DNA of 64,000 bases, taken from the NCBI RefSeq assembly GCF_000737325.1, contig NZ_CP011125.1:6510001-6574000 (forward strand), read 5' to 3'. Each line of letters starts with the position of its first letter. The first letter of the stretch is position 1. Made by a program: the position numbers and the translations under genes. A model generated the notes under the pieces. It was not told the origin of the DNA, did not search any database, and was given only the letters and a program-made list of their open reading frames with translations. This stretch comes from Sandaracinus amylolyticus. Its GTDB lineage: Bacteria; Myxococcota_A; Polyangia; Polyangiales; Sandaracinaceae. This document shows positions 1 to 64,000 of the stretch, in pieces.

Positions 1-1
1 G

Positions 2-565
2 CCGTCGTTCGTCGACGACGCGGACCTGGTGCGCCGCGCGCGCGACGGGGATCGCTGGGCGACGGAGGCGCTCTACCGGCGCCACGCCGGCGCGGTGACG
101 AGCGCGGTGACGCGCGTGCTCGGCCGGGTGCACGAGGCCGACGACGTGGTGCAGGACACGTTCGTGCGCGCGCTCGAGCGGCTCGATCAGGTGCGCGACG
201 GCGTCGCGTTCCGCGCGTGGATCCAGCGCATCGCGATCACGCTCTGTCATCGCAGGTTCCGACGGCGGCGCCTGTTGCGCGCGCTGGGCCTCGACCGGGG
301 TGACGACGACGCGACGCTCGCGGCGCACGCCGCGCACGGGAGCCGTCCCGATCTCGTCGCGGAGCTGCGCGAGATCGATGGCGCGCTCGCGACGCTCTCG
401 GTGGCTTCACGGAGCGCGTGGATCCTCCATCGCGTCGAGGGCTGGACGCTCGAGGAGACCGCGCACGCGCTCTCGGTCTCGCTCGCCACGTGCAAGCGCA
501 GGCTCGCCGAGGCAGACGAGCGAATCGCGCCGCTGCGGCGGCTCACGGCGGAGGACCGAGCATGA
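2..565 (+). CDS. ECF-family RNA polymerase sigma factor (5'-partial)
   Basis: Extracytoplasmic-function sigma-70 factor that would direct RNA polymerase to a stress or envelope regulon. Region 2 is seen in the stretch around RRHAGAVTSAVTRVLGR, followed by EADDVVQDTFVRALERL; region 4 is the C-terminal helix-turn-helix around GWTLEETAHALSVSLATCKR. The reading frame stays open to the window edge and the residues before the first in-window GTG (codons reading FVDDADLVRRARDGD) are typical of the ECF N terminus, so the true start lies outside the window. The stop overlaps the ATG of the next gene (ATGA), which encodes a FecR-like protein. That pairing is the classic sigma/anti-sigma arrangement, so this sigma factor is probably held at the membrane by its neighbour. 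Confidence 0.9.
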   Translation, partial: PSFVDDADLVRRARDGDRWATEALYRRHAGAVTSAVTRVLGRVHEADDVVQDTFVRALERLDQVRDGVAFRAWIQRIAITLCHRRFRRRRLLRALGLDRGDDDATLAAHAAHGSRPDLVAELREIDGALATLSVASRSAWILHRVEGWTLEETAHALSVSLATCKRRLAEADERIAPLRRLTAEDRA

Positions 566-1686
566 GCGACGAGCGACTGCGCGCGTCGCTGCGCGACGCC
601 AGCGACGAGCACCGGCTGCATCACAACTGGGGGGCGATCGAGGCGCGGCGCAGCGCGCGCCCGGCGCGCGGCGCGCTCGTGATCGGCGCCGCGGCCGCAT
701 CGATCGCGCTCGTCGTCCTCGCGATCCGCGGGTCGACCCCGCGGCCCGGCCCGCTGCAGCTGGGGGACGGCGCGGAGCTCGCGTGCGCGCCGGGGCGCGA
801 CCTGGTGCTCGCCGACGGCTCGCGCGTCGACGTGGACGCGAACAGCGAGCTCGACGTGCTCGAGAACGACGCGCACGCGCTGCGGTGGTGGCTGCGCGCA
901 GGGCGCGCACGGTTCGACGTGACGCCGGGAGGATCGAGGCGCTGGATCGTCGAGACCGGCGCGGTGGTGGTCGAGGTGCTCGGCACGTCGTTCACGGTGG
1001 CGCACGTCGACGGTGGGGTGCGGGTCGACGTCGAGCACGGCGTCGTGCTGGTGCGGGGTGACGACGTGCCGGGTGGGCTCGCGCGGCTCACCGCGGGTCG
1101 GTCGATGACGATCGGCGCGCGGCAGGCGCTCGAGACGCTCGTGGTCGCGGCGCGGTCCGAGACGCCGCCGGAGGCGACGCTCGAGACCGCGGGGCCCGAG
1201 CGCAGGCCAGCTCGCGCCACGACCGCGCCATCGCGCGAGACCGCGCCGTCCGAGGCCGTCGCGCCCGAGACCGCGCCCCCCGAGACTGCACCGGCCGAGC
1301 CCGCAGCCGCCGAGCGACGCGCGGGCGATCTGCGCGACGCCGACCTGCTGCGCTCGCAGGGGCGCGTCGCCGAAGCGGCCGCGCTGCTCGGGGACATCGC
1401 GCGCGCGCACGACGAGCCGCGTGCCGATCGCGCGCTCGCCGCGTTCACGCTCGCGCGCCTCGCGCTCGACCGCCTCGATCGACCGCGGGACGCGGCGGAT
1501 GCGTTCACGCTCGCGCTGGAGCTCGGGCTCGACACCACCCTCGTCGAGGCGGCGCGCGCCCGTCGCGTCGAGGCGCTGGTGCGCGCGGGCGAGACCGCGC
1601 GCGCGACCGAGGCCGCGCGTGAGTACGTGCGTCACCATCCCGCGGGACGGTGGCGGCACCAGGTCGAGCGTTGGGTCGCGCGCTGA
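562..1686 (+). CDS. FecR-like anti-sigma / membrane regulator with C-terminal TPR-like region
   Basis: Predicted single-pass inner-membrane protein of about 374 residues. A short cytoplasmic N terminus is followed by one transmembrane segment (about residues 37-55, alanine/valine/leucine rich). Next comes a FecR-type periplasmic domain (roughly 70-190) with the usual LADGSRVDVDANSELDV and ETGAVVVEVLGTSFTV stretches. A Pro/Glu/Ala-rich linker (about 215-260) leads to a helical C-terminal region that looks TPR-like (ALAAFTLARLALDRLDRPRDA). FecR proteins relay an outer-membrane signal to an ECF sigma factor, and this gene overlaps the upstream sigma gene by 4 bp. The TPR-like tail is not part of classical FecR but is common in myxobacterial versions. 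No TonB-dependent receptor is adjacent, so the signal is unknown. Confidence 0.85.
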   Translation: MSDERLRASLRDASDEHRLHHNWGAIEARRSARPARGALVIGAAAASIALVVLAIRGSTPRPGPLQLGDGAELACAPGRDLVLADGSRVDVDANSELDVLENDAHALRWWLRAGRARFDVTPGGSRRWIVETGAVVVEVLGTSFTVAHVDGGVRVDVEHGVVLVRGDDVPGGLARLTAGRSMTIGARQALETLVVAARSETPPEATLETAGPERRPARATTAPSRETAPSEAVAPETAPPETAPAEPAAAERRAGDLRDADLLRSQGRVAEAAALLGDIARAHDEPRADRALAAFTLARLALDRLDRPRDAADAFTLALELGLDTTLVEAARARRVEALVRAGETARATEAAREYVRHHPAGRWRHQVERWVAR

Positions 1687-2573
1687 TCGCGCTCGTGCTG
1701 TTCGCGGCGTCGACCGCGCGAGCGCAGCACGCACCACTGCGCGTGCCCGCGTGCGCCGCGGTGCACGCCGACGTCGTGCTGCTCGCGGAGCTCGTCGCGA
1801 TCGAGGTCGGTGCGGAGGCGATGACCATCGAGCTCGACGCGACGCTCTGCGATCCGAGCGCGCGCACCCTCTCGTTCGTCGCTCGCGCGGAGGGCGTCGT
1901 CGCGCACGACGCGATCGCCCTGCCCTCGCGCGACGAGCTCGCGTCCACGACACGCGCGCTCGCGCTCGCGTTGGTGGAGCGCGCACGACTGGCCCTCGCG
2001 ACCGCCGCTCGAATGCGCACGGCGAGCGCACCGCCCTCGCGCGTGCCGGTCGCGCCGCACGACGCGCCGCGGGCCGCGCTCGACCTCGCGGCGGGTGGCG
2101 GGCTCGCCCCGCTCTCGCTGGATGGGCTCGTCTTCGCGCAGCTCGCGATTGGCGCGACGTTCGAGGGCACTTGGATCGCGCGCGCCGCGCTCGGCGGAGG
2201 CTGGTCACGCGGCAGCGCGGACGAAGGTCGGGTCGACGTCGCCCTGCTCGGGCTCGAGCTCGCGGGGGGCTGGGTCTTCGCGCGCTCCGATGCGCTGGAG
2301 GCTGCGCTCCTCGCCCGCGCCGACGTCGGCGTCGTGCACGCGGTCGGCACCCGGCGCGACGGCAGCTCCGCGCGCACCACGACCGCGCCGTGGTGCACGC
2401 TCGGCCTCGCGCTCGAGCTCGCGTGGTGGCTCGATCCGCGCGTCGCGATCGCCGGCGCGCTCGGCGCCGACGGCGTGATCGCGGGGCTCGAGATCGTCGA
2501 GACCTCGGGCACCGCGCTCGCGCTCTCGTATCTGATCGTCGACGTCGCGCTCGGCGTGCGCATCGCGCTCTAG
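1650..2573 (+). CDS. Exported protein of unknown function, third gene of the sigma/FecR set
   Basis: About 307 residues beginning with a plausible Sec signal peptide (RALIALVLFAASTARAQ). The first half is a mixed alpha/beta segment with two cysteines. The second half (from about residue 145) is rich in alternating glycine and hydrophobic stretches such as AAGGGLAPLSLDGLVFAQL, as in small outer-membrane beta barrels. I do not recognise a named family. The start is uncertain: GTG at 1650 gives the longest signal peptide, while TTG at 1671 would also leave one. Either way the gene overlaps the end of the FecR-like gene out of frame, so it is probably co-transcribed and may be an envelope partner or target of the sigma factor (inference). 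Confidence 0.7.
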   Translation: MAAPGRALGRALIALVLFAASTARAQHAPLRVPACAAVHADVVLLAELVAIEVGAEAMTIELDATLCDPSARTLSFVARAEGVVAHDAIALPSRDELASTTRALALALVERARLALATAARMRTASAPPSRVPVAPHDAPRAALDLAAGGGLAPLSLDGLVFAQLAIGATFEGTWIARAALGGGWSRGSADEGRVDVALLGLELAGGWVFARSDALEAALLARADVGVVHAVGTRRDGSSARTTTAPWCTLGLALELAWWLDPRVAIAGALGADGVIAGLEIVETSGTALALSYLIVDVALGVRIAL

Positions 2574-2601
2574 CCTGCAGCGCGACGCTCGCTCCCGGGC
2601 G

Positions 2602-3786
2602 TCAGGCGTGGACGCGCACCATGCCCTCGCGCACCAGGCGACGCACGAGCACGAGCTTGCCCGCGTCGTCGAGGTCGCCCGGGAGATCCTCGATCACGAA
2701 GTCGGGCGTCTCGAGCGCGAAGCGCGCCGGCTCCGCCGCGTGCTCGGGCAGGCGCATCTCCGCGCCGTAGCACGAGACGATGAACTGACCGTCGCGGATC
2801 CTCCAGCGATAGACGAGGTTCGGACGCGCGCCCGCGCGATCCTTCACGCTCAGCTTGGGCAGGCGGAGGATCTGCTCCATCTGTCCCTCGAGCAGCGCGT
2901 GGCGCGTCGAGACGAGGTCGTCCGCGAAGTGATCCATCGCGGCGTCGAAGTCGACGCGCTCGGCCACGCGCTTCATGAGCGACTGGAAGAACTCGCGCGA
3001 CCGCGCGCGATCGAACTCGGTCTGCGCGTAGCCGACGGGGAGCGAGCGGCGGAAGTCCGCGTCACCGAGCGCGACCTTCGCGACGGCCTCGAGGAGCAGC
3101 TCGGTCCAGCTCGTCGCGAGCGCGCCGAGCGTGATGTGCAGCGTCTCGCCCTCGCGCGTCTGCGCGTCGTGCATCACGCCGCGCGGGAGATAGAGCATGT
3201 CGCCGGGGTGCAGATCGAACTCCGCGGTGACCTCGCCCTTCGGCGTCTCGTCGCGGCGGAACGGCTGGCCCTTGAAGGGCAGCTCGACCGGCGTGTTGTA
3301 GAGGATCCAGTGCTTCGTCCCGTGGATCTGCAGGATGAAGACGTCGTGCGAGTCGTAGTGCGTGGGGAAGCCCTGCGCGTTGCTCGGCGTGCAGTAGATG
3401 TTGCACTGGAAGCGCGTGCTGATGTCGCGCTCGAGCGAGCGACAGAGATCGGCCAGCGGCGGGATGAACCCCTCGAGCTGGTTGAAGACGATCGTCCCGC
3501 CGTCCGCGAACTGCTGGTAGAGGCGCGCCGAGTCGACGCTGTTGTTCGGGAACGTGTACTCGCTCGCGTCGACCTGCCGCGCGGCGTTCGCGATGAAGCA
3601 CTGCGGGTGCATCAGCGCCTGCGTGGTGATCACGTGATCGAACGCGCGCAGGCTGAGGAGGTCGGCGTAGTAGTCGCGCTGCTCGCGACGGATGACGAGC
3701 GGCTTGCGCTCCCAGTGCTCGGCGTAGAACTGCTCCGGCGTGATCGGAGCGATGAGCTTGCGGAACGCGTACGTGCTCTCGGCCAT
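2602..3786 (-). CDS. JmjC/cupin-type Fe(II)/2-oxoglutarate oxygenase (ribosomal-oxygenase-like)
   Basis: About 394 residues of the cupin_4 / JmjC superfamily that includes bacterial RoxA (YcfD) and eukaryotic MINA53/NO66 protein hydroxylases. The iron-binding HxD is visible in HYDSHDVFILQIHGTKHW, and the distal His sits in LYLPRGVMHDAQT. The lysine in HGTKHW is at the position expected to contact 2-oxoglutarate. A C-terminal winged-helix-like region follows, as in RoxA. The ATG at 3786 was chosen because AAGAGGG precedes it at ideal spacing and the frame upstream is low-complexity. Family members hydroxylate ribosomal proteins, but the substrate here is unknown. It faces away from the next gene and appears monocistronic. 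Confidence 0.85.
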   Translation of the reverse strand: MAESTYAFRKLIAPITPEQFYAEHWERKPLVIRREQRDYYADLLSLRAFDHVITTQALMHPQCFIANAARQVDASEYTFPNNSVDSARLYQQFADGGTIVFNQLEGFIPPLADLCRSLERDISTRFQCNIYCTPSNAQGFPTHYDSHDVFILQIHGTKHWILYNTPVELPFKGQPFRRDETPKGEVTAEFDLHPGDMLYLPRGVMHDAQTREGETLHITLGALATSWTELLLEAVAKVALGDADFRRSLPVGYAQTEFDRARSREFFQSLMKRVAERVDFDAAMDHFADDLVSTRHALLEGQMEQILRLPKLSVKDRAGARPNLVYRWRIRDGQFIVSCYGAEMRLPEHAAEPARFALETPDFVIEDLPGDLDDAGKLVLVRRLVREGMVRVHA

Positions 3787-4005
3787 GAACCCTCTTACGA
3801 AGACGGGCTCAGGATCTTCGCGCCGAGAGTGAAACGTCAACGACGAGGATCGCGCACGTCGGAGCACACGCGCCGAGGAGTGTCCAAAGATCGGCTCGTC
3901 CGCTCAGGACCGCACGCTCTCGCGCGGGCCCTGCGCCGGCGAGCGCTGACTGCATGATCTTGGCAATCGAATCGCGAACGTGGATCCATCGTCGAGAAGC
4001 CCGCG

Positions 4006-4326
4006 ATGCCCGATCACGACAGCAAGAAGCCGCGACCGACGCTCACCCCCGGCGACATCGTCACGCACCGGCTCGGACGGCGCGGCGCGCTCGGCGCGCT
4101 CGGCGCGCTCGGCGCGGCATCGGTGATCGCGTCACCCGCGCCCGCCGAGGCGAAGGCGAGCGACAGCGATCCCCAGGATCCGCCGGGCCGCGGGCGAACC
4201 GGGTTCACCGATCGCGACAGCGGGCCGGGCGCCGACGGCGCGGGCCGCGGGGTGTGCGCGGAGCGCGGCTGGAGCGACAGCGATCCGAACGATGCGGCGG
4301 GACGCGGGCGCGGGCCCTGTCACTGA
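4006..4326 (+). CDS. Small exported protein with Tat-like leader and SDSDP repeats
   Basis: A 106-residue protein of unknown function. The N-terminal third carries a twin arginine followed by an alanine/glycine/leucine stretch (RRGALGALGALGAASVIA) and a signal-peptidase-like site (PAEAKA). The stretch resembles a Tat leader but lacks the usual Phe after the arginines. The mature part is built from imperfect repeats: SDSDP-x-D-x2-GRGR occurs twice, with a related DRDSGPGADGAGRG between, and two cysteines flank the second repeat. Repeated Asp/Ser with Gly/Arg suggests a metal-binding or disordered secreted peptide (inference). It is followed directly by a repeat-built terminator. The start is supported by GAGAAG upstream. 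Codon bias at third positions matches the neighbours, favouring a real gene. Confidence 0.65.
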   Translation: MPDHDSKKPRPTLTPGDIVTHRLGRRGALGALGALGAASVIASPAPAEAKASDSDPQDPPGRGRTGFTDRDSGPGADGAGRGVCAERGWSDSDPNDAAGRGRGPCH

Positions 4327-4350
4327 GCGCTCGGGACCCGCGCCAACGTC

Positions 4351-4428
4351 ACGACCACGTTCACGACCACGACCACGTTCACGACCACGTTCACGACCAC
4401 GACCACGTTCACGATCACGACCACGTTC
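4351..4428 (+). repeat. Tandem 30-bp repeat of ACGACC/ACGTTC hexamers
   Basis: Two identical 30-bp blocks (4351-4380 and 4381-4410) made of alternating ACGACC and ACGTTC hexamers, followed by a partial third. The array lies just after the small Tat-like gene and forms the left arm of the terminator hairpin annotated next. Being six-periodic it gives His/Asp/Val dipeptide runs in one frame, which I treat as coincidental. Confidence 0.85.
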
Positions 4429-4498
4429 GCGGCGACGACGACGGCGCACGTGATCGTGGTCGTCGACGTGGTCGTGGTCGTGGTCGGTCTTTTCTTTT
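4382..4498 (+). terminator. Very long intrinsic terminator between convergent genes
   Basis: Positions 4382-4419 pair with 4449-4486 (32 of 38 positions complementary, 29-nt loop). On the plus strand the stem is followed by GTCTTTTCTTTT, a good U-tract for transcripts arriving from the Tat-like gene at 4006-4326. The gene on the other side (lipoprotein, minus strand) ends at 4518, so the same stem may act as a barrier for both directions. The left arm is the expanded hexamer repeat, which would let the stem length vary by slippage. Confidence 0.6.
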
Positions 4499-4517
4499 CC
4501 CGTCGGGCCGCTCGCGA

Positions 4518-5231
4518 TCACTCCATCACGGGCCGCGACCAGTGCGGCGCGATCGGCAGCCGCTCGCGCGTGACGAGGTGCACGTCGAGGTGCTCGAGCT
4601 CGACCACGCCCGCCCACTGCCACACCTGCTCGAGCGCGAGATCGACGTCGGCGATCACCCGCCCTTCGGAGTCGAGCAGCACGCGCAGCGCGACCTCCGC
4701 GTCCTCGATGCGCTCGGTGCCGAGGCGATGCGTCTGTCCGTCGGGCAGCACCATGCGCCAGTCGAGCTCGAGGTCGACCGTCGTGAGCGCGCGCGCCTCG
4801 CTCGTGCTCGCCCACGAGACGTGCGCCTCGACGGGGCCGACCGCGCGCACTCGGATCTCGTCGAAGCTCAGGCCGTTCGGGGGAAGACGCTCCGCGGGAA
4901 CGTCGACGCGCTCGAACGCGAAGAGAAGGCTCTCGAGCACCAGCGTGCGCGCGCCGTGCGCGCCGATCGTCGCCTCGCCGTAGTCGACGACCAGCGGGAT
5001 CGGAGCGCCGACCGCCTCGCTGAGCGGGAGGCGCATGACGACCTCGGCGTCGCTGTGGACGCCGACGACGTCGAGCGCGGGAGACGACTCGAGGCGCGCG
5101 ATCAACGTCTCGGGCGGTGAAGTCTCGGGCGCGGCGCTGGCCGTGGAGAGGCCACAGCCGGTGAGGGGAATGCTCGCGAGGGCACAGCAGAGCGAGATCG
5201 CCCTCGCACGTGGAGCGAGCATCGGAGGCAT
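4518..5231 (-). CDS. Predicted lipoprotein of unknown function
   Basis: About 237 residues. The N terminus has a signal sequence ending in a lipobox (SIPLTGC, Cys at about residue 26), so the mature protein is probably lipid-anchored in the outer membrane or periplasm. The mature part is beta-rich with no cysteine and no recognisable catalytic motif. The alternating hydrophobic/charged pattern (VVGVHSDAEVVMRLPLSE, VALRVLLDSEGRVIADV) fits an immunoglobulin-like or LEA-like sandwich, but that is a guess. It is transcribed towards the terminator at 4382-4498 and appears monocistronic. Confidence 0.7.
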   Translation of the reverse strand: MPPMLAPRARAISLCCALASIPLTGCGLSTASAAPETSPPETLIARLESSPALDVVGVHSDAEVVMRLPLSEAVGAPIPLVVDYGEATIGAHGARTLVLESLLFAFERVDVPAERLPPNGLSFDEIRVRAVGPVEAHVSWASTSEARALTTVDLELDWRMVLPDGQTHRLGTERIEDAEVALRVLLDSEGRVIADVDLALEQVWQWAGVVELEHLDVHLVTRERLPIAPHWSRPVME

Positions 5232-5310
5232 CGGTTCCTCGTTCGCCGTCGCGATCCGGCGGACGCGAGGGGCGCGTCACGGCGCGACGACGGCCTTGAG
5301 GTAGCCCTCG

Positions 5311-5409
5311 TGACGCAATGCGTCAAGCGATGATTTGCCAGTGAAATGTTCCATAGCTCCGATGTGTGCCACGCGTCGCGTCAGAGTTTCGGACGCGTTG
5401 CGTCAAGCG
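5311..5409. repeat. Pair of GACGC-N3-GCGTC-AAGCG sites
   Basis: The same 18-base pattern GACGC-N3-GCGTC-AAGCG appears at 5312-5329 and 5392-5409, 80 bp apart and in the same orientation. Each is a small interrupted palindrome, and the second covers the stop codon of the DedA gene. They sit in the 171-bp gap between the lipoprotein start (5231) and the DedA stop (5403). They could be operator half-sites for the minus-strand lipoprotein promoter or short repeats; nothing else in the gap is recognisable. Confidence 0.45.
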
Positions 5410-6026
5410 GGAGGCGCCCCGTCCGAGCGCGACGACGTGCGCGCCCTTCGGACGAGCGCGCGCGCGACGAGCGCGAGCACGACGAGCACCACGAGCGCCG
5501 TCGCGACCGCCGAGTACGCGCGCGCCCACGCGAGCATCTCGTCCCAGCTCTCGCCGACGGTCCACCCGACGCCGAGCAGGACCCCGTTCCACACCGCCGC
5601 GCTGAGCCCACCCCAGAGCACGACCGCCGGCCAGGGCAGCCGCGCGATGCCCGCGCCGACGAAGAAGAACGCGCGAAGCGCCGGCACGAAGCGGTTGATC
5701 GCGAGGTACACCGCGCCGTGCTTCTCGTAGCGCGCGGTGATCTGCTCGATCGCGCGCGTCGTGCGCGGTCCGCACAGCCAGCGCGGCCTGCGCTCCGGCG
5801 ACGACACCGCGCGCCCGAAGCCGTACGCGATCATCCCGCCGCCGATGGCTCCGGCGTTGAGCGCGAGGTACACCCACGCCGCGCTCCAGTCCGCGGTCGC
5901 GGCGAGGAAGATCCCGAAGAGCGCGACGGTGTCGCCCGGGAACGGCGGCACGACGTACTCGACGAGCGAAGCGAGCGCGAGCACGACGTACCCGAGCGGC
6001 CCCTCGCTCCGCTCCAGCCACCGCAT
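5403..6026 (-). CDS. DedA family (VTT-domain) membrane protein
   Basis: About 207 residues of the DedA superfamily, inner-membrane proteins implicated in lipid-carrier (undecaprenyl phosphate) recycling and membrane homeostasis. The conserved re-entrant-loop motif is seen in EYVVPPFPGDTVALFG, and the second signature, F-x-R-x2-P-x2-R, appears as RFVPALRAF. Several hydrophobic segments and a basic C-terminal tail are present. I chose the ATG at 6026 over the one at 6050 because GAGGAG lies 5 bp upstream of it. The gene is divergent from the LD-carboxypeptidase gene with the two starts almost abutting. Both products act on envelope precursors, which may explain shared control. Confidence 0.85.
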   Translation of the reverse strand: MRWLERSEGPLGYVVLALASLVEYVVPPFPGDTVALFGIFLAATADWSAAWVYLALNAGAIGGGMIAYGFGRAVSSPERRPRWLCGPRTTRAIEQITARYEKHGAVYLAINRFVPALRAFFFVGAGIARLPWPAVVLWGGLSAAVWNGVLLGVGWTVGESWDEMLAWARAYSAVATALVVLVVLALVARALVRRARTSSRSDGAPPA

Positions 6027-6039
6027 GATCTCCTCGGCC

Positions 6040-6960
6040 GTGCCTTCCAATCGCTCCTCGCTGCGGCCGCGCGCGCTGCGCCCGGGCGCGCACGTGCGGG
6101 TGATCGCGCCCTCGTCGCCGTTCGATATGCAGGACTTCGCGCGCGGCGTCGATCGGCTCCGCGCGCGCTATCGCGTGACCTACGACGAGCAGATAGGCGC
6201 GCGAGCGGGTTATCTCGCGGGCGACGACGCGCGTCGGCTGCGGGAGCTCGAGGACGCGATCGGCGATCCCGACGTCGACTGCATCGTGGCGGCGCGCGGC
6301 GGGTATGGCGCGATGCGCATCGCGTCGTCGATCGATCCCGCGCGCGTCGCCGCGCAGCCGAAGCTGCTCGTCGGGTTCAGCGACGTGACCGCGCTGCACG
6401 CGCTCTGGGCACGCGCGGGCGTGTGCTCGCTGCACGCGTCGATGGTCGCGGCGCTCGGGCGCGGGAGCCACGCGATGCTCGCGCGGTGGATCGAGTCCGT
6501 CGAGGGCGCGCGCGAGCACGCGTTCGAAGGTCTCGCGCCGATCGGCGCGTCGCGCGACGTGGTCGAGGCGAAGGTGATCGGCGGGAACCTCGCGCTGCTC
6601 GCCGCGATGACGGGCACGCCGCTCGCGCCTCCGCTCGACGGCGCGATCCTGTTCGTCGAAGACGTCGGCGAGGCGCCCTATCGCGTCGATCGGATGCTCA
6701 CGCAGCTGCGCCTCTCGGGCGCGCTCGCGCGCGTCGCGGGCGTGCTGGTCGGAACGTTCACGCGATGCGCGGCGAGCGCCGATGGGACGACGGTCGAGAC
6801 GGTGATCGCGGAGCGCCTCGGCGACCTCGGCGTGCCGGTCCTCACGGGACTGCCGTGCGGCCACGTGGACGAGCCGCTCGAGCTTCCGCTCGGCGCGCGC
6901 GCACGGATCGACGGCACTCGCGGGTGCGTGACCTTCGTCGAGCCGGTGGTCCACTTGTGA
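6040..6960 (+). CDS. ldcA: LD-carboxypeptidase (muramoyltetrapeptide carboxypeptidase, family S66)
   Basis: About 306 residues. LdcA removes the terminal D-Ala from muropeptide tetrapeptides during peptidoglycan recycling. All landmarks are visible: ARGGYGAMR, the nucleophile Ser in GFSDVTALHAL, the catalytic Glu in VEDVGEAPYRVDRML, and the His in GLPCGHVDEPL. The N-terminal block GAHVRVIAPSSPFD fits the family start. The exact start is uncertain: GTG at 6040 gives a suitable N terminus, ATG at 6025 would overlap the divergent DedA start, and neither has a strong ribosome-binding site. The protein has no signal peptide, as expected for a cytosolic recycling enzyme. Confidence 0.88.
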   Translation: MPSNRSSLRPRALRPGAHVRVIAPSSPFDMQDFARGVDRLRARYRVTYDEQIGARAGYLAGDDARRLRELEDAIGDPDVDCIVAARGGYGAMRIASSIDPARVAAQPKLLVGFSDVTALHALWARAGVCSLHASMVAALGRGSHAMLARWIESVEGAREHAFEGLAPIGASRDVVEAKVIGGNLALLAAMTGTPLAPPLDGAILFVEDVGEAPYRVDRMLTQLRLSGALARVAGVLVGTFTRCAASADGTTVETVIAERLGDLGVPVLTGLPCGHVDEPLELPLGARARIDGTRGCVTFVEPVVHL

Positions 6961-6977
6961 TCTTTCTCGACGCCGCG

Positions 6978-7006
6978 TTGGCGCACATATGTTCGCGGGG
7001 TAATGC
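6978..7006 (+). promoter_or_regulatory. Possible housekeeping-type promoter for pckA
   Basis: TTGGCG at 6978-6983 and TAATGC at 7001-7006 are separated by 17 bp in the 171-bp gap before pckA. The -35 matches four of six consensus bases but the -10 only two, so this is weak. It is the best-spaced candidate in a region that must contain the pckA promoter, because the upstream gene ends at 6960. Confidence 0.22.
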
Positions 7007-7131
7007 TCCGCCGGCCGTGCTCTTCCGGGGGCGTGCCCGGCCCATTCCGCCGGGGTAGAAACATCGCTCCGCGTCTTCATCACCTCGATGCGCATCCGGC
7101 GGCGCGTCGGGAACCACGAGGTGGCCTCGCC

Positions 7132-8718
<1,587 letters not shown>

Positions 8719-8754
8719 TCGCGAAGCGGGATCGGCGACACGAGCGAGAGCAGT

Positions 8755-9609
8755 ATGGCGCTCGGTGACCGGCGGAGGACCCAGGCGAGCGGGGCGAGCG
8801 ATCTGCTCGTCGCGCTCGCCGATCCCGCGACTCCGATCGAGACGCTCGCGCTGATCCTGGCGAAGGACGAGTACCCGACGCTCACGGTCGAGTCGGGCCT
8901 CGCGCGCATCGACGAGCTCGCCGCGCCGCTCGCGGCGCATCGCTCGGCGCTCGTGGCCCTCGACGCGAACGACCAGGCCGAGGCGCTGCGCGCGCTGGTC
9001 TACGACGAGCTCGGGTTCCGCGGGAACGCGGACGACTACTACGATCCGCGCAACAGCTACCTGAGCGACGTCGTGGACCGACGCACCGGGATCCCGATCA
9101 CGCTGTCGGCGCTGCTGATGGCGATCGGGCGGCGCATCGGGATCGTGGTCGAGGGGATCGGGTTTCCAGGTCACTTCCTGGTGCGCGTGGGCGGCGAGCG
9201 CGGCGTGCACCTCGATCCGTTCTTCGACGGACGGGTGGTGAGCGAGAGCGCGCTCGAGCGGCTCGCGGAGAAGTTCCTGGGCTCCGCGTCGCGGCTGCGC
9301 CCCGAGCACTTGCACGTGGTGTCGCCGCGCTCGATGGTGGTCCGCATGCTCGTGAACCTGAAGCACGCACACGAGCGCAGGCACGATCACGCGCGCGCGC
9401 TCGTCGTGAGCGACCGGCTCGTCGACGTGACCGCATCGGTCACGTTCCGGCGTGATCGTGGGCTGCACGCGCTCGCGCTCGGCGCGTCGGCGGCTGCGGT
9501 CGAGGATCTCGAGGCGTACCTCTCGGACGCGAGCCAGCCTGCCGACGAGCTCGTGGTGCGACGTGCGCTCGCGAGGGCGCGCGCGTCGAGCGCCACGGGG
9601 ATGTCGTGA
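8755..9609 (+). CDS. SirB1-family transglutaminase-like/TPR protein
   Basis: About 284 residues matching the SirB1 (COG2912) family of transglutaminase-fold proteins. The diagnostic central block is present: RRTGIPITLSALLMAIGRR, then GIGFPGHFLVRVG and HLDPFFDGR, with the His and Asp of the fold but no catalytic Cys, as usual for the family. The C-terminal third (LVNLKHAHERRHDHARAL onward) is a short TPR-like tail. The biochemical role of the family is unsettled. The stop codon overlaps the GTG of the next small gene. Confidence 0.85.
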   Translation: MALGDRRRTQASGASDLLVALADPATPIETLALILAKDEYPTLTVESGLARIDELAAPLAAHRSALVALDANDQAEALRALVYDELGFRGNADDYYDPRNSYLSDVVDRRTGIPITLSALLMAIGRRIGIVVEGIGFPGHFLVRVGGERGVHLDPFFDGRVVSESALERLAEKFLGSASRLRPEHLHVVSPRSMVVRMLVNLKHAHERRHDHARALVVSDRLVDVTASVTFRRDRGLHALALGASAAAVEDLEAYLSDASQPADELVVRRALARARASSATGMS

Positions 9610-9863
9610 GCCGGCAGCGCGGCGCGGGGTCGCTGACGATCGGCTCGCTGCGCGGTCTGCCGCAGCCGGCCTCGCGCGGAGCCGCGCCGCCGCCGCGGCA
9701 CCTGCCGATCGCGCGGCCGGCGGGCCCGCCTCCGAGCGCGCCGGCGATCGAAGGGACGCCGCTGCCGCCCAGCAAGCGCGGGCAGCGCTGCTGCCGCACC
9801 GGCTGCGCAGGGTGCCCGGTGGGCGAGGCCATCCGGCGCGCGCGGGCCCGCGGCACCACCTGA
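9606..9863 (+). CDS. Cys-rich mini-protein with CC-x2-GC-x2-CP motif (DUF5522-like)
   Basis: An 85-residue protein whose GTG start overlaps the stop of the SirB1-like gene (GTGA), so it is translationally coupled. Most of it is proline-rich and low in complexity. The C terminus holds a compact cysteine cluster, QRCCRTGCAGCPVG, resembling the CCxxGCxxCP signature of DUF5522-type proteins and of oxidoreductase-like Cys clusters. Four closely spaced cysteines suggest metal or Fe-S binding (inference). Short length and low complexity make the N-terminal part doubtful, but the Cys motif and the coupling argue for a real gene. Confidence 0.55.
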   Translation: MSRQRGAGSLTIGSLRGLPQPASRGAAPPPRHLPIARPAGPPPSAPAIEGTPLPPSKRGQRCCRTGCAGCPVGEAIRRARARGTT

Positions 9864-9915
9864 TCGGCGCGATCGGGCTCGACGCGTCCGGAGCCCTGGT
9901 CTACCGTCGCGACGT

Positions 9916-10530
9916 ATGCGTCGGTGTGCGGCCGGGCTCGTCGCGATGCTCGCCGTGCTCGCGTCGGCCGCGGCGGGCTGCGGGCCTGCGATCCCGACGC
10001 GCTACGTGCTCGAGCGCGACATCGGCGACCTCTCGTATCGCCGTTACCAGCGCGTGCTCGACGTGGAGTTCCCGGTCGAAGGGAACGGCGCGGTGGGCCA
10101 CACCGCGACCTACGTGCGCCGCTCGAGCCGCGGCGAGATCCCGTACGTGAACGTGTTCGTCACGGTGTACGACGCGGCCCCGGGCTTGAGCGCGGAGATC
10201 CGCCGGCAGGTGCGCTCGCTCGGGAGCTACGACGTGTCGGTCGTCGACGTCGGCGGGCGCGCGTGGTCGCTCGACGGTGGTGAGGGCGATCGCTGGATGC
10301 TCTGGGTGTCCGGCAGCCGGGTGGTGAAAGTCGGCGGGGTCGCGGACGACTCCCTCGTACGCGCCGTGGTGAGCGAGTACATGGGCCTCTATCCGAGCGA
10401 CCTCGACGAGCGCGGTCGTGCGCGCGACGGCACGGCGAGCGCGGGGGACGCGAGCGAGCGAGCGGACGAGAGCGAGGATCTCGAGCTGCCGCGCTCGCTC
10501 GAGAGCGAGAGCGAAGCGGAGTCGCGTTGA
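9916..10530 (+). CDS. Predicted lipoprotein of unknown function
   Basis: About 204 residues. A short signal sequence ends in a lipobox (ASAAAGC, Cys near residue 22). The mature region begins PAIPTRYVLERDIGDLSYRRYQ, continues as an alpha/beta domain, and ends in a very acidic, Ser/Glu-rich tail from about residue 165. No enzyme motif is visible. It is followed by a 118-bp gap carrying two strong hairpins before hisC, so it may be the last gene of its transcript. Confidence 0.7.
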   Translation: MRRCAAGLVAMLAVLASAAAGCGPAIPTRYVLERDIGDLSYRRYQRVLDVEFPVEGNGAVGHTATYVRRSSRGEIPYVNVFVTVYDAAPGLSAEIRRQVRSLGSYDVSVVDVGGRAWSLDGGEGDRWMLWVSGSRVVKVGGVADDSLVRAVVSEYMGLYPSDLDERGRARDGTASAGDASERADESEDLELPRSLESESEAESR

Positions 10531-10553
10531 TCCGAACGCAACTCCGCGGGCGC

Positions 10554-10584
10554 GAATCGGTGGGAGGGAGGCTCCCGCCGATTC
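10554..10584 (+). promoter_or_regulatory. Stem-loop 1 of the hisC leader
   Basis: A 13-bp stem (10554-10566 with 10572-10584, one G-U wobble) closes a five-base loop GGAGG. It lies in the gap between the lipoprotein gene and hisC, and no U-tract follows. The loop sequence is part of a 14-bp direct repeat (10558-10571 and 10588-10601) shared with stem-loop 2. Confidence 0.6.
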
Positions 10585-10596
10585 ACTCGGTGGGAG

Positions 10597-10620
10597 GGAG
10601 GGTCTGCGGACAGACCCTCC
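10597..10620 (+). promoter_or_regulatory. Stem-loop 2 of the hisC leader
   Basis: A perfect 10-bp stem (10597-10606 with 10611-10620) closes a CGGA tetraloop and ends 28 bp before the hisC ATG. With stem-loop 1 it forms a tandem structure. It could end transcription of the lipoprotein gene or act as a leader element for hisC. The absence of a U-tract argues against a simple intrinsic terminator. Confidence 0.6.
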
Positions 10621-10648
10621 GGCAAGAAAGCGGCGAAGGAGACGACGA

Positions 10649-11749
10649 ATGAGCGACGCGATCCGAGAGCGGCTCCGGCCCGAGCTCGCGGCGCTGCATG
10701 CGTACGAGACGCCCGCCGCACCGGCGCGCATCCGCGTCGACGGCAACGAGAGCCCGTGGGCGCTGCCTGCGGAGGCGCGCGCGCGCATCGCCGAGGCGAT
10801 GGCGTCGATCGCGCTGCATCGGTATCCGGATCCGCGCTGCACGGCGCTGCGCGCGGCGCTCTCCGGCTACGTGGGCGCGAAGCCCGACGAGCTGGTGATC
10901 GGGGTCGGATCGGACGAGGTGATCTCGATCCTCGAGACCGCGATCGCGCGGCCGCGCGAAGGGCGCGCGCACGCGGTCGTGATGCACCCGGATCCGAGCT
11001 TCTCGATGTACGGGATCATCGGGCGCGGGCACGGCCACGCGGTGGTGAAGGTGCCGCTCGACGAGCGCTGGGATCTCGACGCGGACGTGTGGTCGCGCGC
11101 GATCGGCGAGCACCGTCCTTCGTTGATCTTCCTGCCGAGCCCGAACAACCCGACGAGCAACCGCTTCGACGAGCGCGTCGTGCGTCGCATCGTCGAGCAG
11201 GCGCACGATGCGCTCGTGGTGCTCGACGACGCGTACGTCGAGTTCTCGAGCGGAACGATCTCGCACGCGCTCTTCGAGCAGCACGACAACGTGGCGGTGC
11301 TGGGCACGCTCTCGAAGATCGGGCTCGCGGCGCTGCGCGTCGGCTGGGTGCGGGTGAAGCCGTGGCTCGCGCACGAGCTCGAGAAGGTGCGGCTCACGTA
11401 CAACATCCCGACTCCTTCGCAGGAGATCGCGACGCTCGCGCTCGGACCGCTGATGCCGATCCTGCGCGAGCAGATCGCGCTGGTGCGCGCCGAGCGATCG
11501 AAGCTGATCGCGGGGCTCGACGCGATCCCGGGGATCGCGGTCGATCCGAGCGACTCGAACTTCGCGCTCGTTCGGGTGGGGTCGCGCGCGGTCGAGATCG
11601 CGGCGCGGATGCACGCGGCGGGGGTGCAGGTGCGGACGTTCGCGGGGCACCCGCGGCTCGCGGAGCGGGTGCGGATCACGGTGGGCACGCCCGAGGAGAA
11701 CCACATCGTCCTCGCGGCGCTCGCCGACGCGATGCGCGGAGCGGCGTGA
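10649..11749 (+). CDS. hisC: Histidinol-phosphate aminotransferase
   Basis: A 366-residue class I/II PLP aminotransferase. HisC transfers an amino group from glutamate to imidazole-acetol phosphate in histidine synthesis. The substrate/PLP landmarks are RVDGNESPWALP, SPNNPTSNRFDE, the PLP-binding Lys in TLSKIGLAALRVGW, and the C-terminal Arg in RITVGTPEEN. ATG at 10649 follows AAGGAG at good spacing. The gene stands apart from other his genes, so a related aminotransferase role cannot be excluded. It is preceded by the two hairpins and overlaps the next gene (TGATG), which encodes an exported protein. Confidence 0.9.
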   Translation: MSDAIRERLRPELAALHAYETPAAPARIRVDGNESPWALPAEARARIAEAMASIALHRYPDPRCTALRAALSGYVGAKPDELVIGVGSDEVISILETAIARPREGRAHAVVMHPDPSFSMYGIIGRGHGHAVVKVPLDERWDLDADVWSRAIGEHRPSLIFLPSPNNPTSNRFDERVVRRIVEQAHDALVVLDDAYVEFSSGTISHALFEQHDNVAVLGTLSKIGLAALRVGWVRVKPWLAHELEKVRLTYNIPTPSQEIATLALGPLMPILREQIALVRAERSKLIAGLDAIPGIAVDPSDSNFALVRVGSRAVEIAARMHAAGVQVRTFAGHPRLAERVRITVGTPEENHIVLAALADAMRGAA

Positions 11750-12513
11750 TGCGCGCGCTGATCATCGTCGCGTTGATCGTGGCGTCGATCCCAGCGCGGA
11801 CACACGCGCAGGACGTCGAGACGGCGATCGAGGCCGATGCGGAAGCCGTGCGAGCCGACGTCGAGGCGCCCGCGCCGGACGAGCTGCCCGAGGGCGCCGA
11901 CTTCGGACCGGCGATCCTGGTGTCGCCGCGCGAGCTGACGCCGGCTGAGCAGCGGCGCGAGCGCGCGCGCCGTTACGACGCGACCGAGCCGCTGATGCCG
12001 ACGACGTTCCAGATCTTCGTGAGCGGCGGCGTGCCGCTGCGCGCGTCGCTCGACGACGCGCTGGAGGCGCATCGGTACGGGAGCTCGCCGGTGCTCTTCG
12101 CAGGCGACTTCACGCTGATGACGCGCATCGCGGAGTGGCTCTGGCTCGGCGGCCGCGTGGGCGCGCGCGGGCGCGGCTGGGGCAGCAACAACAGCGCTCC
12201 CGCGGTGGGGGGCGGCATCGACGCGCTCGCGGTGGCGCACGTGCGCGCGCACCTCGGGCCGATCGTCGATCTCGGTGCGGTGCTCGGCGTCGGGCTCGGC
12301 TGGGGCGGCGTGTCGATCCAGGGCGCGGGCACGTGGGCGTTCGCGCCGCGGCTCTCGGGCTACGCGCAGGTCGGGTTCCGCGTGGCGCAGGGCGTGCGCA
12401 TCGGGGCGCGCGTCGGATGGGACTGGTTCTCCATGTACGACCTCGATCGCTACGGGAGTGATCTCGAGCTCGGCGGACCGCTGCTCGGGATCGGGCTCGA
12501 GGTGCGCCGATGA
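11749..12513 (+). CDS. Exported protein, probable outer-membrane beta barrel
   Basis: About 254 residues with a clear signal peptide (MRALIIVALIVASIPARTHAQ). An acidic segment (residues 22-60) is followed by a glycine-rich, alternating hydrophobic region to the C terminus, including GGGIDALAVAHVRAHLG and VLGVGLGWGGVSIQG, as in small porin-like barrels. The start codon overlaps the hisC stop (TGATG), and the stop overlaps the next lipoprotein gene (ATGA), so all three should be translated from one mRNA. No functional link to histidine synthesis is apparent. Confidence 0.72.
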   Translation: MRALIIVALIVASIPARTHAQDVETAIEADAEAVRADVEAPAPDELPEGADFGPAILVSPRELTPAEQRRERARRYDATEPLMPTTFQIFVSGGVPLRASLDDALEAHRYGSSPVLFAGDFTLMTRIAEWLWLGGRVGARGRGWGSNNSAPAVGGGIDALAVAHVRAHLGPIVDLGAVLGVGLGWGGVSIQGAGTWAFAPRLSGYAQVGFRVAQGVRIGARVGWDWFSMYDLDRYGSDLELGGPLLGIGLEVRR

Positions 12514-13049
12514 GGCGCGTGATCGTGATCGCGTCGCTCGCGGCGTCGCTCGTCGGGTGCCCTGCCCCCGACGACGAGTCGGCGATCTACGTCGAGGACT
12601 TCGAGACGACGTGCGACGGCACGCCGTGCGGATGGGCGCAGATCACGGGCGCCGAGGATGGCGCGAGCTACGTGGAGACGCTGCCGGGCGATCACGGGCT
12701 GCAGCTCGTCGGGCGCGACGTCACGGTGCGCGGCGGGACCGACGAAGCGTCGCAGTCGATGATCAGCACGCAGCTGCTCGCGCGCGCGAACGCGCGCTGC
12801 GATCTCGGATCGCACCTCGTGATGCGCGCGACCATCGCGCTGCAGGACGCGAACACGCTGACGTACGAAGCGGAGCTCGTGCCCGACGTGACGTGGACGA
12901 GCGCGACGCGCGATCAGAACATGCGCGTCGTCGAGGTGGCGAGCCCGCCCTGGCAGATCGAGCGCGTGCTCGGCGTCAGCCTGCGCAAGGAAGGCGACGG
13001 GAGCTGCGAGGTGGACTATCTCGCGATTCGCTCGCTGCGCACGTTCTGA
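12510..13049 (+). CDS. Predicted lipoprotein of unknown function
   Basis: About 179 residues with a short signal and lipobox (ASLVGC, Cys at residue 17). The mature part contains YVEDFETTCDGTPCGW followed by a beta-rich stretch reminiscent of carbohydrate-binding (jelly-roll) domains in myxobacterial lipoproteins: an early Asp/Glu-Phe-Glu motif and a late DYLAIRSL strand. That reading is tentative. Coupled by ATGA to the preceding barrel protein gene. Confidence 0.68.
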   Translation: MRRVIVIASLAASLVGCPAPDDESAIYVEDFETTCDGTPCGWAQITGAEDGASYVETLPGDHGLQLVGRDVTVRGGTDEASQSMISTQLLARANARCDLGSHLVMRATIALQDANTLTYEAELVPDVTWTSATRDQNMRVVEVASPPWQIERVLGVSLRKEGDGSCEVDYLAIRSLRTF

Positions 13050-13111
13050 TCGCGCACCGGCGCCGCGAGGCACGACCCCTGCGTCTCGATGAAGACGACG
13101 GGAGAGTGCTC

Positions 13112-14047
13112 ATGGCGACGATGAGAGCGGTGCGCTTCCACGAGTACGGCGGGCCCGAGGTGCTGCGCTACGAAGAAGTGCCTCGGCCCCAGCCGCGCGC
13201 CGGCGAGATCCTGGTGCGCGTGCACGCCGCGGCGGTGAACCCGATCGACTGGAAGATCGCGGCGGGCGCGTATCGGCTGCCGCTGCCGCACGTCGCAGGG
13301 CGCGACTTCTCGGGCGTCGTGGTCGGCATCGGCGAAGGGGTCGCGGACTTCACGCTCGGCGACGAGGTGTTCGGCAAGCACGACGGAGCGGACGCGGAGC
13401 TCGTCGTGGTGCGGCCCGACGAGATCGCGGAGAAGCCTCCGGGGCTCGACCACGCACGTGCGGCCGCGCTGCCGACCGCCGGGCTGACCGCGTGGCAAGC
13501 GCTGTTCGAGCTGGACGGCACGCCGACGCTCGACGTGCAGCCGGGGCAGAGCGTGCTGATCCACGGCGCTGCGGGCGGGGTCGGAACGTTCGCGGTGCAG
13601 CTCGCGAAGTGGCGAGGCGCGAGGGTGATCGCCACGGCGCGCGCGGTCCACGAGGCGTATCTGCGCAGCATGGGCGCGGACGTGGTCGTCGACTACACGC
13701 AGGCGCGCTTCGAGGACGTGGCGCGCGACGTGGACGGGGTCCTCGACACGATCGGCGGTGCGACCCAGCTGCGCTCGTACGACGTGATCCGACGAGGTGG
13801 CGCGCTCGTGTCGCTCGTCGGGCTCGCGTCGGGCTCGGAGCAGCGCGCGGCGGAGCGCGGCGTTCGCGCGACGGGCATCGTGTCGAAGACGTCGCGCCGC
13901 GTGCTCGAGGAGCTCGCGCGTCGGGTCGAGGACGGAGCCCTCGACGTCGAGATCTCGGCGCGCTTCCCGCTCGGCCAGGCGCGCGAGGCGTTCGCGCGGA
14001 GCCGCGAGGGGCACACGCAAGGGAAGATCATCCTCGACGCGTCGTGA
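13112..14047 (+). CDS. NADP-dependent quinone oxidoreductase-like (zinc-free MDR family)
   Basis: About 311 residues of the medium-chain dehydrogenase/reductase superfamily, quinone-oxidoreductase branch. The N-terminal GroES-like domain shows MRAVRFHEYGGPEVLRYEE and HVAGRDFSGVVVGIGEGV. The Rossmann domain shows the nucleotide-binding IHGAAGGVGTFAVQLAKWR. Zinc-ligand cysteines are absent, as expected for this branch. Likely substrates are quinones or enones, but specificity cannot be read from sequence. The ATG at 13112 follows GGGAGAG. It converges on ftsZ across a strong hairpin. Confidence 0.88.
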   Translation: MATMRAVRFHEYGGPEVLRYEEVPRPQPRAGEILVRVHAAAVNPIDWKIAAGAYRLPLPHVAGRDFSGVVVGIGEGVADFTLGDEVFGKHDGADAELVVVRPDEIAEKPPGLDHARAAALPTAGLTAWQALFELDGTPTLDVQPGQSVLIHGAAGGVGTFAVQLAKWRGARVIATARAVHEAYLRSMGADVVVDYTQARFEDVARDVDGVLDTIGGATQLRSYDVIRRGGALVSLVGLASGSEQRAAERGVRATGIVSKTSRRVLEELARRVEDGALDVEISARFPLGQAREAFARSREGHTQGKIILDAS

Positions 14048-14075
14048 CGCGGGCGCGCACGCCGCGAACGCGCAA

Positions 14076-14103
14076 CGCCCGGCGTGATCGCTCACGCCGG
14101 GCG
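14076..14103. terminator. Bidirectional hairpin between the oxidoreductase gene and ftsZ
   Basis: A perfect 12-bp GC-rich stem (14076-14087 with 14092-14103) with a four-base loop sits between two converging genes that end at 14047 (plus) and 14125 (minus). There is no strong T-tract on either side, so it may act with Rho or simply stabilise 3' ends. Confidence 0.6.
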
Positions 14104-14124
14104 CCGCTTCGTTCGTGACGTCGA

Positions 14125-15426
14125 TCAGTCGTGGTGCGCGGCTGCGCGGCGCAGGTACGCCGGGATGTCGAGCGTCGCCTCGTCGGCGAGGGCCGCGGGG
14201 CCGAACGCGCGACCCGAGACGCGCAGCTCGGGCAGCGTCGCCTGCTCGGGCTGCTCGCGCGTCGTGCTCACGCGCGGCGCGGGCGCCGAGTTGCGACGCG
14301 CGGCGCGCGCCTCGACCGGCGCGGGCTGCTGCTGCGGAACGAGCGCCTTGAGCGCCATCTGCGGCTGCATCGACGGGCGGTGCCCCGGGATCGTCAGCGG
14401 CAGCGAGGTGCGCGAGGTGCGCGCCGCCGTCGCCGACGCCACGACCTCCTGCATCTCCGAGCTGTCGGTCTCGAAGCCCGTCGCGATCGCGGTGACCTTC
14501 ACCACGTCGCCCATGTCGGGGTCCGTGAGCAGGCCGAAGATGATGTTCGCGTCCTCGTGCGCCGCCTGCTGCACCAGCGACGCCGCCTCGTTGATCTCCT
14601 TGAGGCGCACGTCGGGCCCCGCGGTGAAGTTGAGGAGGATCCCCATCGCGCCGTCGATCGAGATGTCGTCGAGCAGCGGCGAGTTGATCGCCATCTCCAC
14701 CGCGTCGAGCGCGCGGCGATCACCGCGGCCGTAGCCGGTGCCCATCAGCGCGCGGCCCTGGCCGCTCATGATCGTCTTCACGTCGGCGAAGTCGACGTTG
14801 ATGACGCCGCTGACCGTGATGAGATCGCTGATGCCGCGAACCGCCTGGACGAGCACGTCGTCGGCGCGCTTGAACGCCTCGAGGATCGACAGGTCGTCGT
14901 CGAGGTTCATCAGCTTCTGGTTGGGGATCGTGATGATCGTGTCGACCGACGCGGCGAGCTCGCGGATGCCCTGCTCCGCGTTCTTCATCCGGCGCTTGCC
15001 CTCGAAGAGGAACGGACGCGTCACGACGCCGACGGTGAGGATGCCGAGGTCACGCGCGATCTGCGCGATGATCGGCGCCGCGCCGGTGCCGGTGCCGCCG
15101 CCCATGCCGGCGGTGACGAAGACCATGTCGGCGCCCGCGAGCGCCTCCTGGATGCGCTCCATCTCCTCGAGCGCCGCCTTCTTGCCGACGTCGGGGTTCG
15201 CGCCCGCGCCGAGGCCGCGCGTCAGCGCCGAGCCGAGCTGCACCTTCGACGGCGCGAGGCTCTGCTCGAGCGCCTGCGTGTCGGTGTTCGCCGCGATGAA
15301 CTCGACGCCCTCGAGCCCGCTCTGGATCATCGTCTGGAGCGCGTTTCCGCCGCCACCACCGACGCCGACGACCTTGATCCGGGCCTGCATCTCCGCGTCG
15401 TCCGCGAACTCGATGTGGAATCCCAT
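14125..15426 (-). CDS. ftsZ: Cell division protein FtsZ
   Basis: A 433-residue tubulin-like GTPase that forms the cytokinetic ring. The N-terminal [10 protein letters not shown], the tubulin signature [10 protein letters not shown], and the T7-loop region [11 protein letters not shown] are intact. After a variable linker of about 80 residues the C-terminal conserved peptide LDIPAYLRR is present, which docks FtsA and other partners. The ATG at 15426 is preceded by GGGAGG; an upstream in-frame ATG lacks this and would add low-complexity sequence. It lies 136 bp downstream of ftsA, and that gap contains an inverted repeat that may regulate it independently. Confidence 0.97.
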
Positions 15427-15501
15427 GTTGCCTCCCGTGCCCTTTTCTCTCTGGCCCTCTCCCCGGGTTCGCCCTCCGCGGGAAGCGAGCATGTCTCGCG
15501 A

Positions 15502-15530
15502 ACTGCCCAGCACTGCCGGTACTGGGCAGT
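15502..15530 (-). promoter_or_regulatory. Perfect inverted repeat upstream of ftsZ (candidate operator)
   Basis: ACTGCCCAG (15502-15510) and CTGGGCAGT (15522-15530) form a perfect 9-bp inverted repeat. The arm centres are 20 bp apart, about two helical turns, which is typical for a dimeric regulator. A third related half-site, CACTGCC, lies in the spacer. An AT-rich stretch (around 15531-15547) lies just upstream of it in the ftsZ direction and could hold a -10 element. It could also fold as an mRNA hairpin. Confidence 0.5.
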
Positions 15531-15562
15531 CGATATCGTATCGATCGTGGTTTTGCCCGGAC

Positions 15563-16828
15563 TCAGAACACCTCGCGGAACCACGCGCCGAGGCGCGCGC
15601 CCCACGTCGGTCCGGCGGGCACCGCGATGGAGCGATCCATCGCGTGCCGGTGCGCGCTCGTCACCACGCTGCTGCGCAGCTTCTCCGCGCCGTACTTCAC
15701 GAGGCCCACGCCGGTCGCGTAGGCGGGGCTCTTCACGACGTCCATCAGGCCGCCGACGCCGGTCGGCGCGCCGCGACGCACCGGCAGGCCGAGGATCTGC
15801 TCGGCGAGCTCGGGCATCCCGTCGAGCATCGTGGTGCCGCCGGTGACGACGACGCCCGCGCCGAGGAGATCGCGGTAGTTGCCCTGATCGATCGTGTACG
15901 CGACCGCCTGGAAGAGCTCCTCGACGCGCGGCTCGATGATCTGGCAGAGCTGCTGGCGCGGCATGACGCGCGGGGCGCGACCGCCGACGCTCGGGACTTC
16001 GATCGTCGCCTCGGGGTCGACCATCACCGGGCTCGCGCAGCCGTACTTGATCTTCACGCGCTCGGCCTCGGCGATCGGAGTGCGGAGGCAGGTCGCGATG
16101 TCGTTCGTGAAGCTCGTCCCGCCGATCGGAATCACGCTCGTGTGCACGACCGCGCCGTTCACGTAGACGACGATGTCGGTGGTGCCGCCGCCGATGTCGA
16201 CGAGCGCGACGCCGAGCTCCTTCTCGTCCTCCTGCAGGACCGCGTGAGCGCTCGCGAGCGGCTCGAGCACGACCTCCGCGACGTGCAGGTCGCAGCGCTC
16301 GGCGCACTTGATGATGTTCTGCACGCTGGTCGTCGCCGCGGTCACGAGGTGGACGTGCGCCTGGAGGCGGACGCCGCTCATGCCGATCGGCTCCTTGATG
16401 CAGTCCTGCTCGTCGACGATGTACTCCTGCGGGAGCACGTGGATGACCTGGCGATCGCTGGTCAGCGGGATCGCGCGCGCCTGATCGAGCACGCGCGCGA
16501 CGTCGTCGGCGGTGACCTCGCGGTTCGCGATCGCGGCGACGCCGTCCTTGTTCATCCCGCGGACGTGCGAGCCCGCGATGCCGGCGTAGACCGAGCGGAT
16601 CTCGACGCCGGCCATCGTCTCGGCCTGCTCGATCGCGCCGCGGATCGCCTGCACGGTCGTCTCGATGTTCACCACGACGCCGCGGCGCAGGCCGCGCGAG
16701 GGGACCGAGCCGACGCCGATGATGTCGAGGCCGTCGTCGGTGACCTCGGCGACGATCGCACAGACCTTCGTCGTCCCGAGGTCCAGCCCGGCGATGATCT
16801 CGTTCTCGGTGCCGTGGTTGCTCGCCAT
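15563..16828 (-). CDS. ftsA: Cell division protein FtsA
   Basis: A 421-residue actin-fold ATPase that tethers FtsZ to the membrane and recruits late division proteins. Phosphate-1 ([14 protein letters not shown]), phosphate-2 ([18 protein letters not shown]) and adenosine ([16 protein letters not shown]) motifs are present. The C-terminal amphipathic helix [13 protein letters not shown] is the membrane-targeting sequence. The ATG at 16828 begins the family core after GGAG; the frame continues open upstream into non-conserved sequence. It follows ftsQ after an unusually long 279-bp gap filled by an inverted-repeat element. Confidence 0.95.
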
Positions 16829-16913
16829 GATCGCTCCGATGTAGCGACGTCTACACGGCTGATCTGACGGGCACAAAAAAACTGCACGCGCTTCGTCGAT
16901 CTGCGAGCGGTGG

Positions 16914-17092
16914 AACAGCCGTGCACGGGCACGTGGCACGTGCACGTGGACGATTCACGACGCGGATCTCGAGATCGACGGCGCGTCGGCACAGCGCTGC
17001 TGCGTCATGCAATGCGCGCGGGCACAAGGCCTCGAGCAACCGCGTCGTGACTCGTACACGTGCACGTGCCACGTGCCACGTGCACGGCTGTT
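16914..17092. repeat. 179-bp element with 60-bp near-perfect inverted arms between ftsQ and ftsA
   Basis: The left arm (16914-16973) and the reverse complement of the right arm (17031-17092) match at all but a few positions: one single-base indel, two substitutions and one short mismatch near the inner end. A 57-bp spacer separates them. Each arm contains several CACGTG or GTGCAC palindromes in near-tandem. The element sits wholly inside the ftsQ-ftsA gap and includes no open frame of interest. It may be a miniature inverted-repeat element or a giant regulatory hairpin. The minus-strand mRNA would form a very stable stem upstream of ftsA. A run of seven A/T lies at 16874-16880. Confidence 0.8.
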
Positions 17093-17107
17093 CGCTCCGG
17101 AGCCCGC

Positions 17108-18118
17108 TCAGCGAACGCGAACGGTCACCCGGTCCGGCCTCCGCACGTTGTCGAGGTAGACGTACGCCGGTCTCGCCTGTCGCTGGCCGAGCTCGTCGAG
17201 CACGCGGCGCAGGCGGTCGAGCTTCGCGCGGTACGGGCCGTGGCCGAGCCTCACCTCGGTCGCGTCGTCGCCGATGCGCAGCGTGAGCGCGTCGTCGGCC
17301 TCGACGTGGATCTCGCCGATCGGCTCGCGACGCCAGAGGCCCGCGGCGCGCCAGTCCGAGAGCAGCGCGACGATGCCGAGCAGGACGCGCGTGCGGAACG
17401 CGCGATCGGTCGTGAAGCGCTCGCGCGCGATGCCGGTGATCACCGGCAGATCGATGGGATCGCCGCTCTCGGCACGCTTGAACACCGCGCCTTCCGCGTC
17501 GACGAGCCACGCGTCCTCGAGCATCAGGATCGCGGCCGCGCTGCGCTCGCGGATCACGATCGACCAGCGACCCGGCAGGCGACGGCGCACCTCGGCCTCG
17601 GCGATCCACGGATGCGCGAGCAGCGCGGCGCGGGCCTCGTCGGGAGAGCGCTCGAACACGTTGCGGCCCACCGCGATGCCCGCGGCGGCTTCGACGTCGG
17701 CGCGCGTGAGGCGCGACGCGCCCTCGAGCTCGATCTCGCTCGTCGCGAACGCGGGCGAGGTGCGCACGTGCTGCTCGACGACGCGGAAGAGCGCGACCGC
17801 AGCGACGATCGCGAGCGCGACGACGAGGATGCGGAACAGGATGGTCGCGGGTTTGCGCAGACGCTCGAGGCGCGCGCCCAGCTTCGTGCGCAGCGCCGTG
17901 AAGCGCTGCTTCAGCGACGGTCGGGGCGCGACCGGTGCGGGCAGCGACGGGCTCGACGTCGTGCCGTCACGTGGCGCGGTGCGGCGGTTGCGCGGTGTGC
18001 TCGGCGCCGGAGCGGCCGGTCGCGCGATCCGTCGCGCGCCGCTCTTCTCGCGCGCGTCACTCTGCCCGTCGACGGAGCGATGCGCCTCGCGATCGTCGCG
18101 GCGCTGCGCGATCTTCAT
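17108..18118 (-). CDS. ftsQ: Cell division protein FtsQ
   Basis: A 336-residue bitopic membrane protein. A long basic, proline-rich cytoplasmic N terminus (about 95 residues) precedes one transmembrane helix ([19 protein letters not shown]). A POTRA domain follows ([19 protein letters not shown] ... [15 protein letters not shown]), then the FtsQ/DivIB C-terminal domain with [12 protein letters not shown]. FtsQ links early and late divisome proteins. The ATG overlaps the murC stop (ATGA). The long charged N terminus resembles other deltaproteobacterial FtsQ proteins. Confidence 0.92.
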
Positions 18119-19509
18119 CCGCTCGCTCCCGCGCTGCGGGCCTTCAGCATCGACACGAGCTCCGGGCCCACGCGCGTGATGTCGCCCGCGCCGAGCGTGA
18201 TCACGATGTCGCCGGGCTCGATGCGCGACGCGAGCGCCTTCGCGACCTCGGTGCGCGGTCCGACCCACGTCACGTCGCGATGGCCGTGCGCGCGGATCGC
18301 CAGCGCGAGGCGATCCGACGTCGCGCCTTCGATCGGCGCCTCGCCCGCGGCGTAGACGTCGGCGAGCAGGAGCACGTCGGCGCGGTTGAACGCGCGCGTG
18401 AGCTCGTCGAAGCAGTGCACCGTGCGCGTGTAGCGATGCGGCTGGAACGCGACGACGACGCGACGCCCGTACGCGCGTGAAGCGGCCTCGAGCGTCGCCT
18501 GCACCTCGGCGGGGTGATGGCCGTAGTCGTCGACGACGGTGATCTGATCGACCTCGCCGACGATCGTGAACCGGCGCTGCACGCCGCCGAAGCTCGCGAG
18601 CGCGCTGCGCGTGACCGACTCGGGCACGCCGAGCTCGTCGCACACCGCGATCACCGCGAGCGCGTTGAGCACGTTGTGGATGCCGGGCATCCGCACCGTG
18701 AACTCGCCCGCGCTCACGCCGCGGCGCACGAGCTCGAACCTGGTCGAGAGCCCTTCGACGACCGGACGGCGCGCGCGGTAGTCCGCCTGCGCCGCGAGCC
18801 CGTACGTCGCCACGCGCTTCTCGATGCGCGGGAGGATGTCCTGCACGTGCGGGTGATCGAGGCACGCGACGACGAGCCCGTAGAACGGAACGCGGTTCGC
18901 GAACGTCGCGAACGCGTCCTTCACCTTGTCGTGGCTGCCGTAGTGATCGAGGTGCTCGGCGTCGATGTTCGTGATCACCGCGACTGCCGGCGTGAGGTGC
19001 AGGAACGAGCCGTCGCTCTCGTCGGCCTCCGCGACCAGCAGGTTCCCGGTGCCGCGCGCCGCGTTGCTGCCGAGCGCGTTGAGCTTGCCGCCGATCACGA
19101 CGGTGGGATCGAGGCCCGCGTCGCGGAGCACGGTCGCGACGAGCGACGTCGTCGTCGTCTTGCCGTGCGAGCCCGCGATCGCGATCCCGTCCTTCAGGCG
19201 CATCAGCTCCGCGAGCATCTCGGCGCGCGGGATGACCGGGATCGCGCGGGCGCGCGCCTCGACGAGCTCCGGGTTCGTGCGCGGCACCGCGGACGAGAAG
19301 ACGACGACGTCGGAGTCGCCGACGTTCTCCGCGCGATGTCCGATCGCGATGCGCGCGCCGAGCTCCTCGAGGCGCTTCGTGACGTCGCTCTCGCGCGCGT
19401 CCGAGCCGGTCACGCCGAAGCCGCTCGCGAGCAGCACCTCGGCGATGCCGCTCATGCCGATGCCGCCGATGCCGACGAAGTGGATGGACCGGACACGCCC
19501 GCGGAACAT
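18115..19509 (-). CDS. murC: UDP-N-acetylmuramate-L-alanine ligase
   Basis: A 464-residue Mur ligase adding L-Ala to UDP-MurNAc in cytosolic peptidoglycan synthesis. The N-terminal UDP-binding domain shows [18 protein letters not shown], the ATP loop is [13 protein letters not shown], and the central and C-terminal domains show [21 protein letters not shown] and [16 protein letters not shown] precedes the ATG at 19509. It is followed by ftsQ with an ATGA overlap. The usual murB and ddl are not between them, so the cluster here is the reduced form murC-ftsQ-ftsA-ftsZ. Confidence 0.97.
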
Positions 19510-19563
19510 GCTGGGCCCTCCGTTAGCACGGCCGCAGCCGCGAGTGGGAATTTCGAGCCGCGC

Positions 19564-20940
19564 TCACCCTCGGCGCGCAGGTGCGCACGCGGCGCGCGCA
19601 GCCTCGATCTGCCGGTGTCGCAAGGGGTCCTGGAACCGGCACCGCTCGTCGCCGCCCGGACCACACGCGGCCGGGGTCAGCTCGTCGAGGAGCGCGCGCA
19701 CGAGCGCGTCGTCGAAGGGAGCGCCCGCGTGCGCCGACTCGCGCAGGTGGATCAGCCGCGCGAGCGCGAGCGGCGTGATCCACGACGTCGTCGTCGACGT
19801 GACCGGCGCCACGCTCGTCCCGAACCCGTCGATGGTCTCGAGCGGCGTGTCGTTGAACGGGAACGGGCGCTCGCGGAGCACGCCGCTGTTGAGCCACACG
19901 TCGGCCGAGGTCGGGCCGGGCCAGGCCTCGAGCTCGCTGGACGCGCCACGCCCGAGCGCGTCCAGCCCCGAGTCGAGCGCCGTGAAGAACCCGACGCGCA
20001 CGCGGTTCGGGTACACGTCCGAGCGCTGATCGAAGGGGAAGTCGAGCGAGTTCTCGCTCGCATCGCCCGCGTGCGCCGCGATCACGCCCTCCGTCGCGAA
20101 GAGCACCTCCGCGATCGGCGCGAACGTCGCGAGGCGCTCGCGCATGACGGCGTCGCTCGGTGGCTCGCCGCTGCAGAACGCGTCCCACGTCGTTCGCATC
20201 ACGGGGAGAGACCACCCCGCGCTGTAGCTCACGTAGCGGACTCCGCTGGTCCGGATCAGGGCGCGCAGCGACGCAGCGACGACGCGCGTGCGAGCCTCCA
20301 GCCGCGCCGTGACCGTCGTGTCGCTCGCCGGGGCGCAGAACAGCTCGGGCGCGAAGTCGGTGAAGTCGAGGCCATCGAGCAGCACGATCGGATGACGCGA
20401 GGTCGGCTCCGCGAGCGTCGCGAACACGAAGCCGCCGTGCCCCACGTCGTCGAGCAGGATCGACCCGTAGCTCTCGTAGAGCGCGTCCGCGACCGGCTCG
20501 AGCCACGCTGCGGGCACGGAGTACGGACGCCGGAGCGACTCCAGCGTCTCGTGCAGCGCGGCAGGCAGACGCCAGGTGTGCGCCGCCGGCGCGATCGTGC
20601 CGTCGGGACCCACCCGGTGATAGCCGCGGAGCCGCGCGCGATAGCGGAACATCGCCGTGGTCAGGCGCGGGAGCGAGTCGACGAGGAGGATGGCCTCGTC
20701 GCTGCTGCCCATCTCGGGCGCGAGCTCCGCGGGGTCGTACTCGTGCGCGACCCACGCGCAGCCGCTCGTGTCCTCCGCGTCCCGGAAGCACGTGTCCTCC
20801 AGCGCTCGCGCGCGCTGCCGCTGGAGCGTCGCCACGAAGTCGGCGTCGGGCTCGCAGGGTTCTTCGAGAGGTGGCGCGCCGGCCTGCCCGCACCCCACGC
20901 ACATCGCGACGAGCGTGAGGATCGTCCGCAGAGAGCTCAT
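19564..20940 (-). CDS. Predicted lipoprotein of unknown function (~458 aa)
   Basis: The N terminus has a signal and lipobox-like end (LTLVAMCVGCG, Cys near residue 17), indicating a lipid-anchored envelope protein. The mature protein has about eight cysteines, several in conserved-looking pairs (EDTCFRDAEDTSGCAW, AACGPGGDERC), and no catalytic motif I recognise. The ATG at 20940 was chosen because it begins the signal peptide; the upstream in-frame ATG at 20967 would overlap the kinase gene. It lies 23 bp after the Ser/Thr kinase gene, so it may be its co-transcribed partner, and 54 bp before murC. Confidence 0.65.
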   Translation of the reverse strand: MSSLRTILTLVAMCVGCGQAGAPPLEEPCEPDADFVATLQRQRARALEDTCFRDAEDTSGCAWVAHEYDPAELAPEMGSSDEAILLVDSLPRLTTAMFRYRARLRGYHRVGPDGTIAPAAHTWRLPAALHETLESLRRPYSVPAAWLEPVADALYESYGSILLDDVGHGGFVFATLAEPTSRHPIVLLDGLDFTDFAPELFCAPASDTTVTARLEARTRVVAASLRALIRTSGVRYVSYSAGWSLPVMRTTWDAFCSGEPPSDAVMRERLATFAPIAEVLFATEGVIAAHAGDASENSLDFPFDQRSDVYPNRVRVGFFTALDSGLDALGRGASSELEAWPGPTSADVWLNSGVLRERPFPFNDTPLETIDGFGTSVAPVTSTTTSWITPLALARLIHLRESAHAGAPFDDALVRALLDELTPAACGPGGDERCRFQDPLRHRQIEAARAACAPARRG

Positions 20941-20963
20941 GAGGTCGCCGAACGTAGCGCGCG

Positions 20964-22694
20964 TCATTCGCTGCGGGCAGCGCGCGGGCTCGCGATCTGC
21001 GTCTCGGCGTCTGGGCTCGCGACGAGGGAGAGCGCAGGCTGCGGAGGCGGCGCGCTGCTCGGCCGCCACGTCTCCGCGATGCCGAGCTCGATCAGCGCCT
21101 CGGCGACCTCACGCGCGCTCGGATAGCGCTCGCTCGGTCGCTTCCGCAGGCAGCGCATCACGATGCGATCGATCGCGGGCCCGACCGGCGCGTGCGCGCT
21201 GGGAGGCGCGGCGTCGGTCGTGAGGTGCGCGATCAGCAGCGCCGGACCTTCGACGCGGCCGTACGGCGAGCTGCCGGTGAGCATCTCGTAGAGCACCACG
21301 CCGAGCGCGTAGACGTCGGCGGCGGGCGTCGCGTCCCCGCCCTCGATCACCTCGGGCGCGAGGTACTGCGGCGTGCCCGCGACCATGCCGGTCTGCGTGA
21401 GCTGTGTGTGCTCCGCGCGATCGAGCCGGGCGATGCCGAAGTCGAGCACCTTGAGGAAGTCCGGCTCGTCGCCCGCGCGCGTGACGAAGAGGTTCTCGGG
21501 CTTCACGTCGCGATGCACGATCCCGCGCGCGTGGGCCTCGGCGAGCGCACGCGCGGCCTGCAGCGCGAAGTGGATCGCGCGCGCCGGTGCGAGCGGCTTC
21601 TCGCGGCGCAGCAGCGCGCCGAGCGACTCGCCCTCGAGCAGCTCCATCGCGTAGTAGCTGATGCCGTCGTCGGTCACGCCGACGTCGAGGACGCGCACCG
21701 TGTTCGGATGGGTCAGCTCGATCGTCGCGCGCACCTCGCGCTCGAAGCGCGCCAGCGCGACCGCGTCCGCGTGATCGAGACGCAGCACCTTGAGCGCGAC
21801 GTTGCGCTTCAGCGTCTCGTCGAACGCCGACCACACCTCGCCCATCCCGCCGCGGCCGAGCCGCTTCTGCACGCGATAGCGGCCGATGCTGCGCGCCGCG
21901 AACACCTCGCGCCGCAGCGCCCAGAGCAGGTGCGCCGCGTAGGCGAGCACCGCGACGGTCGCCGCGAAGATCGCGGTCTCGATCGCGAGATCCATCGCGA
22001 ACGCGGGCTCGGAGAGCTCGGCGCGCGCGCGGTCCCACACGAGCGCGGCGACGAGGAACGTCGCGGGAAATGCGATCACGGCGGTGATCGCGCTCCCGAC
22101 GACCTTGGTCCAGCGACGCGGCACGAACGCGTAGCCGGTCGCGACGAGGTTGACCGCGTCGGTGTACGGGCTGTCGACGCCGCTGATGCAGAGGCTCAGG
22201 AGCGCGATCACGACCGCGAGGAACGGCGTGAGCGCGTTCACCCAGAAGTCGAGCTCGCGCTCGCTCAGCGCGCGCGCGGTGCGCAGGCGGAAGTACGCGC
22301 CGCCGATGACGGCCATCGCGATCGCGCGGATCACGAGCGCGGTGACCAGCGCGGTGTGATGCGGCCACGCCCACTCGCGCGCGAAGTCGGTGAGCGCGAA
22401 CGCGGGCACGAGCACCGTCGCGATCCCGTACGCCGTGACGAGCCGTTTGTGGTTCGTCGCGAGCTCTTCGTTCGACACCGCGCGCTGCGCCACCGCGAGC
22501 ACGCCGGGCGTGATCGGCGTCGGGACGCGCGACGGCTCGGGCGTGCCGGGCGAGGTGGGAGGGACGGTCACCGCGGCGGAGGATACTTCCCGCCGCGAGG
22601 TGCGCCCGTCGTGGATCCCACCACGGAGCCGTGCGTTCAGCCCCGCCGGAGCGCTCGCTGGCGGAGGCCCGCGTGCGAGCCGATCGTGGGACAC
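20964..22694 (-). CDS. Ser/Thr protein kinase with N-terminal multi-pass membrane domain
   Basis: About 576 residues. The C-terminal half is a complete Hanks-type kinase: glycine loop LGRGGMGEVW, Lys in VALKVL, catalytic IVHRDVKPEN, DFG in VLDFGIARL, and APE in QYLAPEVIEGG. The N-terminal ~190 residues after a low-complexity leader contain five or six hydrophobic helices (for example LVTALVIRAIAMAVIGGAYF and AIFAATVAVLAYAAHLLWAL). The kinase is thus anchored by an N-terminal polytopic domain rather than the usual single C-terminal helix. The start is uncertain: GTG at 22694 or GTG at 22571, neither with a clear ribosome-binding site. It lies immediately upstream of a lipoprotein gene and murC. 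Confidence 0.9.
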   Translation of the reverse strand: MSHDRLARGPPPASAPAGLNARLRGGIHDGRTSRREVSSAAVTVPPTSPGTPEPSRVPTPITPGVLAVAQRAVSNEELATNHKRLVTAYGIATVLVPAFALTDFAREWAWPHHTALVTALVIRAIAMAVIGGAYFRLRTARALSERELDFWVNALTPFLAVVIALLSLCISGVDSPYTDAVNLVATGYAFVPRRWTKVVGSAITAVIAFPATFLVAALVWDRARAELSEPAFAMDLAIETAIFAATVAVLAYAAHLLWALRREVFAARSIGRYRVQKRLGRGGMGEVWSAFDETLKRNVALKVLRLDHADAVALARFEREVRATIELTHPNTVRVLDVGVTDDGISYYAMELLEGESLGALLRREKPLAPARAIHFALQAARALAEAHARGIVHRDVKPENLFVTRAGDEPDFLKVLDFGIARLDRAEHTQLTQTGMVAGTPQYLAPEVIEGGDATPAADVYALGVVLYEMLTGSSPYGRVEGPALLIAHLTTDAAPPSAHAPVGPAIDRIVMRCLRKRPSERYPSAREVAEALIELGIAETWRPSSAPPPQPALSLVASPDAETQIASPRAARSE

Positions 22695-22698
22695 TCGT

Positions 22699-23268
22699 TC
22701 AGTCCGCGTCGGCGGCGACGTGCTCGGCGGCCGCGGTCCAGCTCGCGTCGGCGAGGTCGTCGGCCATCCAGTGCGTCGTGCGGAAGCCCGGCATCGTCAC
22801 GTCGGCGGCCTCCGCCATCGCGGTCGCGTGCGGCGCGCTCGCGACGAACGCGTACATCGACGCGGCGTCGCGCCAGATCGCGAGGGTGCGCCCGGTGCCG
22901 CACGAGGCCGAGCTGCGCAGCTCGAACGCGACGACGCCCGGGTTGTTCATCAGCTCGGGCACGATGTCGCCGATCAGCTCGCCGAAGCGCGCCTGCGCCT
23001 CGGCCGTGGGCTGCGCCGCGCCGTACGTCGAGCTCACGATGTAGCCCTCCGGGCCCGGCGGAGCGAGCTCGCCCGTCTCGGGATCGACCCCCGGGCCGAC
23101 GAGCCCGAACGCGCTCTCGAGGTCGTCCTCGAGCACGCCGGGCGAGCACGCGCCGGCGTCGTCGGGGCTCGACGCGTCGCGTGTGTCGGCCGTCGACGAG
23201 CCGGTGTCGCACGCGGGGAAGAGCAGGATCGCGGCGAGGATCAGGATCGCGGAGGTTCTACGGTGCAT
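22699..23268 (-). CDS. Lipoprotein with ABM (monooxygenase-like) fold
   Basis: About 189 residues. The signal ends with a lipobox (LLFPAC, Cys at about residue 20). After an acidic linker the mature domain resembles the antibiotic-biosynthesis-monooxygenase-like ferredoxin fold: YIVSSTYGAA, a helix, VVAFELRSS, then RTLAIWRDAASMYAFVASAPH and a final THWMADD strand. No catalytic residues are identifiable, so it may be a binding version. It starts 11 bp inside the end of the preceding gene and stops 4 bp before the GTG chosen for the kinase gene, suggesting co-expression with the kinase. Confidence 0.65.
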   Translation of the reverse strand: MHRRTSAILILAAILLFPACDTGSSTADTRDASSPDDAGACSPGVLEDDLESAFGLVGPGVDPETGELAPPGPEGYIVSSTYGAAQPTAEAQARFGELIGDIVPELMNNPGVVAFELRSSASCGTGRTLAIWRDAASMYAFVASAPHATAMAEAADVTMPGFRTTHWMADDLADASWTAAAEHVAADAD

Positions 23269-23641
23269 GGGCTCTCTCCTGGGTCACGATGCCGAAGAGC
23301 AGCGTCTCGAACCGACGATCGAGACGCGCGGAATGGAAGGCGTGCGCGCGGCCGAGGATCGTCGCGGCGACGTGCCGTGCGTGCTCGGGCGCGGTCACCG
23401 CGAGCGTCGCGACCCAGTGGTGGGCGCCGCGCGCGTCGCGGATCTCGAAGTAGACGTACGAGCCCGCGTCGAGGCGCGAGACCACGTCGCCCGTGAGCGC
23501 GTAGCGGTCCTCCGCGTCGAGGCGGCTCTCGGCGAACGGATTGATCGCGCGCGCGGGTGGTGGCGGCGCCAGCGCGTACGTCAGCGCGAGCACGAGCGGA
23601 GCGAGCGCGAGCGAGCGCTCGCGCAGCGAAAGCGTCGACAT
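23258..23641 (-). CDS. Small exported protein, possible OB-fold
   Basis: About 127 residues with a signal peptide (ALAPLVLALTYALAPPPPARA). The mature part GDVVSRLDAGSYVYFEIRD, then HHWVATLAVTAP and a closing FETLLFGIV, resembles exported OB-fold proteins that carry a G-x-V-x5-D-x2-Y-T/V-Y pattern. The resemblance is by eye only. It overlaps the ABM-like lipoprotein gene by 11 bp, so translation is probably coupled. Confidence 0.6.
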   Translation of the reverse strand: MSTLSLRERSLALAPLVLALTYALAPPPPARAINPFAESRLDAEDRYALTGDVVSRLDAGSYVYFEIRDARGAHHWVATLAVTAPEHARHVAATILGRAHAFHSARLDRRFETLLFGIVTQERAHAP

Positions 23642-23697
23642 GGTTCGTCGTCCTCGCGAGTCCGTGCCCGCGCGTCGGACGACCGTTCACCGCGAGA

Positions 23698-25818
23698 TCA
23701 CGAATCGAGTCCGCGCGCGACGCGACGTCGGCGCGCAGCGAACGCACCGAGCGCGACGACCACGAAGAGCGTGAGCGCGCTCGGCGGCGACGCGATGCCC
23801 GCGCGGCACGCGCAGCTCCCGCCGGTTCGTGGTGCTGCATGGGCGTCGGCGTCGATCGTCGCGTCCGCTGCGCCGCTCGCGCCGCCGTCTCGCGGATGCC
23901 CGCCGTCTCGCGGGCGCCCGCCGTCGACGCGCACACTCGCGTCGGGGAGGCTGCCGCCGTCCGCGCGCGCCGCGCCCGCGTCGAGGCAGATGTCGCGGTG
24001 ATCGCAGCGATGCGCGCCGCACGTGTCGCGCGTGCACGCATCGCCGTCGTCGCACTCTTCGTCGGTGTTGCAGCAGCCGGCGATCGGCGCGCTCTCGCAC
24101 GCACCGCTCGCGGCGCAGACGTCGGCAGTGCAAGCGTCGCCGTCGTCGCACTCGACCGGCGCGCCGGGGATGCACGCGCCGGCGGCGCACCGCGACTCGC
24201 CATCGCAGCGGCCCGGGTCGGAGCAGCTCGTTCCGTCGGCGCGCGCCGCGTCGGCGGGGCACTCGGGCGCGATCCCGCTGCACTGCTCGGCGGCGTCGCA
24301 CACGCCGGACGCGGCGCGACACTCGGTGCCCGAACGAGCGACCGCGTCCTCGGGACAGTCGATCGTGCTCCCGTCGCACAGCTCCGCGAGATCGCACTCG
24401 CCGGCTGCGGCGCGGCACGTCGTGCCCGCGGGCGCCACCGCGTCGGGCGGGCACGCGAGCGATCCCGCGCACGTCTCGACTGCGTCGCAAGGGCCGCGGC
24501 TCGCTCGACAGACGTCGGGGAATGCGTGCGGCGCGCAGTGCCCGCTCCGACAGTCGGCGCACTCGCCCTCGCAGGAGACGTCGCAGCAATACGCGTAGCC
24601 GTTGGGGTTGGGAGCGCAGTGTCCGCTCGCGCACTCCGGGGCGCGATTGCACAGCGCGCCGAGCGCGCGCTCGTCGCGATAGACACGCGTGGCGCCGCCG
24701 ATCATCGCGAACACCACGCCGTCCGCGCTCACCGAGACGGACACGACGCCGGTGACGGGCGTGAGCCGGCTCGGCCCGTCGTCGTACGTGAACGTTCCCA
24801 CGTCGGACCAGCCGCTGGGGGTCTCGTGGACGTAGACCGGCGCGCTGTTGGAGATCGGCACGCCGCCGGTGCCGCCGTACCGCCCGCCGTACGCGAGGGT
24901 CGAGCCATCGTCGGACAGGTCCATCCCGCGGAACGGGAGCGGTGATGCGCGATCGGCGATCACGATCCAGGCGCCGCCCGCTTGCTCGTGGATCCGCGTG
25001 GGAGCCGGAGACTCGCCGCTGGTGACGGCGACCCGCGAGCCCGCTCGATCCGCGACCAGCGCGATTGGGAACGACGGGCTCGCTGGCACCGCGAACGTCG
25101 CGTCGAACCTCCACCCGGCGCCGCTCCAGGTGTACGCGCGCACGCCCATCCGGGTGCCGAGGAAGAGGCGGTTGCCGTCGCCGGAGAGCGCGAGCGGAAA
25201 CCCACCGTCGTCCGAGCGCTCGACGGCGATCGTCCACGCGCCGCCGACGTAGTCGAACGTCACGATCGATCCCATGTGGACCACCGCGCGGCGCCCGTCG
25301 GCGGAGAAGCCGCCGGTGAGCCGGGCCAGGCTCGGCGTGGGCATGACGAGCGCCGTGAGCGTGCTCTCGAAGACCCAGTCGCGGCCGGCGCGCCGGAAGA
25401 TCGCGGCATACGTGGGCTCGGTGGCGCCGACTCGGCGGTAGGGGTCCGGCGCCATGACGAAGAGGACGCTGCCGTCGTGCGAGAAGTGCATCACCTCGCC
25501 GAAGCTCGAATTGACGGAAGCATCGGTGTCCGCGGGGTAGATCACGTCCTCGTAGACCCACGTGCCGGCTTCTCGACGGAACACGACGACGCCGCTGGAG
25601 ATGCCGCGATAGACGTGACGCGCGAGACGCTGTCCATCGCCCGACAGCACCACGACTCCATCGGGGCCATCGGCGAATGGGCTCGGGACCCCCGCCCAGC
25701 TCAACGGTTCCGCAATCATCGTGGCCTGCGCGCGCGCCGCGCACGGCGCGAGCAGCACCAGCGCAGCGACGATCTCGGCGGCGATCGTCCGACGGGGACA
25801 GCGTCTCGAAAGCGGCAT
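23698..25818 (-). CDS. Cell-surface protein: beta-propeller-like, Cys-rich, MYXO-CTERM tag
   Basis: A 706-residue secreted protein. A signal peptide ending in AARAQ is followed by about 350 residues with recurring S-x-DG motifs (LSGDGQRLA, FSHDGSVLF, FSADGRRAV, LSGDGNRLF, LSDDGSTLA), as in beta-propeller blades. From about residue 395 to 600 comes a long cysteine-rich region with many C-x5-C-x-SG-C elements, typical of large myxobacterial surface proteins. An Asp/Gly-rich linker leads to the C-terminal tag SCACRAG, one hydrophobic helix and a terminal Arg cluster: the MYXO-CTERM pattern, which marks proteins for lipid-anchored export in myxobacteria. GAGGAG precedes the ATG. This tag is the strongest taxonomic clue in the window. 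Confidence 0.88.
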   Translation of the reverse strand: MPLSRRCPRRTIAAEIVAALVLLAPCAARAQATMIAEPLSWAGVPSPFADGPDGVVVLSGDGQRLARHVYRGISSGVVVFRREAGTWVYEDVIYPADTDASVNSSFGEVMHFSHDGSVLFVMAPDPYRRVGATEPTYAAIFRRAGRDWVFESTLTALVMPTPSLARLTGGFSADGRRAVVHMGSIVTFDYVGGAWTIAVERSDDGGFPLALSGDGNRLFLGTRMGVRAYTWSGAGWRFDATFAVPASPSFPIALVADRAGSRVAVTSGESPAPTRIHEQAGGAWIVIADRASPLPFRGMDLSDDGSTLAYGGRYGGTGGVPISNSAPVYVHETPSGWSDVGTFTYDDGPSRLTPVTGVVSVSVSADGVVFAMIGGATRVYRDERALGALCNRAPECASGHCAPNPNGYAYCCDVSCEGECADCRSGHCAPHAFPDVCRASRGPCDAVETCAGSLACPPDAVAPAGTTCRAAAGECDLAELCDGSTIDCPEDAVARSGTECRAASGVCDAAEQCSGIAPECPADAARADGTSCSDPGRCDGESRCAAGACIPGAPVECDDGDACTADVCAASGACESAPIAGCCNTDEECDDGDACTRDTCGAHRCDHRDICLDAGAARADGGSLPDASVRVDGGRPRDGGHPRDGGASGAADATIDADAHAAPRTGGSCACRAGIASPPSALTLFVVVALGAFAARRRRVARGLDS

Positions 25819-25935
25819 GCCTGTGCTCCTCGCGCGTGATCCGGCTCGGCGTCACGACGGTACTACGCCGCGTCGGCGCGCGGCCCGCGAACGGCACGAA
25901 TGGCGCGCTCGAGGACGGGACCGCCGGCTGCGAAG

Positions 25936-27069
25936 TCAGGAATCGCCGTAGAACGGCGCTTCGGGCGGCGGCTGCGGCATCGACTCCGCGTGCTGCGCCG
26001 CGAGCATGCCGCAGGCAGCGTGCTTGTTGCGCCCGCCCGAATAACGACGCTGCGTCGCGATGCCCATCGCGTGCAGCTTCGCGACGAGCTCGTGTCGCTC
26101 GTCGTCGGTCGCGCGCCGCATGCCGTCTTCGTCCTCGGCCCAGCGGTTCAGATCGATCAGGTTCACGCGCAGCGGAAGGTCCGAGAAGCGCGCGCGCAGC
26201 GCCTCGATCTCGTCGTCGCCGTGGTTCACGCCGCCCATCAGCACCCACGCGACCGTCACGCGCTTGCCGATCGCGGTGTGCACCTCGCGCAGCGCCGCGA
26301 CGAGATCGTCCATCGCGAAGCGCCCCGCGACGGGCAGCAGACGCACGCGCTTCTCGGGGATCGCGCTCGTGAGCGACACGATGAGGCGGAACGCGTGCCC
26401 TTCGCGCGCGTAGCGCAGGATCTGCGGCACGAGCCCCACGGTGGAGATCGTGATGGCCTCCTGCGTGATCCGACCGCCGCACGGATCGCTCAGCACCTGC
26501 GCAGCGCGGATGACCTCGTCGTAGTTGTGGAAGGGCTCGCCCTGCCCCATGAAGACCGCGCCGCTGATGCGCGCGTCGGGGCGCTCGCGCGCGAGATCGT
26601 CGCGCACCGCGCAGAACGCCGCGACCATCTCCCACGCGCGCAGGTTGCGCGTCAGGCCGAGCTTGCCGGTCGCGCAGAAGACGCACTTCATCGCGCAGCC
26701 GACCTGCGACGAGAGACAGAGCGTGAAACGACCCGGCTGGTGCAGCGGGATGCGCACCGCCTCGGTGAGCGCGCCGTCGGGATGGCGGAAGAGGTACTTC
26801 ACGAACCCGTCGTCCTCGTCGCGCACGCGATCGACGAGCTCGAGCGGTGCGCGATCGAGCATCGCGTCGATCGCCTCGCGCATGCGCTTGGGCACCGGGC
26901 GCGCGATCGTCGCGAGGTCGTCGCGCCCGTGCGAGACGACGTGGGCCTGGAGCCGACGCGCCTCCGCGTCGGTGCACACGACACCGCGCTCGCGGAGGAA
27001 CGCCGCGAGATCCGTGGGGCGCATCCCGAAGAGGTGCGGCCGACCGCTCCGCGTCTCCTCTCCGAGCAT
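25936..27069 (-). CDS. RlmN/Cfr-family radical SAM RNA methyltransferase, divergent
   Basis: About 377 residues. The radical SAM cluster motif is GCAMKCVFCATG. VFMGQGEP matches the RlmN GEP region, and the C-terminal methyl-accepting Cys is in KHAACGML, so the key catalytic residues of the RlmN/Cfr class are in place. RlmN methylates C2 of A2503 in 23S rRNA and some tRNAs, while Cfr methylates C8. The usual SLHAPND motif is replaced by SLTSAIPEKR and the tail around the Cys reads GGRNKHAACG rather than RGxDIxAACGQ. This is therefore an unusual paralogue whose target may differ. It starts 2 bp after the stop of the oxygenase gene, so both are on one mRNA. Confidence 0.82.
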   Translation of the reverse strand: MLGEETRSGRPHLFGMRPTDLAAFLRERGVVCTDAEARRLQAHVVSHGRDDLATIARPVPKRMREAIDAMLDRAPLELVDRVRDEDDGFVKYLFRHPDGALTEAVRIPLHQPGRFTLCLSSQVGCAMKCVFCATGKLGLTRNLRAWEMVAAFCAVRDDLARERPDARISGAVFMGQGEPFHNYDEVIRAAQVLSDPCGGRITQEAITISTVGLVPQILRYAREGHAFRLIVSLTSAIPEKRVRLLPVAGRFAMDDLVAALREVHTAIGKRVTVAWVLMGGVNHGDDEIEALRARFSDLPLRVNLIDLNRWAEDEDGMRRATDDERHELVAKLHAMGIATQRRYSGGRNKHAACGMLAAQHAESMPQPPPEAPFYGDS

Positions 27070-27071
27070 GA

Positions 27072-28187
27072 TCAGCTCGTGGTCTCTCGCGCGCGGATCG
27101 TCGCGAGCCGCTCGTAGTGGCGATACCCGAGCTTGTCGAGCGCGTTCTTCGGCGCGAGGCCGATGTCGACGAGCGTCTTGATCGAGTACGTGCCCGCGAG
27201 CACCGGCGGCGCGTACGCGCGCACCGCCTCGGGCGTGCGCATCTCGGGCAGCGGGAAGACGATCTCGTGCGCGTTGAGATGGACGAAGTGCGCGGCGCTG
27301 AAGCGCGACCAGCCCGGCGTGTGCGGCGCGGTGATCACGTGAGGCGTCGCGAGGAACGTTCCGCCGCTGAGGATCTCGAGCTGCTGACCGACCTGCGCGA
27401 CGATGCAGCCCGCCGGCGCGGTGCCGCGCACGAGCTGGCCATCGGGGTGCTCCGCGCTCGGGCGCGTGCGCAGGTAGAGCCCGCTTCCGCTGTCGGGCGC
27501 GGGCGCGACCTCGCCGCTCGGATCGTGGAACCGCCCGCCGGGGAGCAGCGTGAGCAGGTTGAAGTCGGTGTGCTCCTCGCCCCAGAGGATCTTCTGCTTC
27601 GTCTGCGCGGCGGTGAGCGGGAGATAACGCAAGAGGCGGAACACGTGCGCGCCACCCTCGCAGCGCGACGCGAGCGAGCCCTCGGGCAGGCCGAGCGCGA
27701 GCGCGCATCCGCGCAGCAGCGCGAGCCCCGCGAGGTGCAGCTCGTGCCCGGCGCGCATCGCGCGTGCCTCGAGCTCCTCGTCGCCCGGCCACACGTTGTC
27801 GGCGAAGATCTCGGGGTACTGCGCCTTCATCTCCGCGGGGAGCGGCTCGGGCGCGCAGAACCAGCACTCCTTGAAGTCCGGCTGACCGCTCGCGACGACC
27901 GCCTTCTCGGTGTCGGGCGGCGTCCATCCGCGCTGGTACCAGAGGTCGCTGCGGTTGAAGCGCTGCTTCTCCTCGAGGCTGCGCGACGTGAACGTGTCGA
28001 AGCGATCGTAGAGCGCGCCGACGTCGCTCACGCCGTGGCCCTTCACGTAGACGAGGCCGTACACACCGAACGCCTCGCGCAGCGCGGTGACGGCGCGCGC
28101 GCGGGCAGCGGGATCGGCAGTGGACGCGAGATCGGCGAGATCGACGGTCGGGATCGACGGCTCGGACGAGACTGCAGCGGCGGACAT
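27072..28187 (-). CDS. 2-oxoglutarate/Fe(II) dioxygenase, isopenicillin-N-synthase-like
   Basis: About 371 residues. The N-terminal non-catalytic domain (PTVDLADL ... FGVYGLVYVKGHGV) and the C-terminal double-stranded beta helix are typical of the IPNS/2OGFeDO family. The iron triad is visible as HTDFN and the distal His in TPHVITAP, and the cosubstrate Arg is in WSRFSAAHF. The family includes hydroxylases, desaturases and cyclases acting on small molecules, so the substrate cannot be told. It is 2 bp upstream of the RlmN-like gene and 17 bp downstream of a secreted-protein gene. Confidence 0.87.
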   Translation of the reverse strand: MSAAAVSSEPSIPTVDLADLASTADPAARARAVTALREAFGVYGLVYVKGHGVSDVGALYDRFDTFTSRSLEEKQRFNRSDLWYQRGWTPPDTEKAVVASGQPDFKECWFCAPEPLPAEMKAQYPEIFADNVWPGDEELEARAMRAGHELHLAGLALLRGCALALGLPEGSLASRCEGGAHVFRLLRYLPLTAAQTKQKILWGEEHTDFNLLTLLPGGRFHDPSGEVAPAPDSGSGLYLRTRPSAEHPDGQLVRGTAPAGCIVAQVGQQLEILSGGTFLATPHVITAPHTPGWSRFSAAHFVHLNAHEIVFPLPEMRTPEAVRAYAPPVLAGTYSIKTLVDIGLAPKNALDKLGYRHYERLATIRARETTS

Positions 28188-28204
28188 CGGCGCCGAGAAT
28201 GGCG

Positions 28205-29674
28205 CTACTGCCCGACCAGCGCCACCAGATCGCCGTCCTCGGCGACGCGGAACGCGGTGTCGATCAGCTCGCGTGCCGGCAGCGCGCCGGCGGCGCGTAC
28301 GACGACGCGTCGCCCCGGCACCGATCCGATCAGCGCGTCGAGCGCGTCCTCGTCGAGCGGCGCGAGGCTCATCGCGGCGACGCGCGGGATCTCCGCGGGG
28401 TCCCGGTCGCGACCGCTCACCGCGTAGCCCGTCGGGCGCAGCTCGACGAGCACGTCACCGGGCGCGCCCGCCGCGTAGTCGTCGATCACCCGCGTCGGGA
28501 CCGCGCGCAGGCTCCCGTCGCTCGCGGCGCGCACGAGCGTCGTCGGTGCGCGCTGCGCCGCGACCATCGACGCGAGCACGCGCTGGAGGCGCTCCGCGGG
28601 CACGTCGTCCGCCGCGCCGATCGCGACGACGGCGTCGGGCGCCAGCTCGACCCTGCGCAATCGCTCGACGAGCGTGCCGAGCGCGGCGGGCTCCGCGTCG
28701 GCCGCGCTCGGCACGTCGACGTCGATCGGCGGGGTCTCCTCGGCCATCGGCTCGAGCCGTCCCTCGCGCACCCGCACCGCCGGGACGCGCATCAGGCGCA
28801 CGCCGCTCGCGCCCACGCCGACGACGAGGTCGGCGCGCGCCGCGTCTCCGTCGTCGTACGGCGCGTGCGAGATGGGCGCGTCCGCCGCGAGGATCGGCGC
28901 CGGGTGGTGCACGTGGTTGCTCAGGCGGCGCGCATCGTCCTGGAGCGCCGGCCAGACCGCGCGCGCGAACGCGTCGCCCTGCTGCCACGACTGATCGAGC
29001 CGGTCGTACGCTGCGCTCGCCTCGACCAGCGCGGCGGCGATCACGCGGCTCGGCGCGGCCCACCTCGAGTAAGGCGGATCGCACGGCGCGCCCTCGCCGC
29101 ACGGATCGTCGAACCACGACACGAGCTCGGAGTCGTCGCCGTCCTGGATCGCCGTCCCGACGACGTGCACGAGCAGCGCATCGCGACGCACGCCGGTCGT
29201 GCCCGCGAACGAGACCGGCTCGCCCGCTTCGATCGCATCGCGCAGCGCGAGCCCTTGGCGCACGTCGCGCGCGGCGTCGCGGAGCTCGCCGCGATCGAGC
29301 TGCTGGAGCTCGTCGCGCAGCGTCGGCTCGATGGAGAAGCTCGGGACGCCCATCGCCCGCGCGAGGCGCTGCTCGAGCCGGCGCTGGCTCGGATCGAGGT
29401 AGGAGACGAGCCAGATGTCCGTCGCCGCGCGAGCGCGCGCGAGGCGCGGCTCACCGCCGATCCCGCTCACCGCGGGGTTCGTCGGCGTGAGCAGCTCGAT
29501 CGCGTCGAACGTCGCGGAGACGCCTCGTAGATCGTAGGCGTCGAGCGCGCCGAGCGCGCGCAGCACCGTCGCTCGCTCGACCTGGGCCTCACCGCGCGAC
29601 GGGCTCGATGCAGCAGCGAGGCACGTCGCCACTGCGATCACCGCCGCGCGGCCTCGCAATCGCGTGCCGTGCAT
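28205..29674 (-). CDS. Exported protein of unknown function (~489 aa)
   Basis: Starts at ATG 29674 (GAGAGG upstream) with a signal peptide ending near SSPSRGEAQ. The mature protein is rich in Ala, Arg, Asp and Val with no recognisable domain. The region LDQSWQQGDAFARAVWPAL and the cysteine pair around FDDPCGEGAPCDPP suggest a folded helical protein. Several segments (RADLVVGVGASGVRLMRVP, APDAVVAIGAADDVPAERL) look like alternating strands and helices. No close family comes to mind. It precedes the oxygenase/RlmN pair by 17 bp and may be in the same transcript. Confidence 0.65.
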   Translation of the reverse strand: MHGTRLRGRAAVIAVATCLAAASSPSRGEAQVERATVLRALGALDAYDLRGVSATFDAIELLTPTNPAVSGIGGEPRLARARAATDIWLVSYLDPSQRRLEQRLARAMGVPSFSIEPTLRDELQQLDRGELRDAARDVRQGLALRDAIEAGEPVSFAGTTGVRRDALLVHVVGTAIQDGDDSELVSWFDDPCGEGAPCDPPYSRWAAPSRVIAAALVEASAAYDRLDQSWQQGDAFARAVWPALQDDARRLSNHVHHPAPILAADAPISHAPYDDGDAARADLVVGVGASGVRLMRVPAVRVREGRLEPMAEETPPIDVDVPSAADAEPAALGTLVERLRRVELAPDAVVAIGAADDVPAERLQRVLASMVAAQRAPTTLVRAASDGSLRAVPTRVIDDYAAGAPGDVLVELRPTGYAVSGRDRDPAEIPRVAAMSLAPLDEDALDALIGSVPGRRVVVRAAGALPARELIDTAFRVAEDGDLVALVGQ

Positions 29675-29704
29675 CGCAGACCTCTCGACCGGCGACATGA
29701 GCAC

Positions 29705-29757
29705 GCCAATCGGGAATCCAGCTCTGATTGGCGCGCTCGCGCTCGAGAGTGCCAATC
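29705..29757. promoter_or_regulatory. Three GCCAATC motifs in the divergent promoter region
   Basis: GCCAATC occurs at 29705-29711 and 29751-29757 and as its reverse complement GATTGGC at 29726-29732. They lie in the 267-bp space between the secreted-protein gene (start 29674, minus) and the ThiO-like gene (start 29942, plus). The first two copies form an inverted repeat with a 14-bp spacer. This arrangement could be operator sites controlling one or both divergent transcripts. The rest of the gap is purine-rich with no clear -35/-10. Confidence 0.35.
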
Positions 29758-29941
29758 GCCGGCGCCGCTGGGAGTAGAAGAGAAGGGCAATTCCTCTGAG
29801 GAGAGCAGGAGGAGCAGGAGAGGGGCCGAGACGCGCGCCCCGCGCTCGGCCGTCCGCCTCCGAAGCTCCACGTCGCAACCCGGTGTTCGCGCGGGACCGC
29901 CACGCATTGACTCGCTGGGGCCGCTGCCGCATTTCTCGCGC

Positions 29942-31057
29942 GTGTCGTCGCCCGAGGTCGTGGTGATCGGTGGAGGCGTGATGGGCTGCGCGATCGCGCT
30001 GCGGCTCGCGACGCGCGGGCTGCGCCCGGTGGTGCTCGAGCGCAGCGTGCCGGGCGCCGAGGCGTCGAGCGTCGCGGCCGGAATCCTCGCGCCGCGCATC
30101 GAGCACGGCGAGCCCGGCGTCGCGACGCGCTGCGGGGTGCGCAGCCGCGAGCTCCACGAGCGGCTCGCGGAGGAGCTGCGAGAGCGCGCGGGCGTCGACG
30201 TCGGGTTCCGTCGCTGCGGCGCGATGATCGTCGCGACCGAGGACGGAGAGGACCTCGAGGCGCGCGCGCGCGCGCTCATCGAGGGCGGCGCGGAGGCCGA
30301 GCACCTCGACGCCGGCGAGGCGCGCCTGCGAGAGCCCGAGCTCGGTCCCGCGGTGCGCGGCGCGATCGATCTCCGCGAAGAAGCGCAGGTCGAGCCGCCC
30401 GTGCTGCTGCGCGCGCTCGCGATCGCGGCCGAGCGCGCCGGCGCTCGCTTCCGCTCGGGCGCGACGGTGCGCGGTGTCCGGACCGAGGGCGCACGCGTCA
30501 CGGGCGTGCTCGTCGACGACGGAGCGATCGACGCCGCGCACGTCGTCGTCGCCGCCGGGAGCTGGACCGCGCTGGTGCCCGGCCTCCCCGCCCCCGCGCA
30601 GGTCGTGCGCCCGATCCGCGGCCAGCTCGTGCACACCGAGCGACGGCCGTGCATCGCATCGCGCATCGTGTTCGGCGCGGGCGGCTACGTCGTGCCGCGC
30701 CCCGATGGACGCATCGTCTGCGGCGCGACGATGGAGGACGCCGGCTTCGCGAAGGAGGTCACGCTCGGCGGCGTCGCGACCGTGATCGCGCGCGCCACGC
30801 GCGTGTTCCCCGCGCTCGCCGACGCACCGCTCGTGAGCAGCGCGGTCAACTTCCGCCCCGCGAGCCCCGACGAGCTCCCGCTGGTCGGTCCCGCCGGCCC
30901 CGAGGGCCTCTGGCTCGCGACGGGCCACCACCGCAACGGCATCCTGCTCGCGCCGCTCACCGCGGTGCTGATCGCCGAGATGATCGCGGAGGGCGGCACG
31001 TCGATCCCCGACGCCGCCGCGCTCGATCCGCGTCGCTTCGCGCGAGGGTCCGCGTGA
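29942..31057 (+). CDS. thiO: FAD-dependent amine/glycine oxidase, ThiO-like
   Basis: About 371 residues of the DAAO family. The N-terminal dinucleotide motif is VVVIGGGVMGCAIALRLA, followed by SSVAAGILAPRIEHG, close to the ThiO pattern. The C-terminal HHRNGILLAPLTA completes the FAD site. ThiO oxidises glycine to the imine for thiazole synthesis in thiamine formation. No other thiamine genes are nearby, so D-amino-acid or other amine oxidation is possible. GTG 29942 was chosen because it opens the Rossmann strand; there is no strong ribosome-binding site. Its stop overlaps the next GTG (GTGA). Confidence 0.78.
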   Translation: MSSPEVVVIGGGVMGCAIALRLATRGLRPVVLERSVPGAEASSVAAGILAPRIEHGEPGVATRCGVRSRELHERLAEELRERAGVDVGFRRCGAMIVATEDGEDLEARARALIEGGAEAEHLDAGEARLREPELGPAVRGAIDLREEAQVEPPVLLRALAIAAERAGARFRSGATVRGVRTEGARVTGVLVDDGAIDAAHVVVAAGSWTALVPGLPAPAQVVRPIRGQLVHTERRPCIASRIVFGAGGYVVPRPDGRIVCGATMEDAGFAKEVTLGGVATVIARATRVFPALADAPLVSSAVNFRPASPDELPLVGPAGPEGLWLATGHHRNGILLAPLTAVLIAEMIAEGGTSIPDAAALDPRRFARGSA

Positions 31058-31944
31058 GCGACATCCAGCCGCGCGAGTCGCGCCACGTCGCGAACGGCCT
31101 CTCCCATCGCGTGCTCGAGTGGGCCCCGCCCGACGAGCGCGGCGCGCCGATCGTCTGCGCGCACGGCTTCCTCGATCACGCGTGGAGCTTCCACTTCCTC
31201 GCGCAGCACCTCGCGCGCGCCGGGCATCGGGTGCTCGCGTTCGACTGGCGCGGTCACGGCGACACCGAGTGGATCGGGCGCGGCGGCTACTATCACTTCG
31301 AGGACTATCTGCTCGATCTCGTCGAGCTCGCGCCGCAGCTCACCGACGGCGCGCCGCACCACTGGCTCGGGCACTCGATGGGCGGCACCGCGAGCGCGAT
31401 GTTCGCGAGCACGCGCCCCGCGGGCCTGCTCACGCTCACGCTGTGCGAAGGCCTCGGCCCGCCCGCGATCGCGCTCGAGGCCGCGCCCGATCGCATCGCG
31501 GGCTGGCTCTCCTCGGTCGCGCGCGTGCGCGCCGCGACGCCGCGACCGATGCGCGATCTCGACGAGGCCGCCAAGCGCCTCCTCACCCAGAACGCCGATC
31601 TCGATCCCGCGCACGCGCGCTTCCTCGCGGAGAAGAGCACGCGCCCCGTGGAGGGCGGCCTCGCGTGGCGCTTCGATCCGATGCACCGCACCAGCTCGCC
31701 GCGCGTGTTCCGCCCCGAGAGCTTCCGCGCGCTCCTCGCGCGCATCGACGTCCCGGTGCTCGTCGTGTCCACCGAGCACGGCTTCCGCACCGCCGATCAC
31801 GCCGAGCGCGTGGCCGCGATCGCGCGCGCCCACGAGATCGAGCTCCCCGGCGTCGGCCACAACATGCACTGGCGCGGCGCCGCGGCGCTCGCCGACGCCG
31901 TGCTGGCGCACACCCGCCGAGCGGCGTCAGGATCGCCGGCGTGA
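31054..31944 (+). CDS. Alpha/beta hydrolase
   Basis: About 296 residues with the alpha/beta hydrolase core. The oxyanion region is VCAHGFLDHAWSF, the nucleophile elbow is LGHSMGG, and the C-terminal His is in GVGHNMHWRG. RVLAFDWRGHGDTEW is a typical early strand. There is no signal peptide, so the enzyme is cytosolic. Substrate class (ester, epoxide or meta-cleavage product) cannot be assigned. GTG start, coupled to the ThiO-like gene upstream and to the YIP1-like gene downstream by GTGA overlaps. Confidence 0.87.
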   Translation: MSDIQPRESRHVANGLSHRVLEWAPPDERGAPIVCAHGFLDHAWSFHFLAQHLARAGHRVLAFDWRGHGDTEWIGRGGYYHFEDYLLDLVELAPQLTDGAPHHWLGHSMGGTASAMFASTRPAGLLTLTLCEGLGPPAIALEAAPDRIAGWLSSVARVRAATPRPMRDLDEAAKRLLTQNADLDPAHARFLAEKSTRPVEGGLAWRFDPMHRTSSPRVFRPESFRALLARIDVPVLVVSTEHGFRTADHAERVAAIARAHEIELPGVGHNMHWRGAAALADAVLAHTRRAASGSPA

Positions 31945-32792
31945 TCCCGCCCACCCCGATCGACGCGCCGACGTCGCACGATCCCGCGAGCTGCGCGGCG
32001 CACCCCGATCGCCCCGGTCACGCGACGTGCTCGCGCTGCCAGCGCGTCGCGTGCGTCGCGTGCACGCACGTGCTCGCCACCGGCGCCGTGCTCTGCGCGT
32101 CGTGCGAGTCGGAGCGCGACGGCGTCATCCCGTGGGAGCAGCGTCGCGAGCTCGGCGTCGTGCGCGCGCTCGTGCGCACCGTCGCCGGCGTGATCACCCG
32201 GCCGCACGCGTTCTTCTCGCAGCGCACGCGCGAGCGCGCGCTCGCGCCGACCGTCGCGCTCGGCCTGCTCCTGCACCTCGTCGCGGCGGCGTCGAGCACC
32301 GGCTGGAACCTCGTGTTCGCCGAGCAGACGCGCGCCCAGATGCGCGCCGATCCCGTGATGCGCCAGCTCCTGTGGGCGGCATCGGACGAAGCGTTCCTCG
32401 CGCAGCTCGCGGTCGCGCCGCTCTTGTTCTTCGTCAGCACGTTCGTCGCCGCGTCGTTCTGGTGGATCGCGCTGCGCGCGGTCGGCGGGCTGCGCCGCCC
32501 CTACCACGTGATCGTCCGCGCGCTCTGCTACGCGAGCGCGACCGCGGCGCTCGTCCCGATCGTCACACCGCTCACGTTCGTCGGTCCGCTCGGCGGCGCG
32601 ATCGGCTTCGCGTTCGGCGTGTGGTCGACGTGGATCCAGATCGTCGCGGTCTCCCGCATGCAGGGCATCGAGGCGCGGCGCGGCGCGCTCGCGTTCCTGC
32701 TCTGGCTCTCGCTCGCGACGATGTTCGCGTGCGTGCTCTTCACGATGCTCGCGGCGACGTTCGCCTCGCAGATCCGCATCCCGAACGTGTGA
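31941..32792 (+). CDS. YIP1-family membrane protein with N-terminal zinc-binding (B-box-like) segment
   Basis: About 283 residues. Near the N terminus a cluster of Cys and His (SCAAHPDRPGHATCSRCQ, CVACTHV, LCASCESE) looks like a B-box-type zinc finger. Four or five hydrophobic helices follow from about residue 90, including APTVALGLLLHLVAAAS and FVGPLGGAIGFAFGVWS, as in bacterial YIP1/DUF1282-like proteins. Function in bacteria is unknown; eukaryotic Yip1 proteins act in vesicle traffic. Third gene of the GTGA-coupled operon. Confidence 0.75.
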   Translation: MIPPTPIDAPTSHDPASCAAHPDRPGHATCSRCQRVACVACTHVLATGAVLCASCESERDGVIPWEQRRELGVVRALVRTVAGVITRPHAFFSQRTRERALAPTVALGLLLHLVAAASSTGWNLVFAEQTRAQMRADPVMRQLLWAASDEAFLAQLAVAPLLFFVSTFVAASFWWIALRAVGGLRRPYHVIVRALCYASATAALVPIVTPLTFVGPLGGAIGFAFGVWSTWIQIVAVSRMQGIEARRGALAFLLWLSLATMFACVLFTMLAATFASQIRIPNV

Positions 32793-32870
32793 TCCGCGCT
32801 TGAGCCCGCGCACACGGACGACGCGCCGCCTCTTCCACGCGATCCGCGTCACCGCTTAGGATGCGCGTCC

Positions 32871-33800
32871 ATGACTCGCATCGCCTCGCTTTCGCTCCTC
32901 ACCGCGCTCGTGCTCTCGCTCGCGGCTCCACGCGCGTCCGCGCAGGCCACGCCGGCCGAGGACGCCCCCACCGCGACGGCGACCGACGAGACCGCGCCCG
33001 GCTCCGACACCCAGCTGTCCGACGAGCAGGCGCTGCTCGAGGAGCAGACCACGGTCGAGCGCCGCGACGACGGCATCGATCCCCACGAGGAAGAGAACCG
33101 CGACTACTTCTTCGTCGGCGCGCTCGCGCGCGCGCTCGTCCTGCCGAGCTATCCGTTCGAGGTCGGCGGCGTCGCGTTCCCCAACGGCTACGACGTCCCG
33201 GTGAACGGCGCGGTCGGCGCGTACTTCAACTACCGCCGCAACGGCTTCAACATCCAGGTCGAGGTCTTCTACCAGGGGATGGGCTGGAACGGCTTCCTCC
33301 GCGGCGAGAACGACCCGATCGGCGAGACCGAGTACATCGAGAGCAACCTCGGCGTCGTCTACGGCTGGTTCGGCTTCTCGTGGTCGATCCCGATCGCCGA
33401 CTGGTTCGCGATCGAGATCGGCCTCGGCCTCGGCGTCGGCGGCGTGGTCGGCGACCTCTACCGCACCGAGGCGATCGACGCGGCCGGCAGCGGCAGCAAC
33501 TGGATGCCCTGCCCCGGCCCCGACGGTGCGACCGGCGATCGCTGCGAGACCCCGATCGAGATGCCCGGCTCCAACGGTCGCCTCGACAACACGCGCCAGC
33601 GCGGCGGCACCTACCAGCACATCACGGGCGCGAACCCGTTCTACTTCGGCGAGGGCGGCGTCCCGCCGATCTTCGCGACGATCGACCTCCCGCGCGTCTC
33701 GTTCCGCTTCAAGCCGATCCGCCAGATCCAGATCCGCGTCGACACCGCGTTCAACGGCTACGGCTTCAGCTTCGGCGGCTCCGTGGGCTACGGCTTCTGA
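32871..33800 (+). CDS. Outer-membrane beta-barrel protein of unknown function
   Basis: About 309 residues with a standard signal peptide (SLLTALVLSLAAPRASAQ). An acidic Glu/Asp-rich linker (residues 25-75) precedes a glycine- and aromatic-rich barrel region (AVGAYFNYRRNGFNIQVE, AIEIGLGLGVGGVVGDLY). The C terminus ends in GGSVGYGF, with the terminal Phe required for BamA-dependent insertion. No known family recognised. It is transcribed just before a periplasmic PPIase, a folding factor for such barrels. Confidence 0.75.
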   Translation: MTRIASLSLLTALVLSLAAPRASAQATPAEDAPTATATDETAPGSDTQLSDEQALLEEQTTVERRDDGIDPHEEENRDYFFVGALARALVLPSYPFEVGGVAFPNGYDVPVNGAVGAYFNYRRNGFNIQVEVFYQGMGWNGFLRGENDPIGETEYIESNLGVVYGWFGFSWSIPIADWFAIEIGLGLGVGGVVGDLYRTEAIDAAGSGSNWMPCPGPDGATGDRCETPIEMPGSNGRLDNTRQRGGTYQHITGANPFYFGEGGVPPIFATIDLPRVSFRFKPIRQIQIRVDTAFNGYGFSFGGSVGYGF

Positions 33801-33863
33801 GGCCGCCCACGGCTTCCGAGCACGCTTGACCCTCGTTTTCGTGCATGGAATGAAGGCCCGCCG

Positions 33864-34967
33864 ATGCGCCGGATCGCCACGCTCCTGATCGCCGCCGTGC
33901 TCGCGGGCGCCGCCCTCGTCGCGCTTCCCTATGCAAGCACGGCCCAGCAGGTCGATCCCACGCTGCCGACCCCGCCGGCACCGACGCCGGCCGCGACGCG
34001 CACCCCCGAGGACGAGGCGCGTCGCGCGCAGGTGGTCGCGCGCGTCGGCGACGTGCGCGTCACGGTCGGCGAGATCGAGGATCAGGTCGCGCGGCAGTCG
34101 CCCTTCATGCGCGCGCGTTATCGCGACCCCGCGCAGCTGCGCGATCTCGTGCAGAACATGGTGCGCTTCGAGCTCCTCGCGCGCGAGGCCGCGCGCCAGG
34201 GCTTCGGCGACGATCCCGAGGTGCGCCAGGCGACGTCGCAGGCCGCGGTGCAGCAGTTCGTGCGCGAGCGCTTCGACGAGCGCATCACGCCCGAGTCGAT
34301 CTCCACGGACGACGTGCGCGCGTTCTACGAAGCGCACCCCGAGGAGTTCAGCCGCCCCGAGCTCCGCCGCGCGAGCCACATCCTGCTCGCGACGCGCGCC
34401 GACGCGGACGCCGTGCTGCCGCAGCTGCGCGAGGCCGATGCGCGCACCTTCCGCTCGATCGCGCAGGAGCGCAGCCTCGACGCCGAGAGCCGCGCGCGCG
34501 GCGGCGATCTCCGCTACTTCGACGACCAGGGCCGCGCGCCGAACAGCACCGACCCGGCGGTCGACGCCGCGCTGGTCCGCGCAGCGTTCGGGCTCACCGA
34601 GGTCGGCGACGTCTCGCAGCCGGTCGAGATCGGCGGTCAGTGGAGCGTCGTGAAGCTCACCGGCCGTCGTCCCGCCGAGCATCGCAGCCTCGAGGAAGCC
34701 TCGCCGTCGATCCGCCTCCGCCTGTGGCGCGAGCGCCGTCAGGCCGCGATCGACGAGCTCGTGGAGCGCCTCCGCACCCAGGCGGGTGTGACCGTCGAGT
34801 ACGACCGCATGCGCCCGATCCGCATGGATCCGCCGGAGAGCCTCGCGGGCGAGGACGAGCACGCCGAGGTCGACGAGGGCGCGGAGGAGATGGGCGCCAC
34901 CGACGAGAGCGCGGCGACCGACGAGAGCGCCGCGGAAGCGCCGCCCGAGGGCGAGCCCACGCCGTGA
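33864..34967 (+). CDS. Periplasmic parvulin-type peptidyl-prolyl isomerase (SurA/PrsA-like)
   Basis: About 367 residues. After a signal peptide (LAGAALVALPYASTAQQ) comes a SurA-type N-terminal region (VARVGDVRVTVGEIEDQVARQ). The parvulin domain follows: LRRASHILLATRADADAVL, IAQERSLDAESRARGGDL, then FGLTEVGDVSQPVEI and WSVVKL. The tail is acidic and repetitive (ATDESAATDESAA). Parvulin chaperones help outer-membrane proteins fold, fitting its place 63 bp behind a barrel gene. The family resemblance is clear; the exact paralogue is not. Confidence 0.88.
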   Translation: MRRIATLLIAAVLAGAALVALPYASTAQQVDPTLPTPPAPTPAATRTPEDEARRAQVVARVGDVRVTVGEIEDQVARQSPFMRARYRDPAQLRDLVQNMVRFELLAREAARQGFGDDPEVRQATSQAAVQQFVRERFDERITPESISTDDVRAFYEAHPEEFSRPELRRASHILLATRADADAVLPQLREADARTFRSIAQERSLDAESRARGGDLRYFDDQGRAPNSTDPAVDAALVRAAFGLTEVGDVSQPVEIGGQWSVVKLTGRRPAEHRSLEEASPSIRLRLWRERRQAAIDELVERLRTQAGVTVEYDRMRPIRMDPPESLAGEDEHAEVDEGAEEMGATDESAATDESAAEAPPEGEPTP

Positions 34968-34974
34968 TCGATCC

Positions 34975-35343
34975 ATGTCGTCGGTGTGGCTGAGGACGAT
35001 CGGGCTGCTCGTCCTGTCGAACGTCTTCATGACGTTCGCGTGGTACGGGCACCTCAAGACGCTGCGTGATCGCCCGCTCTGGATCGCGATCCTGGTGAGC
35101 TGGGGCATCGCCTTCTTCGAGTACTGCCTCCAGGTGCCCGCGAACCGCGCAGGGTTCGGCACGTTCAACCTGGGTCAGCTCAAGGTGATGCAGGAGGTGA
35201 TCACCATGATCGTCTTCATGGTGTTCGCCGTGCTCTACATGCGCCGCCCGTTCTCGATGGATCTCGTCTGGGCGACGCTCTGTCTCTGCGGCGCCGCGTA
35301 CTTCGTGTTCCGCGGCGGCAGCGGCGAAGGCGCCGCGCACTGA
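34975..35343 (+). CDS. DUF486 (DMT-like) small membrane protein
   Basis: A 122-residue protein with four hydrophobic helices and the typical DUF486 features: TFAWYGHLK near the first helix, AFFEYCLQVPANRAG in the loop, and NLGQLKVMQEVITMIVF. DUF486 proteins belong to the drug/metabolite transporter superfamily, usually as half-size proteins that dimerise. Substrate unknown. It starts 8 bp after the PPIase gene and so may share its transcript. Confidence 0.88.
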   Translation: MSSVWLRTIGLLVLSNVFMTFAWYGHLKTLRDRPLWIAILVSWGIAFFEYCLQVPANRAGFGTFNLGQLKVMQEVITMIVFMVFAVLYMRRPFSMDLVWATLCLCGAAYFVFRGGSGEGAAH

Positions 35344-35367
35344 GCTCCCCGGGAGATCAGCGCGCGC

Positions 35368-35889
35368 TCAGCGCTCGTCGTCGCCCGAGCCGGTGCGGGG
35401 CGGGATCGTGAAGGGCTGCGTCGGATCCTTCACCGGCGCGCCCGCCTTGCGCAGCAGCTCGCGCTCGTGCGCGGTGTAGCGGCGGCCGAGCACGGTGATG
35501 TCGTCGTCGAGCTCGTCGAGCGAGCGCTCACCGCTCTGCGTCGAGCTGCGACGCACGCCCTCGGCAGGCGGGCCCGCTCGCAGCGCGTCGTTCACGCGAC
35601 CGACCAGCGACCAGTCGGTCTCGTCCTCGCCCTCGACGAGCGTCCGCCCCGACTCGACCTGCGCGAGCATCGCGCCGATCCGCCGCGCGCGACGCTGCGC
35701 TTCTTCTTCCGGCATGTACGCGCGCATCCGCGCCAAGATCCGCGGCAGCGCAGCGCGATAGTCGGCGGCAGTCGCGGCCTCGATCTGGACCTTCCCGTCC
35801 AGGAGCGCGCGCTTGACGAGTCCCGGGGCGAGCACCGCGCTCACGCCCGATGCGGCCACGACCTTGTCGAAGAGCGCCTGGCCGTCCAT
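35368..35889 (-). CDS. Conserved-looking cytosolic protein of unknown function
   Basis: About 173 residues, no signal peptide. The first 75 residues form a helical domain (MDGQALFDKVVAASGVSAVLA ... YRAALPRILARMRAYM). The remainder is charged and probably flexible, ending in a Pro/Gly/Asp-rich tail. No enzyme motif. It is divergent from the FHA/sigma-54 activator gene and could be its regulated partner, but there is no direct evidence. Confidence 0.6.
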   Translation of the reverse strand: MDGQALFDKVVAASGVSAVLAPGLVKRALLDGKVQIEAATAADYRAALPRILARMRAYMPEEEAQRRARRIGAMLAQVESGRTLVEGEDETDWSLVGRVNDALRAGPPAEGVRRSSTQSGERSLDELDDDITVLGRRYTAHERELLRKAGAPVKDPTQPFTIPPRTGSGDDER

Positions 35890-36024
35890 GCAGACCCGCT
35901 TTTGCCGAGGCTGTCACGATCTTTTCGGGGCGGCAACAAGACAGGACTCGCAGTACACCGTTCAGGGGGCGATCACGTGGGGACCGTTGACCCCATATTC
36001 GGCCCGCGGTAAGTGTGCGCGCGG

Positions 36025-37467
36025 ATGTCCGACGCCGACGCGATTCCCGCTTCCGCGACCAAGATCACCTACATCGACGGTCGTCCCGCGACGATCACAC
36101 TGCGTCGCTGCAAGCTCGTCGTCGCGCGCGAAGGGCAAGTCGAAGAGCGGCTCTTCGACAAGGACGTCGTCAACATCGGCGCGATGGAGGACAACGATCT
36201 CGTCCTCGAAGACGAGACGGTCTCGCGCAATCACTGCCGCATCTTCGTCGAGGGCGACCAGTACCTCATCCAGGATCTCGACTCGACGAACGGCACGTTC
36301 GTGAACCGCGTGCGCATCCGCGAAGCGTGGCTGCGCCCCGACGTCGTCATCACGCTCGGCAAGACCGAGATCCGCTTCCAGCCCTTCGACGAGCGCGTGC
36401 GCATCGTCCCGACCGAGACCGATCGCTACGGCGAGATCATCGGGCGCGACCGGAAGATGCGCGAGATCTACGCGATCCTCGAGAAGATCGCGCCGACCGA
36501 CGCGACCGTCGTCATCGAGGGCGAGACCGGCACCGGCAAGGACGTCGTCGCGCGCACGATCCACGGCGCCAGCAAGCGCGAGGGCGGACCCTTCATGGTG
36601 TTCGACTGCGGCGCGGTGCCGGAGAACCTGATCGAGAGCGAGCTCTTCGGGCACGAGAAGGGCTCGTTCACCGGCGCGCACCAGACCCGCCAGGGCGTGT
36701 TCGAGATGGCGAACGGCGGGACCGTGTTCCTCGACGAGCTCGGCGAGCTGCAGCTCGATCTCCAGCCGAAGCTCCTGCGCGTGCTCGAGCAGCGCGAGGT
36801 GAAGCGCATCGGCGGCACCAAGCCGATCAAGGTCGACGTGCGCATCGTCGCCGCGACCAACCGCAACCTCGAGGAAGAAGTGCGCGCCGGGCGCTTCCGC
36901 GAGGATCTCTTCTATCGCCTCACCGTCGTGCGCCTCGTGCTCCCACCGCTGCGCGAGCGTCGCGACGACGTGAAGCTGCTCGCGCGGCACTTCCTCGATC
37001 ACGGCCACTTCAACAAGGATCGCGAGGGGCATCGCCGCGTGACGCAGTTCGCGCCGGGCGTGCTCGACCGGCTCTCGCAGTACGACTGGCCCGGCAACGT
37101 GCGCGAGCTGCACAACGTCATCGAGCGCGCGGTGTCGTTCTCGGAGAGCGACACCGTCGAGCTCGCGGACGTGCCCGAGCACATCGCGTGGCCGCGCGGC
37201 GTCCCGCGCGACAACGACAGCGAGACCGACGTGTCCATCCCGCTGCCCGACTTCCGCGCGTCGGAGCTCGAGGGCACGTTCAAGGACGCGAAGGAGCGCT
37301 GGGTCGCGAGCTTCGAGCGCGACTACATCGCGGGCCTCCTCAAGAAGAACAACGGCAACATCTCGCACGCCGCGCGCGAGGCGGAGATCGACCGCAAGTA
37401 CTTCCGCAAGCTGATGAAGAAGTACGGGATCACCGCGCAGGACGACGACCTCGACGTCGACGAGTGA
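36025..37467 (+). CDS. FHA-domain sigma-54-dependent transcriptional activator
   Basis: About 480 residues. An N-terminal FHA domain ([20 protein letters not shown] and [11 protein letters not shown]) binds phosphothreonine, so a Ser/Thr kinase, not a response-regulator phosphorelay, is the likely input. The AAA+ core has Walker [18 protein letters not shown] (the sigma-54 contact loop, with Ser in place of the common Ala), and Walker [14 protein letters not shown] Fis-type helix-turn-helix ([18 protein letters not shown]) ends the protein. FHA-type enhancer-binding proteins are characteristic of myxobacteria. ATG 36025 was chosen over GTG 36013. A weak -35/-10-like pair (35987-35992 and 36010-36015) is the only promoter-like signal. 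Confidence 0.94.
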
Positions 37468-37548
37468 GCCCACGACCCACGCGCGAGCGCGACCTGCGCG
37501 CAGCGCGGACGGTCGACCGGGGGCGCGCGGCGCCCGGCGAGAACGACA

Positions 37549-37592
37549 GAAGGCCGCAGCCGGCGTCATCGCGTGACGCCGGTGCGGCCTTC
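37549..37592. terminator. Bidirectional hairpin between the sigma-54 activator and the RRM gene
   Basis: A 19-bp stem (37549-37568 with 37574-37592, one bulged G) with a five-base loop lies between converging genes ending at 37467 (plus) and 37641 (minus). On the plus strand it is followed a little later by CTTTTC. Stable enough to serve both transcripts. Confidence 0.6.
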
Positions 37593-37640
37593 GTCCTCAG
37601 CTTTTCGTGGGGAGATCAGTCGCGCGAAGACGCGCGGATC

Positions 37641-38240
37641 TCACCACTCGCCGTCGTCGTCCTCGCCACGACGACGCTTGCGCTCCGGACGGCCACCGCC
37701 GCCCCCACGCCCGCCGCCGCCGCTGCCACCACGGCCACCGCTGCCGCCGCCGCCCGGCGCGCCGCCACCACCGCCGTAGCCGCCGCCACCGCCGCCGTAG
37801 CCACCGCCGCCGCCGCCGTAGCCGCCGCCACCGCCGCCGTAGCCGCCGCCACCGCCGCCGTAACCGCCGCCACCGCCGCCGAAGTCGCGGCCGCCGCCGC
37901 CGCCACCGTAGCCGCCACGGCCACCGCCGCCGCCACCGTAGCCGCCGCCACCGCCGCCGAAGCCGCCACCGCCGCCGCCCGGACCGCGCGGCGTGCGCTC
38001 ACGCGCCTCGTTCACGTTGATGGTGCGCGAGTCGAGCATCGCGCCATCCATCTCCTGGATCGCACGATCGGCCGCCGCACCGTCGGCGAACGTGACGAAC
38101 CCGAAGCCACGCGAACGACCGGTCTCGCGATCGGTGATCACCTTGGCTTCCGACACGTCACCGAAACGCTCGAACGCCTGCCGCAGTCCCTCGTCCGTCG
38201 TTCCCCAGCTCAGACCACCCACGAAAAGCTTCTTCGACAT
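37641..38240 (-). CDS. Glycine-rich RRM RNA-binding protein
   Basis: About 199 residues. One RNA-recognition motif has RNP2 (LFVGGL) and RNP1 (RGFGFVTF). It is followed by about 95 residues of almost pure Gly with regularly spaced Tyr (Y-G6 units), then an Arg/Asp tail. The architecture matches cyanobacterial Rbp and plant GRP cold-response proteins, and small RRM proteins are known in myxobacteria. It probably acts as an RNA chaperone. ATG 38240 opens the RRM; a purine-rich stretch (GGGAGAGAG) precedes it. The Gly-coding DNA is a slippage-prone GC-rich repeat. Confidence 0.92.
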
Positions 38241-38579
38241 CGATCCACTCTCTCTCCCTACGGCCTTCTCCTCATGGGCGAGTCGCCTTCGCGACCCTCC
38301 CGTGCGGGCTCGACGCCCGCAGCCTCTTCGCACGCAGCGCGTTCGCTACGTGTCACCTCGCTCGATACCTCTGCTGGTCCACACGTCTGCTGGCCGCGCA
38401 GCGGGGCTCGCCACGTTCATGCAGGACGGGCTCGACGGACATGGATGGGACCTGCGGGCGGAACGCATCGCGTGCACGGAACGAGACACCGGCGGCTCGC
38501 CCACGACGATCGCGGGAACGAACCAAGAGGGCCAGGATCTCGGAGCACGGACGGGCACGAACGAAACTCGACGCGGCCG
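38241..38579 (-). other. Apparent ~330-nt leader of the RRM gene
   Basis: No gene is supported between the RRM start and the ABC1 kinase stop at 38641. The nearest promoter-like signal lies at 38580-38607, so the mRNA would carry a leader of about 330 nt. A 7-bp hairpin (38303-38309 with 38315-38321) lies in it. Long structured leaders are typical of cold-shock mRNAs, which would fit an RNA-chaperone gene (inference). Confidence 0.4.
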
Positions 38580-38607
38580 AGGATAGCACCGTGATCCGCC
38601 GGCTCAA
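38580..38607 (-). promoter_or_regulatory. Extended -10 promoter candidate for the RRM gene
   Basis: On the minus strand, TTGAGC (38602-38607) and TATCCT (38580-38585) are separated by 16 bp. The -10 is preceded by TGC, an extended -10 element. Each hexamer matches four of six consensus bases. Transcription would start near 38573. Confidence 0.4.
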
Positions 38608-38640
38608 AGCCCCCCCGCTCCACGAATCCTTCGCTCCACC

Positions 38641-39969
38641 TCAATTCGCCGCCGCGCGCCCCTCCGCGCGACGCTGCACCTCGCGCCGCGGCGCCCTCCC
38701 CGGCGGCGCCGCGAGCTGCGCCTGCAGCAGGTACGGCACCGCGAGGTTCACCAGATCGATCGTCGGATCGAGCTGCTTCCCCAGCCCCTCGGCGACCAGC
38801 AGCGAGACGTTCACCACCGTGAACACCGGCTCGATCTGCACCTGATGCCGGCGCAGCACGTTCATCATGCCGCTCACCACCGCGCCGACCTCGATGTCGC
38901 CGAGCCGCACGTCCCAGAGCTTCGAGAGGTACTCGAGCACGTCGCGCTCGTAGTCGTCGTAGTCGCTCTTCCCGACGCTCGGCGCGTGCACGTAGAAGAG
39001 CCGCGCCGCCGCTGCGCCGTCCTTCTGCGCGAGCGCGAGGAAGGTCTCGCACCACGGGCGCATCAGGTCGGGCGGGATCTCCGCGACCATGCCGAGGTCG
39101 AGGAACGTCATCGTCCCGTCGTCGGCGAGCAGGATGTTCCCGGGGTGCAGGTCGGCGTGCACGAAGCCGTCCGCGAACACCATCTGCAGGATCGCGCGCC
39201 CGCCGCGCTCCGCGAGCTCCACGCGATCGCCGCCCACGCGCTCGGGCTGCGTCGCCTTCACGCCGTCCACGAACTGCATCGTCAGCACGCGCGGCGTCGA
39301 GAGCGCGTCGTGGATCACCGGCAGGCGCACCTTCTTCTCGCGCTTGAAGTTCTTCGCGAGTCGCCGGTTGTTCGCGGCCTCGAGCGTGAAGTCGAGCTGG
39401 TTCGAGAGCGCCTCGCCGAAGCGATCGACCGAGCCCGGGATCGACAGCAGGCGCAGCTGCGGGATGCGATCGAGCGCGCTCGCGATCGCGCGCATCAGGA
39501 AGAGGTCGCGCTCGATCTGCGCGCGCGCCTCGGGGCGCTGGATCTTGATCGCGACCTTCTCGCCCGTGTCGAGCACGCCGACGTGCACCTGCGCGACCGA
39601 GGCCGCCGCGAGCGGCGTCTCGTCGATCTCCACGAACCGCGCGAGGCGCTCGGGGCCGAGCTCGGACTCCAGCATCGCGCGCATCGCGGACCACGGCGCC
39701 GGCGCCACGTCGTCCTGCAGGCGCGCGAGCGCCGCGAGCCATCCCGGCGGCAGCAGGTCGGGCCGCGAGCCGAGGATCTGCCCGAACTTCACGTACGTCG
39801 CGCCGAGCGACTCGAGCGCGCTCGCGAAGATCTCGCCCTGCCAGCGCTCGCGCGTCGCGGCGTCGGGCGGCGCCTCCGCCACCAGCAGGCGCCCGAGGTA
39901 GCGGAACGGCGCGGCGACGAACACCCACGCGATGCGCAGGAAGCGCGTGAACAGGCGGAGCCGATCCAT
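38641..39969 (-). CDS. ABC1/UbiB/COQ8-family atypical kinase
   Basis: About 442 residues of the UbiB family, involved in quinone or isoprenoid lipid metabolism. Family marks are present: the KxGQ motif in YVKFGQILGSRPDLLP, the Ala-rich loop AAASVAQVHVG, Lys in VAIKIQRPE, the catalytic VHADLHPGNIL and the DLGMV metal site. The basic N terminus (RLRLFTRFLRIAWVFVAAPFRYLG) probably associates with the membrane. The final ~20 residues are Arg/Ala-rich and unconserved. The ATG overlaps the stop of the TerB-like gene upstream (ATGA), so the two are co-translated. Confidence 0.9.
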   Translation of the reverse strand: MDRLRLFTRFLRIAWVFVAAPFRYLGRLLVAEAPPDAATRERWQGEIFASALESLGATYVKFGQILGSRPDLLPPGWLAALARLQDDVAPAPWSAMRAMLESELGPERLARFVEIDETPLAAASVAQVHVGVLDTGEKVAIKIQRPEARAQIERDLFLMRAIASALDRIPQLRLLSIPGSVDRFGEALSNQLDFTLEAANNRRLAKNFKREKKVRLPVIHDALSTPRVLTMQFVDGVKATQPERVGGDRVELAERGGRAILQMVFADGFVHADLHPGNILLADDGTMTFLDLGMVAEIPPDLMRPWCETFLALAQKDGAAAARLFYVHAPSVGKSDYDDYERDVLEYLSKLWDVRLGDIEVGAVVSGMMNVLRRHQVQIEPVFTVVNVSLLVAEGLGKQLDPTIDLVNLAVPYLLQAQLAAPPGRAPRREVQRRAEGRAAAN

Positions 39970-40376
39970 CAGCCCTCGTCCACGAGGCGGCGGCCCTCGG
40001 ACAGCAGCTGCCACTCGCGGCGCACCCACGACTCGAGCTTCTCGACGCGCGCGAGGTCCACGCCGAGGCGCGTCGCGAGCTCGTGGATCGCGGCCTCCTC
40101 GACGTGCGTGTACACGTCGTCGACGTGCGCGAGGCGCAGCAGCTCGAGCACCGCGATGCGCGCCGCGACCGGGCGCGCGAGGCGCGCGCAGAGCTCGCCC
40201 TCGTGCGCCTCGTCGACCATCGCGAGCAGCTCGCCGACCTCGATGCCCACCGGCAGCGCGAGGCGCTGGACGAAGCGGACCTCGGAGTCCGAGAGCTTCC
40301 CGTCGGCGAGCGCGACCGACGTCATCAGGAAGAGCAGCGCGCGGCGCTCGTCGGCGGTCAGGCGGTCGTCCAACAT
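39969..40376 (-). CDS. TerB-like domain protein
   Basis: A 135-residue all-helical protein resembling the TerB/tellurite-resistance and DjlA N-terminal fold. The acidic motif MTSVALADGKLSDSEVRFV and the later VEEAAIHELATRLGVD match its two metal-binding helical pairs. TerB-like domains are scaffolds at the membrane, often acidic and Ca or Mg binding. Coupled by ATGA to the ABC1 kinase gene, suggesting joint function (inference). ATG 40376 starts the domain. Confidence 0.78.
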   Translation of the reverse strand: MLDDRLTADERRALLFLMTSVALADGKLSDSEVRFVQRLALPVGIEVGELLAMVDEAHEGELCARLARPVAARIAVLELLRLAHVDDVYTHVEEAAIHELATRLGVDLARVEKLESWVRREWQLLSEGRRLVDEG

Positions 40377-40410
40377 CGCGCGGAGTAGTAACAGAGACTC
40401 GGAGGTCCGG

Positions 40411-40980
40411 GTGACGAACGACGAGCGGCTCGAGCGGACGCTGGCGGCGATCGACGCGGTGAACGCGGCCGATCCCACCGGCGAGGCGGTCACCTACGGA
40501 CGCCGGATGAGCGCGGCGCTCGCGGCGCTGCGGCCCGACGCGAGCGACGCGCTGCGCATCGCGGTGCGCGCGCAGCACGTCGAGCGCTGGAAGGTGCCGC
40601 GCGCGACGTACCCCGAGGGGCGCGTCGGCTACCTGAAGTGGCGGCGCGAGCTCGGGGCGATGCACGCGCAGCGGGCGAGCGAGATCATGCGCGCCGAGGG
40701 CTGGGACGAGGGCACGGTCGCGCGTGTCGCGTCGATCGTGCAGAAGCAGAAGCTCGCGAGCGACGCCGACACGCAGGCGCTCGAGGACTGCGCGTGCCTG
40801 GTGTTCCTCGCGCACGGCTTCGACGCGTTCGCGGCGCAGCACGACGACGCGAAGGTGATCGACATCCTGCGCAAGACGTGGGCGAAGATGAGCGACACCG
40901 GGCACGCAGCGGCGCTCGCGGCGGCACCGTCGCTCTCGGAGCGCGCGCAGTCGCTGATCGGGCGGGCGCTGGGCGGCTGA
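40411..40980 (+). CDS. DUF4202 family protein
   Basis: A 189-residue protein matching DUF4202: an N-terminal LERTLAAIDAVNAADP, HVERWKVPRATYPEGRVGYLKWR in the middle, and ALEDCACLVFL followed by DILRKTWAKMSD. It carries no known catalytic motif; the pattern of conserved His/Glu/Asp resembles HD-like helical hydrolases, but that is speculation. GTG 40411 is preceded by an excellent GGAGGT. It is divergent from the TerB-like gene, 34 bp apart. Confidence 0.85.
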   Translation: MTNDERLERTLAAIDAVNAADPTGEAVTYGRRMSAALAALRPDASDALRIAVRAQHVERWKVPRATYPEGRVGYLKWRRELGAMHAQRASEIMRAEGWDEGTVARVASIVQKQKLASDADTQALEDCACLVFLAHGFDAFAAQHDDAKVIDILRKTWAKMSDTGHAAALAAAPSLSERAQSLIGRALGG

Positions 40981-41030
40981 GCGGACGCCGGCGCGTGCGG
41001 GGTGGGTCCGCGGCCGGTCGCAGCGTCCGC

Positions 41031-41250
41031 GCCGCGCGCAGGGTTGCTCCGCGACGCGTCGCGACGCAATCGCCGCGCGCAGGGTTGCTCCGCGACGCGT
41101 CGCGACGCAATCGCCGCGCGCAGGGTTGCTCCGCGACGCGTCGCGACGCAATCGCCGCGCGCAGGGTTGCTCCGCGACGCGTCGCGACGCGATCGCCGCG
41201 CGCGACATGCCGGCGCGACCGCTCGCGACGCGACCGCCGCGCGCGACATG
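41031..41250. repeat. Tandem array of 41-bp units carrying a 14-bp palindrome
   Basis: Four units, starting at 41031, 41072, 41113 and 41154, are identical except for one base in the last. A diverged fifth unit (41195-41235) and the start of a sixth (41236) keep the 41-bp period. Each of the four contains the perfect palindrome CGCGACGCGTCGCG. Because 41 is not a multiple of three, no reading frame survives the array. It lies 50 bp after the DUF4202 gene. From 41251 to 41388 I see no gene or clear signal. Confidence 0.9.
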
Positions 41251-41388
41251 GCACCACCGGCGTCTTTCGCCGGCATCTCCGCGCGCCGGATGACCCCCAC
41301 GGCCGCCGACAGCGCAATCCTCGGGCCCGGGAAGACGACGTCGGTCGCTCCCACCGCGAGCGCGCGGCCGACCTCGCGATCCGCGCGC

Positions 41389-41578
41389 TCAGTCCAGGCT
41401 GGAGTGCTCGCTGGCGCGAGGGCCCGCACGGGAGCGTGCTCCGCACGCGGACGGGAGGGCCCTCGCGACGGCGAGCCGATGTGTCAGTCCAGGCTGGAGT
41501 GCTCGCTGGCGCGAGGGCCCGCACGGGAGCGTGCTCCGCACGCGGACGGGAGGGCCCTCGCGACGGCGAGCCGATGTG
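41389..41578 (-). repeat. Two identical 95-bp hairpin units downstream of rlmI
   Basis: 41389-41483 and 41484-41578 are identical by eye. The first 11 bases of each unit equal the last coding bases and stop codon of the following methyltransferase gene (from 41579), so the array looks like duplication of the gene's 3' end plus terminator. Within each unit an 11-bp stem (41415-41425 with 41457-41467 in the first) encloses a smaller 6-bp stem (41434-41439 with 41443-41448). In the minus-strand transcript these would be two nested terminator-like hairpins in series. Confidence 0.88.
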
Positions 41579-42766
41579 TCAGTCCAGGCGGCGAGCGAGA
41601 ACCACTTTCAGGTAGTCGCCCTCGGGGAACGCCGCGAGGCGCGGGTGGTCGGCCGGCGCGCCCCAGCGCTCGAGCACCTGCACCGGGCCGATCTTCTCCG
41701 CGGCCTCGCGCAGCGTGCGATCGAACGCGATGCGATCGACGTGGCTCGAGCACGACGCGGCGAGATAGAGGCCGTTGGGCTCGAGCGCGCGCAGGCACGC
41801 GCGGTGGAGCGCGCGGTAGCTCTTCATCGCCGCGGGGAGCGACGCCTCGTTCGGCGCGAAGCTCGGCGGGTCCGCGACGATCAGATCCCAGCGCTGGCCA
41901 CGCGCCCGCGCTTCCTCGAGGAACTCCGGGACGTCGCGCGCGTGGGTGCGGTGCGGCGCCGTGAGCCCGTTGAGCGACCACGACTGCTGCGCGAGCTCGA
42001 GCGCGGCGGGGGCGACGTCGACGGTGTCGACCTCGATCGCGCCGCCGAGGCCCGCGCCGATCGAGAAGCCGCCGGTGTAGCCGTAGAGGTTCAGCACGCG
42101 CAGCCCGCGCGCGAGCTGGCGCACGCGGAAGCGCGACTCGCGGTGATCGAGGAAGAGCCCGGTCTTCTGGCCGTGCGCGAGATCGCCGCGCAGCACCATG
42201 CCGTGCTCGCGCACGTCGACGTGCGGCGGCGGCGCCTCGCCGTCGGCGAGCTCGATCTTCTTCGACTCGCGGCGGCCGGTGCGCACGAGGATGCCGCGGA
42301 GCGCGGGGCGCGCGGCGCGCACGCCCGCGACCAGCGCGTCGTGCCAGCGATCCGACGCGGCGCCGTCGAGCGCGATCACCGCCCAGTGTGTGTAGACGTC
42401 GACGACCACGCCGGGCACACCGTCGCCCTCGCCGTGCACGAGGCGGTACGCGTCGGTGTCGGGCGGCACGACGCGATCGCGGAGCGACGCGGCGCGCGCG
42501 ATGCGCTCCGCGAAGAACGTCGCGTCGATCGTGATCGGGCGCGTCGAGAGCACGCGCACGCCGATCGCGCCCTGCTCCGCGAGGCCGGTCGCGACGGGCC
42601 CGCGATCGTCGATGACGCGCACCACGGTGCCGGGCTCGAGGTCGAACGCGTCGAGCGCGTCGCGCCAGATCCACGGGTGTCCCGCCTCGAGCGCGGCGCG
42701 CAGCGCGCGCCGCAGGCGCAGCGTGGGCAACGAAGAACGGCGGTCGTCGCGAGGCGGGCGAGGCAC
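41579..42766 (-). CDS. rlmI: RlmI-family 23S rRNA cytosine C5-methyltransferase
   Basis: About 395 residues. An N-terminal PUA domain (HPWIWRDALDAFDLEPGTVVRV) is followed by the EEHEA-like linker and a class I SAM-dependent methyltransferase domain: VLNLYGYTGGFSIGA, IVADPPSFAPNE and a C-terminal LYLAASCSSHVDR with the catalytic Cys. RlmI makes m5C1962 in E. coli 23S rRNA; related paralogues (RlmK-like) use other sites, so the exact position is not certain. Its stop codon abuts the 95-bp repeat array. Confidence 0.85.
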   Translation of the reverse strand: MPRPPRDDRRSSLPTLRLRRALRAALEAGHPWIWRDALDAFDLEPGTVVRVIDDRGPVATGLAEQGAIGVRVLSTRPITIDATFFAERIARAASLRDRVVPPDTDAYRLVHGEGDGVPGVVVDVYTHWAVIALDGAASDRWHDALVAGVRAARPALRGILVRTGRRESKKIELADGEAPPPHVDVREHGMVLRGDLAHGQKTGLFLDHRESRFRVRQLARGLRVLNLYGYTGGFSIGAGLGGAIEVDTVDVAPAALELAQQSWSLNGLTAPHRTHARDVPEFLEEARARGQRWDLIVADPPSFAPNEASLPAAMKSYRALHRACLRALEPNGLYLAASCSSHVDRIAFDRTLREAAEKIGPVQVLERWGAPADHPRLAAFPEGDYLKVVLARRLD

Positions 42767-42785
42767 GGCGCGGATGTAGCGCGAT

Positions 42786-43397
42786 TCAGCGTTCGCGGCC
42801 GCGCGCGTCGAGCACGACGTCGGCGTGCGACCAGGCGAGCGCGTAGGCGGGATCGACGGTGAGCACGGCGCGCGTGACGTGGAAGCGGCGCTCGGGCTCG
42901 GCCTCGGGAGGCCCCTCGCGGAACGCGTGGAGCACGAGGCGCGCGCCGTCCGGACCGTGCTCGAGGCGGGGGCGCAGGAAGGCGCGCGCGTACGTCGCGC
43001 CGATCACGTCGCGCTCGAGCGGGATGGGCTCGCCGAGCTGGCGCACGAGCTGGAGCAGCTCGAGCGCGCCCCACGAGCGCGTCTCGACGAAGCGATCGAG
43101 CTGCAGCACGCGCGCGACGGTCGCGTCGCCGCGCGCGCTCAGCACCTCGTCGCCGCGCACCACGACGAGCCCACCGCCGCCCGCCTGCCAGCGCACCCAG
43201 AACGTCGTGCCCATCGCGCGCTGCCGCGTGAGCTCGAGGATCGCGCGCGACTCGCGCTCGGCGTGCGCGCGGAGCGTGGCCTCGGCGCGCGACCACTCGG
43301 CGGCGCTCGGGCGCATGCGCGGAGGCTGGGCGCGTGCGCTCGAGACGACGAGCATCGCGACGACGAGCGCGAGGGCGGCGAGGCGCACGAGGGACAT
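42786..43397 (-). CDS. Exported protein of unknown function (~203 aa)
   Basis: Signal peptide LAALALVVAMLVVSSARAQ. The mature protein has helical heptad-like stretches (WSRAEATLRAHAERESRAIL) then a mixed alpha/beta region (VVVRGDEVLSARGDATVARVL) and a C-terminal strand pair, VTRAVLTVDPAYALAW. No cysteines and no catalytic motif visible. It is upstream of and probably co-transcribed with the rlmI-type gene (19 bp), and divergent from the MscS gene (67 bp). Confidence 0.65.
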   Translation of the reverse strand: MSLVRLAALALVVAMLVVSSARAQPPRMRPSAAEWSRAEATLRAHAERESRAILELTRQRAMGTTFWVRWQAGGGGLVVVRGDEVLSARGDATVARVLQLDRFVETRSWGALELLQLVRQLGEPIPLERDVIGATYARAFLRPRLEHGPDGARLVLHAFREGPPEAEPERRFHVTRAVLTVDPAYALAWSHADVVLDARGRER

Positions 43398-43464
43398 GCG
43401 CAGAGGCTCTCACGCGCACGCGGCGGTGGCGATCGCCCCGCGGCGTCGCTACGTCAGGGCCATC

Positions 43465-44526
43465 ATGGAGGAGCTCCTCGACATCCGGTTCTTCGGGAAC
43501 CCACTGCTGCGCTGGGGGATCGCGCTGCTCGTCGCGGCCGCGGTGATCGCGGCGCTCGTGATCGCGAAGCGGCTCGCGGTGTCGCGGCTCGCGAAGCTGA
43601 GCGACCGCACCGCGACCCGCCTCGACGACGTGGTGGTGAAGGTCATCGAGCAGACGAGCACGATGACGATCCTCGTCGCGGGCGTCGCGGCCGGGGTGCG
43701 CTCGCTCGACCTGCCGCGCGACGGGGATCTCTGGCTCGGGCGCGTGATGATCATCGTGCTCGCGATCCAGGTCGGGAGCTGGATCACGAACGCGGTGCGC
43801 TTGCTGCTCGAAACGCGCGTCGGGGTCGACGTGCAGCCGGGGCAGCGCACGATGGGCGCGGCGCTCGGGTTCGCGACGAACCTCGTGGTGTGGGCGGTGC
43901 TCGTGCTGCTCGTGCTCTCGAACTTCGGCGTCGAGGTGAGCACGCTCGTCGCGGGCCTCGGGATCGGCGGCATCGCGGCGGCGCTCGCCGTGCAGAACGT
44001 GCTCGGCGACCTGTTCGCGGCGTTCTCGATCTACGTGGATCGCCCGTTCGACCTCGGCGACTTCGTCATCGTCGACACGTACATGGGAACGGTCGAGAAG
44101 ATCGGGTGGCGCTCGACGCAGCTGCGCTCGCTGAGCGGAGAGATGATCGTGCTCGCGAACAGCGATCTCTCGCGTGCGCGCATCCGGAACTTCAAGCGCA
44201 TGAGCGAGCGGCGCGCGGTCGTGACGTTCGGCGTGCAGTACGACACGCCCAACGCGAAGCTCGCGGCGATCCCCGGGATCGTGCGGCAGACGATCGAGGC
44301 GATCGAGGGGCTGCGCTTCGACCGCTCGCACTTCGTGAAGCTCGGCGAGTCGTCGCTCGACTTCGAGACGGTGTTCTACGTGACGACGCCCGACTTCAAC
44401 GCGTTCGCGGATCGCCAGCAGCAGCTGCTGCTCTCGCTGCACCGGCGCTTCGAGGACGAGGGGATCTCGTTCGCGTTCCCGACGCGCACCGTCGTCGTGC
44501 AGCGCGAGGCGCCGATCGAGGGCTGA
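43465..44526 (+). CDS. MscS-family mechanosensitive ion channel
   Basis: About 353 residues. Three or four hydrophobic helices precede the conserved pore helix (STLVAGLGIGGIAAALAVQN) and the cytoplasmic beta domain (FDLGDFVIVDTYMGTVEKIG, ANSDLSRARIRNFKRMSERR). It would open on membrane tension to release solutes during osmotic downshock. ATG 43465 starts a short N terminus before TM1; CAGGG is upstream. Appears to end its transcript before the FIST gene. Confidence 0.92.
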   Translation: MEELLDIRFFGNPLLRWGIALLVAAAVIAALVIAKRLAVSRLAKLSDRTATRLDDVVVKVIEQTSTMTILVAGVAAGVRSLDLPRDGDLWLGRVMIIVLAIQVGSWITNAVRLLLETRVGVDVQPGQRTMGAALGFATNLVVWAVLVLLVLSNFGVEVSTLVAGLGIGGIAAALAVQNVLGDLFAAFSIYVDRPFDLGDFVIVDTYMGTVEKIGWRSTQLRSLSGEMIVLANSDLSRARIRNFKRMSERRAVVTFGVQYDTPNAKLAAIPGIVRQTIEAIEGLRFDRSHFVKLGESSLDFETVFYVTTPDFNAFADRQQQLLLSLHRRFEDEGISFAFPTRTVVVQREAPIEG

Positions 44527-44574
44527 AGGGAGGGAGCCGAATCGGCTCGCTGGCGACGGCACGACGTCCGCTGC

Positions 44575-44616
44575 GCAGACAGAGCGCGTCGTCCGCCTGG
44601 CAGACAGAGTGCGTCG
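44575..44616 (+). promoter_or_regulatory. Direct repeat upstream of the FIST/kinase operon
   Basis: GCAGACAGAG-Y-GCGTCG occurs at 44575-44591 and 44600-44616 with one mismatch, 25 bp apart, in the 115-bp gap between the MscS and FIST genes. It ends 25 bp before the FIST start codon. A small inverted repeat (44534-44548) lies upstream. The repeat could be a binding site for a regulator of the operon; no convincing -35/-10 is seen. Confidence 0.4.
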
Positions 44617-44641
44617 CTCGGGCGTAGGCTACGTCCGGGGG

Positions 44642-45841
44642 ATGACGACGACGAGGAGCTGGGCGGGCGTCGGCCGGAGCATCAACCGCGACGGCGCGAC
44701 CGCCGGTCGCGAGGCGGCGCGCGAGGCGGTCGGCGCGCTCGAGGTCCGTGCTCCTTCGATCGTGATCGTGTTCGCGACCGCGGGGCTCGATCAGGAGGCG
44801 CTCGTGCGCGGCGTGCGCGAGGCGACGGGTGGCGCGCCGCTCGTCGGGTGCTCGGTCGAGGGGATCGTCACGCGCCACGGCTCGGAGGAGGTCACGCACG
44901 CGACGACGGTCGCGGCGATCGCGTCCGACGAGATGTGGTTCGAGACGTTCTCGGTGCCGGGGTTCGTCGACGATCCCGAGGGCGCGGCCCGCGCGCTCTC
45001 GTCGATGGTCGCGGCGCGCGGGCGCGAGGACGCGGCGCTGCTCGCGCTCTTCCCCGACGGAGTCGGGGGCGACTGCCGCGCGCTGCTCGAGACGCTCGAG
45101 GCGACGCTGCCCGCGTCGTTGCGCATCGTCGGCGGCACCGCGGGCGATCTGCTGCGCTTCGAGCGCACGTGGCAGTACGAGGGCGATCGCGTGCTGCACG
45201 GCGGGCTCTCGGCGCTGCTGATCGGCGGCGCGGTCGAGCCCGAGGTGCTGGTCACGCACGGGTGCGATCTCGTCGGCAGTCAGCGCGTGGTCACGCGCGC
45301 CGAGGGCGGCTGGATGGAGCGCATCGACGATCAGCCCGCGTGGTCGTTCTTCCAGGAGTACCTGTCGGACGGCAAGGGCACGCTCGAGGCGATGCACGTC
45401 GCGCATCTGCTGGTCGCCGAGAAGGTCGGCGCCGACGAGCTCGGCATCGACGACTTCACGGTGCGCGTGCCGGTGCGCCTCGATGCGTCGCGGGGCGCGC
45501 TCTACTTCCAGGCCGGGCTGCGCGAGGGCACGCGCGTGCAGCTCGCGATCCGCAACCCCGAGAAGGTGTGCGCGCGCGCGATCGCGGCAGCGCGCGAGAT
45601 CACGACGAGGCGCGGGGCGAAGCCGCTGCTGGTGCTCGACCTCGAGTGCGCGGGGCGCGGCGCGCTGCTCTTCGGGCACGAGACCACGGAGCGCCTCATC
45701 ACGCCGGTGCAGCGCGAGTTCGACGACGCGGTGCCCTGGGTCGGCGCGCACACGTACGGCGAGATCGCGCCGGTCGCGGGGCGCACTTGGTTCCACAACT
45801 ACACGGCGGTGCTCTGCGCGCTGTACCCGCGAGCGAGATGA
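44642..45841 (+). CDS. FIST signal-transduction domain protein
   Basis: About 399 residues composed of FIST_N (GVGRSINRDGATAGREA, PLVGCSVEGIVTRHG, IVGGTAGDLLRFERT) and FIST_C (EFDDAVPWVGAHTYGEIAP near the end). FIST domains are thought to sense small ligands, possibly amino acids, and are usually fused to or paired with histidine kinases, GGDEF or MCP outputs. Here the ATGA overlap with the downstream histidine kinase gene makes it a probable dedicated sensor for that kinase. ATG 44642 follows GGGGG. Confidence 0.9.
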   Translation: MTTTRSWAGVGRSINRDGATAGREAAREAVGALEVRAPSIVIVFATAGLDQEALVRGVREATGGAPLVGCSVEGIVTRHGSEEVTHATTVAAIASDEMWFETFSVPGFVDDPEGAARALSSMVAARGREDAALLALFPDGVGGDCRALLETLEATLPASLRIVGGTAGDLLRFERTWQYEGDRVLHGGLSALLIGGAVEPEVLVTHGCDLVGSQRVVTRAEGGWMERIDDQPAWSFFQEYLSDGKGTLEAMHVAHLLVAEKVGADELGIDDFTVRVPVRLDASRGALYFQAGLREGTRVQLAIRNPEKVCARAIAAAREITTRRGAKPLLVLDLECAGRGALLFGHETTERLITPVQREFDDAVPWVGAHTYGEIAPVAGRTWFHNYTAVLCALYPRAR

Positions 45842-47265
45842 ACGACGACGGGCACGACGACGGCGACTCGCGCGTCCGCGAGCTGCTGCGGCTGAACGCG
45901 GCGCTCGACGATCAAGTGCGCCACCTGGTGCGCACCGAGCAGAAGCTCTTCCTCTCGCAGCGCGAGCTCGGGCGACAGATCGCGCGGCTCGACGCGCTCA
46001 ACCAGTTCGCGATCGACGTCGCGGGGCTCGCGAGCCCGGAGCGCATCCTCGAGCGCGCGGCGGACATGCTCTTCGCGCTCTTCCCGTTCGATCAGGCGCT
46101 CGCGTTCGTGGTGCGCGAGGGGGGCGCGCTGGTGCCCGCGGTGGTGCGCGCGGTGCCGGGGCGAGAGCCGCCCGAGGAGCGCGCGCGCGAGGCGTGCGCG
46201 ACGGTCCTCGGCGCGCTGCCCGAGGAGCGCGAGCCGCGCTTCGGCACCGCCGACGAGCTGCGCCGGACCACGTCGTTCGCGCCGCTGCTCGAGTGCGTGG
46301 ACGCGGCGTTCGCGCGCGACGATCCGTCGCCCGAGGCGACGGCGCGCGCGTGGACGATGGTGCTCCCGCTCTCGCGCCGCGGGACGCCGGGATCGGACCT
46401 CGAGGGCGTGCTCGTGTTCCGCACGCGCGGGGGTCCGCTGAGCTTCCACGAGGAGCTGCCGACCGCGAAGGACGTGGCGTTCCTCGGGCTCTTCGCGCGG
46501 CAGATCGCGGCGGCGGTGACGAGCTCGCGGCTCTTGCGCGATCTGCAGCTCAGCTACGAGCGGCTCGCGGACGCGCAGCGCGAGCGGGTGGAGCGCGAGC
46601 GGCTCGCGGCGCTGGGCGAGCTCGCGGCGGTGGTCGCGCACGAGGTGCGGAACCCGCTCGGCGCGATCTCGAACGCGGTCTCGGTGCTCGCGCGGCTGGT
46701 GCCCGCGGAGGGCGACGCGCGCGGGATGATCGCGATCGTGCGCGAGGAGGCGGGGCGCCTGAACCAGATCGTGAGCGACCTGATCGACTTCGCGCGGCCG
46801 CACACGCCGGCGCCGAAGCAGGAGTCGGTCGCGACGATCGCGGAGACGGCGATCGAGAGCGTGCGCGTGCGCTTCCCCGAGGCGCACGTGAGCCTCACCA
46901 CCGACGGCGACGCGAGCGCGGCGTGGGTCGACGGACGGATGATCCGCCAGGCGCTGATCAACCTGATCGTGAACGCGGTGCTCGCCTCGCCCGACGGCGC
47001 GCCGATCGTGGTGCGCGTGAGCGGCGGCGAGGACCACGCGGTGCGCATCGAGGTCGAGGATCACGGGCCCGGCGTGCCCGCGGCGCTCGCGCAGCGCGTG
47101 TTCGAGCCGTTCTTCACGACGCGGGCGAGCGGCACGGGCCTGGGGCTCTCGATCGTGCGCCGCGCGGCGGAGGCGCACGGCGGGAGCGTGTCGCTGCACG
47201 ACGCGCCGAGCGGCGGCGCGGTGTTCGTGATCGAGCTGCCGAGCGAGCCCGCGCCGCAGCGCTGA
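45838..47265 (+). CDS. Cytosolic histidine kinase with GAF-like domain
   Basis: About 475 residues, no membrane helix. An N-terminal coiled coil (about residues 10-55) leads into a GAF-like domain (residues ~60-230, with ILERAADMLFALFPFDQAL), a second coiled coil, an HisKA dimerisation region with the phospho-His in VVAHEVRNPLGAISN, and an HATPase domain with N box INLIVNAVLASPDG, G1 DHGPGVP and G2 GTGLGLSIVRR. It is coupled to the FIST gene. No response regulator is next to it, so its partner is elsewhere. Confidence 0.93.
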   Translation: MNDDGHDDGDSRVRELLRLNAALDDQVRHLVRTEQKLFLSQRELGRQIARLDALNQFAIDVAGLASPERILERAADMLFALFPFDQALAFVVREGGALVPAVVRAVPGREPPEERAREACATVLGALPEEREPRFGTADELRRTTSFAPLLECVDAAFARDDPSPEATARAWTMVLPLSRRGTPGSDLEGVLVFRTRGGPLSFHEELPTAKDVAFLGLFARQIAAAVTSSRLLRDLQLSYERLADAQRERVERERLAALGELAAVVAHEVRNPLGAISNAVSVLARLVPAEGDARGMIAIVREEAGRLNQIVSDLIDFARPHTPAPKQESVATIAETAIESVRVRFPEAHVSLTTDGDASAAWVDGRMIRQALINLIVNAVLASPDGAPIVVRVSGGEDHAVRIEVEDHGPGVPAALAQRVFEPFFTTRASGTGLGLSIVRRAAEAHGGSVSLHDAPSGGAVFVIELPSEPAPQR

Positions 47266-47333
47266 TCGCCCGCGGGGCTGGATCCGCGCAGCGCGAGAAG
47301 AAGGGGACGCGCGCGCAGCTCGACGGGTCGAGA

Positions 47334-47354
47334 GGGGAGGCGCGCAGCCTCCCC
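47334..47354. terminator. Hairpin between the kinase operon and the SGNH gene
   Basis: A perfect 8-bp stem (47334-47341 with 47347-47354) with a five-base loop lies between two converging genes ending at 47265 (plus) and 47363 (minus). There is no U-tract, so a weak or Rho-assisted terminator is possible. Confidence 0.4.
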
Positions 47355-47362
47355 CGGGAAGC

Positions 47363-48937
47363 TCAGCGGCGCGTGAGGTAGTCGGAGAAGCCCTTGAGGA
47401 GGGCCTTGTAGAGCATGTTGCCGATCACGCGATAGCCCGCGGGGGTCGCGTGCCGGAAGTCGCCGAAGGCGAGGCGCGGGCGCGAGCGGAACCAGCGCTC
47501 CATGCCGCCCTCGCCGCCCATCGCGCTCCAGGTGTCGAAGAACGCGCAGCCCTCGGCCTGCGCCGCGCGGCGCATCGCGCTCACGATCATCGGCACGGTC
47601 TCGAGCGTGCGGATGCGGCCGCGCTCGTCACGCTCCGCCTGATCGAGCGGCGCGAAGAGCAAGCACGACGCCTCGGGGCGCGCCTGGCGCACGAGGCGCG
47701 CGACCTGGCGGAAGTCCTCCTCGAACTGCGCCTCGTCGCGATCGTCGTCGGCGTCGTTGCCGCCGTACCCGATGACGACGAGGTTCGTGGCGCGCTGCTC
47801 GAGCTGGCGCGCGAGGTGCGCGCGATCGAAGCCGAGGAAGCGACGCGCGCGCGCGCCGACCATGCCGAGCGAGTCGTAGACGACGCCGGGCCCGTCGCGC
47901 TCGAGCACCACGCCGTAGAGGTGGCTCTCGCCGTGGCCGACGGTGCGGATCGTGATCTCGTGCTGGCCGTCGGGCATCACGACGCGGTGCACGTCGTCGG
48001 TGACCGGCTCGCCGCGCGTGTCGACGAGCTGGGGCTCGCCTCCGTCGACGCGGATCTCGAAGCGGCCGCCGCGCGGATGGCGCTCGTAGAGGACCTCGAA
48101 GCGCGACGCCGCGGTGCCGACCGGGCCTTCTTCGACGGTGCCGAACTCCGCGGTCGCGCCGCTGATCGAGCGCGCCTGGTAGCCGCCGTAGCCGTAGTGC
48201 CCGTCGGAGAGCGGTAGGTGCGTGATGTCCATGAGGCGCCACGCGTCGCTCGACTCGTGGCGGATGCCGCGATGGCGATAGGGCATCGATCCGCGCGCCG
48301 CGAGCACGAAGCCGTGGCCCGCGTCCCCGAAGCGGTGCTGCATGCGCTCGCGCACCGTCTGGGTGATGCCGTCGAGCGCGATCGAGGAGTCGCCGTAGTG
48401 CGCGACGCGCGTGATCGCGCCGGGCTCGCGCGACGCGGTGCGATGGAGCGCGTCGTAGAACGCGCGCATCGCGGTGCCGTTCGGATCCTCGATCTCGCGC
48501 GCGAGACCCTCGAGCTCGCTGGGATCGATGCGCACGCCGGTCGCACGCTGCGCGGGATCCGTGGGCTCGACCTCGGGGGGCGGCGCGTCGTCCTCTTCGT
48601 CTTCGAGGTTGGCGAGCACCGAGTCGTCGAGCGCGCCCTGCTGCGGTCCGCCCGCGCTCGCACCGCCGGTCGCGATCGCGGTGCCGCTGACCTCGCCGGC
48701 CTCGCGCCCGTAGAGCCGCGCGATCGGGACGTCCTCGCCGGGCTCCCAGGGACGCAGCGCGTGCATCGCGTCGAGCGGCACGAGGTACGTCGCGAGCGCG
48801 ATCACCACGAACACCGCGGCGACGATCGCGAGGTGCACCACGCCACGCCGCGCTTCCTCGGGCGTCGCGTCGCACGGGTCGTCGAGCCCGTAGGGCTTCT
48901 CGTCCCAGGGCGCGCGCTTGGTGGTGCTCGTGGCCAT
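47363..48937 (-). CDS. Membrane-anchored SGNH-type protein (MBOAT partner)
   Basis: About 524 residues. One transmembrane helix near residue 45 (LAIVAAVFVVIALATYLV) is followed by an acidic linker and a large extracytoplasmic domain. The SGNH blocks are visible: HYGDSSIALDGIT (GDS), VVIGYGGND, and the final D-x2-H in DFRHATPAGY. Coupling to the MBOAT gene by ATGA overlap places it with AlgX/PatB-like proteins that transfer acyl groups from an MBOAT translocase to an exported polysaccharide or glycan. The acceptor is unknown. Confidence 0.82.
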   Translation of the reverse strand: MATSTTKRAPWDEKPYGLDDPCDATPEEARRGVVHLAIVAAVFVVIALATYLVPLDAMHALRPWEPGEDVPIARLYGREAGEVSGTAIATGGASAGGPQQGALDDSVLANLEDEEDDAPPPEVEPTDPAQRATGVRIDPSELEGLAREIEDPNGTAMRAFYDALHRTASREPGAITRVAHYGDSSIALDGITQTVRERMQHRFGDAGHGFVLAARGSMPYRHRGIRHESSDAWRLMDITHLPLSDGHYGYGGYQARSISGATAEFGTVEEGPVGTAASRFEVLYERHPRGGRFEIRVDGGEPQLVDTRGEPVTDDVHRVVMPDGQHEITIRTVGHGESHLYGVVLERDGPGVVYDSLGMVGARARRFLGFDRAHLARQLEQRATNLVVIGYGGNDADDDRDEAQFEEDFRQVARLVRQARPEASCLLFAPLDQAERDERGRIRTLETVPMIVSAMRRAAQAEGCAFFDTWSAMGGEGGMERWFRSRPRLAFGDFRHATPAGYRVIGNMLYKALLKGFSDYLTRR

Positions 48938-50358
48938 CAGAACTGGAAGTAGATGTACGGGACGACCTGGGTGGATGAAAGCTCCAGCAGGGCCCCGGCC
49001 AGGACTGCGAGCAGCGCACCTTGTGCGATCGCCGGGAGCGCCACGAAGCGCTCGCGCATGGTCGCGTACCACGCGCGCGGCGTGTAGTGCATCGCGAAAC
49101 CGACGAGCATCACGAGCCACACGCCGGGCGCGATCTGCGCGAGCGAGCTGGTGCCCGAGCCGAGGCGCGAGACGATCTCGCCCGCGTTGTCGAGGCTCTC
49201 GGCGCGGAAGAGGATCCGCGAGAACACGACGAACTGCATGGTCCCCGCGATCTTCAGCGCAGTGAGCCAGAGCGGATCGGGCCCGCCCGCGGGCTTGCCG
49301 GTCACGCGCGTCGTGAGGCGATGCAGCACGACGGCAGTCGCTTGCAGCGCGCCGTAGATCACGAACGTCCACGCGGCGCCGTGCCACAGGCCGATCAGGA
49401 AGATCGTGAGCCAGAGGTTGAGGTACGTGCGGCGCTCGCCGAGCTTCGATCCGCCGAGCGGGAAGTAGAGGTAGTCGCGCAGCCAGGTCGAGAGCGTCAT
49501 GTGCCATCGACGCCAGAACTCGGCGGGGCTCTTGGCCTGGTACGGGCGATCGAAGTTCTCGGGCAGCTCGATGCCGAAGAGCTTCGCGGAGCCGCGCGCG
49601 ACGTCGGTGTAGCCCGAGAAGTCCGCGTAGATCTGCAGCGTGAAGCCGTAGAGGCCGATCACGACCTCGGCCGCGGTGAACGCGTCGGGGTTGTCGAAGA
49701 CGCGATCGACGAGGTTCACCGAGACGTAGTCGGCGAACACGACCTTCTTCACGAGGCCGGTCGCGATCAGGAAGAGGCCGTTCGAGACGCGCGCGACGTC
49801 GACGCGCGGCGCGCGATCGAGCTGCGGCAGGAGGTCCGCGGGGCGCGCGATCGGACCGGCGACGAGCTTCGGGAAGAACGTGATGAAGAAGAGCAGCTCG
49901 AGCGGGCTCTTCGCGGGCGCGGTCTTCCGGCGATAGACGTCGATGCAGTAGCTGAGGGACTCGAACGTGTAGAACGAGATGCCGACCGGCAGGATCGCGT
50001 TCAGCAGGACCGGGTCCGGGTAGAGCCCGATCGGGGCGAGCGCGTCGGAGATCGCGCGCGAGCCGAAGTCGAAGTACTTGAACGTGCCGAGCAGGCCGAG
50101 GTTCAGCACGACGCTGACCGAGAGCCAGCGCTTGCGCGTCGTGTCGTCCTCGTGCGCGTGGATCTGCTTGGCGACGAGCCAGTCGATCAGCGTCGAGCCG
50201 AGGATCAGCCCGAGATACCAGGGCTGCCACGCCGCGTAGAACACGCACGACGCGACGATCAGGAAGAGGAGGCGCACCCATCCGGCGCGCGCGAGGACCC
50301 ACCAGCCGGCGAGCGCGAGCGCGAGGAAGAGCAGGTAGTCGAGGCTGTTGAACAGCAT
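48937..50358 (-). CDS. MBOAT-family O-acyltransferase (AlgI-like)
   Basis: A 473-residue multi-pass protein with about ten hydrophobic segments. The AlgI/DltB signature is seen in WRRWHMTLSTWLRDYLYFPLGG and the catalytic His in GLWHGAAWTFVIYG. Such proteins move acetyl or D-alanyl groups across the inner membrane onto exported polysaccharides. Its stop overlaps the ATG of the SGNH gene, giving a two-gene acylation module. No polysaccharide synthase genes are nearby, so the target polymer is unknown. Confidence 0.92.
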   Translation of the reverse strand: MLFNSLDYLLFLALALAGWWVLARAGWVRLLFLIVASCVFYAAWQPWYLGLILGSTLIDWLVAKQIHAHEDDTTRKRWLSVSVVLNLGLLGTFKYFDFGSRAISDALAPIGLYPDPVLLNAILPVGISFYTFESLSYCIDVYRRKTAPAKSPLELLFFITFFPKLVAGPIARPADLLPQLDRAPRVDVARVSNGLFLIATGLVKKVVFADYVSVNLVDRVFDNPDAFTAAEVVIGLYGFTLQIYADFSGYTDVARGSAKLFGIELPENFDRPYQAKSPAEFWRRWHMTLSTWLRDYLYFPLGGSKLGERRTYLNLWLTIFLIGLWHGAAWTFVIYGALQATAVVLHRLTTRVTGKPAGGPDPLWLTALKIAGTMQFVVFSRILFRAESLDNAGEIVSRLGSGTSSLAQIAPGVWLVMLVGFAMHYTPRAWYATMRERFVALPAIAQGALLAVLAGALLELSSTQVVPYIYFQF

Positions 50359-50409
50359 CCCGTCAGGACCCCGGACGAGCCCGGGGCCGCGAGACGTACG
50401 TCGTTCCGG

Positions 50410-51696
50410 TCAGAAGCTCCAGCCGACCATGAGCCAGATCTGGATCGACTCGTCGGTGCCGGACTCCGCGACGGCGGGCATGCCGCTGAAGCCGAGGAAA
50501 TAGCTCTGGTACGCGAAGCGCGCGGCCCAGCTGAAGCCGATGTCGAGCTGGCCCGCGAGGCCGAGGAAGAGATCGATCCCGCCGTTCGAGGTTCCGTCGG
50601 GGCCGAGGTACTGGATCGGGCCCGAGTCGACGACGATGCGACCGCCGAAGCCGAGCTCCGCGACGAGCAGGTGGTTCGGCACGAGGCGGATGCGTCCCTG
50701 CACCGCGGGACGGATGTACGTGTAGAGCGTCGACGCGAAGTCGGGCGCGCCCGGCGTCGGGAGCCAGTCGCTGAGATCGAAGCCGTCGATGCCGAAGCCC
50801 GCGGAGAAGACGAGCTCGACCATCTCGGCGAGCACGAGGCCGTAGCCCGCGTCGACCTCGAAGTCGTAGGTCATCATGTCGCGCGTCTGGCCGTCGCGGC
50901 GCACGTAGCTGAGCCCCGCGGAGAACCCGCCCGACACCGCGAAGTAGAGGCCGCGCTCCGCGCCCGGGGAGAGCGCGAGCGGGCGCAGCTCCACGGCGAG
51001 CTGGATGTCCGGGAAGAAGTCGGCGTCGAAGCGGTGCTGCTCCGCGTTGGGCGAGATCGCGGCGGTGCGGTTGCGGATCCGGAGGCCGGCGAGCGCACGC
51101 ACGATCGGCTGGTTCCAGCGGCCCGAGACGTCCACGTCCTCGCGCATCATGTGGTGATCGGGCGCGACCTCGTGGGCGGTCTCCGGCTCGTCGCGCGGGA
51201 CCTCGATCGGCTCGGGCGGAGGGCGGTGGAGCACCGCGATGCCCTCGGCCGCCGCCTCGCTCGCGGCCACGGCGATGTCCTGCGTGCCGCCGCGCCCGCT
51301 CGGCGCGCTCGTGGTGCGCCGCGTGAGCTCGTTGCCGCGGATGTCCATGATCCACACGGTCGTCGTCGCGCGGCGCCCGGTGCCCTCGACGAAGCCACCG
51401 ACGACGAGCTCCACGCGCAGGTCCTCGACGACCGTCGCCATGCCCTCGGGCGTGCTCACGTCGACGCCGAGACGCGACGCGGTGTCGACGAGCGCCTGCT
51501 CGGGCACGAGCTCGTAGCCCTGCTCGAGCCCTTGCATCGCGGCGCGGCGCGCTTGCTCGGCGCGCCAGCCCTCGAAGCGCAGCACGACCGCGCGTGGCCT
51601 CGACTGCGCGAGCGCTGGGATCGCGGTGAGCGCGATCATCGATGCGAAGAGCGCGCTCACGAAGCGGGCGGCGAGGATGCAGCGTGCCTGGGTCAT
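50410..51696 (-). CDS. Exported protein with nucleotide/lipid-binding-like N-terminal and barrel-like C-terminal part
   Basis: About 428 residues. Signal peptide (ALFASMIALTAIPALAQ). Residues 30-155 look like the periplasmic alpha/beta segment common in myxobacterial outer-membrane proteins (RAVVLRFEGWRAEQARRA ... VELVVGGFVEGTGR). From about 190 onward the sequence is barrel-like (GGFSAGLSYVRRDG, VFSAGFGIDGFDLSD) and ends IQIWLMVGWSF with a terminal Phe. Function unknown. It lies 51 bp after the MBOAT gene's start, on the same strand, and 52 bp downstream of the metal-responsive histidine kinase stop. Confidence 0.72.
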   Translation of the reverse strand: MTQARCILAARFVSALFASMIALTAIPALAQSRPRAVVLRFEGWRAEQARRAAMQGLEQGYELVPEQALVDTASRLGVDVSTPEGMATVVEDLRVELVVGGFVEGTGRRATTTVWIMDIRGNELTRRTTSAPSGRGGTQDIAVAASEAAAEGIAVLHRPPPEPIEVPRDEPETAHEVAPDHHMMREDVDVSGRWNQPIVRALAGLRIRNRTAAISPNAEQHRFDADFFPDIQLAVELRPLALSPGAERGLYFAVSGGFSAGLSYVRRDGQTRDMMTYDFEVDAGYGLVLAEMVELVFSAGFGIDGFDLSDWLPTPGAPDFASTLYTYIRPAVQGRIRLVPNHLLVAELGFGGRIVVDSGPIQYLGPDGTSNGGIDLFLGLAGQLDIGFSWAARFAYQSYFLGFSGMPAVAESGTDESIQIWLMVGWSF

Positions 51697-51748
51697 ACGC
51701 GGTTGGCGACGATAGCGAAAAAACCGCGATTCGCGAAACCCGTGCGAG

Positions 51749-53110
51749 CTATCCCGTCCGGCCGTGCGCTCCGAGCTCGAGCACGAGCTCGGCGCCCGGG
51801 CCTTCGTCGTCGGGCGCGCGGGCGAACGCGCGTCCGCCGTGGCGCGTCGCGACGTCGCGCACGATCGCGAGGCCGAGGCCGGTGCCGCTGCGCGAGCGAT
51901 CGAGGCGATGGAAGGGCTGGAACACGGCGTCGCGCTGCGCGTCGGGGATGCCGGGGCCGTGATCGCGCACGCGGAGCCGTGCGGCCTCGCCGTCGCGCTC
52001 GACGTGCACCTCGACGGCGCTGCCCTCGGGCGCGAACGCGAGCGCGTTCGCGACGAGGTTGTCGATCGCGCGGCGCAGCGCGCGCGGCGCCGCGACGGTG
52101 GGCACGAACGCGTCGCCGCGCAGCACGAGATCGACGCCGCGATCCGAGGCGAGCGAGCGGGCTGCGAGGATCGCGTCCTCGGCGAGCGCGACGAGATCGA
52201 GCGGCTCGTGCTCCTCGGACGCGCGCCCTCCGCTCGCGAGCTCGAGGAGATCGGCGGCGGTCGCGGCGAGGCGGTCGACCTCCTCGCGCGTGCGCTCGAG
52301 CGCGTCGCGCAGATCCTCGGCGGAGCGCTCGCGGCGGAGCGTGACGTCGATCGCGGTGCGCATCGTCGCGAGCGGGGTGCGCAGCTCGTGCGCGGCGTCG
52401 GCGACGAGGCGCTCGCGCGCTTCTTTCGCCTCGCGCAGGCGGTCGGTCGCGTCCGCGATCGAGTCGCGCAATTCGCCGACGAGGTCGCGACCACGATCGG
52501 GCGGCGGCGCGGACGCGAGATCGCCCTCGCGCAGCCGGCGCATGTGTTGCGCGAGGCCGCGCAAGCGACGCGTGAGGCCGGTCGCGTGCGCAATTTGTGC
52601 GCCGAGCAGCAGCAGCGTGACGAGCACGACGACGATGGCGGCGGTGCGGTCGTACGCGGTGATCGCGGCCTCGTGCGGGCCGAGATCGTGGCCCAGCCAG
52701 AGCACCCAGCGGCGTCCGTCGGGCGAGCGCACGCGGACGCGGAGCTCGCGCAGGCCGTCGGTGGTGCGCAGGCGCGGCTCGGTGCTCGCCTCGGCGAGCG
52801 AGACGTGCTCGGGCGCGCGTCCGTCGTCGGGCCAGATCACGATGCGGGCCCCGGTGTCGTCGTAGAGCGCGGCCTCGCTCGCGTCGGCGGCGCTGCGCGC
52901 GAGCGGCGAGCGACGCAGGTGCAGGTGCGGCTCGCCGTGCGGGCCGTCGAAGAGGCTGACCGCCTCGATCGCGGCCTGGGTGCGCATCGCGTCGTCGATC
53001 GCGCTCGTCAGCTCGCGGGCGAACATCGCGCGGCCGATCGCGAGCGCGCCCAGCAGCGCGAGCGCCGGGAGGATCGCGCCGACGAGGAGCAGCCGCGCGC
53101 CGAGGCTCAC
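51749..53110 (-). CDS. Sensor histidine kinase of the metal-efflux operon (CzcS/CusS-like)
   Basis: About 453 residues. Two transmembrane helices (LLLVGAILPALALLGALAIG near the N terminus and AIVVVLVTLLLLGAQIAHA around residue 165) frame a periplasmic sensor region with a His-rich GPHGEPHLHLRRS stretch that could bind metal. A HAMP region, the phospho-His in ADAAHELRTPLA, the N box DNLVANALAFAPEG, G1 DHGPGIP and G2 GTGLGLAIV follow. GTG start coupled to the response regulator stop (GTGA). Being distal to the efflux genes, it should be induced with them. Confidence 0.93.
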   Translation of the reverse strand: MSLGARLLLVGAILPALALLGALAIGRAMFARELTSAIDDAMRTQAAIEAVSLFDGPHGEPHLHLRRSPLARSAADASEAALYDDTGARIVIWPDDGRAPEHVSLAEASTEPRLRTTDGLRELRVRVRSPDGRRWVLWLGHDLGPHEAAITAYDRTAAIVVVLVTLLLLGAQIAHATGLTRRLRGLAQHMRRLREGDLASAPPPDRGRDLVGELRDSIADATDRLREAKEARERLVADAAHELRTPLATMRTAIDVTLRRERSAEDLRDALERTREEVDRLAATAADLLELASGGRASEEHEPLDLVALAEDAILAARSLASDRGVDLVLRGDAFVPTVAAPRALRRAIDNLVANALAFAPEGSAVEVHVERDGEAARLRVRDHGPGIPDAQRDAVFQPFHRLDRSRSGTGLGLAIVRDVATRHGGRAFARAPDDEGPGAELVLELGAHGRTG

Positions 53111-53790
53111 GCGTCGGGCTCCTCGCGCGACACGAGGCGGAACCCCACGCCGCGCACCGAGCGGATCTCGAGCGGTGCCGACGCGCGCGCGAGCTTCTGG
53201 CGCAGGTAGCCGACGTAGACGTCGAGCACGTTGGGATCGCCCTCGAACCCCGAGCCCCACACGCTGCGCAGCAGGTGCGCGCGGGTGATCACCTCGCCCG
53301 CGTGCGAGAAGAGCTCGGCCGCGAGCGCGTGCTCGCGCGCCGTGAGCGCGACCTCGCTCGCGCCGAAGCGGATCGCGCGACGTCGCCCGTCGAGCGCGAC
53401 GTCGCCGACGCGGCGGAGATCGATCGCGCCCTCGGCGCGGCGATGCAGCGCCTCGATGCGCGCGAGCAGCTCGTCGAAGTCGAAGGGCTTCGGCAGGTAG
53501 TCGTCGGCCCCGGCGCGCAGCCCGGTCACGCGCTCGGGCACCGTGCCGCGCGCGGTCAGCAGGAGCACGGGCGTGCGCAGGCCCGCGCGGCGCCACTCGC
53601 GCAGCAGCTCCACGCCGTCTCCGTCGGGCAGCATCCAGTCGAGCAGCACGACGTCGTACTCGATCGTGCGCGCCTGCTCGCGCGCGTCATGCACGCGCGA
53701 GCAGCGATCGACCTGGTGGCCCTCCTCACGCAGGCCCCGCACCAGGTGCGTCGCGAGCTTCTCCTCGTCCTCCACCAAGAGCAGCTTCAT
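53107..53790 (-). CDS. OmpR-family response regulator of the metal-efflux operon
   Basis: A 227-residue protein: receiver domain with acidic pair (VEDEE), phospho-acceptor Asp51 in LLDWMLPDGDG, conserved Thr and Lys (LLTARG, LPKPFDFDE), then a winged-helix DNA-binding domain (LTAREHALAAELFSHAGEV ... VYVGYLRQKL). It probably activates the czc genes upstream in the same operon. Its first 65 bp overlap the end of czcA in another frame, so its expression depends on czcA translation. Confidence 0.95.
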   Translation of the reverse strand: MKLLLVEDEEKLATHLVRGLREEGHQVDRCSRVHDAREQARTIEYDVVLLDWMLPDGDGVELLREWRRAGLRTPVLLLTARGTVPERVTGLRAGADDYLPKPFDFDELLARIEALHRRAEGAIDLRRVGDVALDGRRRAIRFGASEVALTAREHALAAELFSHAGEVITRAHLLRSVWGSGFEGDPNVLDVYVGYLRQKLARASAPLEIRSVRGVGFRLVSREEPDA

Positions 53791-56700
53791 CGGGCCTCCG
53801 GCGGATCCGCGCGATCCACGGGTGGATCGAGGGGATCAGCACGAGCGTGAGCCAGGTCGAGGTGACGAGCCCGCCGACGACGACGGTCGCGAGCGGGCGC
53901 TGCACCTCGGCGCCGACGCCGCGCGCGAGCATCATCGGCACGAAGCCGAGCGACGCGACGAGCGCGGTCGTGAGCACGGGGCGGAGGCGCGCGCGCGCCG
54001 CTCGTCGTGCGGCCTCGTCGGGCGCGAAGCCTTCGGCCTCCTCGTGCATGATGCGCGACATCAGCACGACGCCGTTGAGCACGGCGATGCCCGACAGCGC
54101 GATGAACCCGACCGCGGCCGACACCGAGATGGGCAGGCCACGCATCGCGAGCGCGATCATCCCGCCGACCGCGGCGAACGGCACGTTCATGAAGATGACG
54201 AGCACCGGTCGCACGCGGCCGAACACGCGGTAGAGCAGCACGAGGATCGCGATCAGCACGATCGGGATCACGATCGCGAGCCGCTCGCGCGCGCGCTCGA
54301 GCCCTTCGTATTGGCCGCCCCACTCCGCGCGGTATCCGCGCGGCACGTCGACGGCGGCGTCGATGCGCGCTTCGGCCTCCTGCACCACGGTGCCGAGGTC
54401 GCGGCCGCGCACGTTGAAGCCGATCACGATCCGTCGCGCGCCGTTCTCGTGCGACACGAGCGCGGGCGCTTCCTGCGCGTCGACGTGCGCGACGCGCGAG
54501 AGCGGGATGAGCGCACCGCTCGCGGTGGGGAGCCCGACGTCGGCGATCGTGAACGCGCTCGTCGACGCCCCGAGGCGCACGCGGATCGGGATGCGCAGCG
54601 GGCCCTCCCAGGTGTCGGCGGCGTGCACGCCCGCGCGCAGCGCGCCGACGGCCTCGAGCACGTCCTGCGCGTCGAAGCCGGCCGCGGAGGACTCGAGCGG
54701 GCGCGGGCGCACCTCGACGAGCGAGACGCTCGGCGGCGCGGTGACGCGCACGTCGACCGCGCCCGGCACCTCGCGCAGCACGGCAGCGGAGCGCTCCGCG
54801 AGATCGCTCAGCACGTCGAGATCCTCGCCGTAGTAGACGAGCGCGACGTCGGTCACCGCGCCTCCGACGAGCTCGTTGAAGCGCATCTGGATCGGCTGGG
54901 TGAACGAGAGCTCGGCACCGGGCGCGCGCGCGTCGATCGCGCCGCGCAGATCGGCGATCACGTCGTCGAGCGTACGGCCCGGGGCCCAGTCGTCGCGCGG
55001 GTACAGCGAGACGAACACGTCGGCCTGCTCGATGCCCATCACGTCGGTCGCGACGGCGGGGCTGCCGATGCGCGACGAGACGTGCCGCACCTCGGGCGCG
55101 GCCTCGCGGATCACCTGCTCGAGGCGCGTGCCCTCGGCGATCGCGGTCTCGATCGACACGTCGGGCGCGCGCGTCGTCTGCACGACGAGATCACCCTCGT
55201 CGAGCTGCGGGACGAACGCGCTGCCCGCGGTCCAGAACACGCGCGCGCCGATCAGCGCGAGGCCGATCGCGATCGCGACGACGAGCACCGGGCGGCGCAT
55301 CGCGACATCGAGGATCGGCGCGTAGGCGCGCGCGCTCGCGCGCACCAGGAGCGGCTCGCGCGCGGGCACGTGCTCGGGGCGCAGCCATCGCGCGGCGGCA
55401 GCGGGCACGAAGGTGAGCGCGAGGACGAGCGAGGTCGCGAGCGCCATGACGACCGTGATCGCCATCGGCCGGTACATCTTCCCCTCGATCCCCTCGAGCG
55501 CGAGGATCGGCAGGTACACGAGGAGGATGACGAGCACCGAGTAGAAGACCGGCCGCGCGACGCTGCGCGAGGTCTCCGCGACCTGCGCGTCCGCGGGACG
55601 ATCGTCGCGCGCGTGTCCCTCGAATCGCTCGTGGCTGTGTTCGCGGTTTCGAGGACTGAACGCCGCGAAGTGATGGAACACGCTCTCGACGACGACGACC
55701 GCGCCGTCGACGAGCAGACCGAAGTCGAGCGCGCCGAGGCTCATGAGGTTCCCGGGGACACCGAAGAACGCCATGCCCATCACCGCGCCCAGCATCGAGA
55801 GCGGGATCACGAGCGCGACGAGGAGCCCCGCGCGCAGGCTGCCCAGCATCGCGAAGAGCACCGCGATCACGAGCAGGCCGCCCTCGAGCAGGCTCTTGCC
55901 GACGGTGCTCAGCGTCGCGCTGACGAGATCGCTCCGATCGTAGACCTCGTTCACCACGACGTCGTCGGGCAGCGCCGCGCGCACGTCGGGCAGACGCTCG
56001 TGCACGCCGCGCAGCACCTCGAGCGCGTTCTCCGCGAGGAGCATCTGCACCATCACGTAGACGGTCTCGCCGCGCCCTCCCTCGGTCGCGGCGCCGATGC
56101 GCGGCTCCTGTCCCGAGATCACGTCCGCGACGTCGCCGATGCGCACCACGCGCGTGGGATCCTGCGGATCGACGCGCACCACCGCGGCCGCGATCTCGGC
56201 CGGCGTCGTCGGCAGCGCGACGCCGCGCAGCAGCACGTGCGCCGGGCCGGCGGGAACCGTCGCGCCGGTCACGCTGCCCGTCGATCGCGACGCGGCCTCC
56301 CGCAGCGCGGAGAGCGTCACGCCCCAGCGCGCCATGCGCACCGGGTCGCCGATCACGTCGAGCGTGCGGCGACCTCCGCCCCACGTGTTGACCTCGACCA
56401 CGCCCGGCGCGGTGCGGAGGATCGGCGCGACGCGTCGCTGCACGAGCTCGAGCAGCTCGGCCGGCGTGCGCTCCGAAGAGCTGAGCGTGAACTGGTAGAT
56501 CTCGCCGAGCCCGCCGCTCACTGGGCCGAGCTCCGGCGGCGACGCGCTCGGCGGCAGCTGCTCCTGCGCGATCGCGACGCGCTCGCCGACGAGCTGACGC
56601 GCACGATAGATGTCGGTCGAGTCCTCGAAGATCGAGGTGATCGCCGAGAGGCCGTAGCGCGACACGCTGCGCGTCTCGACCAGGCCGGGCATGCCGCCGA

Positions 56701-56917
56701 GCGAGATCTCGAGCGGGCGCGTGACGAGGCGCTCGACCTCCTCGGGCGTGAGACCGGGCGCGGTCGTGAGCACGATGACCTGCTGCCCGGTCACGTCGGG
56801 CAGCGCGTCGAAGCGCATCCCGCGGATCGAGAGCGCGCCGATCACCGCGAAGATCGCGGTCGCGATCAGCACCGCGCGACGGCGCGCGACCGCGCGTTCG
56901 ACGAGCGTCTCGATCAA
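53726..56917 (-). CDS. czcA: Heavy-metal efflux RND pump, CzcA-like
   Basis: A 1063-residue inner-membrane RND transporter of the heavy-metal efflux group. The family motifs are present: LPDVTGQQVIVLTTAPG at the start, and the proton-relay DFGLLVDGAVVVVES in TM4. The two acidic residues plus Glu of that motif mark divalent-cation (Zn/Co/Cd) pumps rather than Cu/Ag CusA. An HSHERFEGH stretch after TM4 adds histidines. It drives export of periplasmic or cytosolic metal through CzcB and CzcC. The final ~20 residues overlap the response regulator gene out of frame and are Gly/Arg-rich, unlike typical RND tails. The ATG overlaps the czcB stop (ATGA). Confidence 0.93.
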   Translation of the reverse strand: MIETLVERAVARRRAVLIATAIFAVIGALSIRGMRFDALPDVTGQQVIVLTTAPGLTPEEVERLVTRPLEISLGGMPGLVETRSVSRYGLSAITSIFEDSTDIYRARQLVGERVAIAQEQLPPSASPPELGPVSGGLGEIYQFTLSSSERTPAELLELVQRRVAPILRTAPGVVEVNTWGGGRRTLDVIGDPVRMARWGVTLSALREAASRSTGSVTGATVPAGPAHVLLRGVALPTTPAEIAAAVVRVDPQDPTRVVRIGDVADVISGQEPRIGAATEGGRGETVYVMVQMLLAENALEVLRGVHERLPDVRAALPDDVVVNEVYDRSDLVSATLSTVGKSLLEGGLLVIAVLFAMLGSLRAGLLVALVIPLSMLGAVMGMAFFGVPGNLMSLGALDFGLLVDGAVVVVESVFHHFAAFSPRNREHSHERFEGHARDDRPADAQVAETSRSVARPVFYSVLVILLVYLPILALEGIEGKMYRPMAITVVMALATSLVLALTFVPAAAARWLRPEHVPAREPLLVRASARAYAPILDVAMRRPVLVVAIAIGLALIGARVFWTAGSAFVPQLDEGDLVVQTTRAPDVSIETAIAEGTRLEQVIREAAPEVRHVSSRIGSPAVATDVMGIEQADVFVSLYPRDDWAPGRTLDDVIADLRGAIDARAPGAELSFTQPIQMRFNELVGGAVTDVALVYYGEDLDVLSDLAERSAAVLREVPGAVDVRVTAPPSVSLVEVRPRPLESSAAGFDAQDVLEAVGALRAGVHAADTWEGPLRIPIRVRLGASTSAFTIADVGLPTASGALIPLSRVAHVDAQEAPALVSHENGARRIVIGFNVRGRDLGTVVQEAEARIDAAVDVPRGYRAEWGGQYEGLERARERLAIVIPIVLIAILVLLYRVFGRVRPVLVIFMNVPFAAVGGMIALAMRGLPISVSAAVGFIALSGIAVLNGVVLMSRIMHEEAEGFAPDEAARRAARARLRPVLTTALVASLGFVPMMLARGVGAEVQRPLATVVVGGLVTSTWLTLVLIPSIHPWIARIRRRPDEAALGGGRGEARDAPGAGPA

Positions 56918-58011
56918 TGATCGTCTCCTGCCGGCGCGCGCAGCAGCGCCGCAGGATCGTCGGCGACCTGTGCGCCCGGTGAGAGCGCGCCGGGCTCGAT
57001 CACCTCGACGAGCGCGATGCCCGCGTCGGTCGCGAGCACGCGGACCCGCACCCGCACGGGCTCGGGGGTGCCCCGCAGCATCACGAACGCGCCTTCGTCG
57101 TCGTGCCCGATCGCGCCCGCGGGCACTTGCAGGACGCCTTCGCGCGCGACGTGCACCTCGAGCGTGCCGCGCAGTCCGTCGGCGAGCGTCGTCGTCTCGC
57201 GCGGCGTGATCCAGTAGAGGCGCGTTCCGTCCGCGGGATCGATCGCGCTCGCGTCGGGCTCGTCGCGCAGCGGCACCGGCGCGCCGATCGCGGGCACGAA
57301 CATCAGCGACGTCCCCTCGGGCATCGCGCGAGAGAGGCGCGCCTCGATGCGCACCGGCGCGCTTCCGATCACCTCGACGAGCGGCTCGCCCGCCGGATCG
57401 CGCACCTCGCCGATGCGCGCGTCGACGCGGCTCACCACGCCGTCGATCGGCGAGACGATCGGCACCGATCCGCGCGAGAGCACGGCCGCGGCGCGTCCCG
57501 CGCTCACGCCGGCAGCGCGCAGGATCGCGAGGGCGCGCGCCCGCTCCGCGCCGAGGTCCGCGAGGCTCGCCGCCTGCTCGAACACCCTGCCCTGCTCGAC
57601 GAGGCCCTCCTCGCGCAGCGCCTCGAGCTCGTCCTGACGCGCTTCGCGCAGCGCGAGCCGGCGTCCGCCCGCGACCCAGATCGCGGCCGCGTCGAGCACC
57701 TCGGGCATGCTCGCTTCGAGCAGCACGTCGCCCGCGCGCACCGAGTCACCCGGCGCCACGCGGACCTCGAGCACGCGCGCCGCGAACGGCGGCGCGACGC
57801 GCGCCATCGCGCCCGGGCCCGCGACCACACGCGCGGGCGCTTCGAGGAGCGCGCGATCACCCGCCACGCGCACCTCGGCCCACCGCGCGACGCTGGGCGC
57901 GCCTCCGTTCTCCGCGACCGGCTCGGGCTCGACCGCCGGCTCGGGCTCGCTGCGCTCGCCACACGCGATCGTCGTCGCGAGGAGGCACACCATCAGACGA
58001 CGAACGATCAA
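56914..58011 (-). CDS. czcB: Membrane-fusion lipoprotein, CzcB-like
   Basis: About 365 residues. TTG 58011 is chosen because GGAGGA lies 3 bp upstream and it gives a complete basic-hydrophobic signal; the ATG at 57993 would remove the positive charges. The lipobox ends at Cys 17 (LATTIAC). The HlyD/RND-adaptor core shows ARVLEVRVAPGDSVRAGDVL (half lipoyl motif), a helical hairpin, then VPIVSPIDGVVSRVDARIG. It joins CzcA to the outer-membrane channel. The start overlaps the czcC stop as TTGA, one of the rarer coupled starts in the window. Confidence 0.87.
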   Translation of the reverse strand: MIVRRLMVCLLATTIACGERSEPEPAVEPEPVAENGGAPSVARWAEVRVAGDRALLEAPARVVAGPGAMARVAPPFAARVLEVRVAPGDSVRAGDVLLEASMPEVLDAAAIWVAGGRRLALREARQDELEALREEGLVEQGRVFEQAASLADLGAERARALAILRAAGVSAGRAAAVLSRGSVPIVSPIDGVVSRVDARIGEVRDPAGEPLVEVIGSAPVRIEARLSRAMPEGTSLMFVPAIGAPVPLRDEPDASAIDPADGTRLYWITPRETTTLADGLRGTLEVHVAREGVLQVPAGAIGHDDEGAFVMLRGTPEPVRVRVRVLATDAGIALVEVIEPGALSPGAQVADDPAALLRAPAGDDH

Positions 58012-59252
58012 CGTTCCTCCACGCGCTCGGCGCGCGCGCGCGACGCGAGCATCAGCCAGGCGCGCACCTCGGCCCATCGACGCGCGCCCTCCACCTGCAC
58101 GAGACGGCTGCGCGCCGCGAGGCTGCGCCGCCGCGCGTCGAGCAGCAGCATCGTCGTGGTCTCTCCCGCGCGCATCTGCGCCTCGCGGGACGACACCAGC
58201 GCCTCGAGCGCAGGCACCACGACCTCGCGCAGCGTTTGCTCGGCGCGTCGCGTGTGATCGACCTCGTGCGCGATCTCCACCGCGCGCCGCCGCGCCTCCA
58301 GCTCGTGCGCCTCGAGCGCGGCGTCCGCGCGCTCCGCTTCTTCGAGCGCCAGCGAGCGGTCGCGCGCACCGAGATCGACCAGCGGGATCCCGAACGAGAG
58401 CTGCCCGAAGATCATCAGGCCGTCGGGCGCCTCGCGATAGACCTGCAGGCCCGTCTGCATCGTCGGCCCCGCGAGCGCGGCGCGCTCGGCCTCTCTCGCG
58501 CGCGCTGCGATCGCCGCGAGGCGCGCCATCTCGACGCGCGGCAGTCCCTCGACGTCGGAGAGCCGCGCCTCGAGCTCGTCGTGGCCCGGCAGCTCCGGGC
58601 TGGGCGCGCCGCCGGTGGTGTGCATCGTCTCTTCCGCGCGCACCGCCATCGCGTCGGCGAGCGCGAGCGCGCCCGCGAGCCGCGCGCCCTCCGCGGCGTG
58701 TGCGGCGAGCTGCGTCTCGCCGTGGAACGCGCTCACCTCCGACGCGTCGGGTGCGGTGATCACGCCGACGTCCGCGGCGCGTCGTGCCCGCTCCTCGAGC
58801 TCCCGCGCGATGTCGCGCTCCGCGATCGCGAGCGCCAGCTGGCGCTCGAGCACCGAGAGCTCGATCCACGCGCGCGCCGCGCCGATGCGACGCTCCAGCG
58901 CGATGGCGCGACGCTCCGCCGCGATCACCGCACGCTCGTCCTCGGCGGCGCGGCGACGCGCCCCACCCAGCCCGGCGAGGCTCCAGCCCTGGACCACGCC
59001 GATCGATCCCTCGAACCCGCGATCCTGCTCGCGGAGCACACGAACGCCGGGCACCAGCTGCAGCTCCGTCGCGCTCGTGACGTCCGAGATGTCGCGATCG
59101 CGGCGGGCGCGCGACGCGAGCGCGCGCTCCGCGCCTCGCACGTCGGGCGCGTCCTCGCCGAGCGCGAGCGCCTCGTCGAACGAGATCGCCTGCGCGCGCA
59201 CCGCAGCTGGGCACGCGAGCAGGACGAGCACGACGAGCAAGAGGCGCGGCAT
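58008..59252 (-). CDS. czcC: TolC-type outer-membrane efflux protein, CzcC-like
   Basis: About 414 residues. Signal peptide PRLLLVVLVLLACPAAVRAQ, then two long alpha-helical repeats typical of TolC family (ISFDEALALG at the start, heptads throughout such as RRAEQTLREVVVPALEAL). Assignment as the outer-membrane channel of the Czc system rests on family resemblance and order (C-B-A on the minus strand). First gene of the five-gene operon czcC-czcB-czcA-regulator-kinase. No promoter motif is clear upstream; the gap to the next gene (59253-59309) is only 57 bp. Confidence 0.82.
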   Translation of the reverse strand: MPRLLLVVLVLLACPAAVRAQAISFDEALALGEDAPDVRGAERALASRARRDRDISDVTSATELQLVPGVRVLREQDRGFEGSIGVVQGWSLAGLGGARRRAAEDERAVIAAERRAIALERRIGAARAWIELSVLERQLALAIAERDIARELEERARRAADVGVITAPDASEVSAFHGETQLAAHAAEGARLAGALALADAMAVRAEETMHTTGGAPSPELPGHDELEARLSDVEGLPRVEMARLAAIAARAREAERAALAGPTMQTGLQVYREAPDGLMIFGQLSFGIPLVDLGARDRSLALEEAERADAALEAHELEARRRAVEIAHEVDHTRRAEQTLREVVVPALEALVSSREAQMRAGETTTMLLLDARRRSLAARSRLVQVEGARRWAEVRAWLMLASRARAERVEER

Positions 59253-59309
59253 CGCCCCAGATATGCGCACCGCGCCGGGCGCGCGACTGAGAGCTTCCTG
59301 AGAGCGTTC

Positions 59310-61106
59310 TCAGGAACGCGAGAGCCGCTCGAGGACCAGCGCGAGATCCGCGGGCAGCCCGCTCTCGAGCACCAGCGGTCCGCTCTCGAGCGCGAGCTCG
59401 ATGCGCTCGCAGTGCAGGAACGGGCGATCGAGCGCGGCGCGCTCCCACAGATGGCGATTGCTCGGTGCGTGCCCGTAGCGCGCGTCGCCGAGCAGCGGAT
59501 GTCCGATCGACGCGAGGTGACGCCGGATCTGGTGGGTGCGCCCCTCGTCCGGTGCCGCACGCACCAGCGAGTGACCGCCCACGATCGCGCGCCGCGTGAA
59601 GCGCGTGGTCGACGGCAGATCGCGCCCTTCCTCGCGCAATGCGCGCCGCACGATGCCCTTGCCGTGCGTCACGCCGCGCACGAGCGCGAGGTAGCGCTTG
59701 CGCCCCGTCGCGAGCGCGCGCGCGAACGGCTCGACGTGCTCGGGACGACGCGCGAAGAGGCACACGCCGCTCGTGCCCGCATCGAGGCGATGCACCGGCA
59801 CCGCGTGCTCCGCGCCCGGCAGCGCGCGCACCCGCGCGAGCGCGCTGATCGGATGCTCGGGGTGCGGCGTCGTCGGCTCGTGGGGATCTTTGTCGATGAC
59901 GATCAGCCGCTCGTCCTCGTGCAGCACGCGCACCGGCGGAGGCGCCGACGGCTCGAGCCACGCGATCGTCTCCACGTGCGCGCTCTGCGGCATCAGGTCG
60001 TACGGCGAGAGGCGCCGCGCCGCGAGCCCGAGCCGCGCGAGGTGCGCGAGATCGCGCGCGAGCGTCTCCGGATCACACGCGACGTAGACCACGCGCGCCG
60101 GCGCGAGCGCGGCGATCGCGGCGCGCAGCTCGGGAGGCACACCACGTCGCGGGGGGTCGAGCACGATCGCATCCGCGCGCTCTCCACGCGCGGCCATCGC
60201 GACCAGCGCCGCGGTCGCGTCGCCGATCTCGATCGAGAGCCCACCGATGCGCTGCGCGTCCGCCGCGCGCTTGGCGTTCTCGATCGCCGGCGCGAACGCC
60301 TCGATCGCGTGCACGCGCGCCCCGCTCGACGCGAGCCGCAGCGCGAGCGCGCCCGACCCCGCGAAGAGCTCGATCACCCGCGGCGCGCCCTCGAGCGCCG
60401 CCACGATCGCGTCGTGCATCGCCGCCGCGACCCCGCGATGCGCCTGCACGAACGAGCCGTGCGTCGCGAGCGTCCACGGCGCGCCCGGCGCGATCCGATC
60501 CCGCAGCTCGCCCGGGCCCCACACGAGGCGCGTCTCCGCGCCCAGCACCTGCGGCCCGCGACCGCGCAGGTTGATCGCGACCGACGCGACGCTCGCGCAT
60601 CCGTTGCGCACCGCGTCCGCGGCCGCGCGCGCCTCGCGCTCGCTCACCTCGCGATCGAGCGCGAACGTCACCAGCACCGACGCATGTCCTCGAAGGCCGG
60701 CAACTCCTGCGTCGACCACCTCGCGCAGATCGACCGCGGCGAGCGCGCCTCCGCGATCGCTCGCGCGCAGCACCGCGCCCGCGTCGCGCGGCGGATCGTC
60801 CAGCAGCGCGCGCACCCGCGCCGCGACCTCGTGGACCGCCGGCGCGAGCACCGGGCAGTCGACGGTGTCGACCACGTCGTGCGTGCCCTCGCGGAAGAGC
60901 CCGAGCGACGTCCCCTGCACCATCAGCTTCGCCCGCGTGCGATACCGGAGCGGCGGCTCGGCGCGCGGCACCTCGTCGATCGTCACGCGCGCGAGCTCGG
61001 CGAACCGCTGCAGCGCGTGCTCGACCTGTGCGCGCTTCTCCGCACGCTGCGTCTCCTCGACGACGCCGATGCGCGGGCACCCCGGGCACACGTGCTCGCT
61101 CGCCAT
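59310..61106 (-). CDS. Fusion of an RNA m5U methyltransferase (RlmD/TrmA-like) and an RluA-type pseudouridine synthase
   Basis: A 598-residue two-enzyme protein. Residues 1-385: RumA/TrmA-type SAM methyltransferase, with FAGSGAL SAM loop (about 248), VLDPPRRGV, the nucleophile Cys344 in YVACDPETLARDL and the catalytic HVET Glu379. N-terminal cysteines C7 and C10 (CPGCPRIG) and C84 suggest a reduced Fe-S site. The TRAM domain is absent. Residues 395-598: RluA-family pseudouridine synthase with catalytic Asp442 in HRLDAGTSGVCLFAR and RTHQIRRHLASIGHPLLGD. ATG 61106 overlaps the upstream gene's stop (ATGA). One polypeptide could make both m5U and pseudouridine, perhaps in the same RNA. Confidence 0.9.
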   Translation of the reverse strand: MASEHVCPGCPRIGVVEETQRAEKRAQVEHALQRFAELARVTIDEVPRAEPPLRYRTRAKLMVQGTSLGLFREGTHDVVDTVDCPVLAPAVHEVAARVRALLDDPPRDAGAVLRASDRGGALAAVDLREVVDAGVAGLRGHASVLVTFALDREVSEREARAAADAVRNGCASVASVAINLRGRGPQVLGAETRLVWGPGELRDRIAPGAPWTLATHGSFVQAHRGVAAAMHDAIVAALEGAPRVIELFAGSGALALRLASSGARVHAIEAFAPAIENAKRAADAQRIGGLSIEIGDATAALVAMAARGERADAIVLDPPRRGVPPELRAAIAALAPARVVYVACDPETLARDLAHLARLGLAARRLSPYDLMPQSAHVETIAWLEPSAPPPVRVLHEDERLIVIDKDPHEPTTPHPEHPISALARVRALPGAEHAVPVHRLDAGTSGVCLFARRPEHVEPFARALATGRKRYLALVRGVTHGKGIVRRALREEGRDLPSTTRFTRRAIVGGHSLVRAAPDEGRTHQIRRHLASIGHPLLGDARYGHAPSNRHLWERAALDRPFLHCERIELALESGPLVLESGLPADLALVLERLSRS

Positions 61107-62614
61107 CACCACGTCCCGCGCTCGCACGCGCGCATCCGCTCGTACCGGTCCCATGCCTCACCACCACGCGCGCGGAGCCGCCCCGCGAGCGCGATCGACT
61201 CGTACGCCTCGAGCCAGCGCCGCAGCGGCGCGGCCTGCACGCGCAGCGCGGCCTCGGTCTCCTGCATCGCGCCGAGATCGTCCTGCGCCTCGAGCCACCG
61301 CGCCCGCGCCTCGGAGCGCCCGAGGAACGCGCGGATCGCGTCCGCCTCGCGCACCAGCGTCGCGTCGAAGTCGGGGTGCCACGGATCGTCGAGCACCGGC
61401 CATCGCGAGAGCAGCTCGCCGACGACGGCCCACCACGCCTCGTCGGCTTCCTCCGCGCGCGCCTCGATCGCGGCCTCGAGCTCGACGCGACGCCGCGCGA
61501 GCGCATCGAGCCGCGCCTGCGCGTCGCCCTCGCCCTCGATGTCGAGCCGCTCGCCGATCGCGCGCACCACCGCCTCGTCCTCCGGCATCGACACCGCCGC
61601 GCTCGGCCCTTCGCTCGGCGCGATCACCCGCAGCAAGCGCGCCGACGTGCTCGTCGGCAGATCGAACGAGAGCGCCGCGATGCGCGCCCGCGCGTCCGCC
61701 TCCGCGAGCGACACCCGCCCGTCGTGATCGAGATCGATCTCCGCGTGCACGTCGTTCCCCGCGCGATCCCGCCCGCGCAGCGCCTCGAGCACGTGGATCG
61801 ACCACGCCTCGTGCGACGCGCGATCGGGGCTCGGATCGCACCCGCCCGCCTCTTCGTCCCAGCTCGTCGCGAAGAGCCCGCACACGTCGAGCGACGAGGG
61901 CCCGCGGTCGGGATCGAGCCCGTCGAACGCGAGCTCGGCGAACCCGCCCGCGTAGCACGACGTGATCACCATCCGCAGCGGGCGCGGCGACTCGGTCGAC
62001 GCGATCGTCTCCGCGATCGTCGTCGGCGCGAGCTCGGTGCCGCCCCACAGCAGCGCGGTCGAGTCCGCGGGGAGCTCGCCGCGATCGCCGTGCGCCGCGA
62101 CCCACAGCAAGAGCGGCTCGTCGCCGTCGACCAGCGCCGCGCGCAGCGCCTCCACGGTCGCGTCCAGCGTCGCCGGCCCGTGCATCGCGAGCCGCGCCGG
62201 CTGGTAGCGCGCATCGCGGCCGCCGCGCGGCACCAGCAGATCGCCGAGCTCGCGACGCAGCGGATCGCCCCGCTCCGCGTCGTCCGTCACCTGCACCGCG
62301 CGCGTCCCCGGCCCCCCTGCGAAGAGCACCACACCACCGTCGCCGAGCACCTCGCGCGCGAGCAGCAGATCCTCCTCGAGCGAGATCTGGTTGAGCTCGG
62401 GATCCGCGCCGCCGCCCACCGCGATCCACCGCACGTGCTCGGGCATCGCCGCGGGCGCGACGGTCACCTCGATCGCCGGCGCGACGTCCTCCTCGCGCTC
62501 CTCCGCGTCGTCGACGGGCTCCTCGGAGGGGCTCCCCGCGCCCCGCGCGGCCCACGCGATCAGCGCCACCACGCCGATCGCGCCGATCGCGATCCATCCC
62601 TTCGACGCACGCAC
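61106..62614 (-). CDS. Membrane-anchored caspase-like (clan CD) peptidase with EF-hand
   Basis: About 502 residues. One N-terminal membrane anchor (WIAIGAIGVVALIAWAA) precedes a caspase-fold domain with the His/Cys dyad: His175 in LLLWVAAHGDRGE and Cys220 in RMVITSCYAGGF, the spacing and HG/SC-x-GG pattern of C13/C14-like peptidases. Residues 294-305 form a complete EF-hand loop (DLDHDGRVSLAE, with D1, D3, D5, G6, V8, E12), suggesting Ca2+ control. The remaining C-terminal ~180 residues are helical. It is coupled to the RNA-modification fusion gene by ATGA, an unexpected pairing. Confidence 0.75.
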   Translation of the reverse strand: MRASKGWIAIGAIGVVALIAWAARGAGSPSEEPVDDAEEREEDVAPAIEVTVAPAAMPEHVRWIAVGGGADPELNQISLEEDLLLAREVLGDGGVVLFAGGPGTRAVQVTDDAERGDPLRRELGDLLVPRGGRDARYQPARLAMHGPATLDATVEALRAALVDGDEPLLLWVAAHGDRGELPADSTALLWGGTELAPTTIAETIASTESPRPLRMVITSCYAGGFAELAFDGLDPDRGPSSLDVCGLFATSWDEEAGGCDPSPDRASHEAWSIHVLEALRGRDRAGNDVHAEIDLDHDGRVSLAEADARARIAALSFDLPTSTSARLLRVIAPSEGPSAAVSMPEDEAVVRAIGERLDIEGEGDAQARLDALARRRVELEAAIEARAEEADEAWWAVVGELLSRWPVLDDPWHPDFDATLVREADAIRAFLGRSEARARWLEAQDDLGAMQETEAALRVQAAPLRRWLEAYESIALAGRLRARGGEAWDRYERMRACERGTW

Positions 62615-62642
62615 GGCCGGAGCATGCGCCCAACCTCACGCG

Positions 62643-63059
62643 TCAGCGAACCGGCAAGCACACCGGCTCGAAGAACATCTCGCCACCGCCGGGCGCGGGC
62701 AGCCGATCGGTGCACCCCCAGTCGGGCGCGCAGTCCTCGTCGGCGTCGCAGCGCTCGTAGCAGAGCGCGGTGCCCCCGAAGTCGATGCACGCGCCGCCGA
62801 GCCCGCCGGGATCCGCCGGGCACTCCGCGTCGCTCTCGCAGACGCTCGTGCACACGCCGCGCTCGGCCGTGCGGTAGTCGACGTAGTCGACGATCACGCC
62901 CGCGCATCCGTCGACGTCGAGCGGGCACTCGTCCGCTTCGATGTCGCACGCGTCGTACGCGCCGCCGCGCGATCGATCGCGCGCCTCCTCGTCGTCCCCG
63001 CCGCAGCCCGCGACGCCCATCACGATCGCCACCGCCACCAGCGCCAGCTTTCTCCTCAC
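62643..63059 (-). CDS. Small Cys-rich lipoprotein
   Basis: About 138 residues with signal and lipobox (GVAGC, Cys near 19). The mature protein has about 12 cysteines in pairs such as CTSVCESDAECPAD and CDADEDCAPDWGC, a disulfide-rich pattern frequent in myxobacterial surface lipoproteins. Function unknown. It lies 28 bp upstream of the caspase-like gene and may share its transcript. Confidence 0.7.
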   Translation of the reverse strand: MRRKLALVAVAIVMGVAGCGGDDEEARDRSRGGAYDACDIEADECPLDVDGCAGVIVDYVDYRTAERGVCTSVCESDAECPADPGGLGGACIDFGGTALCYERCDADEDCAPDWGCTDRLPAPGGGEMFFEPVCLPVR

Positions 63060-63102
63060 GCGTCCTCCGTGGTCACCGACGACCGGCTGCTACCCTGCAT
63101 TC

Positions 63103-63624
63103 ATGAGCACCGACGCGCTCGTCGTACGCGCCGCGACCGAGACCGACCTCGCGGCGATGGCGGCGATGGCTGCCGACCTCGTCCGCTTCCACCACGCGCT
63201 CGATCCCGCGCGCTTCTTCCTCGCGCGCGGCGTCGAGCAGGGCTATCGCGAGTGGTTCGGCCGCGAGCTCCCGCGCGCCAACACGATCCTGCTCGTCGCC
63301 ACCAAGGACGACGCGATCGTCGGCTATGCGTACGGCCGCGTCGAGGGCCGCGACTGGAACATGCTGCTCGACAAGCACGCGGCGCTGCACGACGTCTTCG
63401 TGAGCGAGGACGCGCGCGGCACCGGCGCGGGCGAGCGCCTCGTGCGCGCGTTCTGTGCGCGTGCCGGGGCGCTCGGCGCACCACGCGTCGTGCTCTCCAC
63501 CGCGACGTCGAACACCCGCGCCCAGAAGGTCTTCGCGCGCTGTGGGTTCCGTCCGACGATGATCGAGATGACGCGTGAGTGCGCCGACGACGACCCCGAC
63601 GATCAAGGCGCGGCGGGCTTGTAG
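63103..63624 (+). CDS. GNAT-family N-acetyltransferase
   Basis: A 173-residue GNAT protein. The acetyl-CoA pyrophosphate loop V-x4-R/Q-x2-G-x-G/A is seen in VFVSEDARGTGAGERLVRAF, and the late strand is QKVFARCGFRPTMIEM. Substrate unknown; the short N terminus MSTDALVVRAATETDLAAM is typical. ATG 63103 is used because it begins the domain. Its 3' end overlaps the converging universal-stress-protein gene by 22 bp. Confidence 0.87.
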   Translation: MSTDALVVRAATETDLAAMAAMAADLVRFHHALDPARFFLARGVEQGYREWFGRELPRANTILLVATKDDAIVGYAYGRVEGRDWNMLLDKHAALHDVFVSEDARGTGAGERLVRAFCARAGALGAPRVVLSTATSNTRAQKVFARCGFRPTMIEMTRECADDDPDDQGAAGL

Positions 63625-64000
63625 CGCACGGTCAGCACCGGCTGCTCGCTGGTGCGCACGATGCGCTCGGCGACGCTCCCGAGCAGGAAGTGCTCGAGCC
63701 CGGTCTTGCCGGTGGTGCCGATCACCACGAGGTCGCAGCCGAGGTCCTTCGCCGCCTCGACGATCTCGACGTAGGGCACGCCCATCCGCAGGTGCCGGTG
63801 CACGGTCACGCCGTGCGCGCCGTACCGCTGCGCGACGGCGGCGAGGTCGCGCGACAGATCGCGCTCCATGCCCTTCGCGAGATCGGACGTCGGTGACGCG
63901 TACGCCGAGAGCTGCCACGCGTGCACGAGGTGGATCTCCGCGCCGAGCTTGGTCGCGAGATCGACCGCGTAGCGCAGCGCCTGCTCGGCCGCGTCGGAGA
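63603..64000 (-). CDS. Universal stress protein (UspA family), 5'-partial
   Basis: C-terminal about 130 residues of a UspA-fold protein; the N terminus lies beyond the window. The ATP-binding loop G-x2-G-x9-G-S appears as GTTGKTGLEHFLLGS, followed by the closing strand VRTSEQPVLTVR. Upstream codons reading EQALRYAVDLATKLGAEIHL continue the family sequence to the window edge. Usp proteins bind nucleotides and promote survival under stress. It overlaps the GNAT gene tail to tail by 22 bp. Confidence 0.88.
   Translation of the reverse strand, partial: SDAAEQALRYAVDLATKLGAEIHLVHAWQLSAYASPTSDLAKGMERDLSRDLAAVAQRYGAHGVTVHRHLRMGVPYVEIVEAAKDLGCDLVVIGTTGKTGLEHFLLGSVAERIVRTSEQPVLTVRYKPAAP

Follow-up and report, generated by a model that had tools for sequence, protein, structure and literature searches.

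The analyzed DNA, a stretch of 64,000 nucleotides from the Sandaracinus amylolyticus genome (hereafter the window), carries on its minus strand a reading frame in which an RNA m5U methyltransferase seems to be joined to a pseudouridine synthase. This raises three questions: whether the two enzymes are really one protein, whether both halves are still at work, and which RNA they would serve.

One reading frame with two enzyme domains

The frame at 59310-61106 comprises 598 open codons and encodes a 598-residue protein; the initial annotation had described it as uninterrupted. Starting from another in-frame ATG, at 61154, the protein would have 614 aa, but the shorter form is favored because the start codon at 61106 shares bases with the stop codon of the upstream gene (TGATG). 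Frame length by itself is weak evidence for a gene in this GC-rich DNA, since the opposite strand of the same region holds a spurious frame of 1163 aa. Chance and frameshift are instead excluded by co-linear full-length homologues with both halves in many genomes, at 92%, 63%, 54% and down to 38% identity. The features are as follows.

59310..61106, minus strand: fusion CDS, stop codon included (from the frame listing and homologues)
59949..61106, minus strand: methyltransferase half, residues 1-386; COG2265/RumA type, no TRAM; PF05958, TIGR00479, own clade
59313..59939, minus strand: pseudouridine synthase half, residues 390-598; RluA superfamily, TruC-sister clade; PF00849
61077..61088, minus strand: Cys7 and Cys10 of the Fe-S motif; both kept in 69/69; first Cys of C-x5-C-x2-C missing here
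60855..60857, minus strand: Cys84, last Cys of the Fe-S motif; kept in 70/70
60075..60077, minus strand: Cys344, methyltransferase nucleophile (YVACDP); Cys in 79/79 fusion proteins
59970..59972, minus strand: Glu379, methyltransferase general base (HVET); Glu in 79/79 fusion proteins
59781..59783, minus strand: Asp442, catalytic Asp of the synthase (HRLDAGTSG); D at this position in 64/79, with losses in several lineages
61106..62614, minus strand: upstream gene, 502 aa; a neighbor outside the enzyme, its stop overlapping the fusion start

Both domains scored above their Pfam gathering cut-offs: PF05958 at residues 216-385 with 43.7 bits (cut-off 23) and PF00849 at residues 401-533 with 66.8 bits (cut-off 26.8). 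The first half has the catalytic Cys and Glu, the DPPR motif and the SAM-binding domain (PF05958) of COG2265 m5U methyltransferases, and in the second the HRLD Asp, the Tyr and the HQIR motif of the RluA superfamily are intact. Cys344, Glu379 and Asp442 had been named correctly. The usual four-Cys 4Fe-4S motif (C-x5-C-x2-C ... C) lacks its first Cys in the S. amylolyticus protein, while the C-x5-C-x2-C part is complete in 65/70 relatives having that region. The same Cys (residues 1-10) is missing in the Sandaracinus copies, including L015 and L016. By sequence, the nearest solved structures were RlmCD/RumA for the methyltransferase half and RluC for the synthase half; AlphaFold2, run on a two-sequence alignment, gave a mean pLDDT of 39.9, too low for the model to be used. 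The proposed fusion proved genuine: the protein is an m5U methyltransferase of the COG2265/RumA superfamily followed by a pseudouridine synthase of the RluA superfamily, and in the S. amylolyticus copy both active sites are present and both halves are constrained.

The same join was recovered in 79 proteins with both halves aligned (the alignment includes some fragments), which represent several myxococcotal orders and classes. That two genes were joined by a frameshift or an assembly artefact has a negligible probability and was rejected: nothing speaks in its favor, and the 79 co-linear proteins come from many assemblies, single-contig genomes included. The S. amylolyticus genome itself is a single contig of 10.33 Mb. 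The fusion was found in 19/38 close relatives, a few of these cases lying on a broken or partial contig. Strong matches were present in 68/240 genomes of the class and 42/282 of the phylum, the looser threshold of the phylum search admitting some matches to methyltransferase-only proteins or RlmD. Beyond Myxococcota the search was a pattern scan, which detects close relatives alone, and in the plasmid collection searched the fusion was not matched. We conclude that the fusion is real, old and widespread within Myxococcota, both enzyme kinds being already known; no description of a fused m5U methyltransferase and pseudouridine synthase was found in the literature searched.

Several observations concern the surroundings and relatives of the gene. 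The 502-aa upstream protein has a hydrophobic N-terminal segment and, by eye, caspase-like AAHGDRG and ITSCYAGG motifs; a Pfam search matched no family, and at least six genomes of the family have its gene immediately before the fusion. Downstream, at window positions 53726-59270 on the minus strand, is an RND efflux operon that encodes an outer-membrane efflux protein, a HlyD-type adaptor and an AcrB-type pump. Each of three congeneric genomes (G170, G198, G222) has two paralogous fusions (L087, L089, L092; L093, L099, L102), the synthase site being clearly destroyed in one paralogue and unusual in the other. The standalone synthases nearest to the fused ones (L033 in G007 and L034 in G009; 214 aa, 45-47% identity) occur in two genomes without the fusion, and that of G007 has an in-frame TAG where G009 has a Gln codon. 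A second fusion of 569 aa in the S. amylolyticus genome has the reversed order, with PF00849 preceding an RlmI-like PF10672 methyltransferase:

Own genome, C1:5045208-5045666 (locus), frame 1408-3114, plus strand: reversed-order fusion L005; PF00849 + PF10672

Relationships of the two halves

The initial annotation had compared the first half to RlmD, an identity that had to be given up. The RlmD equivalog model TIGR00479 scored 166.4 bits on residues 5-379, below its cut-off of 183.55, while the search for a separate RlmD gene yielded L011, with 221.8 bits. Furthermore, of the 19 relatives (out of 38) that have the fusion, 18 also have RlmD, G036 being the exception. The methyltransferase tree placed all fusion proteins together with all shortened ones in a single clade (SH-aLRT, 99), separate from RlmD and TrmA. 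RlmD was therefore rejected on the separate gene, the score, the lack of the N-terminal TRAM domain and the clade of its own. RlmC models reached 139.3 bits against a cut-off of 558; E. coli RlmC, a long branch in the tree, shares 23% identity with the methyltransferase half and has no supported grouping with it. The S. amylolyticus genome encodes two PF05958 proteins only, the fusion and L011, as well as TrmFO (520.6 bits; cut-off, 428.65).

The second half had been described as an RluA-type synthase. This holds at the level of the superfamily (PF00849) but not for membership in RluA, RluC or RluD: the fused synthase halves form a clade (100/97) that joins the TruC clade (98/97), away from those three, and RluA identity was rejected on this placement beside TruC. 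The TruC model NF008321 gave 76.4 bits against a cut-off of 328, the position being sister to the TruC clade rather than within it, and the RluA model NF007543 gave 36.6 bits against 286, RluA lying in another part of the tree. Two standalone proteins, one of them a long branch, fell inside or beside the fusion-synthase clade. The genome has separate TruC-like (L002), RluD-like (L001) and RluA-like (L004) proteins, so that the suggested check for an RluD gene turned up an RluD-like one. An RluA-like protein is present in 36/38 relatives, with or without the fusion.

Decay of the synthase site and absence of TRAM

Cys344, Glu379 and the PPR motif were retained in 79/79 proteins, whereas Asp442, Tyr/Phe472 and Arg528 were jointly retained in 57/77 fusion rows. 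Altogether, the synthase active site was decayed in 24/81 members (20/77 fusion rows and 4/4 shortened rows), with the domain still attached. The shortened proteins (L133, L134, L135, L138), which belong to other classes, have lost parts of the synthase site, and their C termini still read GHP...RFFxExxGLxRPFxH...GDL. On the methyltransferase tree the losses correspond to approximately 10 changes, 7 of them forced by well-supported branches (about 7-10 independent events, counted on a quick tree with residue calls that are rough in gappy rows). The loss in these lineages shows that methylation there does not depend on pseudouridylation. The greater interest of the fusion lies in this repeated decay into pseudoenzymes.

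Selection on the halves differed accordingly between pairs with intact and decayed sites. With intact sites, the synthase half was more conserved than the methyltransferase half in 9/10 pairs, with one tie; with decayed sites, it was less conserved in 5/5. The synthase dN/dS was 0.02-0.30 in the former and still 0.06-0.61 in the latter, values that come from few pairs, some with high dS. Between S. amylolyticus and its congener, identity was 96% in the synthase half and 90% in the methyltransferase half, and the synthase dN/dS was 0.11. Both halves of the S. amylolyticus copy are under purifying selection, and the protein belongs to the intact class.

A profile made from the TRAM portions of standalone enzymes detected the domain in E. 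coli RlmD, L139, L108, L109, L136 and L114 (several of these positive controls had been used for training, but not L114 and L139). It was positive for the sister methyltransferases and matched 0/70 fusion frames and 0/4 shortened members. A missing TRAM and a present synthase domain co-occur across the clade, which suggests that the synthase fold may act as an RNA grip, the role of TRAM elsewhere. An RNA-holding role would also explain why the domain stays attached after its active site is lost.

In its strongest form, this idea makes the synthase half mainly a structural, RNA-binding replacement for TRAM, with the methyltransferase alone needed everywhere and pseudouridylation optional even where the residues are intact. 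The repeated losses beside invariant methyltransferase residues, the constraint on decayed domains and the absence of TRAM agree with it. We nevertheless consider it rather unlikely as a general account: in the Sandaracinus lineage it is the synthase half that is better conserved, with all catalytic motifs kept, which points to selected catalysis there. A phylum-wide domain exchange is a further, tentative proposal, to which we would give clearly less than an even chance. A TruC-like synthase would have joined a TRAM-less m5U methyltransferase and taken over RNA gripping, remaining a second enzyme on a neighboring uridine in some lineages and repeatedly becoming a dead RNA-binding module in others. 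If true, this would provide a natural enzyme-to-pseudoenzyme series inside one orthologous protein.

Candidate RNA targets and known systems

On balance, we think it probable that the S. amylolyticus protein is a bifunctional enzyme whose two active halves serve different uridines of one RNA, with helix 35 of 23S rRNA as the leading target; catalysis, the target and the RNA-grip role are what we infer from the comparisons above. In the N-terminal half, Cys344 would attack C6 of the target uridine and a methyl group would pass from SAM to C5, giving m5U. In the C-terminal half, another uridine would be flipped out and isomerized to pseudouridine via Asp442, while the synthase fold would help to hold the RNA in this TRAM-less clade. 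Since m5U formation and pseudouridylation both act at C5 of uracil, the halves cannot modify the same base, and two different uridines are needed, most simply close together on one RNA. Channelling of one RNA to two nearby uridines, as initially proposed, is possible.

In E. coli, the helix-35 loop carries neighboring Psi746, made by RluA, and m5U747, made by RlmC. RlmD, TrmFO, TruC-like and RluD-like proteins are all separate in the S. amylolyticus genome, which leaves U746/U747 in this loop as the leading candidate by elimination. Both uridines occur in the 23S rRNA of S. amylolyticus, where the loop reads UUGAA like that of E. coli and fits the RluA motif PsiURAA (PMC11421799). U746-U747 was also invariant in 10 other genomes (region recovered from 10/40), some of them with a decayed synthase site, so that the comparison does not discriminate. 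E. coli RlmC, the U747 enzyme, lacks TRAM (PMC6235398). Counting against helix 35 are the lack of a supported grouping of the methyltransferase half with E. coli RlmC and a synthase half nearer to TruC (tRNA Psi65) than to RluA. In addition, most reports of m5U747 concern beta-, epsilon- and gammaproteobacteria (PMC7226160). With an RluA-like protein in 36/38 relatives, Psi746 may also be already served. We therefore regard helix 35 as a doubtful assignment despite its lead, and a novel site on RNA is just as possible.

The sister position to TruC could instead indicate a two-enzyme fusion for the tRNA T arm, combining m5U54-like methylation with a TruC-like pseudouridine near position 65. Structure matches included 2jjq, a Pyrococcus RumA-like protein, and the archaeal RumA-type enzyme PAB0719 methylates tRNA U54, which supports this alternative. 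However, TrmFO, the usual m5U54 enzyme, and the separate TruC-like L002 are both present, and we consider the tRNA T arm an unlikely target. Quite improbable is a fusion of RlmD with an RluD/RluC-type synthase whose targets would be U1939 and a pseudouridine of 23S rRNA. Although RlmD is the top-scoring NCBIfam family for the first half, the score stays below the RlmD cut-off, a separate RlmD accompanies the fusion as described above, and the synthase half lies outside the RluC/RluD clades.

The preferred bifunctional enzyme can be set against several known systems. RlmD/RumA forms m5U1939 in 23S rRNA, and RlmCD forms m5U747 and m5U1939. The fusion has their catalytic core, Cys nucleophile, Glu base, DPPR motif and Cys-rich motif; it differs in having no TRAM, an attached synthase and a separate clade, with an RlmD of its own elsewhere in the genome. 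E. coli RlmC (23S m5U747) is likewise a COG2265 methyltransferase without TRAM but is unfused and, as noted, shows no supported grouping. TruC forms tRNA Psi65, and RluA forms Psi746 and tRNA Psi32. The fusion synthase shares their superfamily fold and motifs and is sister to the TruC clade, but it is fused and in its own clade, and separate TruC-like and RluA-like proteins coexist with it.

Two RNA-modifying enzymes on one chain are also found in RlmKL (YcbY), the fused m7G2069/m2G2445 methyltransferase acting on 23S rRNA, whose parts are separate proteins in other bacteria (PMC11194073); RlmKL, however, combines two methyltransferases and no synthase. TrcP of Vibrio cholerae, a C-to-Psi tRNA editor, has an RluA-family synthase behind a deaminase (PMC9553926) and resembles the fusion in placing such a synthase behind another RNA-base enzyme. 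In TrcP, the partners perform consecutive steps on one base, whereas m5U formation and pseudouridylation cannot follow each other on a single base. RlmB and RlmKL have assembly roles independent of catalysis (PMC11194073), and decayed and intact synthase halves offer natural comparisons for such non-modifying roles of modification enzymes. From the fusion one would also expect a specific pair of RNA marks in Myxococcota, for which no rRNA modification map was found in the literature searched. In summary, both enzyme families are well known; compared with them, what is new here is the recurrent synthase decay beside invariant methyltransferase residues and the absence of TRAM throughout the members checked (n = 74).
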